NCBI RefSeq assembly: GCF_004194535.1
Contig: NZ_CP025781.1
Location: forward strand, 2,976,001-3,040,000
Origin: Iodobacter fluviatilis
GTDB lineage: Bacteria; Pseudomonadota; Gammaproteobacteria; Burkholderiales; Chitinibacteraceae
Length of the DNA: 64,000 bases
Direction: 5' to 3'
The notes below the pieces were generated by a model. That model searched no databases. It saw only the letters and a program-made list of their open reading frames with translations, and was not told the DNA's origin. Every line of letters begins with the position of its first letter. Positions within the stretch are counted from its first letter, which is position 1. Below are positions 1-64,000 of the stretch, piece after piece. Made by a program: the position numbers and the translations under genes.

Positions 1-1055
1 GCCATTACCCGCACAGGTGTCGGTTGATTACCCGCTAAAACAATAGCTGTTGCTTTACCTGTGCTATCGGTAATACTGCTCGCGCTTTGCAAGCTAACAC
101 CACCTACCCCTACATCGAGAGAGAAATCAATGGCTTTGCCTTGAATACCATTGTTATTCGCGTCAACTAATTGGAAAACAACTTGAGCCGTTTCTTGTCT
201 AGCCGCAGAACCAAAACCTTTTAATGTGATCACGCCATCTGTTGGCGTGGTGGATACAAATTTTAAGGAGCTCGATTTGCGTGGATTGAAATTTAATGTT
301 GCTGAGCGAGGGGCCGTATTACCAATATTTAAGCTGGCTGTAATGGTGTCTGAGCCAGTGCAACCGTCATCTGTGTAGGTAGCAGAAGCTTCGCCCGCGA
401 TGGTTAAAGCAGTTCCATCTAGTTTTGCTTTGCCTGATGTGGCGCAACCTGACGTGAAGGTGACCGTTTGCGGTGTTGTGGCTGCAACGCCATTGATGAG
501 TACTTTTACTTTGACCGCTGTCGTGGCGTAAGCATCAATGGTTGTTTGCCCTAGAGTAATTGGCTCTAGTGAAATGCTGGTGCTACCAATGGTGTAGTTG
601 GCGATGCCCGTTACAGTAAAGGGGCTGCCACCTGATGCTCCAGCTGCATCAACCTGTAAGCTGCCTGCACCATTGGCATCGACTGAAGCTGCAGTTAGTG
701 AAATAACCGCCTGACCACTGGCATTGGTCAGCACTTTTCCCGACGAGGGGACCATGGTGGCTTGCTTACTATCGGTGGAGAATGTGACTAAGGCGTCCGC
801 AATAGGTTGTTTTTTAGAATCAAGTAAGGTGGCAGTTGCCGTTGTTTGTGCGCCCAAGCTGACAGAAGAATTTGGGCTAAGACCAACCGAGATAGAAACC
901 GGCCCGCTGGCATTTGTGCCGCCTTGCCCCGTACCTGCGGATCCAGCTCCATCCCCAGAAGATCCATTACACGCTGTCAACATAATCGTTGCCAATAGCA
1001 GCAATCCGCCGGCGACTTTTCGCGCCGATTTGCCGTTGAAGTTGATTCGTTCCAC
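1..1055 (-). CDS. Ig-like-repeat lipoprotein (3' end beyond window)
   Basis: Open on the minus strand from a GTG at 1055 to the window edge with no stop, so the C-terminus is missing. An AAGGAG Shine-Dalgarno sits about 7 nt before the GTG. The N-terminus is a lipoprotein signal: basic residues, then LLLLATIMLTAC with the lipobox Cys, followed by a Gly/Ser-rich linker. The rest is Thr/Ser/Val-rich with spaced motifs such as ATATLLDSKKQPIADALVTF, typical of bacterial Ig-like (Big_1/invasin-type) domains, and at least three repeats can be read. Likely an outer-membrane or surface-anchored protein. It lies just downstream of the pilus operon on the same strand, but 408 bp separate it from pilY1, so it is probably transcribed on its own. 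The exact role is unknown. Confidence 0.75.
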   Translation of the reverse strand, partial: MERINFNGKSARKVAGGLLLLATIMLTACNGSSGDGAGSAGTGQGGTNASGPVSISVGLSPNSSVSLGAQTTATATLLDSKKQPIADALVTFSTDSKQATMVPSSGKVLTNASGQAVISLTAASVDANGAGSLQVDAAGASGGSPFTVTGIANYTIGSTSISLEPITLGQTTIDAYATTAVKVKVLINGVAATTPQTVTFTSGCATSGKAKLDGTALTIAGEASATYTDDGCTGSDTITASLNIGNTAPRSATLNFNPRKSSSLKFVSTTPTDGVITLKGFGSAARQETAQVVFQLVDANNNGIQGKAIDFSLDVGVGGVSLQSASSITDSTGKATAIVLAGNQPTPVRVM

Positions 1056-1420
1056 TGCATACTCCTTTACTTTTTTTAAGGGCTGTTTTGCCCAATAGAC
1101 TGAAGCTTTAAACCAAATATAAGCAGATTAAACGACATTGATTGCAATATAGCAATGTTCGTCACAATTTTTATTTGTAGTTTGTAATTAATTTTTTTGC
1201 TGAACAACAGGTTTTTTGTTTTTGAAAGGATTTGTCGTTTTTTAGGCTTTGGTATGTATGAGTTGTCACTCAAGGCTAGAGTAAATAAGCAATTAGGTAT
1301 AAGGCTTAGTCATGTCCCCATTTCCCGTTGTTTTTATCAGGGTTTGGGCTTGTTTGAATTTATCTTTAGCTCAAGGCTGCTTGATTATAGTTTGTAAAAT
1401 ATGTTTTTGTTTTGGAAATG

Positions 1421-1453
1421 AAATGTGGTGTGCAAAAGCTGCACACCACATTT
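1421..1453 (-). terminator. Hairpin after pilY1 copy A
   Basis: Perfect 13-bp inverted repeat (1421-1433 with 1441-1453) around a 7-nt loop, 10 bp beyond the pilY1 stop. It has no good U-run, so it may work as a weak terminator or as mRNA 3'-end protection. The remaining 1056-1420 gap is AT-rich; it must hold the lipoprotein promoter, but I see no confident motif. Confidence 0.6.
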
Positions 1454-1463
1454 GGTTTGATGC

Positions 1464-4400
1464 TTAGTTCACAATCTCTGTCCAAGCAGAGCGGCGGCCT
1501 CTTAAATCAGGCCTGAGAAGAGCATGTCCTGGGTTTGTGTTGCCACCTGGGTCGACGTCGTTGCCGTCGATGTCTTCCGTGATTATGCTCGGAATTTGCT
1601 TCGGATCATCAAGCATAGTTCCATTTGTATCATTGCCTGTTTTGATAGACTGATCCTGTGTTGGATTGGAGCACATCCAATTGCTGCTGATTTCTAGGGG
1701 TAATAAATACTCTCTGCTGAAACCACCCGCTTCACATACAGCTCCATCCGGCACAGAGGTAACGAATCGTGCTTTTTCTCCCCGTGGTAGGGGGTCATTA
1801 GGCAGGCGTTCTTTGTTGATGAACATATTGGCGCGCCAGCCCCTGGTTCTGTTGTTGCATGCCAGTAGTGCTGCAGGGGTATCGAGCGCTTGGCTGTTGC
1901 CTTGGCGAGTTAATACGATGTCGTCTCCGATTTTTTCAAATTGCAGCTCGTTTAGTGCCGTTGAGCTGCGTAAGGCGGTAAAAGCAGGATCTATAACGCT
2001 GGCGCTTGGATCAACTAATAAGCCATAAAAAGTATGGGTATCGCCGTTGGCAATATCGGCCTGATTTAAATAACGCCCAGTGCCAAAGGTCACATAGTGC
2101 ATGGTCTCGTTACGGGAATTTTTGTATGCCGTGGCTTTAACCATAGGGGCTGTGGTGATGGCTTGTGGTGCCAGAGTTGTCCCTGTTTGTGCTACTAAGG
2201 CACTGCTGCCATCTTCGGGATTAAAGCGCCATAAATTGCCCGCTAAATCGCCGGCATAGGCCATTAAGATGGTGTCATCTACGTTTCTGTTTTCAAACAA
2301 AACGCCAATTTTAGATAAACCACACAGGCCGGTATTGTTGCTGCAGCTGCTGGTAAAGGTTTTATCTGGCCTGCCGGTTGCGGCATCGAGTAAAAAAATA
2401 TGGCCTTTATTATCTGTATTATCGTAGCCGCTGCTGAGTAATACTTTCCAGGTGTTGCCTACTTTCCCTACAACAGGAAAACCATAGGTTTGTCCTAGAA
2501 GTGGGTCACTAAAGGTCCATAAAAGGACTGGAGTGGTTGGGTTGGTAATATCAAGTGCATAGTATTCACCGCCACCACCACGCAAACCGCCAATTAGGAT
2601 GGTTTTCCAGGCATTGCCGACTTTAATGTCAGTAATGGTGGGTGCACCATCCACAAAGTATTTGAAATCATTGGCATACGCACGTTCTGCCAGCTTCCAT
2701 AGGCGAGGTGCCACTGTCGGTGGAACAAAAGCCCATTTTTCTTCACCTGTTACGGCATCAAAGGCATGCAACATCCCATCATTGGCAGGGGCGTAAACCA
2801 TGGCCTTTCTATCTGCATTGCTACGCACAAATTCGGCATAGCCTGCATCGCTATAAGCTTTGTTTGGTTTTTTTACATGGCTGACACCACCATGAATGAC
2901 AGAGCCTAAAATGCCTGTACGCACACGGTATAATGAGTTTTGATCTTGTGCATCAGGCTTGATCTCCTTGCTTGTATCGCCGCGTAAATAATTAATCAGA
3001 GCACTGGCAGTATTTTGGTTAAGTTGCGCAGAGTTAAGTGTGCCATTGCTGGTTTTTAGCGCGTTAACACCCACGGCCATGGCGCTGATAAGGTCAGGGT
3101 TGCTGTCTTTGAAATCCGTAAGCCTGGTGCAGGCTCCAAGCGTGCAGGTATAAATCTTCCGGTTAGCATGGCCCAACACCCCTAATTTTGTATTTGCCAA
3201 CCAGGTAACGGCTTCTAATGCGCCGGTTTCTAGGTTGATGGTGCGTGCCTGTACTTCTCCTGTCCAGCTAATGGTTTTAAACGAGCTGGAGTAAATAGAG
3301 TTATCCCCTTCGCTCATAAAAGAGCTGGACACATCGGCAGCCCCTACAGAGGCTGTTTTAGCCTCAATAGCACTGAGCGCCTTAGAGATCCCTGCCGCTA
3401 CAGCATTGGGATCTTTAGCACTGAAATACTCCCCACCACCATTCACTGCTGCATGCCATAAGTCATCGATGGTGGTAAGGGTATCCCCAGGCACGCGTGG
3501 CCAGGGCACTTGTTGATTAGTAAGTGGCTCGTAGTCGCTTCTTTTAAGCTGCCCATCCATACCCATACCCAGCGTGTAGGTGCGCATGAGCTGACGCCCT
3601 GCTGCGCCATTAGCAAACGCTTCTACCCCTGGTGTGTTATTGGCCATGTTGGAGCGGAGGTCCCTTTTAAAGTAATACATGGCCACGTCTGCCAGTGTTT
3701 CTCCGCTGTTTGTATCCCTCATTGGATAGGGGATGTCGTTGGTGTTATCTTGGTTGCCAATACCGGCATTGTTGCTGGTGTTCCAGTATCCATCAGTAGT
3801 GAGAATAGTGAAATTTTGTTGGCAACTATATTGCATGGGGTCTGTTACAGTCGCTGCTGGGCGTTGCCCGGAATAAATTTCTCCTACGGCTTTGAGTGCG
3901 GTTTTTAGCGGTGTGCCACCGCCTGGATTGGTAGCATAGAGCATGGAATACCAAGCCGCTTTTTGTGGGGTGGCATAGTTATCAATATTTAGATAACGCG
4001 TGTTATCGTATCTGTTTGCGGTGAGGTTATTGATGGAGGAAAACCCCACGCGAAAGCGGTCACCAATGCTGGAAAATGCCGCCCCTGCACTGGATTTCAT
4101 CATCAGCATGCGGGTGCGGTAATAGCTAAACCAGTTGGCAAAATTTTGTCGTGCTGCGATAGATTGAGCGCTACTGTCGAGTGGAATTTGCTCTTTTCTC
4201 CAATCAGAGCCTGCGTTGTTTAATTGTTTTTCGCATTGGCTGGCCGATGGAACTCCCACTTTTGTAAATTGCCAATAAAATGCGCGCTCTCTGGGGCCGT
4301 TACTGCCACCAGTTGTTGAGTTGTAGGCAAAGAAATTCCTTGCCAGATCGTAGGTTTGGGTGCTGCCGCGGCTAAATCCATCATCCCAAGCCGCATTAAA

Positions 4401-4688
4401 GCTAGCATTCGGCATATCCGTGCCATTGGCATTTTTAGGGGCTAGGTAGTTGATTTCGGGATTGTAATACACGCCATTACACAGGGCGTTGTGGTAGCCC
4501 ACCTTAGTTCGCCAATTGACAACATCATCTGGCATATGGCTCCAAGCCATCGAGCCTGAATCATCGATGATAAACATAACGTTGGGTTTGATATCTCCCG
4601 CGCTCAGCGTAGAGAGCGGTTTGTCTACCGTTTGGGCTGCCCAGCTATTAAGGCTGATGCTTAGAATACTGAGTGCAATAATTTTCAT
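1464..4688 (-). CDS. pilY1: Type IV pilus tip/adhesin protein PilY1, copy A
   Basis: 1074 aa, in the normal range for PilY1/PilC. A signal peptide (MKIIALSILSISLNSWAAQ) is followed by a von Willebrand A-like region with the metal-site motif FIIDDSGSMAW near residue 40. The C-terminal half is a PilC-type beta-propeller, marked by VYAPANDGMLHAFDAVTGE, GGLRGGGGEYYALD and a possible calcium loop SGYDNTDNKGH. PilY1 sits at the pilus tip with the minor pilins, primes pilus assembly and takes part in adhesion and surface sensing. It is the last gene of the first minor-pilin operon, 18 bp after pilX. It is clearly homologous to the 1147-aa copy at 8505-11948. Both share the C-terminal signature RSAWTEI/RSSWSEI. 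Confidence 0.93.
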   Translation of the reverse strand: MKIIALSILSISLNSWAAQTVDKPLSTLSAGDIKPNVMFIIDDSGSMAWSHMPDDVVNWRTKVGYHNALCNGVYYNPEINYLAPKNANGTDMPNASFNAAWDDGFSRGSTQTYDLARNFFAYNSTTGGSNGPRERAFYWQFTKVGVPSASQCEKQLNNAGSDWRKEQIPLDSSAQSIAARQNFANWFSYYRTRMLMMKSSAGAAFSSIGDRFRVGFSSINNLTANRYDNTRYLNIDNYATPQKAAWYSMLYATNPGGGTPLKTALKAVGEIYSGQRPAATVTDPMQYSCQQNFTILTTDGYWNTSNNAGIGNQDNTNDIPYPMRDTNSGETLADVAMYYFKRDLRSNMANNTPGVEAFANGAAGRQLMRTYTLGMGMDGQLKRSDYEPLTNQQVPWPRVPGDTLTTIDDLWHAAVNGGGEYFSAKDPNAVAAGISKALSAIEAKTASVGAADVSSSFMSEGDNSIYSSSFKTISWTGEVQARTINLETGALEAVTWLANTKLGVLGHANRKIYTCTLGACTRLTDFKDSNPDLISAMAVGVNALKTSNGTLNSAQLNQNTASALINYLRGDTSKEIKPDAQDQNSLYRVRTGILGSVIHGGVSHVKKPNKAYSDAGYAEFVRSNADRKAMVYAPANDGMLHAFDAVTGEEKWAFVPPTVAPRLWKLAERAYANDFKYFVDGAPTITDIKVGNAWKTILIGGLRGGGGEYYALDITNPTTPVLLWTFSDPLLGQTYGFPVVGKVGNTWKVLLSSGYDNTDNKGHIFLLDAATGRPDKTFTSSCSNNTGLCGLSKIGVLFENRNVDDTILMAYAGDLAGNLWRFNPEDGSSALVAQTGTTLAPQAITTAPMVKATAYKNSRNETMHYVTFGTGRYLNQADIANGDTHTFYGLLVDPSASVIDPAFTALRSSTALNELQFEKIGDDIVLTRQGNSQALDTPAALLACNNRTRGWRANMFINKERLPNDPLPRGEKARFVTSVPDGAVCEAGGFSREYLLPLEISSNWMCSNPTQDQSIKTGNDTNGTMLDDPKQIPSIITEDIDGNDVDPGGNTNPGHALLRPDLRGRRSAWTEIVN

Positions 4689-4706
4689 GGTTTTACCTCA
4701 AATAGC

Positions 4707-5339
4707 TTAGAACAACGTGGCCTGATAAAAAGTGACTGTGTTTTTGGGGCCTTCAATTCGCACGGTTATTTTGTAAATCATTTGATATTCGGAATTACTT
4801 TCAGGCTCATTAGGCGACATTTTTTGCAGGTCGCAACCGCTTCGGTTTGGGGTTTTTTTCCCTGCGGTGGCACAGCTGCGCTGAATAAAATAGGCTGCTG
4901 CATATCCGTTGGCATTGAACGGCTTATTTATTGTTGTTGACGGCAAGGGAGCGTTTCCTACATTGGGATTAGCCCAAACCCAATTGATACCGGCTGCCCA
5001 TGCATTGCCGGCAATGGGGTTTGGGGTATTGATCGGGCTGTAGCCATTGGCGTTGGATGCACTATTTAGCACCCCAGGGGCATTCAAGGATTGGGCTACC
5101 AGCCAGAAGCGCGCTTTTTCTAGCGCCACATCAGCCGCTGCGGTTGTGCCTTGGCGTAGTGCCAGATTATTTGCTATCTGATTGCTGCCACTCATTGATC
5201 GGACAAGGGCAATGGCTGCTAATGTCATGACTACCAGTACGATCAGTGAAATCAGCAGCACCAGCCCTTTTTGCCTGTTTTTTAGAGCTTGAGATGGCAT
5301 ATATGCTCGTTTATAAATGGGATTCATAATATTAGGCAT
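4707..5339 (-). CDS. pilX: Type IV pilus minor pilin-like PilX, copy A
   Basis: Up to 210 aa. It has a PilX-type N-terminus: a basic patch (KNRQKGLVLLIS) followed by a hydrophobic stretch (VLVVMTLAAIALVRSMSG), then the family signature NLALRQGTTAAADVALEKAR. PilX helps form the tip complex with PilV, PilW and PilY1. The start is uncertain: ATG codons occur at 5339, 5327 and 5300, none with a strong ribosome-binding site; by analogy with copy B the protein may begin at 5300 (MPSQALKNRQKG). It sits 5 bp after pilW and 18 bp before pilY1. Confidence 0.88.
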   Translation of the reverse strand: MPNIMNPIYKRAYMPSQALKNRQKGLVLLISLIVLVVMTLAAIALVRSMSGSNQIANNLALRQGTTAAADVALEKARFWLVAQSLNAPGVLNSASNANGYSPINTPNPIAGNAWAAGINWVWANPNVGNAPLPSTTINKPFNANGYAAAYFIQRSCATAGKKTPNRSGCDLQKMSPNEPESNSEYQMIYKITVRIEGPKNTVTFYQATLF

Positions 5340-5344
5340 CTGTT

Positions 5345-6538
5345 TTACGGCGCTGCCGTGCTAAGTAAATTAGGCTGATTGGCAAACATCTGATTTCGCA
5401 GCGGCACCACGGTTTCGTGCACGGTGTAGCGATAGCATTGCCAGTTGGTATTGCTGGGCTGAGCATTGGTGGGCGTGGTGAATGCGCCACCTGCCCATGT
5501 AAATATGGCATTACTTGCCGTGGTACTGCAGTTGCCTGCTCTATCAGGTTTTTCTGGATAGTTGCTACGCACCAGTACGCCATAGCGAATTGCGATCAGC
5601 TGTTGCCATCCTAAGAGATTAGTGGGGGTTGTGTTGTTCCAAACACTCACGTTATTGGGGATGTTGTCGCCATCTGTATTGGTATCAAAGCCATATTCCG
5701 CTCTGAGCTGGATGACATTTTCTGTGGTGCTGGTCCAGCTGTTTTGATCGATGGCTCTATCTTTAGGCATATCCATGCTGATCAGGCTGCCATCCGTTGT
5801 ATCGTTCGCACCACGGCATTGATTGGGGTTGCCTTCTAAATACACGCAGTAGGTGCGGCGTACCATTGCGCCAAAATTAAACAGGCGAGTTGTGTTCATC
5901 GGCAGCGATGTGGGGAAAGGTTGGTTTAATGCAGTGCCATTCCATAGCGCATTGGCTGTATGGCGCAGTAAAAAGTCTTTACCCGGCGTTGCAGCAGGCG
6001 TGCCTGTACCGCTGCATGTGGCATTGGTACAAGTTACTTGAAATAAAGGGCAGTTGGCTTGTGCCTGCCTACCCGGATCTGGCCATACCACAACTAAATC
6101 GTTCGCCCTGTACTGGCTTGCTAATAGGATATTGACGAACTGATCATCATTATTGGTGTGAGTGGTGCCTTCACCAAACATCGCAGGCATGCCCGCTGCA
6201 GCTGAGGTACTGTACATCAGTGAAATCTGATCAGAGCCACCTGGCACAGACGTGATGCGTACAGGCACAAGAGGGAAGTTGGTGTAATTGGGGTTTTGTG
6301 AAACCACATTACAGTTCAGTGCGCGGTTTGAGCCAATACCGTAGCCTGCACGTTCCAATTCTTTCTGGATTTGCATAATGGCAATCCCGCCGCTGCTTTG
6401 AGCATTGCCATTGCCTAAGGTAGAGCGGCGAAAACCTTCACTGGTATTAAAGGTCTGGTAAATAGCAAGCGAAGCCAGCAGTGAAATCACAATGGCGACC
6501 ATGATTTCGACAAGGCCAAAGCCTGATGATGGATGCAT
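5345..6538 (-). CDS. pilW: Type IV pilus minor pilin-like PilW, copy A
   Basis: About 397 aa from the ATG at 6538. It carries a prepilin-type leader, SSGFGLVEIMVAIVISLLAS, with the Gly-Phe cleavage site and Glu at +5, so it is processed by PilD. A longer reading from 6559 would overlap pilV by 20 bp. The 6538 start aligns with copy B (MRQSSGFGLVELM) and lies directly after the pilV stop, so I prefer it. The body has the PilW-type motif RRTYCVYL and a conserved C-terminus CYRYTVHETVVPLRNQ, also found in copy B. Functions in the pilus tip/initiation complex. Confidence 0.88.
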   Translation of the reverse strand: MHPSSGFGLVEIMVAIVISLLASLAIYQTFNTSEGFRRSTLGNGNAQSSGGIAIMQIQKELERAGYGIGSNRALNCNVVSQNPNYTNFPLVPVRITSVPGGSDQISLMYSTSAAAGMPAMFGEGTTHTNNDDQFVNILLASQYRANDLVVVWPDPGRQAQANCPLFQVTCTNATCSGTGTPAATPGKDFLLRHTANALWNGTALNQPFPTSLPMNTTRLFNFGAMVRRTYCVYLEGNPNQCRGANDTTDGSLISMDMPKDRAIDQNSWTSTTENVIQLRAEYGFDTNTDGDNIPNNVSVWNNTTPTNLLGWQQLIAIRYGVLVRSNYPEKPDRAGNCSTTASNAIFTWAGGAFTTPTNAQPSNTNWQCYRYTVHETVVPLRNQMFANQPNLLSTAAP

Positions 6539-6539
6539 T

Positions 6540-7064
6540 CTATAGTCCACAGCGTACATGCCTTGTTTCTAGGGGATCATTGGTTTCTAAAATTGTGGGG
6601 ATATGCATCACGGTGGTGGCTTCATTCATCCCTTGGTTGTTACCTGCAACGGCCCCAGTTTGGGCACCACGTTGGGTTGGCCAGCTAATGCTGATTGTTA
6701 CCTGACTCGAGCATGGCGTGCTGGTAGCGGGGGTATTTCTTTGAACCGCCACAGTGCAAATGGCATTATTCAGGTTTGTGTTTACTGCTGCCGCCCATCT
6801 CCTAGCGTCAGCAGAGGACGGGGCTGCACTCCTGCATTCGGTTCTTGCCATGGCAAAGCTGTCTAGGTTCGATGCATTACTGCGCATTTCACCCTCTATT
6901 CTCTGGATTAACTGCGTGGCCGTTGTTCGTGAGCTGCTGCTCACAGAATGACGCATGGCATTGGCTTGCAAGGCGCTGATGGCCAGTATGCCAAATGAAA
7001 AAATACTGATGCCAATCAAACACTCAAGCAGCATGGATCCCCGCTGGGAATGAAAAATAGTCAT
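6540..7064 (-). CDS. pilV: Type IV pilus minor pilin PilV, copy A
   Basis: 174 aa. Prepilin leader QRGSMLLECLIGISIFSFGI with Glu at the +5-like position, followed by LQANAMRHSVSSSSRTTATQ, the PilV signature also present in copy B (LQGNAMRHVSSTSSRTSAMQ). It is a minor pilin of the tip complex. It lies 5 bp from fimT and abuts pilW, so translation is probably coupled along the operon. Confidence 0.88.
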   Translation of the reverse strand: MTIFHSQRGSMLLECLIGISIFSFGILAISALQANAMRHSVSSSSRTTATQLIQRIEGEMRSNASNLDSFAMARTECRSAAPSSADARRWAAAVNTNLNNAICTVAVQRNTPATSTPCSSQVTISISWPTQRGAQTGAVAGNNQGMNEATTVMHIPTILETNDPLETRHVRCGL

Positions 7065-7069
7065 AGTGC

Positions 7070-7699
7070 TTACCTCGAGCAGCTAGCTGGATTGTTTTTC
7101 GGCGCGTCTGGCAGGCAAAGCTGCGTATTGCCGCCCGTATCAACCCGCATGCAAACTCTTGCCGGGCTTTGTACGGTGCTGTTATCGGCTGCTGGTATGT
7201 TGCAGTCGCCTACGTTCGATTTATTCGCGCTTACAATTAGCAGTAAAGATTGATTAGCCCGGCCAAGTGCATCAAAGCGAATCATGGATTGATCAGCGGT
7301 AAGATTAAATCGGGCCGAGTTTCCTTCAGCAACTGTTTTGCCTTCAATAAATGGGTAGTGGCTTAAGCCTGGCGCGGCAGTGGTGAGATTGACACAGGCA
7401 GGGCAGGCACGGATCAGCCAAGCTGTGCCGTCTACACTAGGGTTTACATTATTTGCATCATTTACAGCATTGTTCGTAAGAATGAGTTCTACATAGCCAT
7501 TGCGCTTAATCGCCTCGGCACGGGCAAGTTGCACCGCACTTTGGAATGACTCGGCGTAGGTTCTAAGCTGAGTGCCCCGCACCCAAGCCTGAAACGGCGG
7601 CCCTGCTAAAGATAATAAAATGCCAAAAATAGCTAATGTGATCATGATTTCGATCAGCGTAAAGCCCCGCTGATTACGTTGAGGAATAAGTAAATCCAT
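7070..7699 (-). CDS. fimT: Minor pilin FimT/GspH-like, copy A
   Basis: 209 aa. Class III prepilin signal QRGFTLIEIMITLAIFGILL, then WVRGTQLRTYAESFQSAVQL and ARAEAIKRNG, the hallmark of FimT/GspH-family minor pilins. The C-terminal half contains the GspH beta-domain (FDALGRANQS, VCMRVDTGGN). FimT-type pilins can be part of the tip complex and, in some species, bind DNA for uptake; which applies here cannot be read from the sequence. It sits 2 bp after pilE. Confidence 0.88.
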   Translation of the reverse strand: MDLLIPQRNQRGFTLIEIMITLAIFGILLSLAGPPFQAWVRGTQLRTYAESFQSAVQLARAEAIKRNGYVELILTNNAVNDANNVNPSVDGTAWLIRACPACVNLTTAAPGLSHYPFIEGKTVAEGNSARFNLTADQSMIRFDALGRANQSLLLIVSANKSNVGDCNIPAADNSTVQSPARVCMRVDTGGNTQLCLPDAPKNNPASCSR

Positions 7700-7701
7700 A
7701 A

Positions 7702-8124
7702 TCAGCAGCCAGACCTTTTAGTGACCCAGCAGTTTTGATCTACTGGAAGAAAGGTCCAGCCTGCGGGGGCGGCGGTGGTTTGCTTAACATTCAGATCATT
7801 AAGTGTAAACGTAAAGCCGAGGGCTCTATTTGTGCCTGTCGCGGTTATGGTATAGCTGTCGGCTGCGATGGGGCTTCCGCAGCTGATGTTGAAGCTTTCT
7901 GTTGGGCGTGCATTTCTGTCGCATGGAAACCCAACATAAGTGCGGTTATTCATATAAAACTGCTCAAGCTGCACCCGTGTTTCGCTCAGCTTACTTTGAG
8001 CCTCTACTAAGCGGCTGCGGGTGACGTAATCGGTATAACTTGGGATGGCGATGGATGCCAAGATACCGATAATCGCTACGGTAATCATGACTTCGATAAG
8101 GGTAAAGCCGGCTGAAACTCGCAT
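7702..8124 (-). CDS. pilE: Minor pilin PilE-like, copy A
   Basis: 140 aa from the ATG at 8124, which has an AGGAG ribosome-binding site 6 nt upstream. An in-frame extension to 8289 exists but lacks pilin character and is rejected. The leader SAGFTLIEVMITVAIIGILA gives a standard prepilin cleavage site; then IPSYTDYVTRSRLVEAQSKL, near-identical to copy B. C-terminal cysteines (NCWVTKRSGC) could form the D-region disulfide. This is the first gene of the operon. It resembles the minor pilin PilE of Pseudomonas rather than an abundant major pilin, because it leads a tip-complex operon. Confidence 0.87.
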   Translation of the reverse strand: MRVSAGFTLIEVMITVAIIGILASIAIPSYTDYVTRSRLVEAQSKLSETRVQLEQFYMNNRTYVGFPCDRNARPTESFNISCGSPIAADSYTITATGTNRALGFTFTLNDLNVKQTTAAPAGWTFLPVDQNCWVTKRSGC

Positions 8125-8461
8125 TATTGCTCCTACTGTGTTTGAGAGCATAATGCTTACAAATTGAGCATTTATCCAGTAGGCTAAAATGCCTATGGAT
8201 TTTGATCGCCGGTCAATATTTATAGACGAACGGTAGTTGTGGTTCTGAATTGCAAATTTCAAACGATTATTTGATGTTTTAGGCTGCAAAACAGGGGTAA
8301 AAAGGCTGGCGTAGGGGATTAAAGATTGAGCTTTACATGATAAATATCATGAAATTCTAATGTTTGTTGCTAAAAAACCACTCATAAATATTTATCTGCT
8401 GTTGATTCCCCATGCCTAATGGCCTGATAAATCAGGTCTTTTTATGGGCACAACGTGAAAT
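8125..8461. promoter_or_regulatory. Upstream region of pilin operon A
   Basis: About 340 bp without a gene, which must contain the operon A promoter. The only distinct motif is an inverted repeat at 8336-8351 (CATGAT-4-ATCATG), a plausible regulator site. I see no convincing sigma-54 or sigma-70 promoter. Confidence 0.35.
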
Positions 8462-8498
8462 CACCTCACCGGCCCTGATGCAAGGGGCTGGTGAGGTG
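8462..8498 (-). terminator. Hairpin after pilY1 copy B
   Basis: Long GC-rich inverted repeat (8462-8476 with 8483-8498, one G-U pair) 6 bp beyond the stop of pilY1 copy B. It occupies the same position as the hairpin after copy A, but its sequence differs. Confidence 0.7.
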
Positions 8499-8504
8499 CT
8501 TGGC

Positions 8505-11500
8505 TTAGCGCAGAATTTCACTCCAAGACGAGCGTTTGCCTTTTACTTGAGTATTGAGCCTTGCAGAGTCGGCAGAGCCTGTGCCATCTGCATTCACTTG
8601 AACACTGTCAAGTTTAGAAGTGGTAATAGAAACTCTGCGTGATGGGTCATCGGATAATTTGCCATCCGAATTTTTGCCTACGCTGATAAATACATCAGTG
8701 GAAGGGTTGGCGCATAACCAGTCTTTGCTTAAATTAAGCGGCATTTTGTATTCGCGGCTGATCCCGCCAGGTGTGCAGGAATCTGCACCAGGAACAATTG
8801 AGCTGAATACGCCATAGGTATCAAAAGGAAAGGGGTCATTAGGAATTCGTTCTTTGCTAATGGGTAAATTGGCCCGCCATCCTTTGGTGCTGTTTTTGCA
8901 GCTGGTTAAATCAGTGCCTAAGGCAGAATTGGCCGCTCTTTTTAACGTAATGGTGTCAAAATTGCCATCTCCATTACTAAAGTCACCCGCTACAGAATTT
9001 GGGCAGTTATTAGATAAGCTTGCGCCATTAATGCCATCCAGCGTGCTGACTGTTCCTCCCAGATTGTCTTTAATAGTTTTGTCGCAGGTTTTATCAATCA
9101 CCAATTCAACTAATGATCCTGATGAGCGCAAGTTATTAAAACTTGAATCAATAGCACCTAAACTGGGGTCTATTAATAAGCCATAAATGGTTTGTGTATC
9201 GCTGCTGCTCATATCATTTTGATTTAAAAAACGACCCGTTCCAAAGTTCACATAATGGGCGGGAATTCCGCTGCTGTTTTTATAGGCGGGCATTTCTTTA
9301 ATCAGCGGGGCAGAGCTGATGGGCTGGCGCAGTGCGCTGGTGCCAGTGGTGGCCGCTAATACACCATTGCCCTGCGCGCCTGCCACATCAAAGCGCCATA
9401 AATTACCGGCTAAATCACCCGCGTAGGCCATTTTGATGGTGTCATCTACATCATGCTCGGTAAATAAAGCCCCAATTTTGGATAGCCCACAAGTGCCATC
9501 GGTGGCGGTGCAGGTGGTGCTAAAGGTTTTTTCCAGAGTACCGGTATCGGCATTTAAGACAAAAAGGTAGCCTTTGTTATCGCTATTGTCATAGCCCGCT
9601 GTAAGCAATACCTTCCATTGGCCTGCTATTTTACCCACCACTGGAAAACCGTATGTTTTACCGAGTCGGCTGTCTTTAAAACTCCATAAAGGGGCGGCAG
9701 GCGCCGTGGCCGAAGGGTTGGTAATATCAAGGGCGTAATACTCACCGCCACCGCCACGCAAGCCGCCCACCAGAATGGTTTTCCAGCTGCTACCATTATT
9801 AATGTCGGCAATGGTGGGTGATCCATCTACAAAATACTGGAAGTTGCTGTCGTAGTTTCTGTCGGCTTGTTTCCACAGGCTGGGCAGCAGACTGGGGGGG
9901 ATAAAGGCCCATATTTCCTGCCCTGTTACGGCATCAAAGGCATGCAGCATGCCGTCATTGGCGGGGGAATAAAGCATGGCACGGCGGCTTAAGTTGCCCC
10001 GTGAAAATGCACCATAGCCGGAGTCTGCATAGGCTTTTTCGGATTTTTTAACATAGGTCACCCCGCCATGGATAATTGCTCCAAGAATTTTGGTACGCTG
10101 GCGAAAAAGCGCCGTTGTAGCGGCTAAATCAGGGGCTGAAGTGCTGGGCTCATTACTTTGATCACCCCGCAAGTAATCAACCAGTTTGCTGCCAGTAATG
10201 GCACTTTGCTGGGCTGCGTTCAGTGCGTTTGCTGTTTTTAAGTTGGTCACGCCCGCCGTAATGGATGCATTGCTGCCATAGTTTGCAGCGTCAAAAGTAG
10301 TGAAGCTGGTGCAGCTGCCTGTGCAGGTATAAATAGCACGGGGATTGCTGGTTAATGAGCGGGATGCCAATAGGGCTTGAGCGGACCACCGCTCGGTGGT
10401 GGTGAAGGTTGTGCTATTTACATCAACAGTTCGGGCCGCTACATCTCCGGTCCAGTCACGCGTTTTATAGCTGCTGTTGTAAACCGTATTGTCCGCTGCT
10501 GTCATAAACGCGTTGGATACATCAGGCGCGCCCACTGATCCCTGCCTAGAGCTGATATCGTTCAATGCGCTTTTCAGGCTGGCGGCTACGGCATTAGGGT
10601 CTTTGGCGCTAAAGAATTTACCTCCGCCATTCACCCCCGCATGCCATAAATCATCAATGGTGGTTAATTGATCCCCAACCACGGTTGGCCAGTTTTTTGT
10701 GCCGTTTTTAATGCCTACAAAATCATTTAAGCTGGCATTGCTGTTGGTTTCGTAATCATCCACATAATTGAGCGTGCCATCCATCCCCAAGCCTAAGGTA
10801 TAGGTACGCATCATTTGCCTGCCTTCAGGGCCGGTATCAAAAGCAGGGATACCCGGCACATTATTGGCCATGCTTGGGCGTAAATCGGTTTTAAAGTATT
10901 TCATCGCCACATCGGCTAGATTATTCGATTGATTGGCTCCGTCAAGCATTGGTCTTGGTACGCCGGAGCCTGTGTCCTGATTGCCTACAGAAACGTAGTC
11001 GCCATTGGCATTCCAGTAGCCATCGGTAGTTAAAATTTCAAAATTTTGCTGGCAGGTGAACTGGATAGGGTCGGTTACCGCGCTTTTATTGCCCGAATAA
11101 ATCTCCCCCACAGCCTGTAATGCGGTTTTTAAAGGTGTACCACCACTCGCTGGCACGCCATAAAGCATGGTGTACCAAGCACTTTTCTGTGTGCCATCGA
11201 AATCGAGGATATTCAGAAAGCCTGAGCTGGCAAAGTTATTTGCAGATAGCCGCCCAATCCGTGAGAAACCAATCCGATAACGGCTATCCATATCAGAGAA
11301 AGCAAGCCCTGCACTGGATTTCATCATTAAAATGCGGGTGCGATAGTAACTAAACCAGTTGGCAAAGTTTTGCCGTGCAGCCACCGATGCTGCACTGCCA
11401 TCACTGGGGATTTTTGTTTTTGTCCACGAGCCAGTCGTAAGCGTGTTAGTTGACGATGGCAGCGAGGTATTGCACTCCGAATCTGATGGTGTGCTGGTGG

Positions 11501-11948
11501 AATAAGTCCAATAAAAGGCTGTTTGTTGTGGTGCGTAAGCACCGCCAGTTACATTGTCATAAGAAAAAAAGTTGTTTGATAAATTATATGTACTGAAGTT
11601 ATTGGGCCCGCCCGAGGTGCCTGTATTAAATCCGTCATACCAGGCCGCGGTATAGCTGGCATCCGGTTTACTTGTTCCATCCGCATTTTTTGGGGGAAGG
11701 TAAGTTGTGGCGGGGTTGTAATACACCCCATTGCAATAGGAATTGTGATAACCCACTCTGGTACGCCAATTGGCCACGCTATCTGGCATATGCGTCCAGG
11801 CCATCGAGCCGGAATCATCAATTGTAAACATAATATTAGGCTTTATATCGCCGGTGGTTAAGGTTGACAGCGGCTTATCTGTAGTTTGTGCTGCCAAGGT
11901 GCTGACACTAAGGCCAAGCCATCCTAGGGTAAACAGATTGAGTTTCAT
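8505..11948 (-). CDS. pilY1: Type IV pilus tip/adhesin protein PilY1, copy B
   Basis: 1147 aa. Signal peptide MKLNLFTLGWLGLSVSTLAA, a VWA-like segment with FTIDDSGSMAW near residue 40, and a C-terminal PilY1 beta-propeller (LYSPANDGMLHAFDAVTGQE, GGLRGGGGEYYALD, TAGYDNSDNKGYLF). It is homologous to copy A along its whole length but about 70 residues longer. The extra length includes an insertion in the last third (around CDKTIKDNLGGTVS) and a longer C-terminal tail. Having two PilY1 proteins suggests alternative tip adhesins. Last gene of operon B. Confidence 0.93.
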   Translation of the reverse strand: MKLNLFTLGWLGLSVSTLAAQTTDKPLSTLTTGDIKPNIMFTIDDSGSMAWTHMPDSVANWRTRVGYHNSYCNGVYYNPATTYLPPKNADGTSKPDASYTAAWYDGFNTGTSGGPNNFSTYNLSNNFFSYDNVTGGAYAPQQTAFYWTYSTSTPSDSECNTSLPSSTNTLTTGSWTKTKIPSDGSAASVAARQNFANWFSYYRTRILMMKSSAGLAFSDMDSRYRIGFSRIGRLSANNFASSGFLNILDFDGTQKSAWYTMLYGVPASGGTPLKTALQAVGEIYSGNKSAVTDPIQFTCQQNFEILTTDGYWNANGDYVSVGNQDTGSGVPRPMLDGANQSNNLADVAMKYFKTDLRPSMANNVPGIPAFDTGPEGRQMMRTYTLGLGMDGTLNYVDDYETNSNASLNDFVGIKNGTKNWPTVVGDQLTTIDDLWHAGVNGGGKFFSAKDPNAVAASLKSALNDISSRQGSVGAPDVSNAFMTAADNTVYNSSYKTRDWTGDVAARTVDVNSTTFTTTERWSAQALLASRSLTSNPRAIYTCTGSCTSFTTFDAANYGSNASITAGVTNLKTANALNAAQQSAITGSKLVDYLRGDQSNEPSTSAPDLAATTALFRQRTKILGAIIHGGVTYVKKSEKAYADSGYGAFSRGNLSRRAMLYSPANDGMLHAFDAVTGQEIWAFIPPSLLPSLWKQADRNYDSNFQYFVDGSPTIADINNGSSWKTILVGGLRGGGGEYYALDITNPSATAPAAPLWSFKDSRLGKTYGFPVVGKIAGQWKVLLTAGYDNSDNKGYLFVLNADTGTLEKTFSTTCTATDGTCGLSKIGALFTEHDVDDTIKMAYAGDLAGNLWRFDVAGAQGNGVLAATTGTSALRQPISSAPLIKEMPAYKNSSGIPAHYVNFGTGRFLNQNDMSSSDTQTIYGLLIDPSLGAIDSSFNNLRSSGSLVELVIDKTCDKTIKDNLGGTVSTLDGINGASLSNNCPNSVAGDFSNGDGNFDTITLKRAANSALGTDLTSCKNSTKGWRANLPISKERIPNDPFPFDTYGVFSSIVPGADSCTPGGISREYKMPLNLSKDWLCANPSTDVFISVGKNSDGKLSDDPSRRVSITTSKLDSVQVNADGTGSADSARLNTQVKGKRSSWSEILR

Positions 11949-12004
11949 AATGCTTGGTCCTTAATAAAAACGGCTTGAGTGCCGGGTGAAACTTGTTACG
12001 TGGC

Positions 12005-12652
12005 TTAATAAAGAGATGCTTGATAAAAACTGACGGTGTTTTTAGGGCCTTGAATTCTTACCGTAATCAGGTAATTCACATTAAACGATGTTTTTTCTTT
12101 CAGGCAATTTGGGCAGGCTTTTACCAGATTGCAAGGGTTGCCCGTAGCCGCAACGGTATCAATCACCAGCGAGGGGGCAGCAGCGTTGCTGCAACTGCGC
12201 TGAATTAAATAAGAAGCACTAAAGCCATTTGCGTTGGTGACTGTGGCGGTACTGGTGGCTTGTGGCATGGCGGCGGGCGTGCAGGGCCTGGGGGCGCACG
12301 TGGTGGCCACCCAAACCCAGTTGCTGCCTGTGCGCCACTGCGTGCCGTCATTTGGGTTAATCGGGCTGACGGTGTTGGTGGCGCTATAGCCATTGGCTGC
12401 AGAATCCGCATTTAATGTGGCGGGGGATGTGCCGGAGATGGCAATCAGCCATTGGCGTGCTGTTTCCAGAGCCACATCGGCAGCGGCTGTAGTGCCTTGG
12501 CGCAGCGACAGATTATTGGCAACCTGGGTGCTGGTAGTGATGGATCTGATCATGGCAATACCCGCCAGGGTCATAATCACCAGCACAATCAAAGAGATAA
12601 ACAGCACCAGACCTTGCTGGTGGCTCCGGGCAGGAATACGCGGCGTGCTCAT
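12005..12652 (-). CDS. pilX: Type IV pilus minor pilin-like PilX, copy B
   Basis: 215 aa. Basic N-terminus (ARSHQQGLVLFIS), hydrophobic segment VLVIMTLAGIAMIRSI, and the PilX signature NLSLRQGTTAAADVALETAR. An AAGGAAG ribosome-binding site precedes the ATG at 12652. Its four spaced cysteines near the C-terminus (CNLVKACPNCLKE) are not seen in copy A. It sits 13 bp after pilW; 56 bp separate it from pilY1. Confidence 0.88.
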   Translation of the reverse strand: MSTPRIPARSHQQGLVLFISLIVLVIMTLAGIAMIRSITTSTQVANNLSLRQGTTAAADVALETARQWLIAISGTSPATLNADSAANGYSATNTVSPINPNDGTQWRTGSNWVWVATTCAPRPCTPAAMPQATSTATVTNANGFSASYLIQRSCSNAAAPSLVIDTVAATGNPCNLVKACPNCLKEKTSFNVNYLITVRIQGPKNTVSFYQASLY

Positions 12653-12665
12653 GCTATCGTCTTCC

Positions 12666-13847
12666 TTAGAGAGTGGAGGTGGGTTGATTGAGCAAAATCT
12701 GATTGCGCAGCGGCACTACGGTTTCATGCACGCTGTAGCGGTAGCATTGCCAGTCGGCATTGGTGGGCTGGGTAAAAACATCAGCGCCAGACCAGCCTAA
12801 GTAGTAGGCCGCAGTGGTGAGGGTAAACGCATCACTGGGCGTGGCGGCGGTGTAGTTATTAGTACTGTCGTTAACGCAGGTGCCAGCTCGGTTGGGTTTT
12901 TGCGGGTTACTGGCGCGTACCAGTACGGCAAAGCGGACGGCTAATACCTGAGGCCATTGGGCCGGGGCTGCTTTTTGCCAGGTATCAACGTTGTTTGGGA
13001 TCGTGTCGCCATCCACATTGGTATCTAAACCGTATTCGGCTTTCATTTGAATCACATTTTCTGTCACAACTTGCCATGTGCCATCGGCTGCAGCTGCTGC
13101 ATCCAGCGCATCCGCGCTTAGCAGTGAGCCGTGGATTTGGGTACCGGCTCCCGCGCAACCATTGCTGTTGCCACTAAGATAAACACAGTAAGTGCGCCGG
13201 GTGAGCTGGCCAAAATTATATAAGCGGGTGATTTTGCTTAAAGCGGTTGGGAAGGGTGAATTAACTGTGGCAGAGTTCCAGGTATTGGCTGCGTTGCCAA
13301 TGGCAAAACCATCGGTTGAAGCGGGTGTGCCGGCGCACGGCGTGGCATTGGTGCAGGTCACCTGAAACACCGGGCAATTGGCCAGCCCCGATTGCCATGC
13401 AATCACCAGATCATTGACTGCCATGCTTTGCCCGCCTAAAACATTGGCAAATTGAGTATCGGCATTGCCGTGCTCAATATCTGCCAGCTGGGCCACCTGC
13501 CCTCCGCCTGTTATGCTTGCGCCATATAGAAATGTAAGGCTGTCAGATGTGCCCGCGCTCTGGATTAAAACAGGGATTAGCGGAACATTATTCAGAGCGG
13601 CTACTCTGGAAACTACATTGCAGTTGAGTGCGCCCACATCCCCAATGCCCATGCCGGATCGTTCTGCATCTTTTTGTATCTGCATCACGGCAATTCCACC
13701 ATTGATTTGCGCGCCTGAGCCGCCCATGCTGTTGCGCCGGTAGGCCTCATTTACACCAAAAATTTGATAGATAGAAATCATTGAAACCAGTGCAACAACC
13801 ACTGAAACCATGAGTTCCACTAAACCAAAACCGCTGGACTGGCGCAT
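12666..13847 (-). CDS. pilW: Type IV pilus minor pilin-like PilW, copy B
   Basis: 393 aa. Prepilin leader MRQSSGFGLVELMVSVVVAL, then the PilW motifs GGIAVMQIQKDAERSGMGIG and RRTYCVYLSGN, and the conserved C-terminus CYRYSVHETVVPLRNQ. Aligned with copy A it keeps the same domain order and nearly the same length. Component of the second tip-complex operon. Confidence 0.88.
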   Translation of the reverse strand: MRQSSGFGLVELMVSVVVALVSMISIYQIFGVNEAYRRNSMGGSGAQINGGIAVMQIQKDAERSGMGIGDVGALNCNVVSRVAALNNVPLIPVLIQSAGTSDSLTFLYGASITGGGQVAQLADIEHGNADTQFANVLGGQSMAVNDLVIAWQSGLANCPVFQVTCTNATPCAGTPASTDGFAIGNAANTWNSATVNSPFPTALSKITRLYNFGQLTRRTYCVYLSGNSNGCAGAGTQIHGSLLSADALDAAAAADGTWQVVTENVIQMKAEYGLDTNVDGDTIPNNVDTWQKAAPAQWPQVLAVRFAVLVRASNPQKPNRAGTCVNDSTNNYTAATPSDAFTLTTAAYYLGWSGADVFTQPTNADWQCYRYSVHETVVPLRNQILLNQPTSTL

Positions 13848-13858
13848 AGCATGTCTCT

Positions 13859-14389
13859 TTAGTTATTGCACAGAGTGCCGTTGGGGGTGTCGCTCCACAC
13901 CGTCTGGATATCAGCCACATTGGTGGCGACATTCATTTGCCCGCCGCTGCTGTCTGTAACGCCATTGGCACCGGTTAGATCGCCACGCCGTACCGGCCAG
14001 GCAATGGTAACCGTGGCGCGGCGAAAGCATCTGATCGTGCGCCCAGCTGCGTTATCGTTATCAATGGCTATGGTGCAGGTGGCGCCAGGCAGTTGCGCGG
14101 CAACCGCTCTGGACCAAATTCCTGCGGTGGAGGTTGCTGCGGCAGATGTGCAACTGGTCATACGGAAACTATCTAAATTGGCGGTGCGTGGATTAACTCT
14201 CATCAGGCCATCAATTCTTTGCATTAATTGCATGGCAGATGTACGCGAAGAGGTGCTGGATACATGCCGCATGGCGTTGCCTTGCAGGGCCAGAATAGAC
14301 AACACGCCAAATGAAAATATCGTGATGCCTACCATGGCTTCCAGCAGCATGGAGCCGCCTTGCTTAGTGCGAGAATGCTTATAAATCAT
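13859..14389 (-). CDS. pilV: Type IV pilus minor pilin PilV, copy B
   Basis: 176 aa. Prepilin leader KQGGSMLLEAMVGITIFSFG and the PilV signature LQGNAMRHVSSTSSRTSAMQ. It lies 5 bp after fimT and 11 bp before pilW, the same tight spacing as in operon A. Confidence 0.88.
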   Translation of the reverse strand: MIYKHSRTKQGGSMLLEAMVGITIFSFGVLSILALQGNAMRHVSSTSSRTSAMQLMQRIDGLMRVNPRTANLDSFRMTSCTSAAATSTAGIWSRAVAAQLPGATCTIAIDNDNAAGRTIRCFRRATVTIAWPVRRGDLTGANGVTDSSGGQMNVATNVADIQTVWSDTPNGTLCNN

Positions 14390-14394
14390 GGCTT

Positions 14395-15039
14395 CTAGCT
14401 CCTAGCACAAGAACTGGGGTGGGTTGCCGGTGCATCGGGCAGACACATTCTGGCGTTTCCCCCCCGGTCTAAAACGACACAAACTCTGGCCGGATCGGTC
14501 ACCGGCCCGGCGCCTGCAAGGCTGCAATCTGCAGGGGTTGCTTGGGCTGCGGCATCGGCCACAATTAAGTTAAATGCTGCATTAGCCCTACCTAAGCCAT
14601 CAAAGCGGATTAATCCGGCGCTGGCATTGAGTGCAGGGGGATTACTGCTGCCGCCTTCTGCCAGCACTTTTCCACCAATAAAGGGGTAGGTTTCTGCTGC
14701 AGTCGCTGCGGTTGCGATATTGGCGCAGGTTGTGCATTCGCGGATCAGCCAGGCCGTGCCTGTTGCGCTGACCGTTACAGCATTTGAATTTCTGGCAGCA
14801 TCTGCCCCAACCGCACTATTGGTTAAAACAAGCTCAATATAGGCATTGCGATTAATGGATTCGGCTCTGGCTGTCTGAACTGCGGTTTGAAAAGATTCGG
14901 CAAAGCTGCGCAATTTAGCGCTGCGAACCCAGGCTTGAAACCCGGGCATGGCAATCGCTGCCAGTAAGCCAAAGATAACAAGCACAATCATGACTTCTAT
15001 CAGGGTAAAACCATGGTGTTTTTGTGGGGAGTCGTTCAT
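14395..15039 (-). CDS. fimT: Minor pilin FimT/GspH-like, copy B
   Basis: 214 aa from the ATG at 15039 (MNDSPQKHHGFTLIEVM). A longer in-frame reading to 15150 would run back into pilE and is rejected. The prepilin leader HHGFTLIEVMIVLVIFGLLA is followed by WVRSAKLRSFAESFQTAVQT and ARAESINRN, the FimT/GspH signature. The C-terminus ends with RMCLPDAPATHPSSCARS, closely matching copy A (LCLPDAPKNNPASCSR). It sits 13 bp after pilE. Confidence 0.88.
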   Translation of the reverse strand: MNDSPQKHHGFTLIEVMIVLVIFGLLAAIAMPGFQAWVRSAKLRSFAESFQTAVQTARAESINRNAYIELVLTNSAVGADAARNSNAVTVSATGTAWLIRECTTCANIATAATAAETYPFIGGKVLAEGGSSNPPALNASAGLIRFDGLGRANAAFNLIVADAAAQATPADCSLAGAGPVTDPARVCVVLDRGGNARMCLPDAPATHPSSCARS

Positions 15040-15052
15040 TTTGCAGGCTCGC

Positions 15053-15472
15053 CTAACAGATATTCGGTTTTTTGCTGACCCAGCAATTATTGGGAGAAGG
15101 GCTAGACCAGCCTGCAGCCGTAATTGCCGAAGTTTTTTGGTTAAGATCATCCAGCGTGAAGCTAAAGCCAGTCATTTTATTGGTGCCTGTTGCGGTGATC
15201 GTAAAGGTATTGGCTGTTTGCGTGGTGCACGTGATGCCAAAGTTTTCATTCCCAATTGCGGCCTGTGTGCAGGTGAAGCCAACATAGGTTCTGTTGTTTA
15301 TAAAAAACTGTTCTAGCCGCACTCGAGTATCACTGAGCTTGCTTTGTGCCTCTACCAAGCGGCTGCGGGTCACATAGTCGGAGTATTGAGGAATGGCGAT
15401 CGCGGCTAAAATGCCGACGATTGCAATAGTGACCATAATTTCAATCAGGGTAAATCCGTGTGGGTTTCGCAT
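15053..15472 (-). CDS. pilE: Minor pilin PilE-like, copy B
   Basis: 139 aa, first gene of operon B. Leader NPHGFTLIEIMVTIAIVGIL, then IPQYSDYVTRSRLVEAQSKL and VRLEQFFINNRTYVGFTC. C-terminal NCWVSKKPNIC gives the same cysteine pattern as copy A. A GAGGCGG ribosome-binding site lies just before the ATG. Upstream (15473-15625) is AT-rich and must hold the promoter, but I cannot place -35/-10 boxes with confidence. Confidence 0.88.
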   Translation of the reverse strand: MRNPHGFTLIEIMVTIAIVGILAAIAIPQYSDYVTRSRLVEAQSKLSDTRVRLEQFFINNRTYVGFTCTQAAIGNENFGITCTTQTANTFTITATGTNKMTGFSFTLDDLNQKTSAITAAGWSSPSPNNCWVSKKPNIC

Positions 15473-15625
15473 ATCCGCCTCGTTTGCCTTAGTCGATTTG
15501 CTTCATTTGTTTTTATTCTTATGGAATATTAATCAGCGTTTAATGAGTTAGCTAAAGTATGCGAGTAGCGGGGTTTTTTTTAGGTTGAGTGGTTGGTTTT
15601 GCCGTTAATCTGCAGTGAATGGCAA

Positions 15626-15660
15626 ATAAAAAAGCCCCTGCGGCTGAAGGCAGGGGGCTT
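15626..15660 (-). terminator. Intrinsic terminator of hemW
   Basis: GC-rich hairpin (AAGCCCC...GGGGGCTT, one bulge) followed on the minus strand by a T-rich run. It lies 40 bp beyond the hemW stop and separates it from pilin operon B. Confidence 0.85.
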
Positions 15661-15699
15661 GTGACGACGTTTTGTAGCGGGAAGTTAATGAGCCAAGTT

Positions 15700-16890
15700 T
15701 TAAGGCAAAAACCGCTCTAGCAGCGTATTTAAAAACCGCTGCCCACGTAAAGTGGGCTGGATATGATTAAGCTGGCGCTCGAGTAATCCATCTGCAACGG
15801 CTTTTTCAATCTGGTGAATCGCTTTAGTTAGCGGTAAGCCGGTGCGCTCTTCAAACAGGCTTAAATCAAAGCCGCCAGTCAGGCGCAGGGCGTTGAGCAT
15901 AAATTCAAACGGCAGTTGCTCTAAAGTAATTTGCTCTTCCGTTTGCACCGCAGAGCCAGAAGCCATTTTTTGCAAATATTCAGTCGGCTGCTTATAGCGC
16001 ATCTGCCGAATAATTTTATCTGGGAAGCTGATTTTGGCGTGTGCACCCGCGCCAATTCCTAGGTAATCGCCAAACTGCCAGTAATTTAAATTGTGCTTAG
16101 CCTGGCGCTTAGGCTGGGCAAAGGCGCTGGTTTCGTAATGCGCAAAGCCAGCGGCGGCCAGCTCTGCTTCAATCGCATCCGACATATCGGCGCTGCAATC
16201 TTCATCTGGCAAGGCAGGCGGGTAGCGGTGGAACAGGGTATTAGGCTCTAAAGTCAGGTGGTAGGCCGAAAGATGCGTGGATTTACAAGCAATGGCGGTA
16301 CGAATATCTAGCAGCGCTTCGGCCAGCGTTTGCTTGGGCAGGGCATACATAATATCGAGATTGAAATTATCAAAATGCTGATGGGCAATCTCGATGGCGC
16401 GATGCGCTTCTTTATCATCGTGCACACGGCCTAGCGCTTGAAGGTGCTCGGCATTAAAGCTTTGAATACCAATAGATAAGCGCGTAATGCCTGCGGCGCG
16501 GTAGCCGGCAAATTTTTCGCTCTCAAAGGTGCCCGGATTGGCTTCTAGCGTGATCTCGGCATCGGGGTGCAAACGCACTCTGGCCCGAATCCCTTCCAGC
16601 AATTGATTAATCGCCTCCGCAGAAAACAGGCTTGGTGTGCCGCCGCCCATAAAAATACTGCTAATCGGCCTGCCCCACATCAGCGGCAAACAGGATTCTA
16701 AATCGGCCAGCAGGGCAGCAATATACGGCTGCTCTGGCAGCGCGCCTTTTTGCGCGTGCGAGTTGAAATCACAGTAGGGGCATTTTTTAATGCACCAGGG
16801 AAAGTGAATATACAACGCCAAAGGCGGTAAGGCAGAAAGCGCCCAGTTAGCTTTGCCGATGGGCATGGAAATCGATTGCATGGTGTTCAC
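15700..16890 (-). CDS. hemW: Heme chaperone HemW (radical SAM)
   Basis: 396 aa. The radical-SAM cysteine motif CIKKCPYC (C-x3-C-x2-C) lies near residues 33-40 in YIHFPWC, followed by SSIFMGGGTPSLF and TLEANPGTF, all typical of HemW/HemN-like proteins. HemW binds heme and a 4Fe-4S cluster and hands heme to acceptor enzymes; older annotations call it oxygen-independent coproporphyrinogen oxidase. In many proteobacteria it follows rdgB, as it does here (rdgB and a small gene lie just upstream). Chromosomal housekeeping gene. Confidence 0.93.
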   Translation of the reverse strand: MNTMQSISMPIGKANWALSALPPLALYIHFPWCIKKCPYCDFNSHAQKGALPEQPYIAALLADLESCLPLMWGRPISSIFMGGGTPSLFSAEAINQLLEGIRARVRLHPDAEITLEANPGTFESEKFAGYRAAGITRLSIGIQSFNAEHLQALGRVHDDKEAHRAIEIAHQHFDNFNLDIMYALPKQTLAEALLDIRTAIACKSTHLSAYHLTLEPNTLFHRYPPALPDEDCSADMSDAIEAELAAAGFAHYETSAFAQPKRQAKHNLNYWQFGDYLGIGAGAHAKISFPDKIIRQMRYKQPTEYLQKMASGSAVQTEEQITLEQLPFEFMLNALRLTGGFDLSLFEERTGLPLTKAIHQIEKAVADGLLERQLNHIQPTLRGQRFLNTLLERFLP

Positions 16891-16925
16891 TTCTTATGGG
16901 TATTGCGGGCTTTATAAAGTAAAAG

Positions 16926-17117
16926 GTCTGTAGACACAGAGATAAATGAGAACACAGAGCACACAGAGAAAAACCTTAGGTATTGCATCATCTGTAGGGC
17001 GGGTGAAACCCGCGAGCAATGCTAAAAAAGACGCGGTTTGCACCCGCCCTACGTGAATAGGCAAGGCAGCTTTTCTCAATGTGCTCTGTGTTCTTCCCTT
17101 TCTCTGTGTCTACAGAA
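16926..17117. repeat. Nested inverted-repeat element (MITE/REP-like)
   Basis: About 190 bp. The outer arms, around 16926-16972 and 17071-17117, are imperfect inverted repeats rich in CACAGAG/CTCTGTG. The inner arms are a perfect 12-bp pair: GTAGGGCGGGTG at 16994-17005 with CACCCGCCCTAC at 17041-17052. The inner sequence resembles a repeat family scattered in many beta- and gammaproteobacterial genomes (from memory). It fills nearly the whole hemW-to-small-gene gap and has no coding potential. Confidence 0.7.
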
Positions 17118-17134
17118 CTTTGGGTTTCAAATTA

Positions 17135-17368
17135 TTATTTCTGATACGGGTTATGCAGTTCATCCACCAGCCGGTGCAGCACGGCTTTAATCTGGGCTTC
17201 TGATACCTCCATCAGCAGCCCGTCTTCTAGTAAATCCTGAGCCATTTGTTTTAGCTCGTCCAAATTTTCATTCATGACTTTTACTTTTTCGGTGCAAGAC
17301 ACCACCGATTCATCGCCTCTTAGCCATGTGGCCCAGCGGGTTTCGCCTTGATTTACAGCCGTGCTCAT
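17135..17368 (-). CDS. Small conserved-looking protein of unknown function
   Basis: 77 aa. Its start overlaps the rdgB stop by 4 bp, pointing to translational coupling. No signal peptide or membrane segment. The C-terminal half (LDELKQMAQDLLEDGLLMEV) is strongly predicted helical and acidic. An alternative start is the internal ATG of MNENLDELKQ. I do not recognise the family. The tight overlap is the main evidence that it is real. Confidence 0.6.
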   Translation of the reverse strand: MSTAVNQGETRWATWLRGDESVVSCTEKVKVMNENLDELKQMAQDLLEDGLLMEVSEAQIKAVLHRLVDELHNPYQK

Positions 17369-17961
17369 AAGCCTGTTTCCTGCAATTTAGCGATCAATTC
17401 ACGCAAAGCTTTGCCACGATGCGATATTTGGCTTTTTTCGTCTGCGCTGATTTCTGCTGCTGTTTTTCCAAACTGCGGCAGCAAAAACAGCGGATCATAG
17501 CCAAAACCTCCCTCACCTCGGCTAGTTTCAAGGATTTCACCGCAGCAAATACCATCGCTAATCAGCGGCTGCGGGTCATCCGCATGGCGCACCAGCACCA
17601 GCGCGGCATAGTAATAAGCGCTGCGATCCGCTTGCCCGGCAAGGCTCTCGAGCAATTTTTGATTATTGCGCGCATCCGATTTTGGCTCACCCGCAAAGCG
17701 GGCCGAGTAAACCCCTGGTGCGCCGCCCAGAGCATGCACGCAAAGGCCTGAATCATCGGCTAGCGCTGGCAGGCCGGTAATCCGGCTGGCGTGGCGGGCT
17801 TTTTCTAAGGCGTTTTCAATAAAAGTGTGGTGCGGCTCTTCGCACTCGGCCACGCCCAGCTCGCCCTGTGGAACAATCTGGATATCTAGCGCGGCAAATA
17901 GGCGGTTAAATTCTTTCACCTTACCGGCGTTATTGCTGGCTAAAACGATGCGTTTCATCAT
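17365..17961 (-). CDS. rdgB: dITP/XTP pyrophosphatase RdgB
   Basis: 198 aa, the usual length for the HAM1/RdgB family. N-terminal IVLASNNAGKVKEFNRLF is the substrate-binding signature; ALADDSGLCVHALGGAPGVY contains the catalytic Asp; GFGYDPLFLLP and SHRGKAL are the family's C-terminal motifs. It removes non-canonical purine nucleotides (dITP, XTP) from the pool. Overlaps the protease gene by 4 bp upstream and the small gene downstream. Confidence 0.95.
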   Translation of the reverse strand: MMKRIVLASNNAGKVKEFNRLFAALDIQIVPQGELGVAECEEPHHTFIENALEKARHASRITGLPALADDSGLCVHALGGAPGVYSARFAGEPKSDARNNQKLLESLAGQADRSAYYYAALVLVRHADDPQPLISDGICCGEILETSRGEGGFGYDPLFLLPQFGKTAAEISADEKSQISHRGKALRELIAKLQETGL

Positions 17962-18593
17962 TGGTAATTCTTTTTTTGTAAGATAAGCAGCTCTTGCTCG
18001 CGCTTCATTTGAAAGCGATTCAAAACACTATTGCCAATTAATAAAGGCCCATTGTCCTGATCGCGCACGCTGGCCTGCACATTATTAAGTAGTAGGGAGC
18101 CGATACGAATCTGCGCAATCGTGACCTGCCAGGATTTAATCGTGCCATTGGCCGTTAGCGCGCGGGCTTCGGCACCTTGCTTATAATCCACACCCATTTT
18201 GCTGGCCAGATTACGCGGCATAGATAAAAGGCTGGCACCGGTATCAATAATGCCGCGCTGGCTAATGCCACGCACGGCAATATCGGCAAAATAATGGCCT
18301 TGCGCATCCGGGCTCAGCGTGAGGCCCCCAGCGGTATCGGCCACACTGTTCCTGCTGGCGATATAGCCTTGCCCAAGTAATAGCTGACGTTGGCGGCCTG
18401 CAATACTAACTACAGCTTGCTCGTTGCTAAGCGTTACCAACTTTACTTCACCAATTTGCTGCCCCACAGTTAAGGTCTTTTTTTGCCCATTGATTAGCAA
18501 AATGCCCTTGCTGCCCATCGCTGCAAGTAGGGTAACCTCGGTGGCAAATACGGGAGGGGCAAGCAATGCAAAAATTAGGGCCGCTTGTTTCAT
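17958..18593 (-). CDS. Periplasmic retropepsin-like aspartic protease
   Basis: 211 aa. Signal peptide MKQAALIFALLAPPVFATEV. A single retropepsin motif, IIDTGASLLSMPRNLASKMG, holds the catalytic Asp in D-T-G-A, typical of the TIGR02281-type clan AA aspartic proteases. The N-terminal part (GSKGILLINGQKKTLTVG) resembles the domain that usually precedes the protease in this family. It lies 1 bp after dusA and overlaps rdgB by 4 bp. Substrate unknown. Confidence 0.82.
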   Translation of the reverse strand: MKQAALIFALLAPPVFATEVTLLAAMGSKGILLINGQKKTLTVGQQIGEVKLVTLSNEQAVVSIAGRQRQLLLGQGYIASRNSVADTAGGLTLSPDAQGHYFADIAVRGISQRGIIDTGASLLSMPRNLASKMGVDYKQGAEARALTANGTIKSWQVTIAQIRIGSLLLNNVQASVRDQDNGPLLIGNSVLNRFQMKREQELLILQKKNYQ

Positions 18594-18594
18594 G

Positions 18595-19602
18595 TTAAGA
18601 ATGGCCTTTAGTTACTTCACGTAAAGCGTTTTCAATCAGCTGGAAGTCAGCATCTTTAAGTAATTTGGAATCAGACAACACCCGTCGCCAAGTTCTAGCG
18701 CCCGGCTGATGCTGAAATAATCCCAGAATATGTCGGGTCATTAAGCGTATCGGCAAGCCCTGTGCCATTTCTGCCTCAATAAAGCGCCGCATCGCGTGCA
18801 TGACTTGCACACGGGAGGCGGTATGCGCCGCGCCGCCGTAAAACAACTCATCTACCTGAGTCAGTATCCAAGGATTATGGTAAGCCTCACGCCCCACCAT
18901 TACGCCATCCAGATGCTTTAAATGCTCCGCCGCTTGCTCATGCGTCGTAATGCCGCCATTTACAATGATTTCTAAATGCGGGAAATCTTGTTTTAACTGA
19001 TAAGCATAATGATATTTAAGCGGCGGAATTTCGCGGTTTTCTTTAGGCGACAAGCCTTTTAAAATTGCATTGCGCGCATGCACAATAAAAGTATTACAAC
19101 CTTCATCAGCGATCGTACCCACAAAATCGCGCACAAAGTCGTAGCTTTCTTCCTGATCAATGCCGATACGATGCTTGATGGTGACATCAATATCCACCAC
19201 ATCTTTCATGGCCTTTACACAATCCGCCACCAAACGCGGCTCCGCCATCAGGCAAGCACCAAACGCGCCATTTTGCACCCGCTCGGAAGGGCAACCCACA
19301 TTTAGATTAATCTCGTCATAGCCCCAGCCCTCGCCCAGCTTGGCACAAGTCGCTAAAGCCATCGGATCAGATCCACCCAGCTGCAAAGCAATTGGGTTTT
19401 CAATCTCATCAAAATTAAGATGCCGCTGCTTATCCCCATGAATAATCGCCCCAGTTGTCACCATCTCGGTGTACAGCCAAGTGTGCTTGGTTAGCAGTCT
19501 GGAAAAGTACCTATAGTGGCGATCTGTCCAGTCCAGCATAGGTGCTATAGAGTAGCGCCTACCCCTTGTATCCATTGGTTTTATTGGGTTTTCTTCAGTC
19601 AT
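18595..19602 (-). CDS. dusA: tRNA-dihydrouridine synthase A (hybrid 5' end)
   Basis: 335 aa. FMN-dependent enzyme that reduces uridines in the tRNA D-loop. RRYSIAPMLDWTDRHYRYF is the DusA start region, NVGCPSERVQNGAFGACLM contains the catalytic Cys, and the C-terminus has RHILGLFQHQPGARTWRR. The prophage crossover (core 19532-19539) lies inside codons for APMLD, so the first 23 or so residues and the upstream promoter region come from the phage, while the rest is host. The replaced 5' end is still readable at 61865-61954. The gene therefore stays intact in the lysogen but may be expressed differently. Confidence 0.95.
   Translation of the reverse strand: MTEENPIKPMDTRGRRYSIAPMLDWTDRHYRYFSRLLTKHTWLYTEMVTTGAIIHGDKQRHLNFDEIENPIALQLGGSDPMALATCAKLGEGWGYDEINLNVGCPSERVQNGAFGACLMAEPRLVADCVKAMKDVVDIDVTIKHRIGIDQEESYDFVRDFVGTIADEGCNTFIVHARNAILKGLSPKENREIPPLKYHYAYQLKQDFPHLEIIVNGGITTHEQAAEHLKHLDGVMVGREAYHNPWILTQVDELFYGGAAHTASRVQVMHAMRRFIEAEMAQGLPIRLMTRHILGLFQHQPGARTWRRVLSDSKLLKDADFQLIENALREVTKGHS
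19532..19539. other. attL core in dusA
   Basis: TCCAGCAT, shared exactly with 61881-61888. On the right-hand (codon-ward) side the two sites stay similar because both encode SIAPML, while to the left they diverge at once. That is the pattern expected for hybrid attachment sites. Confidence 0.8.
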
Positions 19603-19700
19603 AGCTTGCTTTTCATGTTTGCGGTCTTCTACGGTCGAATGCGGGTTTGAGCGGTACTCAGTTGCATCAACTCCTATTTTGCTGCTATTTTCAGGGTCTG

Positions 19701-19716
19701 AAAAACACGAATAGGA
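19701..19716. repeat. 16-bp integrase arm-site candidate
   Basis: AAAAACACGAATAGGA, identical to 61790-61805 and present there also in inverted orientation (61813-61828). Here it lies 162 bp from the core and just upstream of int; CTCCTATT at 19671-19678 is a partial inverted match. Copies on both sides of the core fit arm-type integrase or excisionase sites of attP. The 19603-19725 gap holds no gene. Confidence 0.6.
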
Positions 19717-19725
19717 GCGCTTAAA

Positions 19726-20853
19726 GTGGCCACCATTTTACGCGTATCGAATAAAGACGGCTCGGTTTCTTTTCAGGCACAAGTACGCATTCAGCGAGCT
19801 GGAAAGATTCTGCTGAATGAATCCAGAAATTTCAAAGTTTCAGGTGCTGGTACACGGGCAGAGGCGGTAGCAAAGCGTTTGGCTGAAGACTGGGCCGCTA
19901 GGCTAACAGAGCAGATGCAAGATGCTACAGCGATCAATCAGCACAAATTAAAAAGTGTCACTCTGCAGTCGCTGATTGGGCAATATATTGAGTTTATTGA
20001 AAAAGACAAACCGATCGGCGATACAAAGCGCAGCGTCCTGAATATTTTAGCGCGTTCCACCCTGCTTGGGGATTTACCGCTGAGTCGTCTCACCACGGAT
20101 ATTATTGTCGAGTATGCGCGTGAACGTGGCTCGGGCGGTACTCTGCCACAAACGATCAATCAAGATATTATTTATTTAGGGGGCGTTTTAAAAACAGCAA
20201 ATAAATATTTTGGTATGAATATTGATATTTCAATATTTGAGCTGGCATCAGAGTATCTGCACGCAAACGGCATGATTGGAAAATCTGCAGAGCGAGATCG
20301 GCGTCTTGGCGAATCAGAGCTATCACGCTTAATGGCAGTGGCCAGACCGACGAATCACCAGCGTGTGATCCCAATTACAGATGTAATGCGTTTTGCTGTT
20401 GAAACCGCGATGCGTCTTGGGGAAATTGTAGCTCTGCGCTGGAGCGATTTAGATGAGAAAAATCGCACCATCATGATTCGGGATCGTAAAGACCCTAAGA
20501 AAAAGATCGGTAATAACCAGATGGTCCCTTTGCTGGGCTTTGCGATGGATATCATTCAATCCCAGCCTCGTGCGCATGAGTGCATTTTTCCTTATAAAGC
20601 AGAGTGTGCTAGTGCCGCTTTCACCCGGCTTTGCTCGCGTGCTGGCATCATTGATTTACATTTTCATGATCTGAGGCATGAGGGAATCAGCCGCTTATTT
20701 GAGCAGGGGTATGCGATTCAGGAAGTGGCGTTGGTGTCTGGGCATCGGTCATGGAAAAACCTAGCACGTTATACCCAGCTGCGGGCTGTTGATTTGCACA
20801 GGGATAAGCCAAGAGTGATTACTGAGCTGTCTGATCGAGTTGATAGGCGTTAA
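19726..20853 (+). CDS. int: dusA-specific tyrosine integrase
   Basis: 375 aa tyrosine recombinase. The catalytic set is visible: Arg near 230 (AMRLGEIVALRW), the beta-strand Lys (RDRKDPKKK), HDLRHEG with His/Arg near 314/317, GHRSW near 340, and the nucleophile Tyr near 349 (LARYTQ). The N-terminal half contains a SAM-like core-binding domain. It faces away from dusA, 123 bp from the gene start, the layout known for dusA-integrating phages. A start codon other than ATG is used (gtg at 19726, weak GGAG upstream at 19713). It ends in a bidirectional terminator. Confidence 0.93.
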   Translation: MATILRVSNKDGSVSFQAQVRIQRAGKILLNESRNFKVSGAGTRAEAVAKRLAEDWAARLTEQMQDATAINQHKLKSVTLQSLIGQYIEFIEKDKPIGDTKRSVLNILARSTLLGDLPLSRLTTDIIVEYARERGSGGTLPQTINQDIIYLGGVLKTANKYFGMNIDISIFELASEYLHANGMIGKSAERDRRLGESELSRLMAVARPTNHQRVIPITDVMRFAVETAMRLGEIVALRWSDLDEKNRTIMIRDRKDPKKKIGNNQMVPLLGFAMDIIQSQPRAHECIFPYKAECASAAFTRLCSRAGIIDLHFHDLRHEGISRLFEQGYAIQEVALVSGHRSWKNLARYTQLRAVDLHRDKPRVITELSDRVDRR

Positions 20854-20854
20854 A

Positions 20855-20872
20855 AAGCCCCGCAAGGGGCTT
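20855..20872 (+). terminator. Bidirectional terminator between int and early operon
   Basis: AAGCCCC-GCAA-GGGGCTT hairpin immediately after the int stop. It has a T-rich run in both orientations, so it can also end the leftward early transcript that finishes at 20890. Confidence 0.8.
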
Positions 20873-20889
20873 GGTGGTTTTCTTGATTT

Positions 20890-21183
20890 TTAATTTTTAG
20901 TACTGGTTTGCATAATCGCTTCGGTTGTTGGCTTGCCAATGATCCTTATTGGCGGGCGCTCATACAGCGCAATAGCGCCTTCGTCATCTTCGCGGCAATC
21001 CTCCCATCCAAACGAATTGCACCTAAAATAACCAAATGGCTCGGTCTTGTTATTAATGGCGGCTTGCTCGATGGCGGCAAGACGGCATAACTCCGAAACG
21101 GCTGGGGCAAAAATATCTCCTACACGCTCATGATTTGCGGTGAATATGGCTAGGTTTTCTGCGATTTGTAGTGTTTTACTCAT
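20890..21183 (-). CDS. Phage early protein of unknown function
   Basis: 97 aa. Last gene of the leftward early operon; its start overlaps the preceding stop by 8 bp. The N-terminal segment (SELCRLAAIEQAA) resembles KELRRLAAVEAELT in the protein at 21993-22391, so the two may share a small helical module. The C-terminal part is rich in Glu/Asp and Arg (EDCREDDEGAIALYERP), a pattern common in accessory phage proteins. No known function. Confidence 0.6.
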   Translation of the reverse strand: MSKTLQIAENLAIFTANHERVGDIFAPAVSELCRLAAIEQAAINNKTEPFGYFRCNSFGWEDCREDDEGAIALYERPPIRIIGKPTTEAIMQTSTKN

Positions 21184-21484
21184 TTTCTACCCCCTCCAAC
21201 TTGTCCATTGGAACGATGAATTCGACGTTTTTCATTTCACAGCACGCGATGAAATCTTTTTCACTGAATGCGTTCACATAACCCATGCCACGTACGCCAA
21301 TCTGGAAGTGTTCGTTATGCTTGTATTTTTGGTAACCTGTTTGTGAAACATCACGCAATGGCAATTCAATACCACGGCAAGCATAATCTACGATGCAAAT
21401 GATGGACTGCTCTTTAGCCAGCTTTGCTAATAGCGCGTAATCTTTTAATGTTTGGTAGGGCGCAATTTCAAGTGGATGGTTCAT
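21176..21484 (-). CDS. Phage early protein of unknown function
   Basis: 102 aa from the ATG at 21484 (MNHPLEIAPYQ). A longer reading to 21652 lies inside the upstream gene in another frame and is rejected. It overlaps the upstream gene by 17 bp and the downstream gene by 8 bp. No signal peptide, no clear domain; three cysteines are scattered (CIVDYACRG, ACCEMKN). Confidence 0.6.
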   Translation of the reverse strand: MNHPLEIAPYQTLKDYALLAKLAKEQSIICIVDYACRGIELPLRDVSQTGYQKYKHNEHFQIGVRGMGYVNAFSEKDFIACCEMKNVEFIVPMDKLEGVENE

Positions 21485-21731
21485 TTTCCACCGCCTTGGC
21501 TTTGATTTTTTCATCGTATTCGGCAAGTTTTGCTTGGGCGACTTCTCGCCACTTTTCGCCGTGTTCGTTAAGTAAAGCCATGGCCCAGTGGATAAAAACG
21601 GCCTGCTCATATTCAGCCTTTTTTGCCTTATCTTCGTAAATACCTGCTGCAATTAAAAGCTTTGCGATTTGAGTGCGGGCAAAGTTTGGCCTGCCTAAAA
21701 TATCTATTTGGGTATCGCTTAATTTAATCAT
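21468..21731 (-). CDS. Phage early protein of unknown function
   Basis: 87 aa, preceded by a good GAGAGGAAAG ribosome-binding site. Mostly helical and charged (EDKAKKAEYEQAVFIHWAMA; AKLAEYDEKIKAKAVENE). The N-terminus DTQIDILGRPNFARTQIAKL looks like a short helix-turn-helix-like segment. Overlaps both neighbours, so it is part of one tightly packed operon. Confidence 0.6.
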   Translation of the reverse strand: MIKLSDTQIDILGRPNFARTQIAKLLIAAGIYEDKAKKAEYEQAVFIHWAMALLNEHGEKWREVAQAKLAEYDEKIKAKAVENEPST

Positions 21732-21996
21732 CGCTTTCCTCTCCCTCTAACTCATTAATCCATTTATCCATGCAGCTTAAGCAAATTTTCCACTCCCCCC
21801 AAAAGTCGCCGTCTACTCGTGCTCGTTCGTGACGGTAACGCTGGCCCAGGGTGATCGTGTGGGAGTTGGTCTCGCTAAAGCTCATGCAATGGTGTTCTTT
21901 TCTTGCCGTTCTAATTTTGACTGTCTGCAGGCTGAGCTCCCCTTCTTCGCCTTGCCATATGCAGAATTCGATATATTCTTGATCGCTACGGCTCAT
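21724..21996 (-). CDS. Small Cys/His-rich phage protein
   Basis: 90 aa from the ATG at 21996, which overlaps the preceding stop (ATGA). The middle reads ARKEHHCMSF...GQRYRHERARV...ICLSCMDKW. This matches the layout of small phage proteins with a zinc-ribbon-like fold (Arg-Lys-x-His-x-Cys, Gly-x-x-Tyr, C-terminal Cys-x-x-Cys), but here the first knuckle is partly degraded. Function unknown. Confidence 0.6.
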   Translation of the reverse strand: MSRSDQEYIEFCIWQGEEGELSLQTVKIRTARKEHHCMSFSETNSHTITLGQRYRHERARVDGDFWGEWKICLSCMDKWINELEGEESDD

Positions 21997-22391
21997 GATT
22001 TGATCTCTAAATTTGAAGCTGCCATCGCCCAAATTGCTTTGATATTGCTCCAACTAATAACTCGAACTATTTGCACCTCGCCATAGCCACCGCACATCTC
22101 GCATTCATCATCTGAATCTTCGTCGTCGAAGGCTTGGCATTCGCATGCGTCTTCATATATCTCCTTGAACTCACCAGATAAAAGATATTTAGCGCCATTT
22201 CCTGCGGTAAGAGCTAAAGGTAAAATCCCGTAACCAGAAGGGACAACTTGCCCCGGTAGCGCTGTCAGCTCAGCTTCAACTGCTGCCAAGCGCCGCAGTT
22301 CCTTCGCTGCATCGGACAAATAGCCAAGTAATTCAAGCTCTCCCGGACGGCCAGCTTCTAGGTATTGGGCTAATTCAATTGCGTTACTCAT
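21993..22391 (-). CDS. Phage protein with Cys-rich zinc-knuckle-like segment
   Basis: 132 aa from the ATG at 22391 (MSNAIELAQYLEAG). Helical N-terminus with KELRRLAAVEAELT. Near the C-terminus CECQAFDDED is followed by CEMCGGYGE, reminiscent of DnaJ-type CxxCxGxG zinc sites. The start touches the stop of the upstream gene. Unknown function, probably an early accessory protein. Confidence 0.6.
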   Translation of the reverse strand: MSNAIELAQYLEAGRPGELELLGYLSDAAKELRRLAAVEAELTALPGQVVPSGYGILPLALTAGNGAKYLLSGEFKEIYEDACECQAFDDEDSDDECEMCGGYGEVQIVRVISWSNIKAIWAMAASNLEIKS

Positions 22392-22576
22392 TACTGAATC
22401 CCTCCGTGAGGATTGCCACATTTCTTAGCGCCACATTCGCAGCTATAAACGCCTTTAGCCGTAATCGAGAGAGTGGAAAAACCATTGGCGCACCCACTCA
22501 TTTTTTTTACCGCGATATCTTTTACAAATTTCCACTTATGGCGCGGGCCATTAGTGCAGGCTTTTGGTTTCTTCAT
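22391..22576 (-). CDS. Small Cys-rich phage protein
   Basis: 61 aa. Cys and His pairs (KACTNGPRHKW; GVYSCECGAKKCGNPHGG) suggest a zinc-binding fold. An AGGGG ribosome-binding site lies about 11 nt upstream. It follows the TraL-like gene after 20 bp. Unknown function. Confidence 0.55.
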   Translation of the reverse strand: MKKPKACTNGPRHKWKFVKDIAVKKMSGCANGFSTLSITAKGVYSCECGAKKCGNPHGGIQ

Positions 22577-22596
22577 TGAATAATTGCCCCTTTGGT

Positions 22597-23313
22597 TTAC
22601 AAGCCAGCCGTTTCAAGCTGTTCAAAGATGTCTCGGCGCACTGTTGCCAAGCGCTGTAGTGGCATGGCGGTGAATAGGCCGCTGGCGGGTGCATCGTTAA
22701 AAGTCAATTTATTGCTGACCATCAATTCAATATCTTTGCCAAACGTTGATTTATTTCGCTGCTTGATATTGATAATCCCTTTAATTCTGTTTTTATTGTG
22801 TTCATAGATATTGGTATCGATAAAGCGCTTACCGTTCTTGCTGACATCACCAAAGTATTCGTTTTCCCATACTACGATTTGGGCTGGTTGATTTCTGAGC
22901 AGTGCCACTAGCCCATTCATGGTGTCATCCATTGCTTGCCCGCCGGTTAATACGGTATGGATATAAACCGTTTTGCCCATTTCATTGAGCATATCGATTA
23001 CCCCGTTTTCTGCTAAATAGGCAGAGAGGGGAATAAAAGTGCTTGCGCCATTATCAATAACGGCTGGGCAAGTCTGATTCATTAAGCTTTCAATTAGGCA
23101 GTCAAAAACTCGTGAATCTATTTCCATGCTTTGATTTAAAACATTTAGTCTTTGCACGGGAAGAGATTTATAGCGGCTGAATGTATCATTTACTGGATCT
23201 GTATCTGCACAAAATAAATGGTCGTTTTTTTCCTGCAGGTATTGCGCCAGTAATACGGCAATAAGACTTTTGCCAACGCCGCCTTTGCCTTGTAATACAA
23301 AATGAATGCTCAT
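22597..23313 (-). CDS. TraL/ParA-like P-loop ATPase
   Basis: 238 aa from the ATG at 23313; an upstream in-frame extension to 23505 lies inside the preceding gene in another frame and is rejected. Deviant Walker A GKGGVGKS at residues 9-16, CADTDPVN near 35-42, and VIDNGAS near 85-91. The arrangement and the overall sequence resemble TraL of IncP plasmids, a ParA-superfamily nucleotide-binding protein encoded next to TraK at oriT. In plasmids this family accompanies conjugation. Here no other transfer gene is visible, so a role in DNA segregation, localisation or mobilisation of the phage genome is inference. It lies 4 bp after the TraK-like gene. Confidence 0.8.
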   Translation of the reverse strand: MSIHFVLQGKGGVGKSLIAVLLAQYLQEKNDHLFCADTDPVNDTFSRYKSLPVQRLNVLNQSMEIDSRVFDCLIESLMNQTCPAVIDNGASTFIPLSAYLAENGVIDMLNEMGKTVYIHTVLTGGQAMDDTMNGLVALLRNQPAQIVVWENEYFGDVSKNGKRFIDTNIYEHNKNRIKGIINIKQRNKSTFGKDIELMVSNKLTFNDAPASGLFTAMPLQRLATVRRDIFEQLETAGL

Positions 23314-23317
23314 TGCT

Positions 23318-23653
23318 TTACTCCCAGAGATTGTCGGATGGTGTTTTGTCGAATTCAAATGACGGATTGCTATTTTTTGCTGCGGGTAATGCTTGGGCCG
23401 TAATTGTTTTGGCCGGGGCTGTGGCCGTGGGCGCATGGGTTTTCCTTTTTGGCGGCTTCCTGATTCTGGACAGGGTTGTTTGGTAAACCTCAAAGCTGAT
23501 ATCAAGGCCGTGCAGCTGCTTTAGTGCTGCCAGTATTTCTACGTGGGTGTAGCCATCGGCTTGTGCGGCGTTAATTTCTGGCAGTAAGGCTCTTAACCTT
23601 GCTGCGGTGCTTTGCGGTTTGCGGCTGGATAACTCAGTGAGTAAATCGGCCAT
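23318..23653 (-). CDS. TraK-like small DNA-binding protein
   Basis: 111 aa. The N-terminal 70 residues (LRALLPEINAAQADGYTHVE, LDISFEVYQTTLSRIRK) look like the helical DNA-binding domain of the TraK/KfrB type. The C-terminus is a basic, Ala/Pro/Thr-rich tail ending in FEFDKTPSDNLWE, similar in style to IncP TraK. It pairs with the TraL-like ATPase as traK-traL do in RP4. Its start is directly adjacent to an array of seven 11-bp iterons, the obvious candidate binding site. Identification rests on size, layout and partner, so it is less certain than the ATPase. Confidence 0.6.
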   Translation of the reverse strand: MADLLTELSSRKPQSTAARLRALLPEINAAQADGYTHVEILAALKQLHGLDISFEVYQTTLSRIRKPPKRKTHAPTATAPAKTITAQALPAAKNSNPSFEFDKTPSDNLWE

Positions 23654-23655
23654 TT

Positions 23656-23728
23656 TGTTTAGAAAGTGTTTAGTTTCTGTTTAGAAACTGTTTAGATTTT
23701 GTTTAGAGAATGTTTAGAAAGTGTTTAG
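23656..23728. repeat. Seven-copy 11-bp iteron array
   Basis: TGTTTAG recurs with its GTTTAG core starting at 23657, 23668, 23679, 23690, 23701, 23712 and 23723, a constant 11-bp step, about one helical turn. Consensus is roughly TGTTTAGAAAC. The array fills the whole gap between the stop at 23733 and the TraK-like start at 23653. Candidate centromere-like, oriT-like or operator site. Confidence 0.9.
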
Positions 23729-23732
23729 TTCT

Positions 23733-23927
23733 TTACACCCTGCATTCCCAAACTTCTTTTGTTGCTTGCTTTAGCTCCGCCCCTAGTTGCCAATCCAGCC
23801 GCTTTTTGCTGATCGCGGTGTCGCGGGCGATTTGTGCTGGGGTGGCCGTGTTTTTGATGATGCTACGCAGGTTCATGGTTTGATTTAACTCCTGCGCATC
23901 CCGTGTGTGTGCTCGTGCTCCTCGCAT
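23733..23927 (-). CDS. Small HTH-like phage protein
   Basis: 64 aa with a strong AAGGAG ribosome-binding site 7 nt before the ATG. The segment TPAQIARDTAISKKRLDWQL reads like a helix-turn-helix recognition region. Last gene before the iteron array, so it could regulate the TraK/TraL pair; that is inference only. Confidence 0.55.
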   Translation of the reverse strand: MRGARAHTRDAQELNQTMNLRSIIKNTATPAQIARDTAISKKRLDWQLGAELKQATKEVWECRV

Positions 23928-23938
23928 GTCTTGCTCCT

Positions 23939-24193
23939 TTAGATTTGGCTTTGTTGCCAGCTTTGTTTGGCGGCTGCGGCTTGTAGATCGATCCAGTTTG
24001 CTAGGTCTTCGATTTTTACAAAGCGTGGGGCCTGTGGGCTGTCTCTTAAACGAATGGCGGGGAATGGCAGCTTGTTTCGCGCGGCTTGTTCGTTCACTTC
24101 CCGTTTACCCAGCCCCAGAAAATCCACCCCGACCGTTTCTAGTGGCACCAGTGCTTTTTGGTAGCAGGCAAGTAGTACAAATGATGTGTTCAT
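23939..24193 (-). CDS. PrtN-like pyocin-activator-family regulator
   Basis: 84 aa. MNTSFVLLACYQKALVPLE and the C-terminal VKIEDLANWIDLQAAA match the layout of PrtN-family proteins: a short winged-helix-like protein with FLG-x6-N in the middle and a conserved L-x-D-L-x-x-x-I-D end. In Pseudomonas PrtN activates pyocin genes. In prophages family members probably act as small transcription or excision regulators. Overlaps the upstream gene by 4 bp. Confidence 0.7.
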   Translation of the reverse strand: MNTSFVLLACYQKALVPLETVGVDFLGLGKREVNEQAARNKLPFPAIRLRDSPQAPRFVKIEDLANWIDLQAAAAKQSWQQSQI

Positions 24194-24633
24194 GCTGTGG
24201 CCTTTTCTAGCAGAATAGCGGTCTGTTCTGTAACCGCTGTTGACCGTACTTTGTAAACATCCAGAGTGCGATACATGCGGCGCTGGTTTTCTACTACGGC
24301 GCTGGCCGCTGCGATTTGCTCGCTGGTTAGGTAGGCATCGGGTATATCTAGTACTTGCATCAGCACACGTAGCGGCTGCTGATCAATGCTGAAATGCATA
24401 TCTTTGCCCAGGCGTTCCCAGCAGTTGATCCAGCCGTCTAACGCGGGCACGATGGGTAAGCGGTCATCGTGCTTATCCCGAAAAACCGCGTATTCAGGTC
24501 CGCCTTCGATACTGGCGAATTCCAACTGGCCAGTGCGCAGATCATCAAACATCTGATCGATCAGTAAAAAGGCGCTGCGTACTTCAAAGATGGTGGGGGT
24601 AAGTACTTTTTTACGGCGGCTGGCGCGGTTCAT
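24190..24633 (-). CDS. Phage early protein of unknown function
   Basis: 147 aa from the ATG at 24633, which shares four bases with the stop of the dNMP kinase-like gene. Basic N-terminus (MNRASRRKKVLTP). The middle is helical (FEVRSAFLLIDQMFDDLRTG). Family not recognised. Its coupled position suggests it belongs to the nucleotide/replication part of the operon. Confidence 0.6.
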   Translation of the reverse strand: MNRASRRKKVLTPTIFEVRSAFLLIDQMFDDLRTGQLEFASIEGGPEYAVFRDKHDDRLPIVPALDGWINCWERLGKDMHFSIDQQPLRVLMQVLDIPDAYLTSEQIAAASAVVENQRRMYRTLDVYKVRSTAVTEQTAILLEKATA

Positions 24634-25049
24634 GCGTGGCCCCACAAGCTGCGTGATTGATGTTGTATCGTTGATTGCAAATGCAGCTCACAAATAATAT
24701 GCAGGCTGCGAATGTCGCCGTAATTATTGATGTTCTGATCAATAAAATATGGCGATATGCCGCGCTCGCTAGAATGCGGATTAACTGCTGCAATATTACG
24801 GCGATTGATTTGCCAGATATGCCCGTTTAATTTACTAATTAATTCGGCTTGATCGTCAAAGTGCACGCTGGTAACAACGATGTTTCCCACTGTTGATTTG
24901 ATACGTTTTTCTAATTCCTCTGTTTGTTTTAATGCGTCGCCAAACGCCATTTTTGTAAAATCATGCTGAGCCAGCAGAAAATCAGCTACAGTGTCTTTGC
25001 CTGCCCCAGCTAATCCGCTGAGCCCGATAATAATGCGTGGTTTATTCAT
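24630..25049 (-). CDS. Deoxynucleotide monophosphate kinase-like protein
   Basis: 139 aa. The N-terminus IIIGLSGLAGAGKDTVADFL is a P-loop of the phage dNMP kinase type (AGAGKDT), followed by FTKMAFGDALKQ, the usual substrate-side motif. The body is shorter than typical phage dNMP kinases (often around 200 aa), and the C-terminal part (HLQSTIQHQSRSLWGHA) looks abrupt, so it may be a divergent or truncated enzyme. Would phosphorylate dNMPs for phage DNA synthesis. Overlaps both neighbours by 4 bp. Confidence 0.72.
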   Translation of the reverse strand: MNKPRIIIGLSGLAGAGKDTVADFLLAQHDFTKMAFGDALKQTEELEKRIKSTVGNIVVTSVHFDDQAELISKLNGHIWQINRRNIAAVNPHSSERGISPYFIDQNINNYGDIRSLHIICELHLQSTIQHQSRSLWGHA

Positions 25050-25240
25050 GATTGTTTCTCAAAATCAGTAGGATTAAAAGTAATAGACAGGCCGTAAAAA
25101 ATATAAATAATGCCTAATAAAACCACTACAGCAAATGCGCTGTTTTCTGGGGCTGGAACTTTAATTAAAATTAAACAGATAGCCATCCATGCAATTACAA
25201 ATAAAGAAAAGAGCACTAAAACAATGATTAAATCCCGCAT
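25046..25240 (-). CDS. Small two-TM membrane protein
   Basis: 64 aa with two predicted membrane helices (LIIVLVLFSLFVIAWMAICL and AFAVVVLLGIIYIFYGLSI). No known motif. Its stop overlaps the kinase start by 4 bp. The 25241-25311 gap holds only a short hairpin near 25273-25294, possibly the rdgC end. Role unknown; small early membrane proteins in phages often act in host takeover or exclusion. Confidence 0.6.
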   Translation of the reverse strand: MRDLIIVLVLFSLFVIAWMAICLILIKVPAPENSAFAVVVLLGIIYIFYGLSITFNPTDFEKQS

Positions 25241-25311
25241 AGCTAACTCCGTTTAATAGTTCACTCACATCGCATAGCCACCGCTTTGGCAGGGGCTATA
25301 CGCTGGGAGCG

Positions 25312-26223
25312 TTAAGCTGCAGCCCTTTGTTCTTCGGGCAGGTAGCCGATCATTTCGCATAAATTGCTGATTAAGGTCGATGTCATGAGGGTTTGTACGG
25401 CGGCTTCGTGCATCCATACGTCAACAAAAGATTCTTTGTTGTAGGCTTCTTCATAATCATCAAATGCAATAGATTTAAGGTGGAATTGTTCGGTTAAATT
25501 AAAGGAGCCTAATTTTGATATGAGTTGAATCTGTTTTACTTCAAAACCACTATCAAGTGCTTCAATAAAACCTTTCTCAGCAGCGGCTGTTGCGTTGTGC
25601 AAATTAAATGTGACTTTTTCTTTTTTTTGTCTTTGGAGCTGTACATGATCTCCTACATTAAAGTGGCCAAATGCTGTGTTATTGCCATTTACTTGGTCGC
25701 ATAGTAAGGCTGTAATTCCTTTGGTTACGCTATTAATATGAATGGTAGATGTTTTTAGCGTTTCAATTGCAATTATTAATAAATTAATAATCATTTGTGC
25801 ATGGCGGCTGCTACTAATGGGGATAATTAGATATTTCTTTTTTGTATCAAAGAAAACAGTAATGATTGAGGTTTTTGCAATGGCTCGCTTAATAATGTCA
25901 GTCGCTACGATATCTTTAAGGTCGCGTCTTTCCTTTTTGCCAACTTTGCGTTTTTCTTCTGTTTCAACTTTTGCCACTAATTCCTGCGTCTTTAGTTCAA
26001 TGGCGCTGTTAGGGATTACTTTTTCATCAATGCGCACGGCAAAGGCCATGCCTCCTTCGTAATTGATGACCGTTTCATTGCTGATAGGTACGCCAACAAA
26101 GCCAATCGACAGTGTTTCCAGTGAGGTTGGTTCAATAAATGGACGCGCTTCTAGTTTGTCGGCAAGTATTTTCGATGTGGGCATTTCTACATTAAAGACA
26201 ATGGCGTTTTTTATTAATTTCAT
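25312..26223 (-). CDS. rdgC: RdgC-like recombination-associated protein
   Basis: 303 aa from the ATG at 26223 (MKLIKNAIVFNV), which has GAGG 7 nt upstream; the longer readings to 26262 and 26313 lack a ribosome-binding site and run through a repeat. The order of motifs (KNAIVFNV, the charged ELVAKVETEEKRKVGKKERR segment, IPISSSRHAQ, C-terminal LYLPEEQR-like end) matches RdgC, a ring-shaped DNA-binding protein that limits RecA activity. A phage copy may influence recombination of the incoming genome. Confidence 0.85.
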   Translation of the reverse strand: MKLIKNAIVFNVEMPTSKILADKLEARPFIEPTSLETLSIGFVGVPISNETVINYEGGMAFAVRIDEKVIPNSAIELKTQELVAKVETEEKRKVGKKERRDLKDIVATDIIKRAIAKTSIITVFFDTKKKYLIIPISSSRHAQMIINLLIIAIETLKTSTIHINSVTKGITALLCDQVNGNNTAFGHFNVGDHVQLQRQKKEKVTFNLHNATAAAEKGFIEALDSGFEVKQIQLISKLGSFNLTEQFHLKSIAFDDYEEAYNKESFVDVWMHEAAVQTLMTSTLISNLCEMIGYLPEEQRAAA

Positions 26224-26244
26224 GGGGAGCCTCAGTTTGGTGGT

Positions 26245-26284
26245 GGTTTTTTTAGTTGACATATTAAGTAAGGGTGGTCGCTCC
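26245..26284. repeat. Direct repeat, left copy
   Basis: About 40 bp (GGTTTTTTTAGTTGACAT...GGTGGTCGCTCC), repeated at 26623-26661 with one indel and two mismatches. The two copies flank the small gene at 26337-26597, suggesting its insertion or duplication by recombination at the repeat. Confidence 0.8.
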
Positions 26285-26288
26285 GATC

Positions 26289-26384
26289 GGCTCGGTATTG
26301 GTTTGAATGCCATAATCCGTAAGCCAATTAAAGGTACTAGCGGCCATAAAGTAAGCCCCCTGGCCTTTGCTCTTGTTGAATCAC
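26289..26384 (-). repeat. Stray copy of the gpH/gpM junction
   Basis: On the minus strand these 96 bp match 50834-50929 at about 88 positions. They encode the last residues of the tape-measure protein (VIQQEQRPGGLLYGR, stop) and the first 20 codons of gpM (MAASTFNW...). Several differences are silent, so it looks like a fragment of a related phage rather than a recent copy. Confidence 0.85.
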
Positions 26385-26597
26385 GCCCAATGCCACAGAC
26401 TTCTGGTCCTCTTCACTCGGCGCATGGCGCTGTGCCTGTGCATTTAGGGTGGTGCTCAGGTGGTGCGCGTTTTCTGCGTTTAATAGAAAGCGATGAATGA
26501 TGCCATCGGCTGTTTTTAGACCAATGCCTACCTGCCCTTGAGCGTCGGTGGCGGTAGTGCAAGTCCAGCAGGCTTGTTGGTAGCAAACAGGGATCAT
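26337..26597 (-). CDS. Small early protein with tape-measure-derived C-terminus
   Basis: 86 aa from the ATG at 26597, which has an excellent GAGGAGCTGGAA leader; the upstream ATG at 26639 lies in the repeated hairpin and is rejected. N-terminal part (CYQQACWTCTTATDAQGQVG, then FLLNAENAHHL) is a small phage protein of unknown function with three cysteines. The last 16 residues, GVIQQEQRPGGLLYGR, are the C-terminus of the tail tape measure. The gene therefore appears to be a chimera whose original end was replaced. Confidence 0.65.
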   Translation of the reverse strand: MIPVCYQQACWTCTTATDAQGQVGIGLKTADGIIHRFLLNAENAHHLSTTLNAQAQRHAPSEEDQKSVALGVIQQEQRPGGLLYGR

Positions 26598-26601
26598 TTC
26601 C

Positions 26602-26631
26602 AGCTCCTCACCCGCCATGGCGGGTTTTTTA
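26602..26631. repeat. 30-bp hairpin-SD leader module, copy 1
   Basis: Identical to 27141-27170. It contains the palindrome CCCGCC-AT-GGCGGG followed on plus by TTTTTT, so it can terminate rightward transcripts. On the minus strand it places GAGGAGCT just before the start codons at 26597 and 27136. Confidence 0.8.
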
Positions 26632-26661
26632 GTTGACATACAAAGTAAGGGTGGTCGCTCC
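26623..26661. repeat. Direct repeat, right copy
   Basis: Partner of 26245-26284. It overlaps the end of the hairpin-SD module and is followed by the upstream region of the plus-strand gene at 26719. Confidence 0.8.
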
Positions 26662-26718
26662 TGTGATAAACTGTTGATGTCTTACTAGGACACATTCAAC
26701 TTTTACTAAGGAGCAACC

Positions 26719-26904
26719 ATGGAAAATCATTACTGCATGACGGTTGGTGAATTGCGCCAAGAGTTATCTGGCTATTCAGACAACACCCCATTAAGTTTTG
26801 GAGCAGGCGATCTGGTGTTTTACCGAGCCAAAAACCGTGGAGCTGTCGATCAACCTGCCGTTAATGTCGAGTTCAATCAGGTTTACGTCGTAACTGCTGA
26901 ATAA
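26719..26904 (+). CDS. Small phage protein (MTVGEL family)
   Basis: 61 aa on the plus strand inside an otherwise leftward operon, with a strong AAGGAG ribosome-binding site 7 nt before the ATG. MTVGELRQELSGYSDNTPLS is the start of a widespread family of small phage proteins of unknown function. Its 3' end overlaps the convergent gene at 26873-27136 by 32 bp. The hairpin at 27141-27170 could terminate its transcript. Antisense placement could also lower early leftward expression. Confidence 0.65.
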   Translation: MENHYCMTVGELRQELSGYSDNTPLSFGAGDLVFYRAKNRGAVDQPAVNVEFNQVYVVTAE

Positions 26905-27136
26905 TCGGGCGGTTATCGCCGGTCTTGCTATTCATCCAATCGCGTAGCAGGTTTAAAACGTCGTCTTGGTCGCCGCTTCGGTAGCTTTCCATGAGGGGGC
27001 CTAGTTGGCCCTTTTCACCTGGGGCATGTGTGCGTAAGCGGTACCGTCCATCTTTGCCTTGCACAATCACGGCGCTGCAGTCGATGCGTGAATAGTCATC
27101 GGTGTGATAAGCCGTGGCTTGATCGATGTTGCCCAT
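26873..27136 (-). CDS. First gene of leftward early operon, unknown function
   Basis: 87 aa from the ATG at 27136, preceded by GAGGAGCTAGAG. A longer reading to 27211 runs through the repeated hairpin and is rejected. Motifs: DCSAVIVQGKDGRYRLRTHA, then an acidic helix DQDDVLNLLRDWMNSK. Position directly downstream of the presumed left promoter is that of lambda N or early anti-host genes, but no Arg-rich N-like segment is visible. Confidence 0.6.
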   Translation of the reverse strand: MGNIDQATAYHTDDYSRIDCSAVIVQGKDGRYRLRTHAPGEKGQLGPLMESYRSGDQDDVLNLLRDWMNSKTGDNRPIIQQLRRKPD

Positions 27137-27140
27137 CTCT

Positions 27141-27170
27141 AGCTCCTCACCCGCCATGGCGGGTTTTTTA
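27141..27170. repeat. 30-bp hairpin-SD leader module, copy 2
   Basis: Identical to 26602-26631. It lies in the 5' leader of the first early gene, so the leftward transcript carries the CCCGCC-AT-GGCGGG hairpin just before its Shine-Dalgarno. Confidence 0.8.
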
Positions 27171-27246
27171 TGTTTGATGCACAACGGCGTTTGAAGATAT
27201 GTCGGTATCACCAGAGCCGAGGCCGTTGTGCTGGGGTGATGTGATT

Positions 27247-27282
27247 ATATTAGCAATGCTAATTTTAATTAGCAACGATAAT
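27247..27282 (-). promoter_or_regulatory. Left early promoter with two operators (pL/oL-like)
   Basis: Minus-strand TTGCTA (27270-27275), 17-bp spacer, TATTAG-complement -10 TAATAT (27247-27252). A perfect 15-bp palindrome ATTAGCA-A-TGCTAAT covers 27249-27263 and overlaps the -10; an imperfect copy ATTAGCA-A-CGATAAT at 27268-27282 overlaps the -35. The same palindrome with the same promoter geometry occurs at 31065-31079. The rest of 27171-27413 has no gene. Confidence 0.75.
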
Positions 27283-27371
27283 ATTATTTTTGATGTTAAA
27301 TAAGGATACGCTGTTGTAATCGTGGGTATGGATTGAGGGTTAAATTTCTTGGTTTTACTTGGGTTAGGGCG

Positions 27372-27394
27372 AAAAAAAACCCGCCGAAGCGGGT
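27372..27394 (-). terminator. Terminator of the lipoprotein gene
   Basis: ACCCGC-CGAA-GCGGGT hairpin with eight T on the minus strand, 20 bp after the lipoprotein stop. Confidence 0.88.
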
Positions 27395-27413
27395 AAGAGT
27401 CATTTTGATTGTG

Positions 27414-27926
27414 TTACGGAGCCAAGACAACTTCCTTTACTTCCCCATTGGATACTGCGACGCGCTTCATGATTGAGCCTCCTTCATTGAGGTAGTCATT
27501 AACTTTCCATGTGATAGTTGTGTGAATGAAAAATGCACCGTTTGCAATATTTTCAAACTTAAAAAATCCTTGGGCATCACATTGGGTATTTTTTGTTAGT
27601 TGGTAATATTCTGGAGGGGTGTTCTCAAAGTTAATACGTTTTCCATATAGTCCTGCAGAGTTATAACCCTGCTCTGAATTTCCATAAATAGATGCCATTC
27701 TCTCCGTTGAGTAGTCTGTTGCGGGCAAGAGGGTAACTTTCATTCCAGCGCATGTGACTATGCCCCCTGCTTGTTGACGAATTAAAGCACTGCCCTTAAT
27801 GGTGTTTTTCCCCTGCTCGAGTAGTTTTTCAGTTTCTGTAACATTAAGTTTGGATTTGATGTTTGTGGTTGATGCGCAACTGGTTAAGAGTGTTGCCAAT
27901 AATGTATAAAGGATGGTTTTTTTCAT
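27414..27926 (-). CDS. Prophage-encoded lipoprotein (moron)
   Basis: 170 aa. Lipoprotein signal MKKTILYTLLATLLTSCAS with a clear lipobox Cys near residue 17. The mature part has TIKGSALIRQQAGGIVTCAG and GFFKFENIANGAFFI, which read like a carboxypeptidase-regulatory/prealbumin-like beta-sandwich found in many surface lipoproteins. It is a single gene with its own terminators on both sides, lying between the cI-side cassette and the left promoter. This is the classic position and build of a lysogenic-conversion gene altering the cell envelope of the lysogen. Confidence 0.78.
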   Translation of the reverse strand: MKKTILYTLLATLLTSCASTTNIKSKLNVTETEKLLEQGKNTIKGSALIRQQAGGIVTCAGMKVTLLPATDYSTERMASIYGNSEQGYNSAGLYGKRINFENTPPEYYQLTKNTQCDAQGFFKFENIANGAFFIHTTITWKVNDYLNEGGSIMKRVAVSNGEVKEVVLAP

Positions 27927-27984
27927 CTCTATGCTTTCGAATTGTAAGAGAGTAGAAATTTACAGGTTATATAGGAAAAAGAAA

Positions 27985-28000
27985 ACCCGCCGAAGCGGGT
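27985..28000 (-). terminator. Terminator of the rex-position cassette
   Basis: ACCCGC-CGAA-GCGGGT hairpin with a T-rich tail on the minus strand, about 20 bp after the thioesterase stop. Its stem sequence is identical to that of the lipoprotein terminator. Confidence 0.88.
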
Positions 28001-28019
28001 TGGGTTAAGCTTACTGTTG

Positions 28020-28394
28020 CTATCGTAGTTTCTCCAACAGCTCTCCCGCTAAATCCAAGGCTCTTGGGCTGTCTGGCCCTAGTACCGCCAACTTTACTCG
28101 TGCGCTGGCTAGTGGTTTGCCGTTGCGGGTGGCTGTTTGGGTGAGCCAAGCGGCGCGGGGCTCGAATGCTTCCCATGTGCTGGTTATGCTGATGCTGTCG
28201 CCGGTGATGGCTGGGCGTAGGTAATCGATTTCAATTCTGCTGCTTACAATGGCGAGCTGTTGGTTTTTAAACCATGCATAATCGCGATCTTGCCAGAATT
28301 GCCAGCGGGCTTCGTCAAATAGTTCTAGCCAGCGTGCGTTATTAACGTGGCCAAATCCATCGCAATGGTAGGCGCGTATTTCAATATTGGTCAT
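28020..28394 (-). CDS. 4HBT-type hotdog acyl-CoA thioesterase
   Basis: 124 aa. The motif DGFGHVNNARWLELFDEAR is the active-site signature of 4-hydroxybenzoyl-CoA/YbgC-type thioesterases (Asp, His-Val-Asn-Asn). A following EIDYLRPAITGDSISI strand completes the hotdog fold. The family hydrolyses acyl-CoA or acyl-ACP. It overlaps the upstream unknown gene by 14 bp and is last in the four-gene cassette. A metabolic thioesterase coupled to a kinase gene in a prophage is unusual; the substrate is unknown. Confidence 0.85.
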   Translation of the reverse strand: MTNIEIRAYHCDGFGHVNNARWLELFDEARWQFWQDRDYAWFKNQQLAIVSSRIEIDYLRPAITGDSISITSTWEAFEPRAAWLTQTATRNGKPLASARVKLAVLGPDSPRALDLAGELLEKLR

Positions 28395-29187
28395 TGGTCA
28401 ATTGCTCTAATAGTAGTTTTAGGCTGTCTGCGGCCAATAGGCTGGTGTCAAACTTGCTTAGCCGCTCCATGAGTAGTTTATTATGTTGCATGGCCTTGGC
28501 ATTGTCGCAGACTAAAAATATAGATTTTTTGTCGGTGCCGCTGATTTCCTCCAAGCGAATGGCGGCTTGCAGAATTTCGGCAGTATTGCAGTGCTCGTGG
28601 TCGAGGATGCCGATAATCTGTTTCTTACCTTGCCATACCTGCCAGTGCTCTTCTGACTCAATCATTTTCACCATGCCAAAGCGTTGTTTTAGCAAAATGA
28701 CGAGCGGATCAGGGGTGGAGGCCGTGTTTTCTAGCCCGCCACGGCTGCGGGGTTTGAGTAGGGTTTTGTGAAAGCCAGTGCGTATTTGCATTTGCCGTGC
28801 AATCAGTAGATCAGGGGTGTCGTGATTGGCCTGCCATGGGCCATCGAGTACCAGCGTTTCTGGGCTGCTTGATTGCAATGCGCCATCTTTGCCCCTGGCT
28901 AGCGCTTGGGATTTAACCCGCTCTTCAAAAATAGCGATCTGAGTTTCCCATGCAGCAACTTGCTTGGCGCTAAATGCAGCTAATAAATGGCTGATGGGTA
29001 GCGTGCGGCAAACCATGAGATTGATCGGGGCAGGAAAATCAAATAATGCACCAATCGCGCCCGCTTCACCCCGCACTTGGCGTACCCCATTTAAAAACAC
29101 GGCATATACCTGCGCGGTGACTTGCCGTGGCACTGGGGGGAGTGCTTCTGCTAGTGCGGTGAGTTCAATGAGTGGGTTGTAAGGCAT
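28381..29187 (-). CDS. Unknown protein of the rex-position cassette
   Basis: 268 aa, not recognised. No signal peptide or membrane helices. The N-terminal third is hydrophobic and orderly (VPRQVTAQVYAVFLNGVRQV, APINLMVCRTLPISHLLAAF). The middle is charged (IFEERVKSQALARGKDGA). The C-terminal third looks like an alpha/beta fold (QIIGILDHEHCNTAEILQAA, then SIFLVCDNAKAMQHNKLLME). Overlaps the kinase gene by 23 bp and the thioesterase by 14 bp, so all three are translationally coupled. Confidence 0.75.
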   Translation of the reverse strand: MPYNPLIELTALAEALPPVPRQVTAQVYAVFLNGVRQVRGEAGAIGALFDFPAPINLMVCRTLPISHLLAAFSAKQVAAWETQIAIFEERVKSQALARGKDGALQSSSPETLVLDGPWQANHDTPDLLIARQMQIRTGFHKTLLKPRSRGGLENTASTPDPLVILLKQRFGMVKMIESEEHWQVWQGKKQIIGILDHEHCNTAEILQAAIRLEEISGTDKKSIFLVCDNAKAMQHNKLLMERLSKFDTSLLAADSLKLLLEQLTNDQY

Positions 29188-29968
29188 TTGTATTCCATCG
29201 TGTATTAACTAGGCCAAGACCACGCCGCAAAGCATCCAGCGGTGCATGGCACTCTTGGGGGCCAATTAATTTTCTGGCCCATTCCTGTAATAGGCTTTCA
29301 CAGCTAATAAAGGCGGCATTGTGTGAGGTGCTGGCGGCAAGGATCTTTATTTTTGCACTGGCTGTTGGGGCGAAATCATCGATGGCCCCAATCAACGCCG
29401 CAAGTTTATTAATACTATAGGCAGGATTCTCTAACTGTGCCGCAGTCCAAAATTGCCCGCCAAAGCATTCTGCCCCATCAATCACTACAAAATCATTTCC
29501 GCCCGTCCAGATTAAATTACCTGCGTGGCTATCGATATTGTCTAGCCAAATATCTAGGGCGATAGTGTGATAGAGCATTGGCCATTTAAGCAGCATCTCA
29601 ATCAAGAGTGGGCTGTCGGTTTGAAATTGGCAGTCGGCAATGTCGTTATTTATTTCTGCTGATGCAAAACAAATGGTTGGCTCATCCGGCCAGATTTGAT
29701 CGGGCCATGCCTCACGAGCCCGCTCGGGGCTGAGTAAGTGAATCCAAACTTTAGGTGATGTGCTGATGCCTTGTGATGTGGCGAGTGTCCAGCGGCTGAT
29801 CTCGCTGAAGCAGCCTCTGCTATTACGCGGGAATGGCTTGATGTAGGCCATGACGTGTTGCTTGTTTTCATCAATTAAATCGGCCAGGGCAGATGTAGGT
29901 GAAACACAGGCCCAGCCGGCGTGGCGCTCTGGGCCCAGAACGTGGATTGTTGGGTTTTTACTGGTCAT
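29165..29968 (-). CDS. HipA-like kinase
   Basis: 267 aa. The C-terminal two thirds carry HipA-family kinase motifs: LDNIDSHAGNLIW (residues about 142-154, catalytic Asp/His/Asn loop) and VVIDGAECFGG (about 161-171, metal-binding Asp). A candidate ATP-binding Lys is K44 in AYIKPFP. It lacks the N-terminal domain of classical HipA toxins, fitting the shorter HipA-like family. HipA phosphorylates glutamyl-tRNA synthetase; the target here is unknown. The HTH gene ends immediately before it (stop 29969), giving a HipB-HipA-like order. Confidence 0.8.
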   Translation of the reverse strand: MTSKNPTIHVLGPERHAGWACVSPTSALADLIDENKQHVMAYIKPFPRNSRGCFSEISRWTLATSQGISTSPKVWIHLLSPERAREAWPDQIWPDEPTICFASAEINNDIADCQFQTDSPLLIEMLLKWPMLYHTIALDIWLDNIDSHAGNLIWTGGNDFVVIDGAECFGGQFWTAAQLENPAYSINKLAALIGAIDDFAPTASAKIKILAASTSHNAAFISCESLLQEWARKLIGPQECHAPLDALRRGLGLVNTRWNTNALQPTH

Positions 29969-30340
29969 TTAAATAGGGTATTTATTAAGCTGCGAGACTA
30001 GTTGATTGATCAATAGCGCTTGTTCTGGTGTGAGGGGGTGGACGACTAGATTGGCAATCAGTTGCAGCTGGTTTGGGTGATGCTGTTCAAAATGCGTGGA
30101 TCGCAGTATACCTGCGAGGTCAATTAGTGCGCCAAAATCCGACAAATGGCCAGAATTCAAGCCTAAAGACAGTTCAATTTTCTCACATAGTTTGGGGCCA
30201 ATGCTGCGCGATGGGCGGGGCCCAAGGCAGCGCGTCAGAGTTGACGATTCTACGCCCACGGCGATTGCGAAGGCTTCTTGGGTTGGATAGCCTGCAATCA
30301 AGCGTTTGATGAGGTGGGCGCGAAGCTCATTGATCTGCAT
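29969..30340 (-). CDS. HTH regulator of the rex-position cassette
   Basis: 123 aa. The N-terminal half reads as a Cro/CI-type helix-turn-helix: TQEAFAIAVGVESSTLTRCL, then SIGPKLCEKIELSLGLNSGH. The C-terminal half is helical (LTPEQALLINQLVSQLN) and may dimerise. First gene of the cassette, directly upstream of the HipA-like kinase, as hipB precedes hipA, so an antitoxin/autorepressor role is plausible. It lies 51 bp after cI on the same strand. Confidence 0.72.
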   Translation of the reverse strand: MQINELRAHLIKRLIAGYPTQEAFAIAVGVESSTLTRCLGPRPSRSIGPKLCEKIELSLGLNSGHLSDFGALIDLAGILRSTHFEQHHPNQLQLIANLVVHPLTPEQALLINQLVSQLNKYPI

Positions 30341-30391
30341 GCACGAATCCTTACGGATATCGCGGCTTGCGTCATTGACCTGCGCGGTAAA

Positions 30392-31003
30392 TTAAAGCGG
30401 GGATTTTTTGTTGGTTTTGGCTGCCATCTGGCTGAGGGCCGCATAATCTGGCTGAGGCGCGGTGGTGTTGGCGGGCGCTGTTTTAAAAATATCTGATGAG
30501 TCTGTCAGGCTGCTAGATACTTTGCCGCCTGCTGATGTAATCGCAGTATTGGTTAGGTTTTGTGCTTGAGATTGAATTGCAATATCTTCAAAACTAAGCA
30601 GAATATTTTCTATTCCAACCAAAGCTTGTTTTGGAAGGGCCCCAGTTTGATCTAGCCGTTCTAAAAGGGCAATCAGCCTACTTATTTTTGGATTTAATGC
30701 ACTTTTTTGTTCTGTAGGTGGAGTGTAATTTGCATTTGATCCATCCATCATGCTCATCAATCGTGGGCTGATGATGTATGGATCTGCATCTAAATGTGGG
30801 CAAAGACGAATTAAAGCCTCTAAATTCAACGGAATATGTCCGTTAAAATACTGACTAATTGCACTTTGGTTGGACCATCCCACTAAATCAGCAAGTATTG
30901 CTTGCGAGATTCCTGTTTTTTCTTTTTTCTTTTCAAAGGCGAGTTTAAGCCGCAGTGCTTCTGCTTGTTCTTCTTCGCTCAGCTGACGTCTTGGTTTGCT
31001 CAT
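30392..31003 (-). CDS. CI-like phage repressor without peptidase domain
   Basis: 203 aa from the ATG at 31003 (MSKPRRQLSEEE). The N-terminal domain is a lambda-CI-like helix-turn-helix (GISQAILADLVGWSNQSAIS, FNGHIPLNLEALIRLCPHL). The C-terminal half is Ser/Thr/Ala-rich and shows none of the S24/LexA autopeptidase motifs, so RecA-stimulated self-cleavage is unlikely. Helix KISRLIALLERLDQTGALPK may dimerise. Divergent from cro across palindromic operators; probably represses both early promoters. Confidence 0.82.
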   Translation of the reverse strand: MSKPRRQLSEEEQAEALRLKLAFEKKKEKTGISQAILADLVGWSNQSAISQYFNGHIPLNLEALIRLCPHLDADPYIISPRLMSMMDGSNANYTPPTEQKSALNPKISRLIALLERLDQTGALPKQALVGIENILLSFEDIAIQSQAQNLTNTAITSAGGKVSSSLTDSSDIFKTAPANTTAPQPDYAALSQMAAKTNKKSPL

Positions 31004-31015
31004 CTTCACTATGTT

Positions 31016-31081
31016 ATTAGCGTTGCTACTAATAGACAAAACATCAATGGTGTTGCGTTCTTGAATTAGCATTGCTAATAT
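31016..31081. promoter_or_regulatory. cI-cro operator region with rightward promoter
   Basis: Perfect palindrome ATTAGCA-T-TGCTAAT at 31065-31079, and an imperfect copy ATTAGCG-T-TGCTACT at 31016-31030 near cI. Rightward promoter: TTGCGT (31053-31058), 17-bp spacer, TAATAT (31076-31081), with the -10 inside the palindrome. The expected transcription start falls on the cro ATG. Confidence 0.8.
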
Positions 31082-31087
31082 CTCGGT

Positions 31088-31330
31088 ATGGACAAGCTAA
31101 TTAACTACCTCTCCGATCGCAACATCAGCGCATTTGCTCGCGAAATAGGCATGTCACCAAGTCAGTTGTTTCAAATCTTGACAAAGGTTCGGCCATTTCC
31201 GATTGCTTATGCACCGCTCGTTGAATTGGCATCTCAGCGCGAGGTGAGGTGTGAAGATATTTGCCCACAAGTGCGCTGGGATGTTTTGCGAACGATCCCC
31301 GATTCCTCCCCTGATCTCACTCCCCAGTGA
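31088..31330 (+). CDS. Cro-like regulator (YdaS type)
   Basis: 80 aa. ISAFAREIGMSPSQLFQILT is a helix-turn-helix of the YdaS/Cro type, followed by YAPLVELASQREVRCEDICP, the conserved C-terminal part of this family. It lies divergent to the CI-like gene. No ribosome-binding site is present before the ATG, and the -10 box ends 6 nt upstream, so the mRNA is probably leaderless. Followed by an intrinsic terminator. Confidence 0.85.
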   Translation: MDKLINYLSDRNISAFAREIGMSPSQLFQILTKVRPFPIAYAPLVELASQREVRCEDICPQVRWDVLRTIPDSSPDLTPQ

Positions 31331-31338
31331 GTTCAGTT

Positions 31339-31362
31339 CCTCGCTCCCCAGCGAGGTTTTTT
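31339..31362 (+). terminator. Terminator after cro (tR1-like)
   Basis: CCTCGCT-CCCC-AGCGAGG hairpin with six T, 9 bp beyond the cro stop. Genes downstream must be reached by read-through or antitermination. Confidence 0.9.
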
Positions 31363-31436
31363 ACAACATTTCCCGTAGCCAATAGTAGAGGCTTACGGCG
31401 AAAGAAAAGAAGAACTTGATAGGCGGCATTCTTCAT

Positions 31437-31919
31437 ATGACTAACTCAGAGTTTGCAAATACGTATCGCGATTTTGTGCTGGCGGTGGAGTTGTCGGCAG
31501 GTAAGGCGGGTTTAAGGCGCTTATCTGAAGTGTTTGATCGTGCTTATTCAAGCGTGGCCAATTGTGCCAATCCTAATCTGCCTGAGAAGCAATTCTCTGT
31601 ACTACAGCTAGCCCATATTGTTGCTAGCAGTGGCTCTCCTGAAATTGCTGCGGCGTTAGCTGCCCTTACTGGCCATGTGGTTGTGCCATCACGTTTGCTA
31701 CTGCAAGGCTTTGCTGTGGGTAATGCAGAGCAATTAGCACGACAGGTATTGCTTAGTCAGATGGGTACAGCAGCATCTACCAGTGCTGCACTGGTTGATG
31801 CCTATGTCGATTTGAAGATTGAGCAGCATGAGGCAGAGCGGATTGAGCGCTCTATCGATGAGCAGATTGCTGCGCTGAATGGCATCAGAGCAGTGGTACT
31901 TGCTGCCGTGGTGAAGTAA
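31437..31919 (+). CDS. CII-like phage regulatory protein
   Basis: 160 aa from the ATG at 31437; a TTG at 31416 is an alternative. Helical throughout: TYRDFVLAVELSAGKAGLRR, SSVANCANPNLPEKQFSVLQ, HIVASSGSPEIAAALAALTG. The pattern (an N-terminal domain for pairing, a Leu-rich middle and position after cro) matches the phage regulatory CII family of proteobacterial prophages, thought to steer lysogeny. Not homologous in sequence to lambda CII as far as I can see. Confidence 0.7.
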   Translation: MTNSEFANTYRDFVLAVELSAGKAGLRRLSEVFDRAYSSVANCANPNLPEKQFSVLQLAHIVASSGSPEIAAALAALTGHVVVPSRLLLQGFAVGNAEQLARQVLLSQMGTAASTSAALVDAYVDLKIEQHEAERIERSIDEQIAALNGIRAVVLAAVVK

Positions 31920-32041
31920 TGGATTTCCGTCAGGCATCGCTGAATAAGCAAGCTTGGCGAATCCGCTATTTGCCTCGCCATGAGCGCAAGTCAGCGGCAA
32001 GGCGCTTGTGTTTGCAGTTGCTAGCCATCTTGGAAAGATAA
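31919..32041 (+). CDS. Tiny basic protein (40 aa)
   Basis: Starts at the ATG overlapping the CII-like stop (TAATG) and encodes 40 residues: MDFRQASLNKQAWRIRYLPR, followed by a basic helical end. Strongly basic (eight Arg, three Lys) with no frame interruption. The coupled start and charge bias suggest a real small gene, perhaps nucleic-acid binding. Function unknown. Confidence 0.5.
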   Translation: MDFRQASLNKQAWRIRYLPRHERKSAARRLCLQLLAILER

Positions 32042-32078
32042 ATGCGATTTGAACCGAAAACATCACAGGAGTAAGGCA

Positions 32079-32423
32079 ATGGATCATATGCAGCGTAACC
32101 AAATGGGGACTTGGCTTAGGGATTGGGCAGGCAGCAAGTTGTTTAGTCTGAGTGCGGATGGGGAGGTGCTGGTCCAGATGCAAGGGCGTCTGCAGCTGCT
32201 GCGAGATAGGAGTGCTTCCACGCATCTGGCAAAAACTAGATGTGCAGCGATGCCGAAAACCGAGTTGGCGGAACTGGTTCAGCGGCAGGCCGCTTGGATG
32301 GGCAAGAAGCTATTTACTCTGGCCGACTTTTCGTCTGAGGGAGTGTTTCTGCCCCACACGCCAAGTCTTGCAGCATCTGTTGTGCCATTGGGCTTAAGCC
32401 AGTGTGCTGAGCGGATGCCTTGA
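32079..32423 (+). CDS. Phage protein of unknown function
   Basis: 114 aa from the ATG at 32079 with AGGAG 8 nt upstream. N-terminal half (TWLRDWAGSKLFSLSADGEV) looks like a normal globular protein. The C-terminal 37 residues overlap, in antisense, the gene at 32314-32535 and look less conserved. Probably real, though its true C-terminus could be shorter. Confidence 0.5.
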   Translation: MDHMQRNQMGTWLRDWAGSKLFSLSADGEVLVQMQGRLQLLRDRSASTHLAKTRCAAMPKTELAELVQRQAAWMGKKLFTLADFSSEGVFLPHTPSLAASVVPLGLSQCAERMP

Positions 32424-32535
32424 GTAAACGTGCCAAGTCTAATGTATTCACTCCTGATGCGATGGCAAGTGATTGCATGAGTCCGCGCAAAACTTCTTGG
32501 GTGGTGTTGAGTTGGTCTAGTTGATCTTGAGTCAC
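32314..32535 (-). CDS. Small helical phage protein
   Basis: 73 aa from a GTG at 32535 preceded by AAGGAA; the TTG reading from 32565 has no ribosome-binding site. Sequence is helical (QEVLRGLMQSLAIASGVNTL, LSPMAQQMLQDLACG). It lies on the minus strand between two rightward genes and converges on the 3' end of the 32079 gene. Unknown function. Confidence 0.5.
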   Translation of the reverse strand: MTQDQLDQLNTTQEVLRGLMQSLAIASGVNTLDLARLLKASAQHTGLSPMAQQMLQDLACGAETLPQTKSRPE

Positions 32536-32607
32536 TTTAATTTTCCTTAATGGTGGATTATGCAAAAAGAAATAGGAACGACTGAGGCGTGTTCTTCAGG
32601 GCTTGAT

Positions 32608-32913
32608 TCAAGAGTGTTGGTTTGCTTCAGCCAGCACGCGGGCCGCTTCGAGGTTGGCAAACTCAGTGCGAGCGCGGGCGTCGATATTCAAGCCTCTGCT
32701 GCTGCACCAAGCAGGGAAGGTATTTGGATTGATGTACGCCTTGACGATGATGTGACCTGCTCTCAAGTAACGCTTGCGGCCTTGCTCTGCCTTGTCCTGC
32801 CACTGCAGGAAGGTGCGGGGGAGCAAGTGTGCATCGCTGAACAGTTGCAAAAGCTGAGGGTAATCAGCCTCTTTGTACCAGACCATACCGATAGCTTGAA
32901 TGCTTGAATCCAT
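32608..32913 (-). CDS. Conserved-looking protein of unknown function
   Basis: 101 aa. AIGMVWYKEADYPQLLQLFS, FLQWQDKAEQGRKRYLRAGH and a C-terminal helix ANLEAARVLAEA. This looks like a widespread small proteobacterial family of unknown function. Minus strand, 72 bp upstream of the other leftward gene; both may form a small operon inside the rightward region. Confidence 0.65.
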   Translation of the reverse strand: MDSSIQAIGMVWYKEADYPQLLQLFSDAHLLPRTFLQWQDKAEQGRKRYLRAGHIIVKAYINPNTFPAWCSSRGLNIDARARTEFANLEAARVLAEANQHS

Positions 32914-33186
32914 ATGAAAACTTACCTCAAGGTTGTGTGCTTCATTAAGGGGTTTATGCGTTTTGCATCTCAGATTCTATCACTGAACCCCGCCTCCCCA
33001 TTGGAAGCAAGGCGCGCAGCGGCGCAGCGTTCACCTGCTGGTGAACATTCCCCCTATCTAGGCAAGCTTACAAGATCCCTGCCGGAAAAAGGTACTCCCC
33101 CAACTTTCTAAGCTGCGGGTAATTCGGACCCCATTGTTTCGGTTGTAGATGGGTTTTAAACATAGTGAACGCGGAGCGTGAGTTGT
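32914..33186. other. Intergenic region before primase-helicase
   Basis: About 270 bp with no convincing gene. It contains the inverted repeat GTTCACC-TGCT-GGTGAAC at 33029-33046 in a GC-rich stretch. An open frame at 32914-33111 has no protein character. No confident promoter. Confidence 0.5.
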
Positions 33187-35583
33187 ATGAGCTTTCCAAT
33201 AAATTACGATGATGCGCTAGGTCAACTGCAGGCATTTGGTCTGCTGGTGACTGCAATTGATGTTGGCCGCATGAAGCGGGTTAAGGTTGAGGGCGATCGG
33301 GAAAAGCGGGGCTGGTACATGGTGCATGAGATTTTGCGCGATGACGGCCAAACGATGATCGTTGGCAGCTTTGGCATGTGGCGGGGCAATGAAAACAACG
33401 CGCAAAAAATAGCGCTGGGCAAAGATGTTTCGTTTTCAGCGGATCAACTGGCCGCCATCAAAGCTGCCGCCAAGGTTGCTCAGGAACGTGTTGATTTTGA
33501 GCGTAAGCAAATGGCTGATCGCGCTGCAAAAGAAGCGGCGGCGATGTGGGCACGGCTAAATCATGACGGTGATTGCACGTATTTAGCACGTAAAGGAGTG
33601 GCTGGGCATGGTGTACGGTTTACTGCTGCCGGAAATATGGCGATTCCGCTGCTCGATGGGGGAGGAAAAATCCATGGCTTGCAGATTATTTACGCCACCA
33701 AGTCCAAAAAGACGGGCCGTGATAAGGATTTCTGGCCTGAAGGCATGCTTAAAAAGGGCTATTTCTTTCAAATTGGTACGATTAGCAATGTTGTTCTGAT
33801 CGCAGAAGGCTATGCCACAGGCGCCTCAATTCATCAGGCAACCGGTTTGCCGGTGGTGATTGCATTTGATGCGGGTAATTTACTACCTGTCTCTCAGGCC
33901 ATTCAGGCTAAGTACAAAAAAGCCAAGGTGCTTATCTGCGGCGATGACGACTACGTTCAAAAGTGCGTAGTAAAAAGCTGCAAAAAATACAATTTAGTTA
34001 CGGCTACACACTGCTGCGCTTGCGGGGCAGAAACCAAGGCAAAAAATGCTGGGGCACTGGCTGCTGATGCCGCAGCACTGGCTGTGTCTGGGGCATGGAT
34101 TGCGCCTGTATTTGCGAATGAGCGCCCTAGCGATAAAAAAGGCCCTACAGATTTTAACGACCTGCATGCGCTGGAAGGACTGCATGTTGTTCGCACTCAG
34201 ATTGAAAACCGCCTTACGGTATTGGGCTGGGTTGGCAATGCGGTGCAGCCGCTCGCTCGCGCTCAGGGGGGCGGGGAAGTATCGAAGCTTGTAATTGGTG
34301 ATGCTGAAGAATTATTTACCCGCTTTAGCTTGGTCTACGGGGCGGGTGGTGTTTGTTTCGACCATGAGCATCACATGCTGCTGAAATTGTCCGATGTTCG
34401 TGATGCCTGCGCAGATAAGAATTTTGTTCGTGATTGGCAGGCAGGGATACATCGCCGCAAAGTTGTTCGTATGGAACAAGTTGGTTTTGATCCAACAGGC
34501 CTTGATACAACAATCCTTTGCAATATGTGGGCTGGCTGGCCAACTAAACCGGCAGCGGGCGAATGTTTCGAGCTGCTGGAATTGCTTTATTACCTATGCA
34601 GCGGCGAGCCTGACGCTGATGCTATTTATGGCTGGCTACTTAAATGGCTGGCTTATCCAATTCAGCATCCTGGCGCAAAGATGAAAAGCGCGTGCGTTAT
34701 CCATGGCCCGCAGGGTACGGGTAAAAACCTGTTTTTTGATTGCATCCGCGATATCTACGGCGAATATGGGCAAACCATCGATCAAACTGCGCTGGAAGAC
34801 AAGCATAACGATTGGTCCAGTAAGAAGCTCTTCCTGATTGCCGATGAAGTGGTTGCCCAGCAAGAAATGCATCACATTAAAAACAAATTGAAATGCATGG
34901 TCACTGGCGACACGATCCGGGTAAATCCAAAGCATGTTGCGGCGCATAAAGAGAAAAACCACGTCAATTTAGTGTTTCTCTCTAATGAGCATAAGCCGAT
35001 TGTGCTTGAGCGCGATGATCGAAGAAATCTGATTCTTTATACGCCACCGAAGTTGGACAAGATCAATTACATCGCTATCAATGCAGAGATTAAAGCTGGC
35101 GGCGTGGCGGCGCTGCACAATTATTTATTGAAGGTTGATTTAACTGGCTTTCATCCTGACTCAGAACCGCCGATGACGGTAGCCAAGCGCGATCTGATAA
35201 ATGTTTCTATGGATGGCTGGGAAGAATTTGCAATGAGTTGGTCAGAAGGATTGCTGGCCCATCTTGGCGTGCTTCCTTTGCCATGCGATTGCGAAATTCT
35301 TTATCAGTCTTATCGGCGCTGGTCAGAGAAAAGTGGACAGCGTTTCATTGATCGCAAAAATGATTTCACGGGGAAAGTCAGCAAGCTGAACGGTTTTGCT
35401 AAGCGTGAACGCGTTCACGTCACCATTGGTCATTGCAAGCGCCAAGTGACGATGCTGTACCCCTTCGGAAAAACAGAAATTCCTGTTGGGGAAACAGCGA
35501 CATCGTGGAACTCGTCATGCATTGAGAAGGTAACAAATGCATTAGAGATAGCACGTAAAGGGGCGGTACATGAATACGCCTAA
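33187..35583 (+). CDS. TOPRIM primase-helicase
   Basis: 798 aa from the ATG at 33187 with GGAG upstream. N-terminal primase part: LIAEGYATGASIH (about 204-216) and GDDD (about 252-255) are TOPRIM motifs. A Cys-rich insertion CCACGAETK with nearby Cys pairs (about 259-281) may bind zinc. The C-terminal half is a DUF5906/superfamily 3-like helicase with Walker A HGPQGTGKN (about 505) and LFLIADEVV as Walker B. Such fusions start phage DNA replication by priming and unwinding. The adjacent iteron region downstream is the probable origin. Confidence 0.88.
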   Translation: MSFPINYDDALGQLQAFGLLVTAIDVGRMKRVKVEGDREKRGWYMVHEILRDDGQTMIVGSFGMWRGNENNAQKIALGKDVSFSADQLAAIKAAAKVAQERVDFERKQMADRAAKEAAAMWARLNHDGDCTYLARKGVAGHGVRFTAAGNMAIPLLDGGGKIHGLQIIYATKSKKTGRDKDFWPEGMLKKGYFFQIGTISNVVLIAEGYATGASIHQATGLPVVIAFDAGNLLPVSQAIQAKYKKAKVLICGDDDYVQKCVVKSCKKYNLVTATHCCACGAETKAKNAGALAADAAALAVSGAWIAPVFANERPSDKKGPTDFNDLHALEGLHVVRTQIENRLTVLGWVGNAVQPLARAQGGGEVSKLVIGDAEELFTRFSLVYGAGGVCFDHEHHMLLKLSDVRDACADKNFVRDWQAGIHRRKVVRMEQVGFDPTGLDTTILCNMWAGWPTKPAAGECFELLELLYYLCSGEPDADAIYGWLLKWLAYPIQHPGAKMKSACVIHGPQGTGKNLFFDCIRDIYGEYGQTIDQTALEDKHNDWSSKKLFLIADEVVAQQEMHHIKNKLKCMVTGDTIRVNPKHVAAHKEKNHVNLVFLSNEHKPIVLERDDRRNLILYTPPKLDKINYIAINAEIKAGGVAALHNYLLKVDLTGFHPDSEPPMTVAKRDLINVSMDGWEEFAMSWSEGLLAHLGVLPLPCDCEILYQSYRRWSEKSGQRFIDRKNDFTGKVSKLNGFAKRERVHVTIGHCKRQVTMLYPFGKTEIPVGETATSWNSSCIEKVTNALEIARKGAVHEYA

Positions 35584-35651
35584 AAAAGTGAGTCATGTTA
35601 CTGACGAAGTGACTCATAAAACACCCCGCAAACCCGCGTCAAATATAGAAA

Positions 35652-35777
35652 GTTACCCTTGTTACTCAAGTTACTCATACATGCATGCGCTCGCTCGCGT
35701 ATAGGCGCATAGAGATACAGGTCTATTTTCTTTCTTTTATATATATCTGTATGAGTAACATGAGTAATGTAAGTAAC
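35652..35777. repeat. Inverted 9-bp iteron clusters (putative origin)
   Basis: Three 9-bp units GTTACCCTT, GTTACTCAA, GTTACTCAT at 35652-35678, and three inverted units ATGAGTAAC, ATGAGTAAT, GTAAGTAAC at 35751-35777, around 72 AT-rich bp. Further GTTAC/GTAAC half-sites occur at 35595, 35816 and 35834. The array lies just after the primase-helicase, so it could be the replication origin. The 35584-35861 gap has no other gene. Confidence 0.7.
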
Positions 35778-35861
35778 ATCTTATAAAAATCAATGAGTTA
35801 GATGTTTTTTTGTGCGTAACAAGATGAATCACCTTAGTAACATCACGGGAAAAGTAAAAAA

Positions 35862-36593
35862 ATGAGAACAGAATTCACAGTTACTGGAAACGCCCTTCAA
35901 TTCCTTGGGCATGATTTAAGCGTCAAGGCGCAGCGTTGCACTGCCATTGCACTCACAAAGACCGCCAGCGCAGCCAAAGCGGCCATCGTTGCTGATTTGC
36001 CCCGTATCTTTGATCGTCCAGTGGCTTTCACGATGAATGCGCTGGTTGTGCGGGCCGCTCGCTATGAGCGCGGCTCGATGACGGCCCGTGTGGATTTCAA
36101 AGACTGGCAAACCAAATACATGCGCAACATCATCGACGGCGGGGCAGATATGGCTGCTGCGCGTCACCTAAAACGCTTTGAGCTGGCTTTGCAAGCAGTC
36201 AATGCTATGCCGCGTGGCTGGGTTTGTGTGCCCGCTAAAGGTTTTCCGGTGGATGGCTACGGCAATATGGGGCGCGGTACGCTGATGAAGATCGTTAGCC
36301 AGATTGGTACAGAGCTTCTATCCGGCTACCAAAACCGCACGCATGACCCTAAGGCAATGGCGCGCAATAAAAAGCGTAATGGCACCTTTTTTGCGCTGCA
36401 GCCGGGTAATAAGCAGGGCATGCCTGCTGGTGTATATCAGCGGGTGCGTACGGGCTTTGGTTGGGGCACGCGTTTAGTACTGGCCTATGTGAAATCGGCC
36501 AAATATACCCAGCGTTTAAAGCTGAAAGACTATGCACAAGCTGCGTACCAACAGCACTTTCAAACAGAATTTAACAAGGCCATGAATACATGA
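35862..36593 (+). CDS. Putative minor tail/morphogenesis protein (gpZ-like?)
   Basis: 243 aa. The N-terminal third, AQRCTAIALTKTASAAKAAI, with a following Arg-rich RAARYERGSMTARVDF, resembles the layout of lambda gpZ-type minor tail proteins, which are missing from their usual place between FII and U here. It overlaps the terminase small subunit by 4 bp. The identity is tentative; a head-morphogenesis or DNA-packaging accessory is also possible. Confidence 0.45.
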   Translation: MRTEFTVTGNALQFLGHDLSVKAQRCTAIALTKTASAAKAAIVADLPRIFDRPVAFTMNALVVRAARYERGSMTARVDFKDWQTKYMRNIIDGGADMAAARHLKRFELALQAVNAMPRGWVCVPAKGFPVDGYGNMGRGTLMKIVSQIGTELLSGYQNRTHDPKAMARNKKRNGTFFALQPGNKQGMPAGVYQRVRTGFGWGTRLVLAYVKSAKYTQRLKLKDYAQAAYQQHFQTEFNKAMNT

Positions 36594-37141
36594 GCGATTT
36601 TGTATCTCAAGCAGAATTTGCTAGGCAGATGGGCTGGGCAAAAAGCTATGTGACCAAATTGAAGCAAGAAGGGCGTTTGTGCCTCAGCGTGGATGGCAAG
36701 GTTGATGTTGAGGCCAGTAAGCGGCTGATTATCCAAACGGGCGGGAGCGATCGCCCTGACGTCGCTGAGCGCTTTGCTAATGAAAGAGGCCAGCAGCCTG
36801 CTGATGAAGTCCCTGAAAAACTTTCTGAGTGGGGTGGCCCCAGCAAAGCTGATAGCGCCGCTAAGAAAGAGCATTTTGCTGCGCTGCAGGCAGAGGCCGA
36901 TTACCGCGTGCGTATTGGCGAGCTTGTAGAGGCCAAAGAGGTGGCTGCTGCGGTGGCGGATGTGTCGATCTCTTTTCGCCATGCGCTAGAAAACCTGCCT
37001 GCACGGGTGGCGGGGGAGTTAATCGGTAAAGATTTGGACCAGATCCGCTCTACGCTCAAGCAAGAAATTTATGCTGCTTTGTCCGAGATGGAACGCAGCT
37101 TTGCGGAAAAACTGACTGAAATAGCGCCGGAGGTGGCGTAA
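36590..37141 (+). CDS. Terminase small subunit (Nu1-like)
   Basis: 183 aa. N-terminal winged-helix DNA-binding region SQAEFARQMGWAKSYVTKLK with GRLCLSVDGKVDVEASKRL, typical of Nu1. The helical C-terminus probably binds the large subunit. It overlaps both neighbours, sharing one base with the terL ATG. Recognises the packaging site, which should lie nearby, most likely in the iteron-rich gap upstream. Confidence 0.85.
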   Translation: MSDFVSQAEFARQMGWAKSYVTKLKQEGRLCLSVDGKVDVEASKRLIIQTGGSDRPDVAERFANERGQQPADEVPEKLSEWGGPSKADSAAKKEHFAALQAEADYRVRIGELVEAKEVAAAVADVSISFRHALENLPARVAGELIGKDLDQIRSTLKQEIYAALSEMERSFAEKLTEIAPEVA

Positions 37142-39066
37142 TGCAAACCGCCAATGCCTACCAAATCGCCTATAAAGCCGCTCAGCGAGCGGTGCGCCCC
37201 AAGCAATTTTTAACGGTATCTGAGTGGGCAGATACAAACCGCAAGCTATCCAGCGAAGGCAGCGCAGAGGCGGGGGATTGGAAAACCAGCCGCACGCCGT
37301 ACCTGCGCGAGATTATGGATCAGCTGAGTGAGGATTCGCCCACCCGTGAAGTGTGGTTTATGAAGTCCAGTCAAGTGGGGGGCACTGAATGTGGCTCTAA
37401 CTGGCTGGGTTATATCATGGACCATGCTAAGGGGCCGGTCGGTGTGGTGATGCCCACTGAAAAAGCGCTCAAAGACTGGTTTAGTCAGAAGTTTGACCCG
37501 ATGGCAGAGCAAACACCGGCGGTGCGCGATGTATTGGCCACTCGTAGTAATAAGGGCGGGGATAACTCTGCAGAGCGTAAGAAATTTATTGGCGGCATTC
37601 TTTATGCCAAAACAGCGGGCTCTACCACAGATTTAAAATCAACCTCGATGCGCTATGCCATTGCCGATGAGGTGGATGAGTACGACTGGACTACCTTGCA
37701 AGGCGACCCGATAGAGCTGCTGAAAGTACGGCAGACCACCTTTCATGATCGCAAGCTATTTGGTGTCAGCTCACCCACCGTTAAAGATGGCAGCAAGATA
37801 GAAGAGAAGTTTGAAGGCGGCGATCAGCGCCGCTACATGCTTCCCTGCCCGCATTGTGGCGAGCTTCAGCATTTGCGCTGGGGGCAGGTGCAGTGGCATT
37901 TAATCGGAAAATACGTCACCCGTGCTTGGTATGTGTGCGAGCACAACGGCTGCGTGATTGAAGAACACCACAAAACGGCCATGATGGCCGCTGGCGTATG
38001 GCACGCCCATAATCCCGGCGCGGCTTATCCTAGCTACCATATCTCTGCTCTTTACTCGCCGGTGGGTTTGGGCCTGAGCTGGGTAGAGCTTGCGAACGAG
38101 TGGATAGCGGCGCAGGGTGATCCCGCTAAGCTGATGCCCTTTATGAATACCCGTTTGGGCGAAACATGGGCTGATCGCAGCCATGATTTAAAGCCCAATG
38201 TTTTGCTGGCACGGGTAGAGCCTTATGATTTACGTACCATTCCGATTGGCTGCCTTGCACTGACTGCTGGGGTAGATACTCAGGATGATCGTTTAGAGAT
38301 CAAAATTAAAGGCTGGGGCCGCGATTCCAATGCTTGGACGATTGATTACCATGTGCTTTGGGGGAATCCAGCAGAAGATAAACTTTGGATGGCGCTGGCT
38401 GAATACCTCAATGGTGCCGTGTTCGTTAATGCCTGGGGCAAGATCATGCGCTTAGAAGCCACCGGCATCGATACTGGTGGCCATCATACGCATATGGTTT
38501 ACCAGTTTGTCCGCTCTGAATCTGTACGGCGTCCGCTGGCGCTCAAAGGAGCCAACACGACTGGTCGAGCTATTCTGGGCAAGCCAACAAAGCAAGATGT
38601 GAACTGGAAGGGCGAAACGATTAAAAAGGGCGTATCGCTCTATACGGTAGGTGGTGATACCGCTAAGCACTGGATTTATGCCCGGCTGAATGCCGACACA
38701 GATAAACCGGCCAATGAGCGCAAAGAACATTTCAGCCATCAGCTAGAAGCCAAGTATTTTGATCAACTGGTGTCCGAAGCATTTAACCCTAAGAAAAATC
38801 GCTGGGAGATCAAAAAGGGCAAGCGTAATGAAGTGCTGGATACCGATATCTACGCACTGGCCGCCAGCCACCACCCTGAGCTGTATATCCATAAATGGAA
38901 AACGGCAGATTGGGATAAACGCGAGGCCATGCTACAGCCCGCCCATGTAACCCCAAGCGAGCCAGAACCATTACCAGCCACTCATCCCTTAGTTGAAGCG
39001 CCACAAGCTAAAAAGCCAGTGGCAAGGCCGGTAAGACGTGGGCAAGGGTTTGCAAAGCGGTGGTAA
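37141..39066 (+). CDS. Terminase large subunit (gpA family)
   Basis: 641 aa, the usual size for lambda gpA. Packaging ATPase motifs: FMKSSQVGGTE (Walker A-like), YAIADEVDEYDW (Walker B). The C-terminal nuclease region has AGVDTQDDRLEI and DTDIYALAASHHPE. It packages phage DNA into proheads and cuts at cos. The C-terminus is Pro/Lys/Arg-rich. Confidence 0.93.
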   Translation: MQTANAYQIAYKAAQRAVRPKQFLTVSEWADTNRKLSSEGSAEAGDWKTSRTPYLREIMDQLSEDSPTREVWFMKSSQVGGTECGSNWLGYIMDHAKGPVGVVMPTEKALKDWFSQKFDPMAEQTPAVRDVLATRSNKGGDNSAERKKFIGGILYAKTAGSTTDLKSTSMRYAIADEVDEYDWTTLQGDPIELLKVRQTTFHDRKLFGVSSPTVKDGSKIEEKFEGGDQRRYMLPCPHCGELQHLRWGQVQWHLIGKYVTRAWYVCEHNGCVIEEHHKTAMMAAGVWHAHNPGAAYPSYHISALYSPVGLGLSWVELANEWIAAQGDPAKLMPFMNTRLGETWADRSHDLKPNVLLARVEPYDLRTIPIGCLALTAGVDTQDDRLEIKIKGWGRDSNAWTIDYHVLWGNPAEDKLWMALAEYLNGAVFVNAWGKIMRLEATGIDTGGHHTHMVYQFVRSESVRRPLALKGANTTGRAILGKPTKQDVNWKGETIKKGVSLYTVGGDTAKHWIYARLNADTDKPANERKEHFSHQLEAKYFDQLVSEAFNPKKNRWEIKKGKRNEVLDTDIYALAASHHPELYIHKWKTADWDKREAMLQPAHVTPSEPEPLPATHPLVEAPQAKKPVARPVRRGQGFAKRW

Positions 39067-39068
39067 TT

Positions 39069-39341
39069 TTAGGCGACCAGTCGCTCAACTTGTGGTCGGG
39101 GCTTTTGTTCTGCTTGCCACAGATCGTAGTTCAATTGCATTTTCATCCAGAGTCCCGGTGTAGTGCCAAGGCTAGCGGATAGGCGCAAATCCATATCGGC
39201 ACTGATGCCCATATGGCCGTGCAGAATGCGTGACAGATGGACGCGGGTAATACCTAGTTTGCGGGCGGCTTCGGTGACACTGATATCAATTAGCCATTCT
39301 TGAAGCACTTCGCCGGGGTGGGCTGGGTTGTGCATACGCAT
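39069..39341 (-). CDS. higA: HigA-type antitoxin
   Basis: 90 aa. HPGEVLQEWLIDISVTEAAR and LGITRVHLSRILHG form the XRE-type helix-turn-helix of HigA antitoxins; the C-terminal half (LWMKMQLNYDLWQAEQK) is also typical. Follows higB after 9 bp, the toxin-first order of HigBA. The pair is inserted in antisense between terminase and the Q-like gene and only 2 bp from the terL stop. Confidence 0.9.
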   Translation of the reverse strand: MRMHNPAHPGEVLQEWLIDISVTEAARKLGITRVHLSRILHGHMGISADMDLRLSASLGTTPGLWMKMQLNYDLWQAEQKPRPQVERLVA

Positions 39342-39350
39342 GGTGTTCTC

Positions 39351-39632
39351 CTAGTGATAGTCCTGGTAATCAACCAATTCGACATTGCCATCGGGCAAAA
39401 AACGAAATGTTAGCCGCCAGTTGCCGTTGATAGTGACTGCCCAGTGTTGGTCCAGGGGGCCTTTTAGTGGGTGCAAGCGCCAGCTTGGGGTGCCCATATC
39501 CTGTGGGCAATCTGCCACATCAAGATGGGTCAGCACAATGTTGAGCTTGCTTGCATGATCGGGGCGGATTCCAGCCTTGCTGCCGGTCAAAAAGAAGGCT
39601 TCTAAGCCTTTGTGTTTGAACGATTTAATCAT
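39351..39632 (-). CDS. higB: HigB-type toxin (RelE-like mRNA interferase)
   Basis: 93 aa from the ATG at 39632 (MIKSFKHKGLEAFF). A longer reading to 39716 covers the promoter and is rejected. Motifs FFLTGSKAGIRPDHASKLN and VTINGNWRLTFRFL are those of HigB/RelE ribosome-dependent mRNases. The C-terminus VELVDYQDYH is also typical. Likely stabilises the prophage or acts against other phages. Confidence 0.9.
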   Translation of the reverse strand: MIKSFKHKGLEAFFLTGSKAGIRPDHASKLNIVLTHLDVADCPQDMGTPSWRLHPLKGPLDQHWAVTINGNWRLTFRFLPDGNVELVDYQDYH

Positions 39633-39638
39633 GTTCTT

Positions 39639-39667
39639 AGTGTAACCAATGTGGTTACAGAAAGCAA
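39639..39667 (-). promoter_or_regulatory. higBA promoter and operator
   Basis: Minus-strand TTGCTT (39662-39667), 17-bp spacer, TACACT (39639-39644). The -10 ends 6 nt from the higB ATG, so the mRNA is probably leaderless. The palindrome TGTAACC-5-GGTTACA at 39641-39659 overlaps the promoter and is the probable HigA operator. Confidence 0.75.
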
Positions 39668-39786
39668 GAAACTTAAGCTGCGCCCACCCTTGATTTCGGG
39701 TAAAATAAAGGTACAAATAAAGCCACGCGCACAGGGGTGTGTGACGATGGCTAAACGGAGGTTTCCTGGGGGTTGGGAGACTAGTA

Positions 39787-40278
39787 GTGATTCAGTATAT
39801 TGATGGGCAGTTAAGTAATTGGGCTCGCTGGCAAGCACGGCGAGATGATATGGGTGTCGGTTATGTGCAAAGCCAGTTAAGTCGCTTAGATGCAGTGCAA
39901 GACAAGCGATTTGCAGGCATCCCATTGCATGTTTCAGATGAAGATATGCACGAATTAACGCAAATTATCGCGTTTTTGCCTGAAGAACTTAGGCAGGCCG
40001 TGCAGGAGTGTTATTTAACTGCGGGTACAGCGATTCAACATGCTCAGGCGTGTGGTTGTAGCCGTGATACGTATTACAGCCGTTTACATCGGGCGCATGT
40101 CATTACGATGGAAGCATTGCAGGTAGGCTGGCGTGAGGTTGATTTACTGGTGGTCGGTTATGCCAGAGTAAAAGAAGAGATTAAAAAAGTCAGCGGGCTG
40201 ACAACAAAAGCCGCCCGTGTTGTACAAAGGCAGAAATTTTTTACACAGAGTGTTGACAGGTCAGCTCCGACACTTTAG
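39787..40278 (+). CDS. Q-like late antiterminator
   Basis: 163 aa from a GTG at 39787 with GGGAG upstream. The layout matches phage antitermination Q proteins: N-terminal LSNWARWQARRDDMGVGYVQ, a middle helical domain ELTQIIAFLPEELRQAV, then a helix-turn-helix ACGCSRDTYYSRLHRAHVIT. It lies directly before a near-consensus promoter and terminator and before all head and tail genes, as lambda Q does. Confidence 0.75.
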   Translation: MIQYIDGQLSNWARWQARRDDMGVGYVQSQLSRLDAVQDKRFAGIPLHVSDEDMHELTQIIAFLPEELRQAVQECYLTAGTAIQHAQACGCSRDTYYSRLHRAHVITMEALQVGWREVDLLVVGYARVKEEIKKVSGLTTKAARVVQRQKFFTQSVDRSAPTL

Positions 40279-40281
40279 TAT
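40253..40281 (+). promoter_or_regulatory. Late promoter pR'-like
   Basis: TTGACA (40253-40258), 17-bp spacer, TAGTAT (40276-40281). The -10 overlaps the Q-like stop codon. It is the best sigma-70 promoter in the prophage and lies about 50 bp before an intrinsic terminator. Confidence 0.88.
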
Positions 40282-40332
40282 GAATTCCGCTAAGCTGTTT
40301 ATTTCTACGTCTAGCAGCCTAGCAAGCCCAAA

Positions 40333-40356
40333 AACCCGCCTCTGAGCGGGTTTTTT
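40333..40356 (+). terminator. tR'-like terminator
   Basis: AACCCGC-loop-GCGGGTT hairpin with a T-run, about 50 bp downstream of the late promoter. Early transcripts should stop here unless modified by the Q-like protein. Confidence 0.9.
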
Positions 40357-40370
40357 GCATTCCAGCGCCT

Positions 40371-40448
40371 ATCGATCCGCCTCCCGAACCCATCAGGCAC
40401 CCCATGCCAAAGTCTCCCCGACATTTCCCCATCGGGAGGCGGATCGAT
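40371..40448. repeat. 17-bp perfect inverted repeat
   Basis: ATCGATCCGCCTCCCGA at 40371-40387 and its exact complement at 40432-40448, 44 bp apart. Located between the late terminator and the first small late gene. No coding role visible. Confidence 0.85.
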
Positions 40449-40469
40449 GTGCGCTGTAAGCCTCCTCTT

Positions 40470-40499
40470 AAACGCCCTAGCCTTGCTGGGGCGTTTCTT
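40470..40499 (+). terminator. Second terminator in late leader
   Basis: AAACGCCC-loop-GGGCGTTT hairpin followed by a T-rich run. Confidence 0.82.
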
Positions 40500-40607
40500 T
40501 TTCTAGCAAGCAAAAGCCAGCGCGGTGCGGGGATCCAATCTACTTCGCCCAATAGCCCCATGCGCCCGCTGACTTTTGCTCGTTGTTTAACTTTTAAAGG
40601 TAATAAA

Positions 40608-40805
40608 ATGTCTGAAAATAAAGGTTTTAAATTTAAATTGTCGGATAAGGTCCGTCTGAAACTGAGCGGTGAGACTGGCGAAGTGATTGGGCAAGCTGCA
40701 TACCTGACTGATGCAAATGGCTATTTTGTTCGTTATAAAGATGCCACTGGTAAGCAGGTTGAACAGTGGTGGGGAGAAAGTGCAATTGAGTTAGATGCGG
40801 CTTAG
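40608..40805 (+). CDS. Small late protein with SH3-like look
   Basis: 65 aa. KLSDKVRLKLSGETGEVIGQ and YFVRYKDATGKQVEQWWGES form a run of short beta strands like SH3/KOW-type proteins. A weak AAAGG ribosome-binding site precedes the ATG. Small proteins of this kind occur in other phages near the head genes. Function unknown. Confidence 0.6.
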   Translation: MSENKGFKFKLSDKVRLKLSGETGEVIGQAAYLTDANGYFVRYKDATGKQVEQWWGESAIELDAA

Positions 40806-40853
40806 GCTATCTAACTAAGTAATTTATGTGCCGATTTTAGCAAGTCGGTATCC

Positions 40854-40993
40854 GTTAGCCAGCTCTGCATTTGCCGTATCTACGCGTTCGTCAACAAACC
40901 CGTCGTAGAGCTGGCTAACTGATGTTTTTGTACTTTTTCCCACGCCTCGAAGGAGGTGAGCTTTTCCTGACCCTGCTTCGGCAGGTTTTTTTT
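40854..40993 (+). ncRNA. Structured intergenic RNA candidate ending in a terminator
   Basis: A perfect 13-bp inverted repeat (40854-40866 with 40907-40919) encloses a 40-nt loop; a small CCGA/TCGG hairpin precedes it at about 40831-40848, and a CCTGC-TTCG-GCAGG terminator with eight T ends the region (40972-40993). It may be a small RNA or a structured leader; no promoter is obvious. Confidence 0.4.
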
Positions 40994-41015
40994 ATTGATA
41001 AAGAAGGGCTACATC

Positions 41016-41273
41016 ATGGCTGATCCAATACCTTCTGCTGACTTGGTGTATGAGCGAGAGGCGCTGGCCGCATTACGCAAAGCGTATTTGGATCATCTAA
41101 ATAGCGGCAATGCGGCGATCGAGGAATATGCACATAACAACCGCCGGGCGAAGTATCGGGCGGGCTTGCTTGAAGATATCCGCAAGCATGAGCTGAGAGT
41201 GCGTCAGCTAGAGCTGGCTGAAGGGCTGCAACAGCCGGTTAAGAATCATTCACAAATTAAGGTGAGGTTCTGA
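41016..41273 (+). CDS. Head-tail joining protein gpW-like
   Basis: 85 aa from the ATG at 41016 with AAGGG 7 nt upstream. The sequence EREALAALRKAYLDHLNSGN and LLEDIRKHELRVRQLELAEG is the helical hairpin of gpW, which joins head and tail. It sits next to the portal gene as in lambda and overlaps it by one base of ATG. Confidence 0.75.
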   Translation: MADPIPSADLVYEREALAALRKAYLDHLNSGNAAIEEYAHNNRRAKYRAGLLEDIRKHELRVRQLELAEGLQQPVKNHSQIKVRF

Positions 41274-42784
41274 TGACTAAGCCTTGGTATGACGCGGAGC
41301 GGGTTAATCAATCTGGGTCCGTAGTACTTAAAAAGTGGATGGCAGAGCGGGAGCGGCAAAGAAATGCACCCGTAGTGCAAAAACGATTTTTTAGCGCAGC
41401 ACAATCCGGCAGGTTGACAGAATCATGGTCTACCACGCCCACCACCATTAATCAGGATTTAAAGCGTGGCTTAAAGGCGCTACGGGCCAGATCGCGTGAT
41501 CTGGCCCGCAATAATGATTACGCCCGTAATTTTGTGCGGATGGCGGTGCGCAATATCGTTGGCCCCGAAGGCTTTGGCTTGCAAGTGCAGGCAGCTAAGC
41601 CAAACGGCATCATCGATGAAACGGATAGCAGCTACATCGAATCGGTATTTGCACAGTGGGGCAAGCGTGGCCAGTGCGAGGTAACGGGCCAGCATTCTTT
41701 TTTAACGATGCAAAGGCTGTTACTTGAAACCTTAGCCAAAGACGGCGAAACGCTGGTGCGGCGTATTAAGGGCAAGGGCTTGTTTGGCTATCAGGTGCAG
41801 CTGATCGATGTCAGCTTGCTGGATGAAGCATTAAACAGTGAAGCCGCTGGCCAAAACCGCATTGTGATGGGCGTAGAGATTGATGAATGGGCTAAGCCGG
41901 TGGCCTATCACATTAAGCAAGATACGCGCGTTACTGGGCAGCACTTGCGTATTCCGGCGGATCAAATCTGGCATTTATTTCTGCCTTTAGAGATCGGCCA
42001 AGCGCGAGGTGTGCCGTGGATGACTACCGGCATGCTGCGCTTAAATATGTTGGCTGGCTATGAAGAGGCTGCAGTCACTGCGGCAAGGGTGGGTGCCGCA
42101 AAAATGGGCTTCTTTACCCAAGAAGAGACCAGCAGCGGTGGCCCTGCGATGGGTGAATACGACAATGCCGCAGATAGAATGATTACCGATGCTGAGCCGG
42201 GCACATTCGAGACCTTGCCTCCGGGGGTAGATTTTAAATCGTTTAACCCCGATTACCCGCACGCGCTCTATGGCGAATTCACCAAAGCCTGCTTACGCGG
42301 CATGGCTGCAGGGATGGGGGTTTCTTATAACGGGCTATCCAATGATCTGGAAAACGTTAATTACTCCTCTATCCGAGCTGGCTTGCTTGATGAGCGAGAT
42401 GAATGGCTTTCTTTGCAAAGTTGGTTTGCGGATGTCTTTCTCGCCCCCTTATACGAAGAGTGGTTGTCGCTGGCCATCCTTTCCGGCCAGCTTGTCTTGC
42501 CGATGGCCAAGCTGGCGAAGTTTCAGGCGCACCGCTGGCAAGGTCGGCGCTGGCAATGGGTTGATCCGCTTAGAGATGCCAAGGCCGACATTATGTTGCT
42601 GGATGCAGGTTTGGCGACGAGATCAGATCTACTCGCAGCGCGCGGTGTAGACCCGGTGAGCTTTGTTCAGCGCTTGCAAGCTGATCTGGATAAGTGGCAG
42701 CCCATTATGGAAAAAATCATTCAACAAAAAGTGCCCGCTGATGCGGGCATTGCATCATCTGGAGGGGCCGATGCCTCAGCCTAA
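41273..42784 (+). CDS. Portal protein (lambda gpB family)
   Basis: 503 aa, the usual length. Motifs: LRARSRDLARNNDYARNFVR near the N-terminus, IWHLFLPLEIGQARGVPWMT, GMGVSYNGLSNDLENVNYSS and RRWQWVDPLRDAKADIMLLD, all of the lambda/phage_portal_2 family. Forms the DNA entry ring of the head. Its last 14 bp overlap the next gene. Confidence 0.93.
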   Translation: MTKPWYDAERVNQSGSVVLKKWMAERERQRNAPVVQKRFFSAAQSGRLTESWSTTPTTINQDLKRGLKALRARSRDLARNNDYARNFVRMAVRNIVGPEGFGLQVQAAKPNGIIDETDSSYIESVFAQWGKRGQCEVTGQHSFLTMQRLLLETLAKDGETLVRRIKGKGLFGYQVQLIDVSLLDEALNSEAAGQNRIVMGVEIDEWAKPVAYHIKQDTRVTGQHLRIPADQIWHLFLPLEIGQARGVPWMTTGMLRLNMLAGYEEAAVTAARVGAAKMGFFTQEETSSGGPAMGEYDNAADRMITDAEPGTFETLPPGVDFKSFNPDYPHALYGEFTKACLRGMAAGMGVSYNGLSNDLENVNYSSIRAGLLDERDEWLSLQSWFADVFLAPLYEEWLSLAILSGQLVLPMAKLAKFQAHRWQGRRWQWVDPLRDAKADIMLLDAGLATRSDLLAARGVDPVSFVQRLQADLDKWQPIMEKIIQQKVPADAGIASSGGADASA

Positions 42785-44657
42785 CAAGCCCAATATTGCG
42801 CACCGCGCGTTTAGCGTGGTGCGTGATGGAATCGATGAAGAAAACCGCCGTGTCACGCTGGCTTTTTCTAGTGAAGAGCCTTATGAGCGCTGGTGGGGCG
42901 TAGAAATCCTTAGCCACAAAACAGAGGCCGTGCGCTTAGGGCGGCTGAATAATGCCGCGCCACTGCTGATGGATCACAACAGCCGTGATCAGATCGGCGT
43001 GGTGGAATCGGTGACGATTGAAAACGGTGTTGGCCGCGCTGTTGTGCGTTTTGGCCAATCGCCGCGCGCTACCGAAATCTGGCAAGACGTGCTGGATGGT
43101 ATCCGTAGCAAGGTTTCAGTTGGTTATCAAATCAACGCTTATCAACTGGAATCCAAAACGAACGATGTAGAAACCTACCGCATCACGGATTGGGAGCCCT
43201 ATGAAATCTCCATTGTGTCTATCCCTGCGGATGACACCGTGGGTGTCGGTCGCAGTGCCGACGAATTTGCGCCTGAATCGCTTGTTATCGATCCAGTTGC
43301 AAGCCCTGCAGTAACCGAAACCCCCAAAACCAAATTGATGGAGCCTAAACCCATGACTGTTGTTGTCGATGAAAACGCCGTAATTACGGCAGAACGTAGC
43401 CGTGTTGCAGAAATTAACGCTATCGCGGGTCAGTTTGGCCAGCAAGCCCGTGCATTGCAAGCGATTGCCCAGGGTACGGCGGTAAATGAATTCCGCATTG
43501 CCGTGATGGATGATTTATCGAAAGATAAAAAATCTGGCGTGATCCGTGCCACTGAAAAAGACGCTGAAACCGGTTTAACAGATCAAGAAGCGGAATCGTT
43601 CAGTTTCCGTAAGTTGATTCTGGGTATTTCTGATCCTGCTTATGCGCGTGATGCGGCATTTGAATTAGATGCTTGCCGCGCAGCGGCAGGTAAGCGAGAC
43701 AGTATTGCAAAAGGCGCTGGGGTCACAGCGACGATCCCGCATGAAGTGATTATGCGTCAGCTGATGCGCCCAATTCTTAAGCGTGATCTGATGACAAATC
43801 CTGCTACGGCAGGTGGGCATACTGTGGCAACCAGTCTGGAAACCGGCTCTTTTATTGATCTATTGATTAATGAAATGGTGTTGGACCAGCTCAATATCAG
43901 CCGTTTAACGGGCTTAACTGGCAATGTTGCCATTCCTCGCCAAACAGGTGGCGTGTCGTGCTATTGGGTCGCTGAAAACGGGGCACCGGCAGAGTCCCAA
44001 GCCTCTTTTGATCAGATTGCTTTAATGCCTAAGACGATCGCGGCATTTACCGAAGTCAGCCGTTTATTGCTCAAGCAGTCTAGCCTTGATGTAGAAGCGT
44101 TTATTCAGATGGATTTACAGCGAAATATGGCGCTGGGTTTGGATATGGCGGGTGTAAGTGGCTCTGGCACTGCTGGCCAGCCACGCGGTATTTTGAATAC
44201 CGCTGGCATTGGATCGGTAGCGGGTGGGGTGAACGGTGGTGCGCCGGTGTGGGATAGCGTTGTGGATCTTGAATCTGCTGTTGCAAACGTGAATGCCTCT
44301 GCTGGAATGATGAAGTACCTGACTAATACCAAGGTGCGCGGCAAGCTGAAAAAATCTCAGCAATTCTCAGGCACGAACGGTAATTCAATCTGGGACATTA
44401 TTGCCGGTGATGTGGCAATCAGTAATCAGATTCCGTCCAATCTGACTAAGGGCCTGTCCGCCGGTATTTGTTCTGCCTTGATTTACGGCAATTGGGCTGA
44501 TTTGCTGATGGGCCTGTGGGGTGGTCTGGATATTTTGGTTGACCCGTACAGCAACAGCACAACCGGTGCATTGCGCGTGACGTGTTTCCAGTCTGCTGAC
44601 TTCACAGTTCGCCATCCTGAATCATTTGCCGTAATGGCGGATGCCCTAACAAGTTAA
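42771..44657 (+). CDS. Fused prohead protease-major capsid protein (HK97 type)
   Basis: 628 aa from the ATG at 42771 with GGAGG directly upstream; an earlier ATG at 42663 lies in the portal gene and is rejected. Residues 1-190: HK97-type prohead protease (LLMDHNSRDQIGVVESVTIE, VSVGYQINAYQLESKT). Then a delta-like helical spacer (SRVAEINAIAGQFGQQARAL) and, from about residue 330, a HK97-fold capsid domain (MVLDQLNISRLTGLTG, PKTIAAFTEVSRLLLKQSS, AGQPRGILN). Both functions are in one chain without internal stop. It has no separate capsid start with a strong RBS. Confidence 0.9.
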   Translation: MPQPNKPNIAHRAFSVVRDGIDEENRRVTLAFSSEEPYERWWGVEILSHKTEAVRLGRLNNAAPLLMDHNSRDQIGVVESVTIENGVGRAVVRFGQSPRATEIWQDVLDGIRSKVSVGYQINAYQLESKTNDVETYRITDWEPYEISIVSIPADDTVGVGRSADEFAPESLVIDPVASPAVTETPKTKLMEPKPMTVVVDENAVITAERSRVAEINAIAGQFGQQARALQAIAQGTAVNEFRIAVMDDLSKDKKSGVIRATEKDAETGLTDQEAESFSFRKLILGISDPAYARDAAFELDACRAAAGKRDSIAKGAGVTATIPHEVIMRQLMRPILKRDLMTNPATAGGHTVATSLETGSFIDLLINEMVLDQLNISRLTGLTGNVAIPRQTGGVSCYWVAENGAPAESQASFDQIALMPKTIAAFTEVSRLLLKQSSLDVEAFIQMDLQRNMALGLDMAGVSGSGTAGQPRGILNTAGIGSVAGGVNGGAPVWDSVVDLESAVANVNASAGMMKYLTNTKVRGKLKKSQQFSGTNGNSIWDIIAGDVAISNQIPSNLTKGLSAGICSALIYGNWADLLMGLWGGLDILVDPYSNSTTGALRVTCFQSADFTVRHPESFAVMADALTS

Positions 44658-44696
44658 GTAACGGCCCCGCTTTATCGCGGGGGAAAGGATAAAACC

Positions 44697-44903
44697 ATGG
44701 CTAAAAAAGTACAAATTGTTGAGCCCTGCCTGATTGACGGCCAGCATCATGAAGCAGGTGAGGTGCTGGAGCTGGATGATGCAGTGGCTAGGCTCTTAAC
44801 CGCATGCGCACGGGTACGTGAGTTTGTGGAAGATGAAGAGCGCTCTGAGGCAGAGCCCGAAGCTAGTAAGCCGATTACGCTTAAAGTGAGGAGCCAAGAG
44901 TGA
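44697..44903 (+). CDS. Small head-region protein
   Basis: 68 aa. MAKKVQIVEPCLIDGQHHEA and DAVARLLTACARVREFVED are typical of the small phage proteins found right after the capsid gene. Ribosome-binding site AAAGGAT. Overlaps the next gene by 4 bp. Function unknown, probably in head completion. Confidence 0.6.
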   Translation: MAKKVQIVEPCLIDGQHHEAGEVLELDDAVARLLTACARVREFVEDEERSEAEPEASKPITLKVRSQE

Positions 44904-45172
44904 AAGAGCCGCTCGGTGTGTTTTTCGCAGACTTTGGCGAAATACTGACCTTTGGCCCTTTGAATAAGCGGGTGTTGTTTGAGAGCGAGCCAGCACAGGG
45001 CGTCGAGGGCTTTATGTTGTCGAACAGCTCAGCGATCACTTACAAACAGCTCGATTTCCCTGGTATGAAAAACGGTTCAGAGGTTCAGTTTCGCGCGAAA
45101 TCTTGGCGAATTGAAAACGCTGGGCCAGATGGGGACGGCGCGCTCTGGCGTGCGGATCTGGTGGCGGTATGA
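44900..45172 (+). CDS. Head-tail joining protein gpFII-like
   Basis: 90 aa from a GTG at 44900. It lies between the capsid and the gpU-like gene, the position of lambda FII. FFADFGEILTFGPLNKRVLF and ENAGPDGDGALWRADL fit the beta-sandwich of this family. Overlaps its neighbour at 45169 by 4 bp. Confidence 0.65.
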   Translation: MKEPLGVFFADFGEILTFGPLNKRVLFESEPAQGVEGFMLSNSSAITYKQLDFPGMKNGSEVQFRAKSWRIENAGPDGDGALWRADLVAV

Positions 45173-45588
45173 AAACCGTAGCTCTACAAATCCGTGATCT
45201 CATCATGGAGCGTTTGCGTGCTGTATTGCCTCTCGATGTTGCTCTGGAATACGACCCCTTGCACGCTTTACCTGATGATGTGAGCAGGGCGGTTGTTGTA
45301 CGTTTGGGCAGTGGCCTGCCAACAGGTGGGCCAACGGGGCTGCGTAATTGGTCCCGTTTAATCACTATTTATTTAATGTGCCGCCGGCAAGTTGATTCTG
45401 ATGCTGTTTTAGAAGAACTTGATGCGCTGATAGATAGTGCGTTACCGCAATCTGGCCTGCCTTTAATCATTGAGCTTGAGCGCATCGAGGATGAATTCAA
45501 GCGGGAAGAATTCGGCGAAGTCATTGCCGCCAAATTGGTGCCCTACAACATTAAGTATCGCACCAGTGAAACCAGCTTAACCGGATAA
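45169..45588 (+). CDS. Tail terminator gpU-like
   Basis: 139 aa. Motifs ALQIRDLIMERLRAVLPLDV, RLITIYLMCRRQVDSDAV and RIEDEFKREEFGEVIAAKL are those of gpU/minor tail terminator proteins, which cap the tail tube. No gpZ-like gene lies between FII and U, where lambda has one. Confidence 0.75.
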   Translation: MKTVALQIRDLIMERLRAVLPLDVALEYDPLHALPDDVSRAVVVRLGSGLPTGGPTGLRNWSRLITIYLMCRRQVDSDAVLEELDALIDSALPQSGLPLIIELERIEDEFKREEFGEVIAAKLVPYNIKYRTSETSLTG

Positions 45589-45591
45589 ATC

Positions 45592-45750
45592 ATGGATCTC
45601 CCACAAACCGGCGGGTCTTACACCCGCCACCCCAAAACTGGGGAGCTAACACCCGTTACCCAGCCCGCCGATGCGGGTTTTTTTACGCCTATTGAAAGTG
45701 AGGTAGACCGTGGCACTGGAAAAGAAACGACTATTAGTCGCAAAGCTTGA
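45592..45750 (+). CDS. Small protein with PKTGG-type phage motif
   Basis: 52 aa, overlapping the gpV start by about 40 bp in another frame. MDLPQTGGSYTRHPKTGELT resembles the start of small phage proteins found before tail tube genes. It would be translated through the GC-rich hairpin at 45664. No clear ribosome-binding site, so its reality is uncertain. Confidence 0.4.
   Translation: MDLPQTGGSYTRHPKTGELTPVTQPADAGFFTPIESEVDRGTGKETTISRKA
45664..45684 (+). terminator. Terminator-like hairpin before gpV
   Basis: CCCGC-CGAT-GCGGG hairpin followed by seven T, inside the late operon. It would need antitermination to be passed. Confidence 0.75.
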
Positions 45751-46627
45751 GGGTACGTATGGCGTTGATGCCGTCCCTACGGGGGCGCAGGCCATTCAAT
45801 GTAGTGATCTGACGATTACTCCGCTGGAAAATGATTCTGTAGACCGTACGCTCGTTCGCCCATTTTTAGGGGGCATGGATAAGTTGGTTAGCGGTGCGCG
45901 TGTCAAGATTGAAGCATCTGCTGAATTAGCAGGCTCTGGCGTGGCGGGTACTGCGCCTAATGTTGATGTGCTGCTGCGTGCTTGCGGCATGGCGGCGGTG
46001 GCAACGGCGAGTGTTTCAGTTGCATACAATCCCATTTCCGCCGGTTTTGAATCCGCTACTTTGTATTTTAATCAAGATGGTCTGCTGCATAAGGCCACGG
46101 GTAGCCGGGGTACTTGGTCGCTAGAAATGACGGCTAAAGGCATTCCAAAACTGAAATTTACAATGACGGGCATTTATAACCCCGTTGTTGATGCTGCGCA
46201 GCTAGCGCCTACGTTCTCTGCAGTGCAGATTCCCGTCTTGGTTGGGCCTGCAACTACGATCGCGCTGCATGGTTTTAGCGGGCGAGTGCAGTCACTCAAT
46301 ATTAATCTGGGTGCCAATATCGCTTACCGCGAGCTAGTGAATTACAAGGGCGTTGAGCTAACAGATCGTGATGTTGAGGGTGATATCACCCTAGAAATGC
46401 CGACCATTGCCGCTAAAAACTGGTTCGATGCTGCGTTAACCGTGGGTACTGGAGCGCTGGCCGTGGTTCATGGCGCAACGGCGGGCAACATCGTACAAAT
46501 CGACGCACCGCGTGGCTCGGTCAATAGCCCTGCATATGAATACGCTGATGGCATCACGATGCTCAAAATGGGCATAGCGCTGACGCCGTTGGCGGGTAAC
46601 GACGAAATTAAACTCACATTCAGATAA
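45710..46627 (+). CDS. Major tail tube protein gpV-like
   Basis: 305 aa from a GTG at 45710 with GAGG upstream. Typical tail tube sequence: LVAKLEGTYGVDAVPTGAQA, VDRTLVRPFLGGMDKLVSGA, KLKFTMTGIYNPV, AIQYRELVNYKGVEL-like part, and a C-terminal IALTPLAGNDEIKLTF. The family polymerises into the non-contractile tail tube. Confidence 0.85.
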   Translation: MALEKKRLLVAKLEGTYGVDAVPTGAQAIQCSDLTITPLENDSVDRTLVRPFLGGMDKLVSGARVKIEASAELAGSGVAGTAPNVDVLLRACGMAAVATASVSVAYNPISAGFESATLYFNQDGLLHKATGSRGTWSLEMTAKGIPKLKFTMTGIYNPVVDAAQLAPTFSAVQIPVLVGPATTIALHGFSGRVQSLNINLGANIAYRELVNYKGVELTDRDVEGDITLEMPTIAAKNWFDAALTVGTGALAVVHGATAGNIVQIDAPRGSVNSPAYEYADGITMLKMGIALTPLAGNDEIKLTFR

Positions 46628-46638
46628 GGCTTTAACCC

Positions 46639-46968
46639 ATGTTTAAAATTGCTGATTTACAAAAATTCTGGCACGAAATTAAATTCACAACTCGTGTAGA
46701 GAAAGATGAAGAGCGCGAATTCAAGTTGGATTTACGCTTTAAGCGTGTAAGCGCTGATGATTTCACTCGTATTTTTGGCGGTCAAACCACGATGATCGAT
46801 GCGCTGGAAGAAGTGGTTGATGATTGGTCTGGCCCTACTGATGCCGATGACAAGCCCTTGCCTTGCACCACGGCGAATCGCCTGGCTTTGTTTTCTGTGG
46901 CGGGCATGGCAACTACTGCGCTGCAGCAATACCACAAGGCCCTAAATGAGCTGAAACTAAAAAACTAA
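46639..46968 (+). CDS. Tail assembly chaperone gpG-like
   Basis: 109 aa. Small acidic helical protein (VEKDEEREFKLDLRFKRVSA, MIDALEEVVDDWSGPTDADD) that precedes the tape measure. The stop is decoded directly after the slippery heptamer A AAA AAC at 46959-46965. In lambda, G binds the tape measure and helps tail assembly. Confidence 0.85.
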   Translation: MFKIADLQKFWHEIKFTTRVEKDEEREFKLDLRFKRVSADDFTRIFGGQTTMIDALEEVVDDWSGPTDADDKPLPCTTANRLALFSVAGMATTALQQYHKALNELKLKN

Positions 46969-47297
46969 GTGACGCCGCGCTGCGCTGGATGTGCGGCGTC
47001 GAATCGAACCCAAAGGCGCTGCATGATGATTTTGTTGCCTTTGGACTCGCTCCCCCAGAAGAGCCAGTTCAGCCTGATTTTGTCATCTGGCCAGAGCATA
47101 AAACGGCTTACGAAGTTTTTAAAATCTGCGAGACCCAGTGGAATTTTCACCCCGTAGAGGGGGTATGGGTGGGTTTGAATTATCAAGTTGTTTTCGCCGT
47201 GCTTGCCCAGCAAGCCATTCCCTCTAAAGAGCATGCCGCCATTCTCGATCTGATCCGAGTGATGGAGCGTGCCATTTTGACGCGTAAGGATAAGTAA
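46639..47297 (+). CDS. Frameshift product gpGT-like
   Basis: Ribosomes slipping back one base at 46959-46965 continue as LSDAALRWMCGVESNPKALH into the frame ending at 47297, which adds about 110 residues (T domain). The T part reads DFVAFGLAPPEEPVQPDFVI and VFAVLAQQAIPSKEHAAI. A separate start at 46989 is possible but has no ribosome-binding site. As in lambda, the GT form should bind tail tube and tape measure. Confidence 0.85.
46959..47000 (+). promoter_or_regulatory. Programmed -1 frameshift signal
   Basis: Heptamer A AAA AAC (46959-46965), stop TAA, 5-nt spacer, then an 8-bp perfect stem GACGCCGC (46971-46978) with GCGGCGTC (46993-47000). A textbook arrangement for -1 frameshifting in tail chaperone genes. 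Confidence 0.9.
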
Positions 47298-50200
47298 TGG
47301 CCGCTGGTGAAATTGGAATCAGAATTACTGCCGACGGCCGCGTGCTTATTGCGGAGGCAGGTAGAGCCACTCGGGCTATTAGCGCCGTTGGCAATCAGGC
47401 AAAAAATACCAGCACAGATATGGTGCGGCTGGCTAACCATACGCAAACCCTCAGTAATAATCTGGCTGCAGTAAAGCGGCTCGGGGCTGGCGCGCTGGCG
47501 CTGACGGGGATTTCGCTCAGTGTGTCCGAGTTGGTTTCGCTCAATGATGAGCTGACAAATTTAGATAGCCGTATGAAGCTGGTGACCTACGGTGCGGCCA
47601 ATCTGGCTGCAGTGCAGGAAAAGCTTTATTTAGGCTCGCAAAAAGCACAAACGGGTTATCAGGCAACAGCGGGCCTGTTTGTGGATATGACGCGTGCTAC
47701 GGCCAATTTGGGCTATCAGCAAAGTATTGTGCTGGCGTTTACCGATAAGGTGAGTAAGGGGCTGGTTGTATCGGGCTCTGCTGCTGAATCAAGCAAGGCC
47801 GCTTTAATTCAGTTTGCTCAGGCGATGAATTCAGGGGTATTGCGTGGCGAAGAATTTAACTCATTAAATGAGCAGACGCCCTTTCTGCTGGATGCCCTGG
47901 CAGTGGGTCTGGGTAAGCCGCGTGGCGAGCTTAAAAAGTTGGCTGATGATGGGCAACTCACCGCTGATGTGGTTTTTCCTGCGATGCTGCGGGGTTTGTC
48001 GGGTGTTGATGCTCAGTTTGCACAAATCACCCCTACTATTGCGCGAGCTAGTGCAGCCCTGAGTGATCATGGCGCGGTGGCCATGCATGAGTTTGATAAA
48101 GCCGCTGGTATCTCGCGCAATATTGCTGCGGGTATTACCTTTGTTAATCAGCACTTAGATAGCATGCTGACGGTGATGGGTTTTGTGGGGCAAAGCGCCA
48201 CTTTGCTTGCTGGGGTGTACTCAGTAAAAATGGTGGGCGGTTTTGCTGCCAGCACTAAAGCTGCAATTGTTGATATTTCTGCAAAGAAAGCGGTATTAGC
48301 TGCAGAGGCAGAATTAGCCGCTGGTGCTGTGGTTCGTGCAGAGCGTATGCAGTTGCTCGCTGTGCAGGATATGAGCAGGGCACGGGCGGCAGTACTGGCT
48401 GCTGAGCAGCAGGTTGCGGCCGGTGTTGCTGTTTTGGCCGCAGATCGTGAGCGCTATGCTTCAACGGCTGTATTAATTCGTAGTGAATTGCAGTTAGAGC
48501 AGACGCGCTTACTGGCGCAGATCTCAGATATTGGCCGTGCTCAGCGTACTCAGGCTATGGCGGTGCTGTCGATGGAATTGGCGGCTGCAAATGCTGCGCT
48601 GATTCGGACAGAAACGGCGTTGGCGGCTGCAGAGTTGGAGTCTGCGGGTGGTGCAAATGCATCTTCTGCAGCGCAAGCTCGGTTGAATGTGTTGCGTGAA
48701 GCAAGCGTAGCCGCAACCGGCTCTGCAGCTGCTGCGACACAGGCGCTCAATATTGCTCAGGTTGGTTCTGCCGCTGCAGGTACTGCGGCGGCAGGGGCTT
48801 CTGGCATGTTTGGTACTGCGTTGGCGGCGTTGGGTGGGCCGATTGGCATTGCCGTGATCGGCCTTGGGCTGCTTGCATGGAATTGGGACGATATTAAGCG
48901 GGCAGCGAACGAGGCTGCAGATGCTTCTTGTAAGGCTGCTCGTGATGTTAGCGACGCCTTAAAGGCTTCTGATGTTGCGAAAGCAAATGATGCTTTGGCC
49001 GTATTAAAAAGTGAGCGTGCAAAATCTGCGGCCAGTGAAACCTCATTACGAAGCGTGCCAACGGCTGAGATGCCTGACTATGCCAAAGCGGAGCTAAAAG
49101 CGGCTATTGATGCTGAGGCGGAGCGTGGGGAGCGAATCCGAGGCGAAATTCAGTCTGGAGAAAGAGCGCTTGAGGCGTTTAAAAGCAAGCGCAGAGAAGC
49201 TTTGCTGGTTGGCTCAGAAAGAATTTACGATGGCAAAGATGCCATGTATGCAAAAGCCGGTTATGGAAACTATAAGGATTCGCCTGTTGGCTTGGGCAAG
49301 GCGCTTTCTACCAAAGCATATCTTGATTCGCACCTGACAAATGCCCAGCAACGTACTACAGCGCTGGCAGAAGAGAATAAGGAGTATCAGCGTCAGCTTG
49401 CCATTGCAGGCGGTAGTGAAGAGCTGTTAAAGCAAATTAACGCCGCGCATAAAACAGGCGTGTCTGACATTGAAGACAAGTACAAGGACAAATCTAAAAA
49501 GTCAGATCCGCTTGAAAGTAATTATCTACAGCAAAAGCTGACGTTATCCAAGGCCATTGCTGCAGCAAATACCCAAATTGCTGACAGCACGGCTGGTGTT
49601 AGCTCTGCAGATGGGAAACATGTTGCTGCCCTGGCTGAGTGGCTGAAATACGATAAAGAAGGTGCCGCGCTAGGCAAAGATCGGGTTTCTGTTTTGCAGA
49701 CGTTAGCTAAAGAGGCGGACAAGCAGGCTGTATCTGCTAAGCAAACCGCTGAGTATTACGACTATATGCGCAGCAGTGCGGCGGATATTGCAAAAACTCA
49801 GCGTGATACTGCCAGTTTCAAGAAAATTGGCGTGGTTAGCCCGTATCAGAATAGGCAGGCTTTGGAGGATGAGTTTGTTCCCGGCGGCAAGTTTGCTGGG
49901 GAGATTGATCGCCCGCGTAAGAAAAGCTTGCAAGATCAAGCTACAGCCAAAGATCTGGCGGCAATGCAGCAGAGTAATGTTCTGTATGGTCGTGAAAATA
50001 TTCAAAGTCTGCAACAAATGCAGTTCTCAAACGATCTGCTTAACCGCTCTGTAGTAGAGCAAGAAAAGCTCAACCTCTTACATCAAGCCGCTGTGGATTT
50101 TAAAAAGCGCTCGGTAGGTTTAACGGGTGAAGAGCTAGCCGAAGCCGAACGGCTGCGCGATGTGTATCAGCAGGGCGTTGTGCAATCGCTGGCAGATAAA

Positions 50201-50881
50201 GATGCCAAGCAGGCCGATGCTTTGGGTGGTGCGAAGAAGGGCTTTGATGATTACATGGACAACGCTAAAAACGTGTCCAAGCAAACTGAAGAGCTGGCAG
50301 GCAGCGCAATGGGCGGGCTTGAGGATAGTCTGGTCAATGCGGCGATGACCGGAAAAATGGCGTTTGGTGATATGGCCAAATCAATCATGGCCGATTTGGC
50401 CCGGATTGCGATTAAGAAAGCCATTGTTATGGCCGTGTCGTCGATGTTTGGTAGCACCACCGCATCAGCCAAGGGCAATGCATTTGCTGGCGGTAAAGTC
50501 ACTGCTTTTGCCAAAGGCGGTGCATTTACCAACACGATCGCCACGCGCCCAACGCTTGCGCCTATGGCTTTATTTGGTGAGGCAGGGGCAGAGGCGATTA
50601 TGCCGCTGGCGCGGGATAGCACCGGCTCGCTGGGGGTAAAAATGCTGGGCCCATTACCACGCGGCGCTACTGGTGGTGCGCAGCAGGTCAGCGTATCGGG
50701 TGGTGATGTCACGATTGATTTATCCGTGGTTTACAACGCAAACGGCACGAAGGAAGAAAAACAAAGTGGCGATAGCAACGGTGCCGCCGTGGCTAAGGCT
50801 TTGGGTGAAAGAATGAAAAGTGTCACTTTGACGGTGATTCAACAAGAGCAAAGGCCGGGGGGCTTACTTTATGGCCGCTAG
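47297..50881 (+). CDS. Tape measure protein gpH-like
   Basis: 1194 aa. N-terminal lambda-type tape-measure domain (FVDMTRATANLGYQQSIVLA, GVLRGEEFNSLNEQTPFLLD), long Ala-rich helical repeats (about 320-520), a hydrophobic segment GPIGIAVIGLGLLAWNWDDI near residue 520, and the C-terminal tape-measure end FGEAGAEAIMPLARDSTGSL. Overlaps gpGT by one base and gpM by 11 bp. Sets tail length; the membrane-like part helps DNA entry. Confidence 0.92.
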   Translation: MAAGEIGIRITADGRVLIAEAGRATRAISAVGNQAKNTSTDMVRLANHTQTLSNNLAAVKRLGAGALALTGISLSVSELVSLNDELTNLDSRMKLVTYGAANLAAVQEKLYLGSQKAQTGYQATAGLFVDMTRATANLGYQQSIVLAFTDKVSKGLVVSGSAAESSKAALIQFAQAMNSGVLRGEEFNSLNEQTPFLLDALAVGLGKPRGELKKLADDGQLTADVVFPAMLRGLSGVDAQFAQITPTIARASAALSDHGAVAMHEFDKAAGISRNIAAGITFVNQHLDSMLTVMGFVGQSATLLAGVYSVKMVGGFAASTKAAIVDISAKKAVLAAEAELAAGAVVRAERMQLLAVQDMSRARAAVLAAEQQVAAGVAVLAADRERYASTAVLIRSELQLEQTRLLAQISDIGRAQRTQAMAVLSMELAAANAALIRTETALAAAELESAGGANASSAAQARLNVLREASVAATGSAAAATQALNIAQVGSAAAGTAAAGASGMFGTALAALGGPIGIAVIGLGLLAWNWDDIKRAANEAADASCKAARDVSDALKASDVAKANDALAVLKSERAKSAASETSLRSVPTAEMPDYAKAELKAAIDAEAERGERIRGEIQSGERALEAFKSKRREALLVGSERIYDGKDAMYAKAGYGNYKDSPVGLGKALSTKAYLDSHLTNAQQRTTALAEENKEYQRQLAIAGGSEELLKQINAAHKTGVSDIEDKYKDKSKKSDPLESNYLQQKLTLSKAIAAANTQIADSTAGVSSADGKHVAALAEWLKYDKEGAALGKDRVSVLQTLAKEADKQAVSAKQTAEYYDYMRSSAADIAKTQRDTASFKKIGVVSPYQNRQALEDEFVPGGKFAGEIDRPRKKSLQDQATAKDLAAMQQSNVLYGRENIQSLQQMQFSNDLLNRSVVEQEKLNLLHQAAVDFKKRSVGLTGEELAEAERLRDVYQQGVVQSLADKDAKQADALGGAKKGFDDYMDNAKNVSKQTEELAGSAMGGLEDSLVNAAMTGKMAFGDMAKSIMADLARIAIKKAIVMAVSSMFGSTTASAKGNAFAGGKVTAFAKGGAFTNTIATRPTLAPMALFGEAGAEAIMPLARDSTGSLGVKMLGPLPRGATGGAQQVSVSGGDVTIDLSVVYNANGTKEEKQSGDSNGAAVAKALGERMKSVTLTVIQQEQRPGGLLYGR

Positions 50882-51221
50882 TACCTTTAATTGGATTTCT
50901 GATTATGGGATTCAGACCAACACCAAGCCACGCATTATTACGGCGCGATTTGGGGATGGTTACGAGCAGCGCCAGCCAGCTGGGCTAAATATTCATCCCC
51001 GTACATGGAACTTAAAATTCACTGCACGTAAGGGGGTGGACGCTGATGCGATAGATGAGTTTTTTAAGGCCAGAAATGGCGGCGTAGATTGGTTCTGGTG
51101 GTCTCCTCAGCGCAGTGCCCCTGTCAAAGTGCGTTGTGAAACATGGACGAAAGACGAAAAGGGTTTTAATAATGTCGATATCACTGCCGAGTTTATCGAG
51201 TGCTTTGATCCGGGGGTGTAA
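50871..51221 (+). CDS. Minor tail protein gpM-like
   Basis: 116 aa. FNWISDYGIQTNTKPRIITA and RFGDGYEQRQPAGLNIHPRT, then WFWWSPQ, are hallmarks of lambda gpM, a tail-tip protein. It starts inside the tape-measure stop. A diverged copy of its first 20 codons occurs at 26289-26384. Confidence 0.88.
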   Translation: MAASTFNWISDYGIQTNTKPRIITARFGDGYEQRQPAGLNIHPRTWNLKFTARKGVDADAIDEFFKARNGGVDWFWWSPQRSAPVKVRCETWTKDEKGFNNVDITAEFIECFDPGV

Positions 51222-51917
51222 ATGTTAAAAACAGATATTCAAACCCTCACGCCGGGCGCACATATTGAGCTGTTCGAGCTGGATATGACACAGATCGGCG
51301 GCGATGTGGTGCGCTTTCATGCAGGCACTAATGCGCTGACTCAGCCTGTGGTTTGGAAGGGGCAGCAGTACGCCCCTTATCCGGTTGAGGCCACCGGATT
51401 TGCGGCCAGCAATAAAGGCGCAATGCCGCGCCCCAGCTTAAAAGTGGCCAACGTCGTGGGCTTAATGTCGGCGCTGGCAGGGGATCATAATGATTTGCTG
51501 GGCTGCAAAGTCACACGCCGCCGCACACTGGCTCAGTACCTTGATACGGTTAATTTCCCTGATGGTGTGAATCCATCGGCTGATCCCTCGCAAGAATTCC
51601 CGCCAGAGATCTGGATGATCGATCGCAAAGCGCTAGAAACGCCCGAACTGATTGAATTCGAGCTTGCTTCCCCGATGGATCTGATGGGCCAGCAATTGCC
51701 TGCTCGGCAAATTGTGCAGAACTGCTGCACCTGGCGTTATCGGGGCAGCGAGTGCGGTTATACGGGCGGGCCGGTGGCAGATATTAATGATCTGGCTACA
51801 ACGGATTCAGTAAAAGATCAGTGCGGTAAACGGCTGGCCAGCTGCAAACTGCGCTTTGGTGCCAATAGCGAGCTGCCTTACGGGGGCTATCCTGCGGCGG
51901 GCCTGCTGCGCTACTGA
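51222..51917 (+). CDS. Minor tail protein gpL-like
   Basis: 231 aa. Motifs HIELFELDMTQIGGDVVRFH, WKGQQYAPYPVEATGF and four cysteines near the C-terminus (NCCTWRYRGSECGYTGG, CGKRLASCKLRFG) that in gpL bind an iron-sulfur cluster. Directly after gpM. Builds the tail tip. Confidence 0.88.
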   Translation: MLKTDIQTLTPGAHIELFELDMTQIGGDVVRFHAGTNALTQPVVWKGQQYAPYPVEATGFAASNKGAMPRPSLKVANVVGLMSALAGDHNDLLGCKVTRRRTLAQYLDTVNFPDGVNPSADPSQEFPPEIWMIDRKALETPELIEFELASPMDLMGQQLPARQIVQNCCTWRYRGSECGYTGGPVADINDLATTDSVKDQCGKRLASCKLRFGANSELPYGGYPAAGLLRY

Positions 51918-51934
51918 GTTTTAAATACATTTCT

Positions 51935-51960
51935 AAGCCTCGCATCTGCGGGGCTTTTTG
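51935..51960 (+). terminator. Terminator-like hairpin between gpL and gpK
   Basis: AAGCCTCGC-ATCT-GCGGGGCTT hairpin with a T-run inside the late operon. Confidence 0.75.
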
Positions 51961-51977
51961 CATTCTGGAGCCCGAAT

Positions 51978-52682
51978 ATGTTTAGCGCTGAAATCATGGA
52001 AGAGATCGCGGCGCATGCTGCAGCAGAGTTTCCGCGTGAATGCTGTGGCTTAGTGGTAGCACTGGCGGATGGTGCGGCTTATTTGCCCTACCCAAACCGT
52101 GCCCAGGGCAGCGAGCACTTTGTACTGGCTGCCGAGGATTTGGCCGAGGCTGAAGATATGGGCGAGATTTTGGCGGTGGTGCATAGCCACCCCAATGCAT
52201 CGCCAGAGCCTAGCCCCGCTGATCGCGTTAGCTGCAATATTTCTGGCCTGCCGTGGCTGATTGTGAGCCACCCGCCTTCTGGGCATCAGTTGCTGTGCCC
52301 TGATGATTATCAGGCTCCGCTGTTGGGCAGACCCTTTGTGCATGGCGTGCTGGATTGCTACGCGCTAATCCGTGATTGGTATCGCCAAGAGCGCAGCATC
52401 GTTTTACCTGATTTTAATCGGCGCGATAACTGGTGGCTGGGTGATGACAATCTTTACATGGATCATTTCAAGGAAGCTGGTTTTGCTGAGGTGCAGGATG
52501 TAGATGATTGGCAGATTGGTGATGTGATCTTGATGCAGATCAGGGCAGACAAACCCAATCACGGCGCGGTTTATTTAGGTGACGGCATCATCATGCACCA
52601 TATCCACGGGCGTTTGTCTGGCCGCGATGTGTATGGCGGTTTCTGGCAGAAAGTCACGGTTAAAAGGGTTCGATATGCGTGA
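51978..52682 (+). CDS. Tail tip protease gpK-like (JAMM + NlpC/P60)
   Basis: 234 aa. N-terminal JAMM metalloprotease: Glu21 in PRECCGL and HSHPNASPEPSPAD (His69, His71, Asp82). C-terminal NlpC/P60 cysteine peptidase: Cys127 in HGVLDCYAL and His195 in PNHGAVYLG. Both catalytic sets look intact. The second domain probably cuts peptidoglycan stems during DNA injection. Confidence 0.9.
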   Translation: MFSAEIMEEIAAHAAAEFPRECCGLVVALADGAAYLPYPNRAQGSEHFVLAAEDLAEAEDMGEILAVVHSHPNASPEPSPADRVSCNISGLPWLIVSHPPSGHQLLCPDDYQAPLLGRPFVHGVLDCYALIRDWYRQERSIVLPDFNRRDNWWLGDDNLYMDHFKEAGFAEVQDVDDWQIGDVILMQIRADKPNHGAVYLGDGIIMHHIHGRLSGRDVYGGFWQKVTVKRVRYA

Positions 52683-53250
52683 AATCATTTTATACGGTGC
52701 AATGCGCCGCCAGTTTGGCAGGCGCTTTTTTTTGGACGTTGCAAACCCAGCAGAAGCCGTCCGTGCGCTAATGGCCGTTGTGCCGGGCTTTAAAGTTTGG
52801 TTCACCAAACAGGCGCAGGCCGGTGCGGCGTATCACGTACTGGTGGGTAAAAAAGATCTGAATAAAGATCAGCTGCATGACCCGCATCCTGATTCTGCGG
52901 CGATTCGTATTGCTCCAGCGCTGCGTGGAGCTAAGGCAGGTGTATTGCAGGTTGTAATGGGGGTGATTTTAATTGCAGTGAGTTATATGACGTTCTGGTC
53001 CGGCCCCGTGGCCGCTGGTATTTTCGCTGCCGGTGTGGGCATGATTATTGGTGGTGTCGTGCAAATGCTTTCGCCACAGCGCACTGCCGATGCGCCAGAA
53101 GAGCGCCCTGGCAACAAGCCTTCTACTGTATTTTCGGGGGCAGTGAATACCACGGCCCAAGGCCACCCCGTGCCGGTGCTGTATGGCGAGTTGATTGTGG
53201 GCTCTGCTGTCATCAGCGCGGGCATTTCTACGGATGATGTAGCCCTATGA
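52675..53250 (+). CDS. Tail assembly protein gpI-like
   Basis: 191 aa from the ATG at 52675 (MREIILYGAMRRQ); a longer reading from 52579 is within gpK and rejected. FFLDVANPAEAVRALMAVVP is the ubiquitin-like N-terminal domain, and two hydrophobic segments (QVVMGVILIAVSYMTFW, AGIFAAGVGMIIGGVVQM) follow. Ends in NTTAQGHPVPVLYGELIVGS, typical for gpI. Confidence 0.85.
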   Translation: MREIILYGAMRRQFGRRFFLDVANPAEAVRALMAVVPGFKVWFTKQAQAGAAYHVLVGKKDLNKDQLHDPHPDSAAIRIAPALRGAKAGVLQVVMGVILIAVSYMTFWSGPVAAGIFAAGVGMIIGGVVQMLSPQRTADAPEERPGNKPSTVFSGAVNTTAQGHPVPVLYGELIVGSAVISAGISTDDVAL

Positions 53251-56200
53251 GCGCACGCGATATTATTGGTGCCGGTGGTGGCGGCAAAGGTGGGGATGAG
53301 GGCGGGCGCACGCCAGTAGAAGCGCCGGATAGCTTACGTAGCCGTGATCTGGCGCGGGTGTTGGATTTAATCTCTGAGGGAGAGATTCAAGGGCTGGTCA
53401 ATGGCATGAAATCCATTTACTTAAATGAAGTCCCTTTGCAAGATCCGTCCGGTAATCCTAATTTTACAGGCATTACAGTGGATACCCGCACAGGCACACA
53501 AAGCCAAGGCTATATCCCCGGCATTCCTGCTGTAGAAAATGAAATTCAGGTTGGCGCAGAGGTCAAAGTGGCTGTGCCGCTAGTGCGCAGCATTATCAGC
53601 CCCAGTGTGAATGCCGTGCGGGTGCGTTTGTCGTTTCCTAATCTGTCAGCACAAAACACCAGCAATGGGGATTTAAACGGTACTGCCGTTGAAGTCGCCA
53701 TCGATGTGCAATCTGCTGGTGGCCCGTGGGTAGAAAAAAAACGCGACACGATCCGTGGCAAGGCCGTGAGCAAGTATGTACGCAGTTACCGTGTCGAACT
53801 AACCGGCGCTGCGCCGTGGCAAGTGCGCGTGCGGCGTATTACCCCTGATAGCGCACTGGTGGCGCTGCAGAATAAAACTTTCTGGGAAAGCTATACCGAA
53901 ATCATCGATGCCAAGCTGCGCTATCCCAATAGCGCTTTGGTGGCGCTGTCGGTTGATTCCAGCCAGTTCAATAGCATTCCCACCCGCGCCTATCATATGC
54001 GCGGGCTGATTATTCAAGTGCCCAGCAATTACGATCCGGTGGCGCGTACTTATAACGGTATTTGGAACGGCAGTTTTAAGCCAGCGTATAGCAATAATCC
54101 GGCATGGGTTTTTTATGATTTAGTGCTCAATTCTCGCTATGGCTTGGGGCAATTTATTCCTGCATCCAGCGTGGATAAATGGGCGCTGTACGAAATCGCC
54201 CGCTACTGCGATGAGAAAGTGGCTACGGGTTTCGGCGGTACTGAGCCACGTTTTACCTGCAATGTGTATTTGCAAACGCGGCAAGATGCTTATCGCGTGC
54301 TGCAAGATTTGGCCAGCGTGTTTCGGGGCATTAGCTTCTGGGCGGCTGGCTCGCTCTTTGCCACACAAGACGCGCCTGCCGATGCAGAGGCACAGTTCAC
54401 CAATGCCAATGTGATTGATGGCCGGTTTGAGTATCAGGGTGCATCTGCATCCAGCCGCCATACTGTGGCGCTGGTAACGTGGAACGACCCCGATAATATG
54501 TACCGGCCCCAGATTGAATACGTGGCGGATGATGAGGGTATCCGGCGTTTTGGCGTACGTCAGGCGGAGATCGCCGCAATTGGCTGCACGTCTCGCGGGC
54601 AAGCGCACCGGCTGGGGCGCTGGTTGCTGTATAGCGAGGCGATGGAATCCGAAGTTGTTTCGTTTAAATGTGGCTTAGATGGCGCGTTTATTCTGCCCGG
54701 CACCGTGATTAAAGTATCTGATCGCCTACGCAAGGCCAAGCGGGCCGGTGGCCGTATTGTCAGCGCTACCGCTTCAAAAGTTACGGTAGATAGCTACGAG
54801 GCGCTGGGTGGGGTCGAGCGGCTAACAGTTGTGCAGCCAAATGGCACATTAGCAGAGGGCGTGGTAATTGGCGTGGTTGGCAATGTGCTGACACTGCAAA
54901 ATCCGCTGCCCTTTGTGCCAGTGCCGCAAGCCGTTTGGATTTTGGCGAGTGATACCGTGCCAGAGGTGCTGTATCGGGTAGTGAGTATTGCTGAGACGGA
55001 GCCTGGGCAAATTGCGGTAACAGCTCTGCTGCATATGCCTGATAAATATGCACGGGTAGAGCAAAACTTGCGGTTAGAGCCTGTAAAACGTCCACCTGCA
55101 GCGGTGATCCCCGCTGCACCTGCCGTGATTAATTTTGCAGAGCTGCTACAAAACGATGCAGAAAAAATCACGGTAAAGCTGCTTTTAAGCTGGGATATGG
55201 TGCAAGGCGCACGAGAATACCGTGTGCGTTGGCGCTTTGGCGCGGGCAATTGGAGCGAGGCTAATCCTAGTGATGCCAGCTATGAAATCCGCGATGTACC
55301 CGTTGGCCTAGTCGATGTAGAGGTGGGCTCTGTGGGTGCAATGGGTGTGTCAGCCAGAATGACGGCGGCCAGCTACACCATGCAGGGCGATTCTGCCCCG
55401 CCTGCGGCGGTAATCGGCTTGACGCTGATCGAGCCATTTGCCGGTAACGGCTTGCGGGCTAAATGGAATCGGGTGCCGCGTGCCACGGGTTATACAGTGG
55501 AATTGCGAACAACCGGCGGCGTGCTGATTCGTCAGTTGTTCATCGGCGATGTAGCGCACTTTGAATACCTAGCTGAATCGATGCTGGCCGATGGTGGCCC
55601 GTGGCGTAGCGTTACGCTGAAAGTGCGGGCAGAAAATACCCGAGCTCAGCCGGGGCCGTGGTCGTCATTGTTGGCCACTAATCCGGTACCGGCTGCGCTG
55701 AATGGCCTGCTGATGACTGCAGGCTATGACGCGGTGCTTTTCAGCTGCGCTGCGCCTGCCGATCTGGATTTTAAAGGTCTGAAAGTGTGGGCTTCGGCTA
55801 ACACTGGCTTTAGCACGGCAGATGACACCTTTTTGGTTTACGACGGGCCAAATACCCAAGTGCCAATTACCACGCTACGCAGCGGGCAGAAATTAGCCGG
55901 TGGCGTGCCGGTCTATGTTCGTGCTGCGGCTTATGACGCCTTTGGCAAAACAGGTCTGAATATTTCCTCAGAGTTAGCGTGTACACCACTTAAGCTGTTG
56001 GAAGGGTTGAAGCCGGGCGAAATTGATTCGGTTTTGATCAAGGCGGTAGATGCAGCAAAAATTGCCGGTACTTTGCAGGATTGGCAGATTGAAGGGCAGG
56101 CGGATTTAAAGGCGCGGGTTACGCAGGCTGTGCAAGATCTGAACGGGAAAGCATCGATTGGCGATGTGAGTATTTTGGAGGCCAAGCTGGCTAAGGTGGG

Positions 56201-57908
56201 CTCTAGCAGCAATATGCTGATTAATGCTGATTTTCTTTCAGTTAATGATAGTGCCGTGCCTTTGCTTGGCTGGCAGGTCGGAGGGGATAGCGTCAATTTA
56301 GCCCGTGGGCATAGTCTTAGTAACGATTGGCAAGTTCTGCCTGCTACGGCGGCGAAAACAGCCTACCTGCATACGCTCGCTGCTGGAGGCTCACCGACGT
56401 GGGTATATCAAACTCATCTTGTAGAGGCAGGGAAAACCTATTGCTTCTCGGTTTTTTCGGGGGCGCATCGTGCGCGGTGCTGGGTTAGCCTTGAGTTTTT
56501 AGATGCTACTGGGAAGTTGATCCCTGTAGCCGCTGGAGGGGCAGAGTCCATCAATCTATATACAGGAGATGCGAGTAATTCGTTTGGTGGGGCGTTGTTA
56601 TCTGGATACAAGCGTATTTTCCTATTGAGAAAAGCCCCTGTTGGTGCGGTGAAAGTCAACACAGTAATTGGTAAGGATGGCACGCTACCGCCCTTTAGTG
56701 ATAGCTGGCACTTCTTTACCCGTGCAATGTTTGAAGGGGTTACAGAAGGTGCTGCTGGCCCGTCAGAGTGGCGCACTGGTCAAACTGCTGTTGATGGTAT
56801 TTCTGCTAGCGTGACGGAAATCAAAAATGCTCAGGCGGCGCTTGATGGCAAGGTTTCATCTAAGTGGGGTGTCGTGCTTGAAGCCACTACTGATGGGCGT
56901 AAAAAACTATCTGGGGTGCAGGCGTTTAATGATGGATCGGTAAGTCAATTTATCATTTCCGCCGATCAGGTTTTGATTACCAGTGGTGGCGAAATCAATC
57001 CAGACCCTAATTTTTCAGATAAGTCTTTACCTGGAACTTGGGTTATTGCAAACGGCGTTGGTGCCATTGTTGGGCCGTCGTCGTGGGATGGTGCAGAGGG
57101 AAATTACTTTCGGTTTGATACGCCTAATACACGTATTCATACGGCAAAAGCGATGCCGATCAACCCAAGTCATGTTTATAGGTTAACTGCTGCACTTGGC
57201 GCAGAGGCGGGCTCCGATCGTAATATGTATGTTTACATTATTTTTTACGACGCAGCAGGGGTAGAGATTGCTCCTAACGGATGGGGTGGTGCATTGTCTG
57301 GCTACACTCACGGAGGTCTGGTGTCTGGAGGTCGATTTACACGATATGGCGCTCAGTTTGGTTTAGATACGTCTCGGCCAATTCCTAGTAATGCACGTCT
57401 GTGTCGTATTGGAGTATGGGGGCAATATTCTGGTGGTGGATCAACCGCAAATCCTCAGTATTGCTGCGCTGTTCGTCTGGAAAGGGCGTTTGGAGCTGAG
57501 CTGATTGTAGATGGCTCGATCACTGCAAAGTCTCTAAAAGTAGACACACTGCAGTCCGTTAATGCCCGCACCGGCAACCTGATTGTTGATGGTGGTGGCT
57601 CCATTTGCAGCAGTAATTTTTCTAATTACTGGAGCTGGCCAGCTGCTGGGCAAACGGGTTTTCATATTTCAGAGCGCGGCATGCTGTTGGGTAATCCAAA
57701 CTATGGCAATGGCTCGTTTTTTCATTACGACGTTCTGAATGGCAATCTTGAGGTGCGTAATGGCACGATTCGGGCATCTGCCATTGAAGCATGCGAAGTG
57801 AATTTGAAATCTAAAAACGCAGGGCAGGGCTATATGCAGATCACCAATCAACTGATCACGGTATTTGATGGCAATGGCGTGCGCCGTGTTGATCTGGGTA
57901 TTTTCTAA
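53247..57908 (+). CDS. Host-specificity tail fibre/tip protein gpJ-like
   Basis: 1553 aa. N-terminal part (GGGGKGGDEGGRTPVEAPDS, DLISEGEIQGLVNGMKSIYL) and HDII-like hub domains as in lambda gpJ (YRVELTGAAPWQVRVRRITP, NPAWVFYDLVLNSRYGLGQF). Middle has fibronectin-III-like segments (residues about 640-900). The C-terminal third (SITAKSLKVDTLQSVNARTG) is the receptor-side part. Its last residues VFDGNGVRRVDLGIF are echoed in the next two proteins. Determines host range. Confidence 0.92.
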   Translation: MSARDIIGAGGGGKGGDEGGRTPVEAPDSLRSRDLARVLDLISEGEIQGLVNGMKSIYLNEVPLQDPSGNPNFTGITVDTRTGTQSQGYIPGIPAVENEIQVGAEVKVAVPLVRSIISPSVNAVRVRLSFPNLSAQNTSNGDLNGTAVEVAIDVQSAGGPWVEKKRDTIRGKAVSKYVRSYRVELTGAAPWQVRVRRITPDSALVALQNKTFWESYTEIIDAKLRYPNSALVALSVDSSQFNSIPTRAYHMRGLIIQVPSNYDPVARTYNGIWNGSFKPAYSNNPAWVFYDLVLNSRYGLGQFIPASSVDKWALYEIARYCDEKVATGFGGTEPRFTCNVYLQTRQDAYRVLQDLASVFRGISFWAAGSLFATQDAPADAEAQFTNANVIDGRFEYQGASASSRHTVALVTWNDPDNMYRPQIEYVADDEGIRRFGVRQAEIAAIGCTSRGQAHRLGRWLLYSEAMESEVVSFKCGLDGAFILPGTVIKVSDRLRKAKRAGGRIVSATASKVTVDSYEALGGVERLTVVQPNGTLAEGVVIGVVGNVLTLQNPLPFVPVPQAVWILASDTVPEVLYRVVSIAETEPGQIAVTALLHMPDKYARVEQNLRLEPVKRPPAAVIPAAPAVINFAELLQNDAEKITVKLLLSWDMVQGAREYRVRWRFGAGNWSEANPSDASYEIRDVPVGLVDVEVGSVGAMGVSARMTAASYTMQGDSAPPAAVIGLTLIEPFAGNGLRAKWNRVPRATGYTVELRTTGGVLIRQLFIGDVAHFEYLAESMLADGGPWRSVTLKVRAENTRAQPGPWSSLLATNPVPAALNGLLMTAGYDAVLFSCAAPADLDFKGLKVWASANTGFSTADDTFLVYDGPNTQVPITTLRSGQKLAGGVPVYVRAAAYDAFGKTGLNISSELACTPLKLLEGLKPGEIDSVLIKAVDAAKIAGTLQDWQIEGQADLKARVTQAVQDLNGKASIGDVSILEAKLAKVGSSSNMLINADFLSVNDSAVPLLGWQVGGDSVNLARGHSLSNDWQVLPATAAKTAYLHTLAAGGSPTWVYQTHLVEAGKTYCFSVFSGAHRARCWVSLEFLDATGKLIPVAAGGAESINLYTGDASNSFGGALLSGYKRIFLLRKAPVGAVKVNTVIGKDGTLPPFSDSWHFFTRAMFEGVTEGAAGPSEWRTGQTAVDGISASVTEIKNAQAALDGKVSSKWGVVLEATTDGRKKLSGVQAFNDGSVSQFIISADQVLITSGGEINPDPNFSDKSLPGTWVIANGVGAIVGPSSWDGAEGNYFRFDTPNTRIHTAKAMPINPSHVYRLTAALGAEAGSDRNMYVYIIFYDAAGVEIAPNGWGGALSGYTHGGLVSGGRFTRYGAQFGLDTSRPIPSNARLCRIGVWGQYSGGGSTANPQYCCAVRLERAFGAELIVDGSITAKSLKVDTLQSVNARTGNLIVDGGGSICSSNFSNYWSWPAAGQTGFHISERGMLLGNPNYGNGSFFHYDVLNGNLEVRNGTIRASAIEACEVNLKSKNAGQGYMQITNQLITVFDGNGVRRVDLGIF

Positions 57909-58171
57909 TGGCACAAGGGCTGCGGGTTTATGACGAACAGGGGCGGTTGACACTTGATATGACCGATCGCGTGTCGAAGATTTTAGGTTCGGTGCGTGTG
58001 GCAGGTAGTGGTACTGCTTGGGCACCGCTACTGCAGGGGAATCAACTCTGGGCGGTTTTTGTGCCCGATGATACCTACATTATCCCGCCCGCGATCACGA
58101 TTAGCGGCAATACCGTGTCATGGTCTGCCGGGGAGAGTTATTCCGGCTTAATTTACTACGGATCATTTTGA
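57908..58171 (+). CDS. Small tail-tip-associated protein
   Basis: 87 aa, overlapping gpJ by one base. MAQGLRVYDEQGRLTLDMTD shares a G-L-R-V-Y/F-x-x-x-G-x-L-x-x-D motif with the next protein and the end of gpJ. The rest is beta-rich. Located where host-range accessory genes usually are; probably a tail accessory protein. Confidence 0.65.
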   Translation: MAQGLRVYDEQGRLTLDMTDRVSKILGSVRVAGSGTAWAPLLQGNQLWAVFVPDDTYIIPPAITISGNTVSWSAGESYSGLIYYGSF

Positions 58172-58172
58172 T

Positions 58173-58859
58173 ATGGCAGAGGCAGGGTTACGGGTTTTTA
58201 CGCCATCCGGCGTGCTGCAAATTGACTCTAATTATAAAAATTTAGAGTTTCGGCGCAAAGTTCAGCTTACTAGCGTGCTGGATTCATGGGGCCAAGCGGG
58301 GCAAGGGGTGGCTTCATTTTCTGCTTTGCCAGGGGAAGAAAACGCCATTCTGGCGCTGGCCCCCGCGCCTAATACGGGAGGAGTGGCGTACTGGCGTAAA
58401 GATGGCGGTGTTCACCGTTTTTATACAAGCGGTGGTGGGCAGTCGTTTACGGTTTATGTGTTTGCTGAGCCTCTGCAATATGCACCAAGTGGCTGTGGTC
58501 TGCGCATTCGGTCGGCAGATGGTCAGATCGTGTTCTCTTCTGAGAAGCGATATATGCGGGTTGTGGCTATGGCACCACCGGAGGGGACGGTTGAAGCCGT
58601 TGCTTCACTGGCTGGTGTGATATCAGGTGGGTATTCCGCAAAATTTGAATATCACGATGAAGGCTTGCCGCCGGGCTATGGCCGTTTTGAATCTCGCTTG
58701 CCAGGGGTTTCGATTTCTGATCGTGGAGGTGGGCGATTCGCTTTAGTGGGCGATTCGGTGGTTACGGGTGTATCAATCCAGAAAAAACCAAATCCATCAT
58801 GGAAGAATATCAATCGTTCGCCCAATCAATTGCTGGTGATTGATGTTACAAATTATTAG
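58173..58859 (+). CDS. Putative tail accessory protein
   Basis: 228 aa, 1 bp after the preceding gene. AEAGLRVFTPSGVLQIDSNY repeats the motif of the small protein before it. Beta-rich, Gly-rich body (FYTSGGGQSFTVYVFAEPLQ, SRLPGVSISDRGGGRFALVG). Probably displayed at the tail tip. No database family recalled. Confidence 0.6.
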   Translation: MAEAGLRVFTPSGVLQIDSNYKNLEFRRKVQLTSVLDSWGQAGQGVASFSALPGEENAILALAPAPNTGGVAYWRKDGGVHRFYTSGGGQSFTVYVFAEPLQYAPSGCGLRIRSADGQIVFSSEKRYMRVVAMAPPEGTVEAVASLAGVISGGYSAKFEYHDEGLPPGYGRFESRLPGVSISDRGGGRFALVGDSVVTGVSIQKKPNPSWKNINRSPNQLLVIDVTNY

Positions 58860-58883
58860 TTTTTTTACTCACAAGGGAAAGCA

Positions 58884-59207
58884 ATGAACATTACAGAAAA
58901 TATACTTAGTCAGCCGCCTGCGGTGCCAGTGTTACCAGCCCCGCTGACCATGATCAGCAAGCCCGTTGGCTATAGTGTCAGCCCGATTACCATTGATGCG
59001 AGTGGATCAATTACTGCATATGTCAATGTGCAGGTTGATAACGGCGCGGCGGGTATGGTGAGTATTGGCACACAAAACCATTATTTACCTGCCGATGAAG
59101 CGGTGGTGGTTTTGTCAGCACAAGCTAGCCCTGGGCAAACGGTCATTCAACTGCTGTCTGCTGAAATTATTAAAGCATTAAAGGCTAAAGGCTTAATTCA
59201 GTTTTAG
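58884..59207 (+). CDS. Unknown phage protein near lysis region
   Basis: 107 aa with an AAGGGAAAG ribosome-binding site. Pro-rich N-terminus (SQPPAVPVLPAPLTMISKPV), then beta-type sequence (ITAYVNVQVDNGAAGMVSIG). Followed by a terminator. Possibly a structural protein; function unknown. Confidence 0.55.
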   Translation: MNITENILSQPPAVPVLPAPLTMISKPVGYSVSPITIDASGSITAYVNVQVDNGAAGMVSIGTQNHYLPADEAVVVLSAQASPGQTVIQLLSAEIIKALKAKGLIQF

Positions 59208-59234
59208 CCTGCTTTGCATATTTAAAAAATAGAA

Positions 59235-59256
59235 CCCCGCACTGGCGGGTTTTTTT
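59235..59256 (+). terminator. Terminator-like hairpin before holin
   Basis: CCCGC-ACTG-GCGGG hairpin followed by seven T, 28 bp after the preceding stop. Confidence 0.82.
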
Positions 59257-59279
59257 ACGTCTATGGATTTTGGAGTCCT

Positions 59280-59558
59280 ATGCAAGAGCATGAAAAAAAT
59301 CTGGTTTGGTTGCTGTTGCTGGGGGCCGCGATTGGCCTAGGCAAGCTGCTTGTCTCTCAAGAAGAGCTGACTGTTCGCCTGGTGATTGGCCGCTCAATTT
59401 TGGGTAGTGCCACCACGGCGGTGGCAGGTGCGTTGCTGATTCAAATCCCGGATTTGCCACCGCTGGCGCTCATGGCCGTCGGTTGCGCTCTAGGGATTAC
59501 CGGCGCTCAGTTCCTTGAGATGTGGCTAAAGAAGCAAGTTTTAAAACTGAAGAGGTGA
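59280..59558 (+). CDS. Holin
   Basis: 92 aa with GGAG upstream. Two to three hydrophobic segments (LVWLLLLGAAIGLGKLLV, LGSATTAVAGALLIQIPDLP, LALMAVGCALGITGAQFLEM) and a short charged tail (KKQVLKLKR) fit a phage holin. It is first in the lysis region, and its stop overlaps the next start (TGATG). Forms the inner-membrane lesion that times lysis. Confidence 0.8.
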   Translation: MQEHEKNLVWLLLLGAAIGLGKLLVSQEELTVRLVIGRSILGSATTAVAGALLIQIPDLPPLALMAVGCALGITGAQFLEMWLKKQVLKLKR

Positions 59559-59971
59559 TGATGCAACTGCTACTAAAACGCGATTTCTTTACTACCGAGT
59601 CCACAACCGGCGTGCTGTCGATCGATGGTGTGTTTCAGTGTTTTGTGCTGGAAGACGTAGACAGAAAGCTAGAAGCAGGCGGGGCTAAAATCTACGGCCA
59701 GACGGCAATCCCGCGAGGGATTTACCCTCTAACAGTTACATACAGTCCCCGCTTTAAAAAGCCCTTGCCGTTGCTCTCTGGTGTGAAAGGCTTTGATGGT
59801 ATCCGTATCCACTGCGGCAATAGCGCAGCGGATACCGAAGGCTGCTTACTGGTGGGGAATGCGCGCTGGTTGAATAAAGTCGGCGGCTCGCGCATTGCTT
59901 ACGATGCGATTTTTACAAAAATCAAAGCTGCGCTGGATCGTAAAGAAGCCGTGACGCTTGAAATTAAATAG
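59558..59971 (+). CDS. DUF5675-like protein in endolysin position
   Basis: 137 aa from the ATG at 59558. LLLKRDFFTTESTTGVLSID, FVLEDVDRKL, IPRGIYPLTVTYSPRF and GIRIHCGNSAADTEGCLLVG match the DUF5675 family, which is common in phage lysis modules. The conserved His, Asp, Glu and Cys suggest a hydrolase-like site, but its enzymatic activity is not known to me. It stands directly after the holin, the usual place of the endolysin. Confidence 0.75.
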   Translation: MMQLLLKRDFFTTESTTGVLSIDGVFQCFVLEDVDRKLEAGGAKIYGQTAIPRGIYPLTVTYSPRFKKPLPLLSGVKGFDGIRIHCGNSAADTEGCLLVGNARWLNKVGGSRIAYDAIFTKIKAALDRKEAVTLEIK

Positions 59972-59979
59972 GGGCTGCC

Positions 59980-60282
59980 GTGAGAGCTTTTGAATTTAAT
60001 GGGCAAGCCACGGCCATCGGCCCCGGTGTTTTCGCATTGGTATTGCCCCGCAATTGTTTTGGGGCGGTGCTGATGTTAAAAAATATGGGGGGCGGTGATG
60101 CTACGGTTGCTGTGAATGTGGGCACGTCAACAGCAATAAAAGTACCTGTAGCCCCTGCGTCTACGCTGGCAGCAGGAACAAGCGGGGCGGTGACGATTCC
60201 AGCTAATTTCGCCTTTCTAGAGCTAAGCCTATCCGGTGTGGGTTTTGTTGTGAGCGGTGAAATTGAGGGAGGCGGGCACTGA
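59980..60282 (+). CDS. Small phage structural-like protein
   Basis: 100 aa from a GTG at 59980. Beta-rich and Gly/Ala-rich (MLKNMGGGDATVAVNVGTST, ANFAFLELSLSGVGFVVSGE). Its stop overlaps the next start by one base. Possibly a decoration or fibre protein. Its presence between holin and spanins is unusual. Confidence 0.55.
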   Translation: MRAFEFNGQATAIGPGVFALVLPRNCFGAVLMLKNMGGGDATVAVNVGTSTAIKVPVAPASTLAAGTSGAVTIPANFAFLELSLSGVGFVVSGEIEGGGH

Positions 60283-61076
60283 TGCCAGTTAAAACCGTTT
60301 TACGCGCTCAATTATTCGATAAATTTTTCACGCTGCAGGATCAGGTGATTCAGCGGCTGAGATTAAGCGGTGGCAGCTTGTGGGTGCCATCGCTAGCAGA
60401 TAATGCGTTGATGGCTGACGGCTCTGGTGGTGTTGCGATCGATGGGCAGGTGGGCTATGTGCGGGATTTGGCTTCTGGCACACACCAAACGCAGGCAACA
60501 ACCGCAAATAAACCTTTGCTTAGGCGTGGAGTGGTGACGGGGGGAGTGTCTGCTGCGACTGGCCAGCTATGGTGGGAATTTGACGGGGTGAACGATACGT
60601 TAGCTAGCCCTATTTCCCCTCCGAGTAATGAATTAGCGCTGATTGGTAGCGGGTTTTTTAACACTCAAGTTACGGCTACTCACCAAGCACTTGCCAGTAA
60701 ACGAAATACGACGGCAGAAGGGATTTTGTACAAAACCCCTGCTGGTGGCTTAGAAACATGGTCTTCCAATGCTGGTGGCGCTTGGCGAGGAGTTCCAGTC
60801 GGCAGCTTGCTGGCAGCTAACACGCCATTCGTATTGTCGTCGATCGGGGCACTGGCAAGCCAAACGGGGCGGCTCAATGGAGGTTCAAATACTGCGGTGT
60901 CCGCAGGCAGAGCGGGAGTGGCAACGCCTATTCGTATTGGCTCAATAGAGGGGAGCGCCTTTTATTGGGGTGGTGGCATATACGGCTTAATTGCCGTTGC
61001 TGCTGCACCATCTGCATCTGATTTGGCTTTGTATGAAAAATACCTTGCCAGCTTGTCGGGAGTGGCCCTGTTATGA
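60282..61076 (+). CDS. LamG-like (concanavalin-type) phage protein
   Basis: 264 aa. The segment GQLWWEFDGVNDTLASPISP, FVLSSIGALASQTGRLNGGS and IRIGSIEGSAFYWGGGIYGL follow the pattern of concanavalin-like LamG domains found in phage fibre and tail proteins that bind sugars. Coupled to the preceding gene. Could be a receptor-binding accessory. Confidence 0.6.
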   Translation: MPVKTVLRAQLFDKFFTLQDQVIQRLRLSGGSLWVPSLADNALMADGSGGVAIDGQVGYVRDLASGTHQTQATTANKPLLRRGVVTGGVSAATGQLWWEFDGVNDTLASPISPPSNELALIGSGFFNTQVTATHQALASKRNTTAEGILYKTPAGGLETWSSNAGGAWRGVPVGSLLAANTPFVLSSIGALASQTGRLNGGSNTAVSAGRAGVATPIRIGSIEGSAFYWGGGIYGLIAVAAAPSASDLALYEKYLASLSGVALL

Positions 61077-61262
61077 ATTTAATTACAATCACTTCCCATC
61101 GCATTGGCTGATCCCGCCCACATTGTCAGAGTGCCAACAGTTTTGCGATGCGGTGGTGATTAATTAGTTATCCACAGTTTTAGTGGGTAAAGCGGTGAGT
61201 CATATTGCGGTAACCCAATCAATACAAGCGCCTTATGTGGGCGCTCTTTTTTTAGGCAAAAA
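61077..61262. other. Gap with DnaA-box motif and terminator
   Basis: Contains a consensus DnaA box TTATCCACA at 61168-61176 and an AGCGCC/GGGCGCT hairpin with a T-run (61227-61253). A frame ending at 61163 (NYNHFPSHWLIPPTLSECQQ) looks protein-like and may be the remnant or coupled end of a small gene, but it has no good start. Confidence 0.5.
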
Positions 61263-61751
61263 ATGACATTTATTCAAAAAAGTTTACTTGGCCTAGCGCT
61301 GCTGTTTGGTTTTTTTGCGCTGGGTATGGCAACAGGTTGGCACTACGGCGCTGGCCGCGTTCAATCGCAGTGGGATTTAGCGATCGCCGATGCAGAAAAG
61401 ACAGTGAACAAAGCGCAGCTAAATAACGCCGTGGCCACGGTGCAGGTGGTTACAAAATACGTCGATAAAGTGCGCATCGTGCGCGAGCAGGGCCAAACCA
61501 TAATCAAAGAGGTTCCGATCTATGTTACTCAAGAAAACGATGCTGCTGCTGTTATCAACAATGGCTTTGTCAGCGTGTGGAACGCCGCAAACAGTGGTAA
61601 TCCGCCCGACGCCCCCAGAGCTGCTGATGCACAAACCAGCGGGGTTAAGCTCTCTGAAGTTGCAGAGCAACACAGCATCGAGGCCGGTTACTGCAGAGAA
61701 GTCGAGCAGCAATTGACGGCGCTGCAGGGGTGGTTAGCGGATGGGTACTGA
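61263..61751 (+). CDS. Rz: Inner-membrane spanin Rz
   Basis: 162 aa. N-terminal membrane helix LLGLALLFGFFALGMATGWH, then a periplasmic coiled-coil region (SQWDLAIADAEKTVNKAQLN). It contains an entire Rz1 gene in the +1 frame. The spanin pair fuses inner and outer membranes at the end of lysis. No conventional ribosome-binding site is obvious; AGGCAAAAA precedes the ATG. Confidence 0.88.
   Translation: MTFIQKSLLGLALLFGFFALGMATGWHYGAGRVQSQWDLAIADAEKTVNKAQLNNAVATVQVVTKYVDKVRIVREQGQTIIKEVPIYVTQENDAAAVINNGFVSVWNAANSGNPPDAPRAADAQTSGVKLSEVAEQHSIEAGYCREVEQQLTALQGWLADGY
61522..61716 (+). CDS. Rz1: Outer-membrane lipoprotein spanin Rz1 (nested in Rz)
   Basis: 64 aa in the +1 frame inside Rz. Lipoprotein signal MLLKKTMLLLLSTMALSACG with a lipobox Cys; the mature part is short with prolines (IRPTPPELL). 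Fully nested, as in many lambdoid phages. Confidence 0.85.
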   Translation: MLLKKTMLLLLSTMALSACGTPQTVVIRPTPPELLMHKPAGLSSLKLQSNTASRPVTAEKSSSN

Positions 61752-61774
61752 TCCCATTCATTATGGGATCAGTA
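61746..61774 (+). terminator. Hairpin after Rz
   Basis: Perfect 12-bp inverted repeat TACTGATCCCAT with its complement and a 5-nt loop, covering the Rz stop. It lacks a U-run. Confidence 0.6.
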
Positions 61775-61788
61775 TAAGCAAGGTTTAA

Positions 61789-61829
61789 AAAAAACACGAA
61801 TAGGAAAATAAATCCTATTCGTGTTTTTT
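61789..61829. repeat. Inverted 17-bp arm-site repeat / bidirectional terminator
   Basis: AAAAAACACGAATAGGA (61789-61805) and its exact complement (61813-61829), loop AAATAAA. Shares 16 bp with 19701-19716 near attL. Could serve as integrase arm sites and as a terminator with A- and T-runs on both strands. Confidence 0.7.
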
Positions 61830-61864
61830 GTTGTTTGTAACTCTATGATTTTACTTGTTATTTA

Positions 61865-61954
61865 TTATGTGTTGAACCCATCCAGCATCGGTGCAATGGA
61901 ATAACGGCGGCTAGGTTTTATATCTGTAACTTGTTGATTTTCTTGCGTATTCAT
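61865..61954 (-). pseudogene. dusA: Displaced dusA 5' end
   Basis: 29 codons from the ATG at 61954: MNTQENQQVTDIKPSRRYSI, then APMLDGFNT and stop TAA at 61865. The RRYSIAPMLD part is the DusA start region; after the crossover the frame enters phage sequence and stops. Its first 15 residues differ from those of the intact gene, so this 5' end came from the chromosome or from an earlier element. Confidence 0.9.
61881..61888. other. attR core
   Basis: TCCAGCAT, identical to 19532-19539, inside the displaced dusA 5' end. Confidence 0.8.
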
Positions 61955-62085
61955 TGTTTCTACTTATTTGTATATTGATTAATTATTGTGCATTTGGGGC
62001 TGTTTTTTGCTACCGATGCTACGAATTTTGCTTCGTGGTGGTGCATGTAGCACCGCTGTAGAACTCGTGTAGCACATAGGAAAAA

Positions 62086-63102
62086 ATGGCAACAATGAGT
62101 CAAACAAAGGCAGCTGATGGTTCATTGTCCTATCGCGCACAGGTTCGGGTCAAACGCGGCGGTCAGATAATTTATTCTGAGGCCAAAACATTCTCGAAAG
62201 AAAAGCTGGTAAAGGATTGGGCAGCAAAGTTAGAGCAGGCATTAAAGGGTGATGGAGCAGTGGAATGGCACAAAATTGCCAAGCTGCTCGTTAGTGAATT
62301 ATTACGTCGTTATATTGATGAAGTTGGGGAAGTGCAGAAGTTTGGCAGGACCAAGCGTCATGTCATGGAAAACCTGATCAAAAAGCCTATTGCTAAAAAA
62401 TGGATTGGTGATTTAACCGCCGCAGATGTGATTGCCCATTGCAAGCTGCGCCTGGGTGAGGGGGGCTGGCCCTTCTACAATTACCCAGGATGTTATTTAT
62501 CTGGGGTCGGCATTGGGGTGAGCGTAGAGTTGTGGCGAATGAACTGGCTGAGCTATTGGTATATAAACCGAAAGCTTTTCAGCACAGCAAAACGCCGCTG
62601 ATGGCGGATATTATTCGTTTTGCCATCAGCACTTGCATGCAGCAAGAAGAAATCTGCAAGGCTTTGTGGATGGATGTACATGAAGCTAAGCACACTCTAT
62701 TAGTCCGGCAACGTAAAGATCCATCCAAGAACGAAATAAATAAATGATCAAGAAATCCCTTTGTTTGGCAATGCGAGGGAGATTTTGCAGCGCCAGCCCA
62801 AGACAGACCCCTGCATCTTCTCTTATAACCACAGCTCTGTTGGTGCAGCATTTATTCGTATGTGCAAGGCGCTGGCCATTGAGGACCTGAGATTTCACGA
62901 CTTGCGGCATGAGGGTATTAGCCGACTGTTTGAGGCTGGATATCAAATACAGGAAGTGGCTATGGTCTTTGGCCATAAGTCATGGGGAAGTTTGCGCCGC
63001 TATACCAATCAGCGGCTAGAATCACTGCATGGTAAGTATGAAGTGCTGTCATCGTTATCTTCAGCAGCCGTGAAGGTGATCGGTGGGGCTGCAGAGGCCT
63101 AG
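62086..63102 (+). pseudogene. Decayed second dusA integrase
   Basis: Three overlapping frames (62086-62601, to 62747, 62761-63102) together align with the whole integrase at 19726. The first has ADVIAHCKLRLGEGG; a frameshift near 62465-62475 moves the match (ITQDVIYLGSALG) to another frame, with stops; MADIIRFAISTCMQQEEICK follows; after a second shift near 62745 comes FHDLRHEGISRLFEAGYQIQ and LRRYTN. The catalytic Arg (AMRLGEI in the intact copy) is replaced by Gln (CMQQEEI). It starts 131 bp from the dusA remnant, the same layout as the active integrase. Confidence 0.88.
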
Positions 63103-63148
63103 CCGGCAGAAGAGTTGCCTGTTTGGCAGAAAACTGATCGACGATAAA

Positions 63149-63188
63149 GCTTAAAAGAAAACCTGCTGTTGCAGGTTTTCTTTTAAGC
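63149..63188. terminator. Bidirectional terminator
   Basis: Perfect 18-bp inverted repeat (63149-63166 with 63171-63188) with a TGTT loop and T-rich runs on both sides, between the integrase pseudogene and the convergent ankyrin-like gene. Confidence 0.88.
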
Positions 63189-63212
63189 TAAGTGGCTATA
63201 GTATTTTTTTAT

Positions 63213-64000
63213 TTATTTGGTTTTATTGTTTAATATATTAACTTCCTTCATCTTCGATTCATTTTTTCTTAGTTCTTTACCGCAAACAGCGCCATGCTCA
63301 AGTAAAATACTTATCATTTCTTTTTTTGAGTATTTGATTGCATTATCCAGCATGGTATCTCCACTATTCACGGTTGTAAATTTCTTGTTAGGTTCTACCA
63401 ATTTAAGGTCCAGAAATATTTTTAGTATTCTACTGTCAGAAGATTTATCGCTTAGAATGTATGCTATGCCGCCATCGTATGACGACATTTTATGTGTATC
63501 TTCTTTGCTAAAATTGAACTTTGAAAACAAATATTCAACAATATCAGGTTTTGATTTTTTAATGGCAATTCCCATTGCTTTACATGCATCGTCCTTGTTC
63601 TTTATGTGGGCAGAAAGCTCTTCAATGTTAGATGCACTAATTGCTTCGCCCAACCTTATTTCTCGTAACTGAACTTTTTTAAAATTGGTTGTGCTAACCA
63701 TTCGTGGGATATGGAACTCTGGTTGAAATACAAAGTTGAGGACTCTATCTAAATCCTTATTCCCTAGGTTTTTATTTAGGACAAATTCCTTAAATTTGTT
63801 ATCAGTACTATTTCTCAAAAAATCGATAAGATGTAGTCCCAGCGCAACCTTCAAGTCCTTAGCGTTATAAATAGGTATATCATGTCGGCCATTTTCTCCA
63901 TGTACATACCTTTCTATTTCGTTTCTAACTTGAGAAAATTGAGATATGAAATCTTTATGTTCATGAGTAAATGCAGGTGGTACTTTGTTATCAAAGTGAT
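63213..64000 (-). CDS. Ankyrin-repeat-like protein (5' end beyond window)
   Basis: The frame is open from the stop at 63213 to the window edge with no stop, so the start lies outside. Sequence upstream of the apparent TTG at 63854 continues in frame (RYVHGENGRHDIPIYNAKDL), so that TTG is not the start. Ankyrin-like repeats: CKAMGIAIKKSKPDIVEYLF, then TMLDNAIKYSKKEMISILLE HG-type helices. AT-rich relative to the prophage, which suggests separate acquisition, perhaps as cargo of the older dusA element. Partners unknown. Confidence 0.75.
   Translation of the reverse strand, partial: HFDNKVPPAFTHEHKDFISQFSQVRNEIERYVHGENGRHDIPIYNAKDLKVALGLHLIDFLRNSTDNKFKEFVLNKNLGNKDLDRVLNFVFQPEFHIPRMVSTTNFKKVQLREIRLGEAISASNIEELSAHIKNKDDACKAMGIAIKKSKPDIVEYLFSKFNFSKEDTHKMSSYDGGIAYILSDKSSDSRILKIFLDLKLVEPNKKFTTVNSGDTMLDNAIKYSKKEMISILLEHGAVCGKELRKNESKMKEVNILNNKTK

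Follow-up and report, generated by a model that had tools for sequence, protein, structure and literature searches.

The window analysed here, a 64,000-nucleotide stretch of Iodobacter fluviatilis chromosomal DNA, carries a prophage that contains a compact block of two genes and a repeat array (22597–23728). The features concerned, in window positions, are as follows:

19558–61880 (no strand): prophage of about 42 kb with its insertion point at the 5′ end of a dus gene; boundaries known to within about 30 bp
19726–20853 (plus strand): integrase at the left prophage end (PHROG integrase, 6.4e-50)
22597–23313 (minus strand): traL-like gene, 238 aa; ParA-superfamily ATPase with deviant Walker A motif GKGGVGKS
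23318–23653 (minus strand): stbA-like gene, 111 aa; helical DNA-binding domain, low-confidence Pro/Lys-rich stretch and C-terminal F...W tail
23656–23728 (minus strand): array of seven CTAAACA cores in 11-bp phase; candidate StbA binding array (stbDR-like)
23733–23927 (minus strand): small ORF that stops 4 bp ahead of the array; below 0.1 it matches no family; outside the shared block
23939–24193 (minus strand): PrtN-like, excisionase-type gene upstream of the module (Pfam PyocinActivator, 2.4e-20; PHROG excisionase, 8e-21)

The CTAAACA cores of the minus strand, reading TGTTTAG on the plus strand, begin at 23656, 23667, 23678, 23689, 23700, 23711 and 23722, a step of exactly 11 bp. A preliminary description of this DNA had reported seven cores with exact 11-bp spacing at 23656–23728; both coordinates and spacing are confirmed by the core starts and by Tandem Repeats Finder, which returns period 11 over the same interval. 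A search for overlapping CTAAACA-N4-CTAAACA pairs tolerating at most one mismatch finds six, each free of mismatches, where 100 dinucleotide shuffles average 0.01. A lone core is not rare (nine in the window, 8.3 expected), and the improbable feature of the array is its phasing, not the core itself. The last core lies 2 bp from the ATG of the 111-aa gene, and the ATPase gene, with its motif in the context LQGKGGVGKS, starts 4 bp past the stop of that gene. The gene coordinates thereby bear out the order described earlier, an ATPase with GKGGVGKS preceded 4 bp upstream by a small gene and the array directly before it. No sigma-70-like promoter was found by a scan of 22300–24200.

The ATPase matches the NCBIfam TraL model along its full length (E 2.4e-79; 266 bits, below the cut-off of 360), a far better fit than that to any ParA model. 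It is 48–51% identical to plasmid TraL proteins among the matches listed or aligned, with 48% for TraL of pBS228, and in a search of plasmid records 1242 of 72,556 match it, all below 60% identity. Its predicted structure (pLDDT 92.3) matches HypB, plasmid partition proteins, CooC and others of the ParA ATPase superfamily. StbB of plasmid R388 has no detectable similarity to this ATPase and is missed by the TraL profile.

The 111-aa protein, searched as a single sequence against NCBIfam, gives a weak StbA match (1.3e-4) and remains under the StbA_2 equivalog cut-off (22.6 of 100 bits); StbA_2 is matched at E ≤ 0.1 by 13 of 18 related small proteins, the best at 1.2e-6. A profile of these 18 proteins places StbA (7pc1) at the top of the PDB with an E-value of 2.5e-14, the next chain following at 0.037, and a second small-protein profile result against the same structure stands at 3.4e-15. 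In the alignment, 7pc1 shows the letters of R388 StbA, which the profile also finds directly (63.5 bits) over the DNA-binding domain and the beginning of the linker. On these profile matches, the small protein is assigned an StbA DNA-binding domain. Its predicted model consists of five N-terminal helices followed by an unstructured low-confidence tail, and Foldseek with this low-confidence model (pLDDT 70.7) returns no significant match, 7pc1 being absent from its list. The tail F-x-[aromatic] ... W or WE ends 15 of the 18 related small proteins and is missing from three. Plasmid TraK-like proteins end in F-x-[F/Y/H/W] ... DLI, DLL, DWL or W in nine of ten cases; R388 StbA has no F-x-aromatic tail. 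We propose that the C-terminal tail of the small protein contacts the ATPase. The TraK/TraL (StbA/StbB) kinship of the pair, claimed in the preliminary description, is thus well supported by sequence similarity on both sides (TraL model, StbA profile), with two qualifications: the TraL cut-off is missed, and the adaptor appears nearer to R388 StbA.

The prophage location given earlier also holds. The genes identified include the integrase, the large terminase subunit, portal, tape measure, tail J and a weakly spanin-like gene, and the insertion site is empty in four of eight same-genus relatives (flanks contiguous in G002, G003 and G008; in G004 the two places adjoin). On the left, the flanking gene encodes a dihydrouridine synthase (Dus, 5e-88). 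Host homology on this side ends at 19557 in seven of the eight relatives; the exception is G001, where homology continues past 19557 and another element seems to sit. On the right, homology picks up again at about 61881. A 16-bp direct repeat (19701–19716 and 61790–61805) was rejected as att, as flank comparison puts the ends near 19557 and 61881; its right copy forms an arm of a terminator-like hairpin with a T run and is probably not an att core. The module belongs to a leftward gene group between a repressor-like gene and the integrase, adjoining the PrtN/excisionase-like gene. The prophage also contains a deoxynucleotide monophosphate kinase-like gene (24630–25049) near a gene for an RdgC-like protein (25312–26313, minus strand; Pfam RdgC, 1.9e-34). 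An ankyrin-repeat protein is encoded beyond the right prophage end (63213–63854, minus strand; Pfam Shigella_OspC, 2.2e-62).

The gene pair is present in two of the eight relatives, G001 (71% identity) and G008 (64%), with the same core and phase; their arrays hold degenerate or displaced units, and seven perfect copies are found in the window only. The sole blastn match of the 64-kb window to the 47-kb G001 contig C70 is 22596–23728, from the array edge to the TraL stop, and the 46-kb G008 contig C135 matches over 22585–23730 and in one 261-bp segment elsewhere. The terminases belong to phrog_3746/phrog_2 in G001 and to phrog_15 in the window and G008, the G008 prophage has a serine-type integrase, and the three prophages differ in further parts too. 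The window and G001 prophages have in common only the module and one weak protein match; the window and G008 prophages, a terminase (36%) and a few other proteins; those of G001 and G008, tail/baseplate proteins (up to 48%) and one 60%-identical protein. In G001, the module adjoins the portal gene of a prophage read as P2-like. By these comparisons, the module behaves like a transferable 1.13-kb cassette found in different, not wholly unrelated, prophages. Across the modules, pN (0.20–0.32) is lower than pS (0.59–0.86). Exact triple CTAAACA arrays in the nine Iodobacter genomes all lie at the three modules, the only array match elsewhere being one in G006 with three mismatches. A G006 locus (L162, contig C150) encodes a distant StbA-like protein and a KGGTGKS ATPase, has no CTAAACA array and adjoins genes for large proteins resembling transfer proteins.

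Beyond the genus, single-protein scans of viral and genome contigs gave no match, and alignment-based scans were needed. These yielded 19 and 20 viral loci (18 common to both) and at least 459 relatives among 587 genome stretches, of which the best 80 were examined. Loci were sorted by the presence of conjugation genes with a small reference protein set over flanks of at most 10 kb, often less. With a crude k-mer score of at least 8, the best lag is 11 in 17 of 49 loci without a conjugation match. Of 54 conjugation-type loci, 15 have 10 or 11 as best lag, and a single one had upstream DNA too short to score; among 515 random segments, lag 10 or 11 occurs in 7 and any lag in 27.

An explicit array finder (period 11 best of 8–14, score ≥33, just upstream of the ATG) was applied to the 28 of these 49 loci that have a clear StbA-like partner. 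It detects an 11-bp array just upstream of stbA in 25 of the 28 and none at three Pseudoduganella loci (L046, L047, L063). The 28 include near-copies (L025/L026; L027/L029/L030/L032/L034/L089; L031/L086; L035/L096; L033/L036/L125) and reduce by eye to about 15 groups. The 21 loci dropped either gave no StbA-like partner, as in several from Neisseria, Advenella, Oligella and Stenoxybacter, L051 and others, or have a distant one, as in Acidobacteria and other MAGs. Random ATGs in the same loci reach a score of 33 with period 11 in 2 of 450 cases (any period, 8 of 450), and one of these two (L028:1939) adjoins the array of L028 itself. The preliminary description had taken the array to be the site of the module; the recurrence of phased arrays beside related pairs supports this, and the array probably belongs to the module as its own site. 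As a rule for homologous pairs, the recurrence holds at the 25 loci but fails at the three Pseudoduganella loci and at plasmid loci such as that of IncP pBS228.

The core varies by lineage (CTAAACA, GTTAGCA, ATGAGCA, ATGAACA, GTTATCA, TGCAAAC), and the phased series fits T-N-A-N-C in 23 of the 25 array loci, L028 and L038 being the exceptions. The start codon itself supplies the last core in 16 of the 25 (TGAGC, or TGAAC in L077, at +1; ATG-AGC/AAC). A Shine-Dalgarno-like motif is missing at 24 of the 25 array-bearing stbA starts and present at all three array-less ones; TraL starts have it in 13 of 25. At L045 the array stops some 50 bp short of the start codon, and the neighbourhood of this locus gives integrase-like and unknown matches only, leaving the phage setting unclear, as it is for L028, which groups with plasmid-type TraL in the tree. 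Among 11 further pairs (ten plasmid, one genome), period 10 or 11 is strong in L004, L016, L018, L021, L023 and L024, borderline in L022 and not seen in L015, L017, L019 and L020. Plasmid or conjugation-type TraK/TraL loci often step by 10 bp, not 11 (L016, L021, L024, L056, L058, L068, L084).

Loci without conjugation genes group together in the tree of 99 TraL rows: a 100/99 clade takes in 14 of them, and the smallest starred set that holds the window beyond its own trio comprises 18 conjugation-free loci and one plasmid. The ATPase gene accompanies the array in distant lineages. The 113 ORFs pooled from the surroundings of nine loci (L037, L045 and L046 left out) include seven integrase and six repressor matches, together with CII-like, small-terminase and DnaC-like loader matches. 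Four tblastn searches of 50,697 phage records found no relative; the sequences in which we know the module are therefore of prophage type and not those phage records. A well-supported TraL group from Neisseriaceae and Alcaligenaceae (L049, L061, L064, L074, L075, L079, L104, L106, L108, L112) has no detected StbA-like partner and lacks an 11-bp array; an unrelated upstream protein is common to L104, L106 and L112.

A reverse search that started from the array found 55 viral stretches with an array pattern (7, 10 and 38 by pattern). The StbA/TraL pair is held by five of them, two being the contigs of L025 and L026, and by none of the seven CTAAACA stretches, so the array alone is not diagnostic. 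Several viral contigs (L214 and others) have phased TTAGC, TGAGCA or CTAAACA without the pair in the stretch covered and may include other phased-repeat systems.

The StbA/StbB system of R388 offers a precedent. StbA is reported to bind the stbDRs and to be needed for plasmid stability and even placement, and its loss moves foci to nucleoid-free space, whereas StbB has the opposite effect on location and is needed for transfer, not stability (PMC3098194). The same paper describes the two proteins as a balance of plasmid inheritance and conjugation, counts RP4 TraL among the StbB homologues and reports that StbA supplied in trans abolished transfer of an stb-deleted R388 retaining stbDRs (PMC3098194). 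A second paper reports that StbA lowers its own promoter about 50-fold and represses several plasmid promoters (PMC3937220). The R388 record itself has eight stbDR matches, which follow an 11-bp grid and fall into two groups, with one unit of the second group failing to reach the match cut-off.

Fifteen relaxase, accessory, coupling, ATPase, TraM and StbC queries, pBS228 TraJ and TraM among them, were searched against the window, its 20-kb flanks, G001:C70 and G008:C135 and found no homologue (E ≤ 0.01), of the T4SS or otherwise, at the three Iodobacter modules; at the window module, TraJ, TraM and adjacent oriT features were not found. The IncP-type nic motif occurs in five of five plasmid regions checked; a scan of 1.5 kb around the modules finds none at those of the window and G001 and two degenerate matches at that of G008. 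In nine of ten plasmid regions the gene pair has relaxase, accessory or other transfer genes as neighbours (none at L016), and this company would suit a remnant of a mobilisable element, in which the array is part of an oriT and a resident conjugative plasmid can move the prophage. However, with no match among the 15 queries and no nic motif near the window module, mobilisation, one of the roles raised in the preliminary description, is disfavoured, and such a remnant seems scarcely credible; the accompanying statement that no other conjugation gene is present agrees with the outcome of these queries in the window and its flanks. A cassette whose StbA/TraL disturbs the conjugation or maintenance of incoming plasmids would have a model in the effect of R388 StbA in trans (PMC3098194), and the block does behave as a transferable cassette in different prophages. 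Nevertheless, exact triple arrays occur only at the modules in nine whole Iodobacter genomes, the cassette brings its own array, unneeded by a trans-acting inhibitor, and PADLOC gave no match for either protein, which makes this role rather improbable. The PADLOC result also counts against phage–phage competition or superinfection exclusion through ATPase-dependent DNA binding. Such a role, suggested by placement as an accessory block and, in G001, beside a portal gene, would need the module's own array as its target, and the family precedent is stability and positioning; we regard it as very unlikely.

The module might also be mainly a self-limiting regulator, in which StbA acts as the repressor of its operon, and perhaps of further phage promoters, with an ATPase that only tunes it and with no positioning of DNA. 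Repression of several plasmid promoters by R388 StbA (PMC3937220) and the array that occupies the leader, together with the contrast in Shine-Dalgarno-like motifs between array-bearing and array-less starts (missing in 24 of 25 and in none of three), are consistent with such a role. However, the nine Iodobacter genomes contain no further exact triple array, seven sites seem more than simple autorepression needs and array and ATPase remain together in distant lineages. We consider a purely regulatory module unlikely.

The anatomy of the block, the homology of its proteins and the recurrence of phased arrays are established, and no transfer gene was found; from the R388 family we infer binding, autorepression and the positioning role, and the contact between tail and ATPase is our proposal. 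Our preferred reading, which we hold to be somewhat probable, is a self-repressing, conjugation-free StbAB-type module whose array is a centromere-like site that places phage DNA on the nucleoid. Block 22597–23728 would then be a self-contained unit of centromere-like array, adaptor and ATPase. One StbA would bind each CTAAACA core, one per helical turn, setting seven molecules on one face of the DNA. Array-bound StbA would repress its own gene, which we propose because the array fills the space where a promoter and leader are expected, and would form a nucleoprotein resembling a partition complex. The flexible linker and short C-terminal tail of StbA could then contact the TraL ATPase, and the two proteins may tie phage DNA to the nucleoid, or spread it there, while it is extrachromosomal. 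The time of use would be that of the free circle, either between infection and integration or after excision; since an integrated prophage needs no partition, the useful moment for positioning is hypothetical. As R388 StbB is dispensable for plasmid stability (PMC3098194), the role of the window ATPase may not be partition.

We further speculate, with more doubt, that these modules form a class of temperate-phage centromeres, by which prophages of Neisseriales and relatives would hold circular DNA on the nucleoid, ahead of integration or following excision, via an StbA/TraL module freed from conjugation. With the array running into the start codon, complex assembly and the shut-off of synthesis would be a single event, and the 1.1-kb cassette would spread between phages.

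The finding holds, and its reach is wider than the window sequence alone could show. A module conserved in prophages without detected transfer genes separates the inheritance and conjugation roles, making the positioning role separable for study. An array core that varies by lineage at a constant 11-bp step is a natural series for adaptor–site specificity. The module further prompts the question whether an integrating phage has to position its DNA before it integrates. The listings of the one paper collection searched include no description of StbA/TraL modules in prophages. The parts are of known kind; what appears new, judging from those searches, is the conjugation-free, prophage-borne form with an array that runs to the start codon.

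Among known systems, ParABS partition loci of types Ia and Ib resemble the module in combining a deviant Walker A ATPase, a small DNA-binding adaptor and a repeated site beside the operon, and fold matches of the window ATPase include plasmid partition proteins; however, the adaptor is StbA-type by sequence and the ATPase is nearer to TraL than to ParA models. IncP TraK-TraL(-TraM) resembles it in TraL (48% identity for pBS228), in the small partner gene directly upstream and in the C-terminal F-x-[aromatic or H] tail of nine of ten plasmid TraK-like proteins. Unlike the IncP system, the window module has no TraJ, TraM or nic motif and does not reach the NCBIfam TraL cut-off, and pBS228 for its part has no detectable 10/11-bp array. 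From stbABC of R388 (IncW), the module differs in having no detected oriT, StbC or transfer genes, in an array that reaches nearly to the start codon, and in a TraL-like ATPase without detectable StbB similarity, while R388 StbA does not have the F-x-aromatic tail. Both systems nevertheless have an StbA DNA-binding domain, a ParA-type ATPase gene next to it and, ahead of stbA, direct repeats that follow an 11-bp grid, and for the DNA-binding half the closer match, by profile comparison, is R388 StbA rather than TraK.
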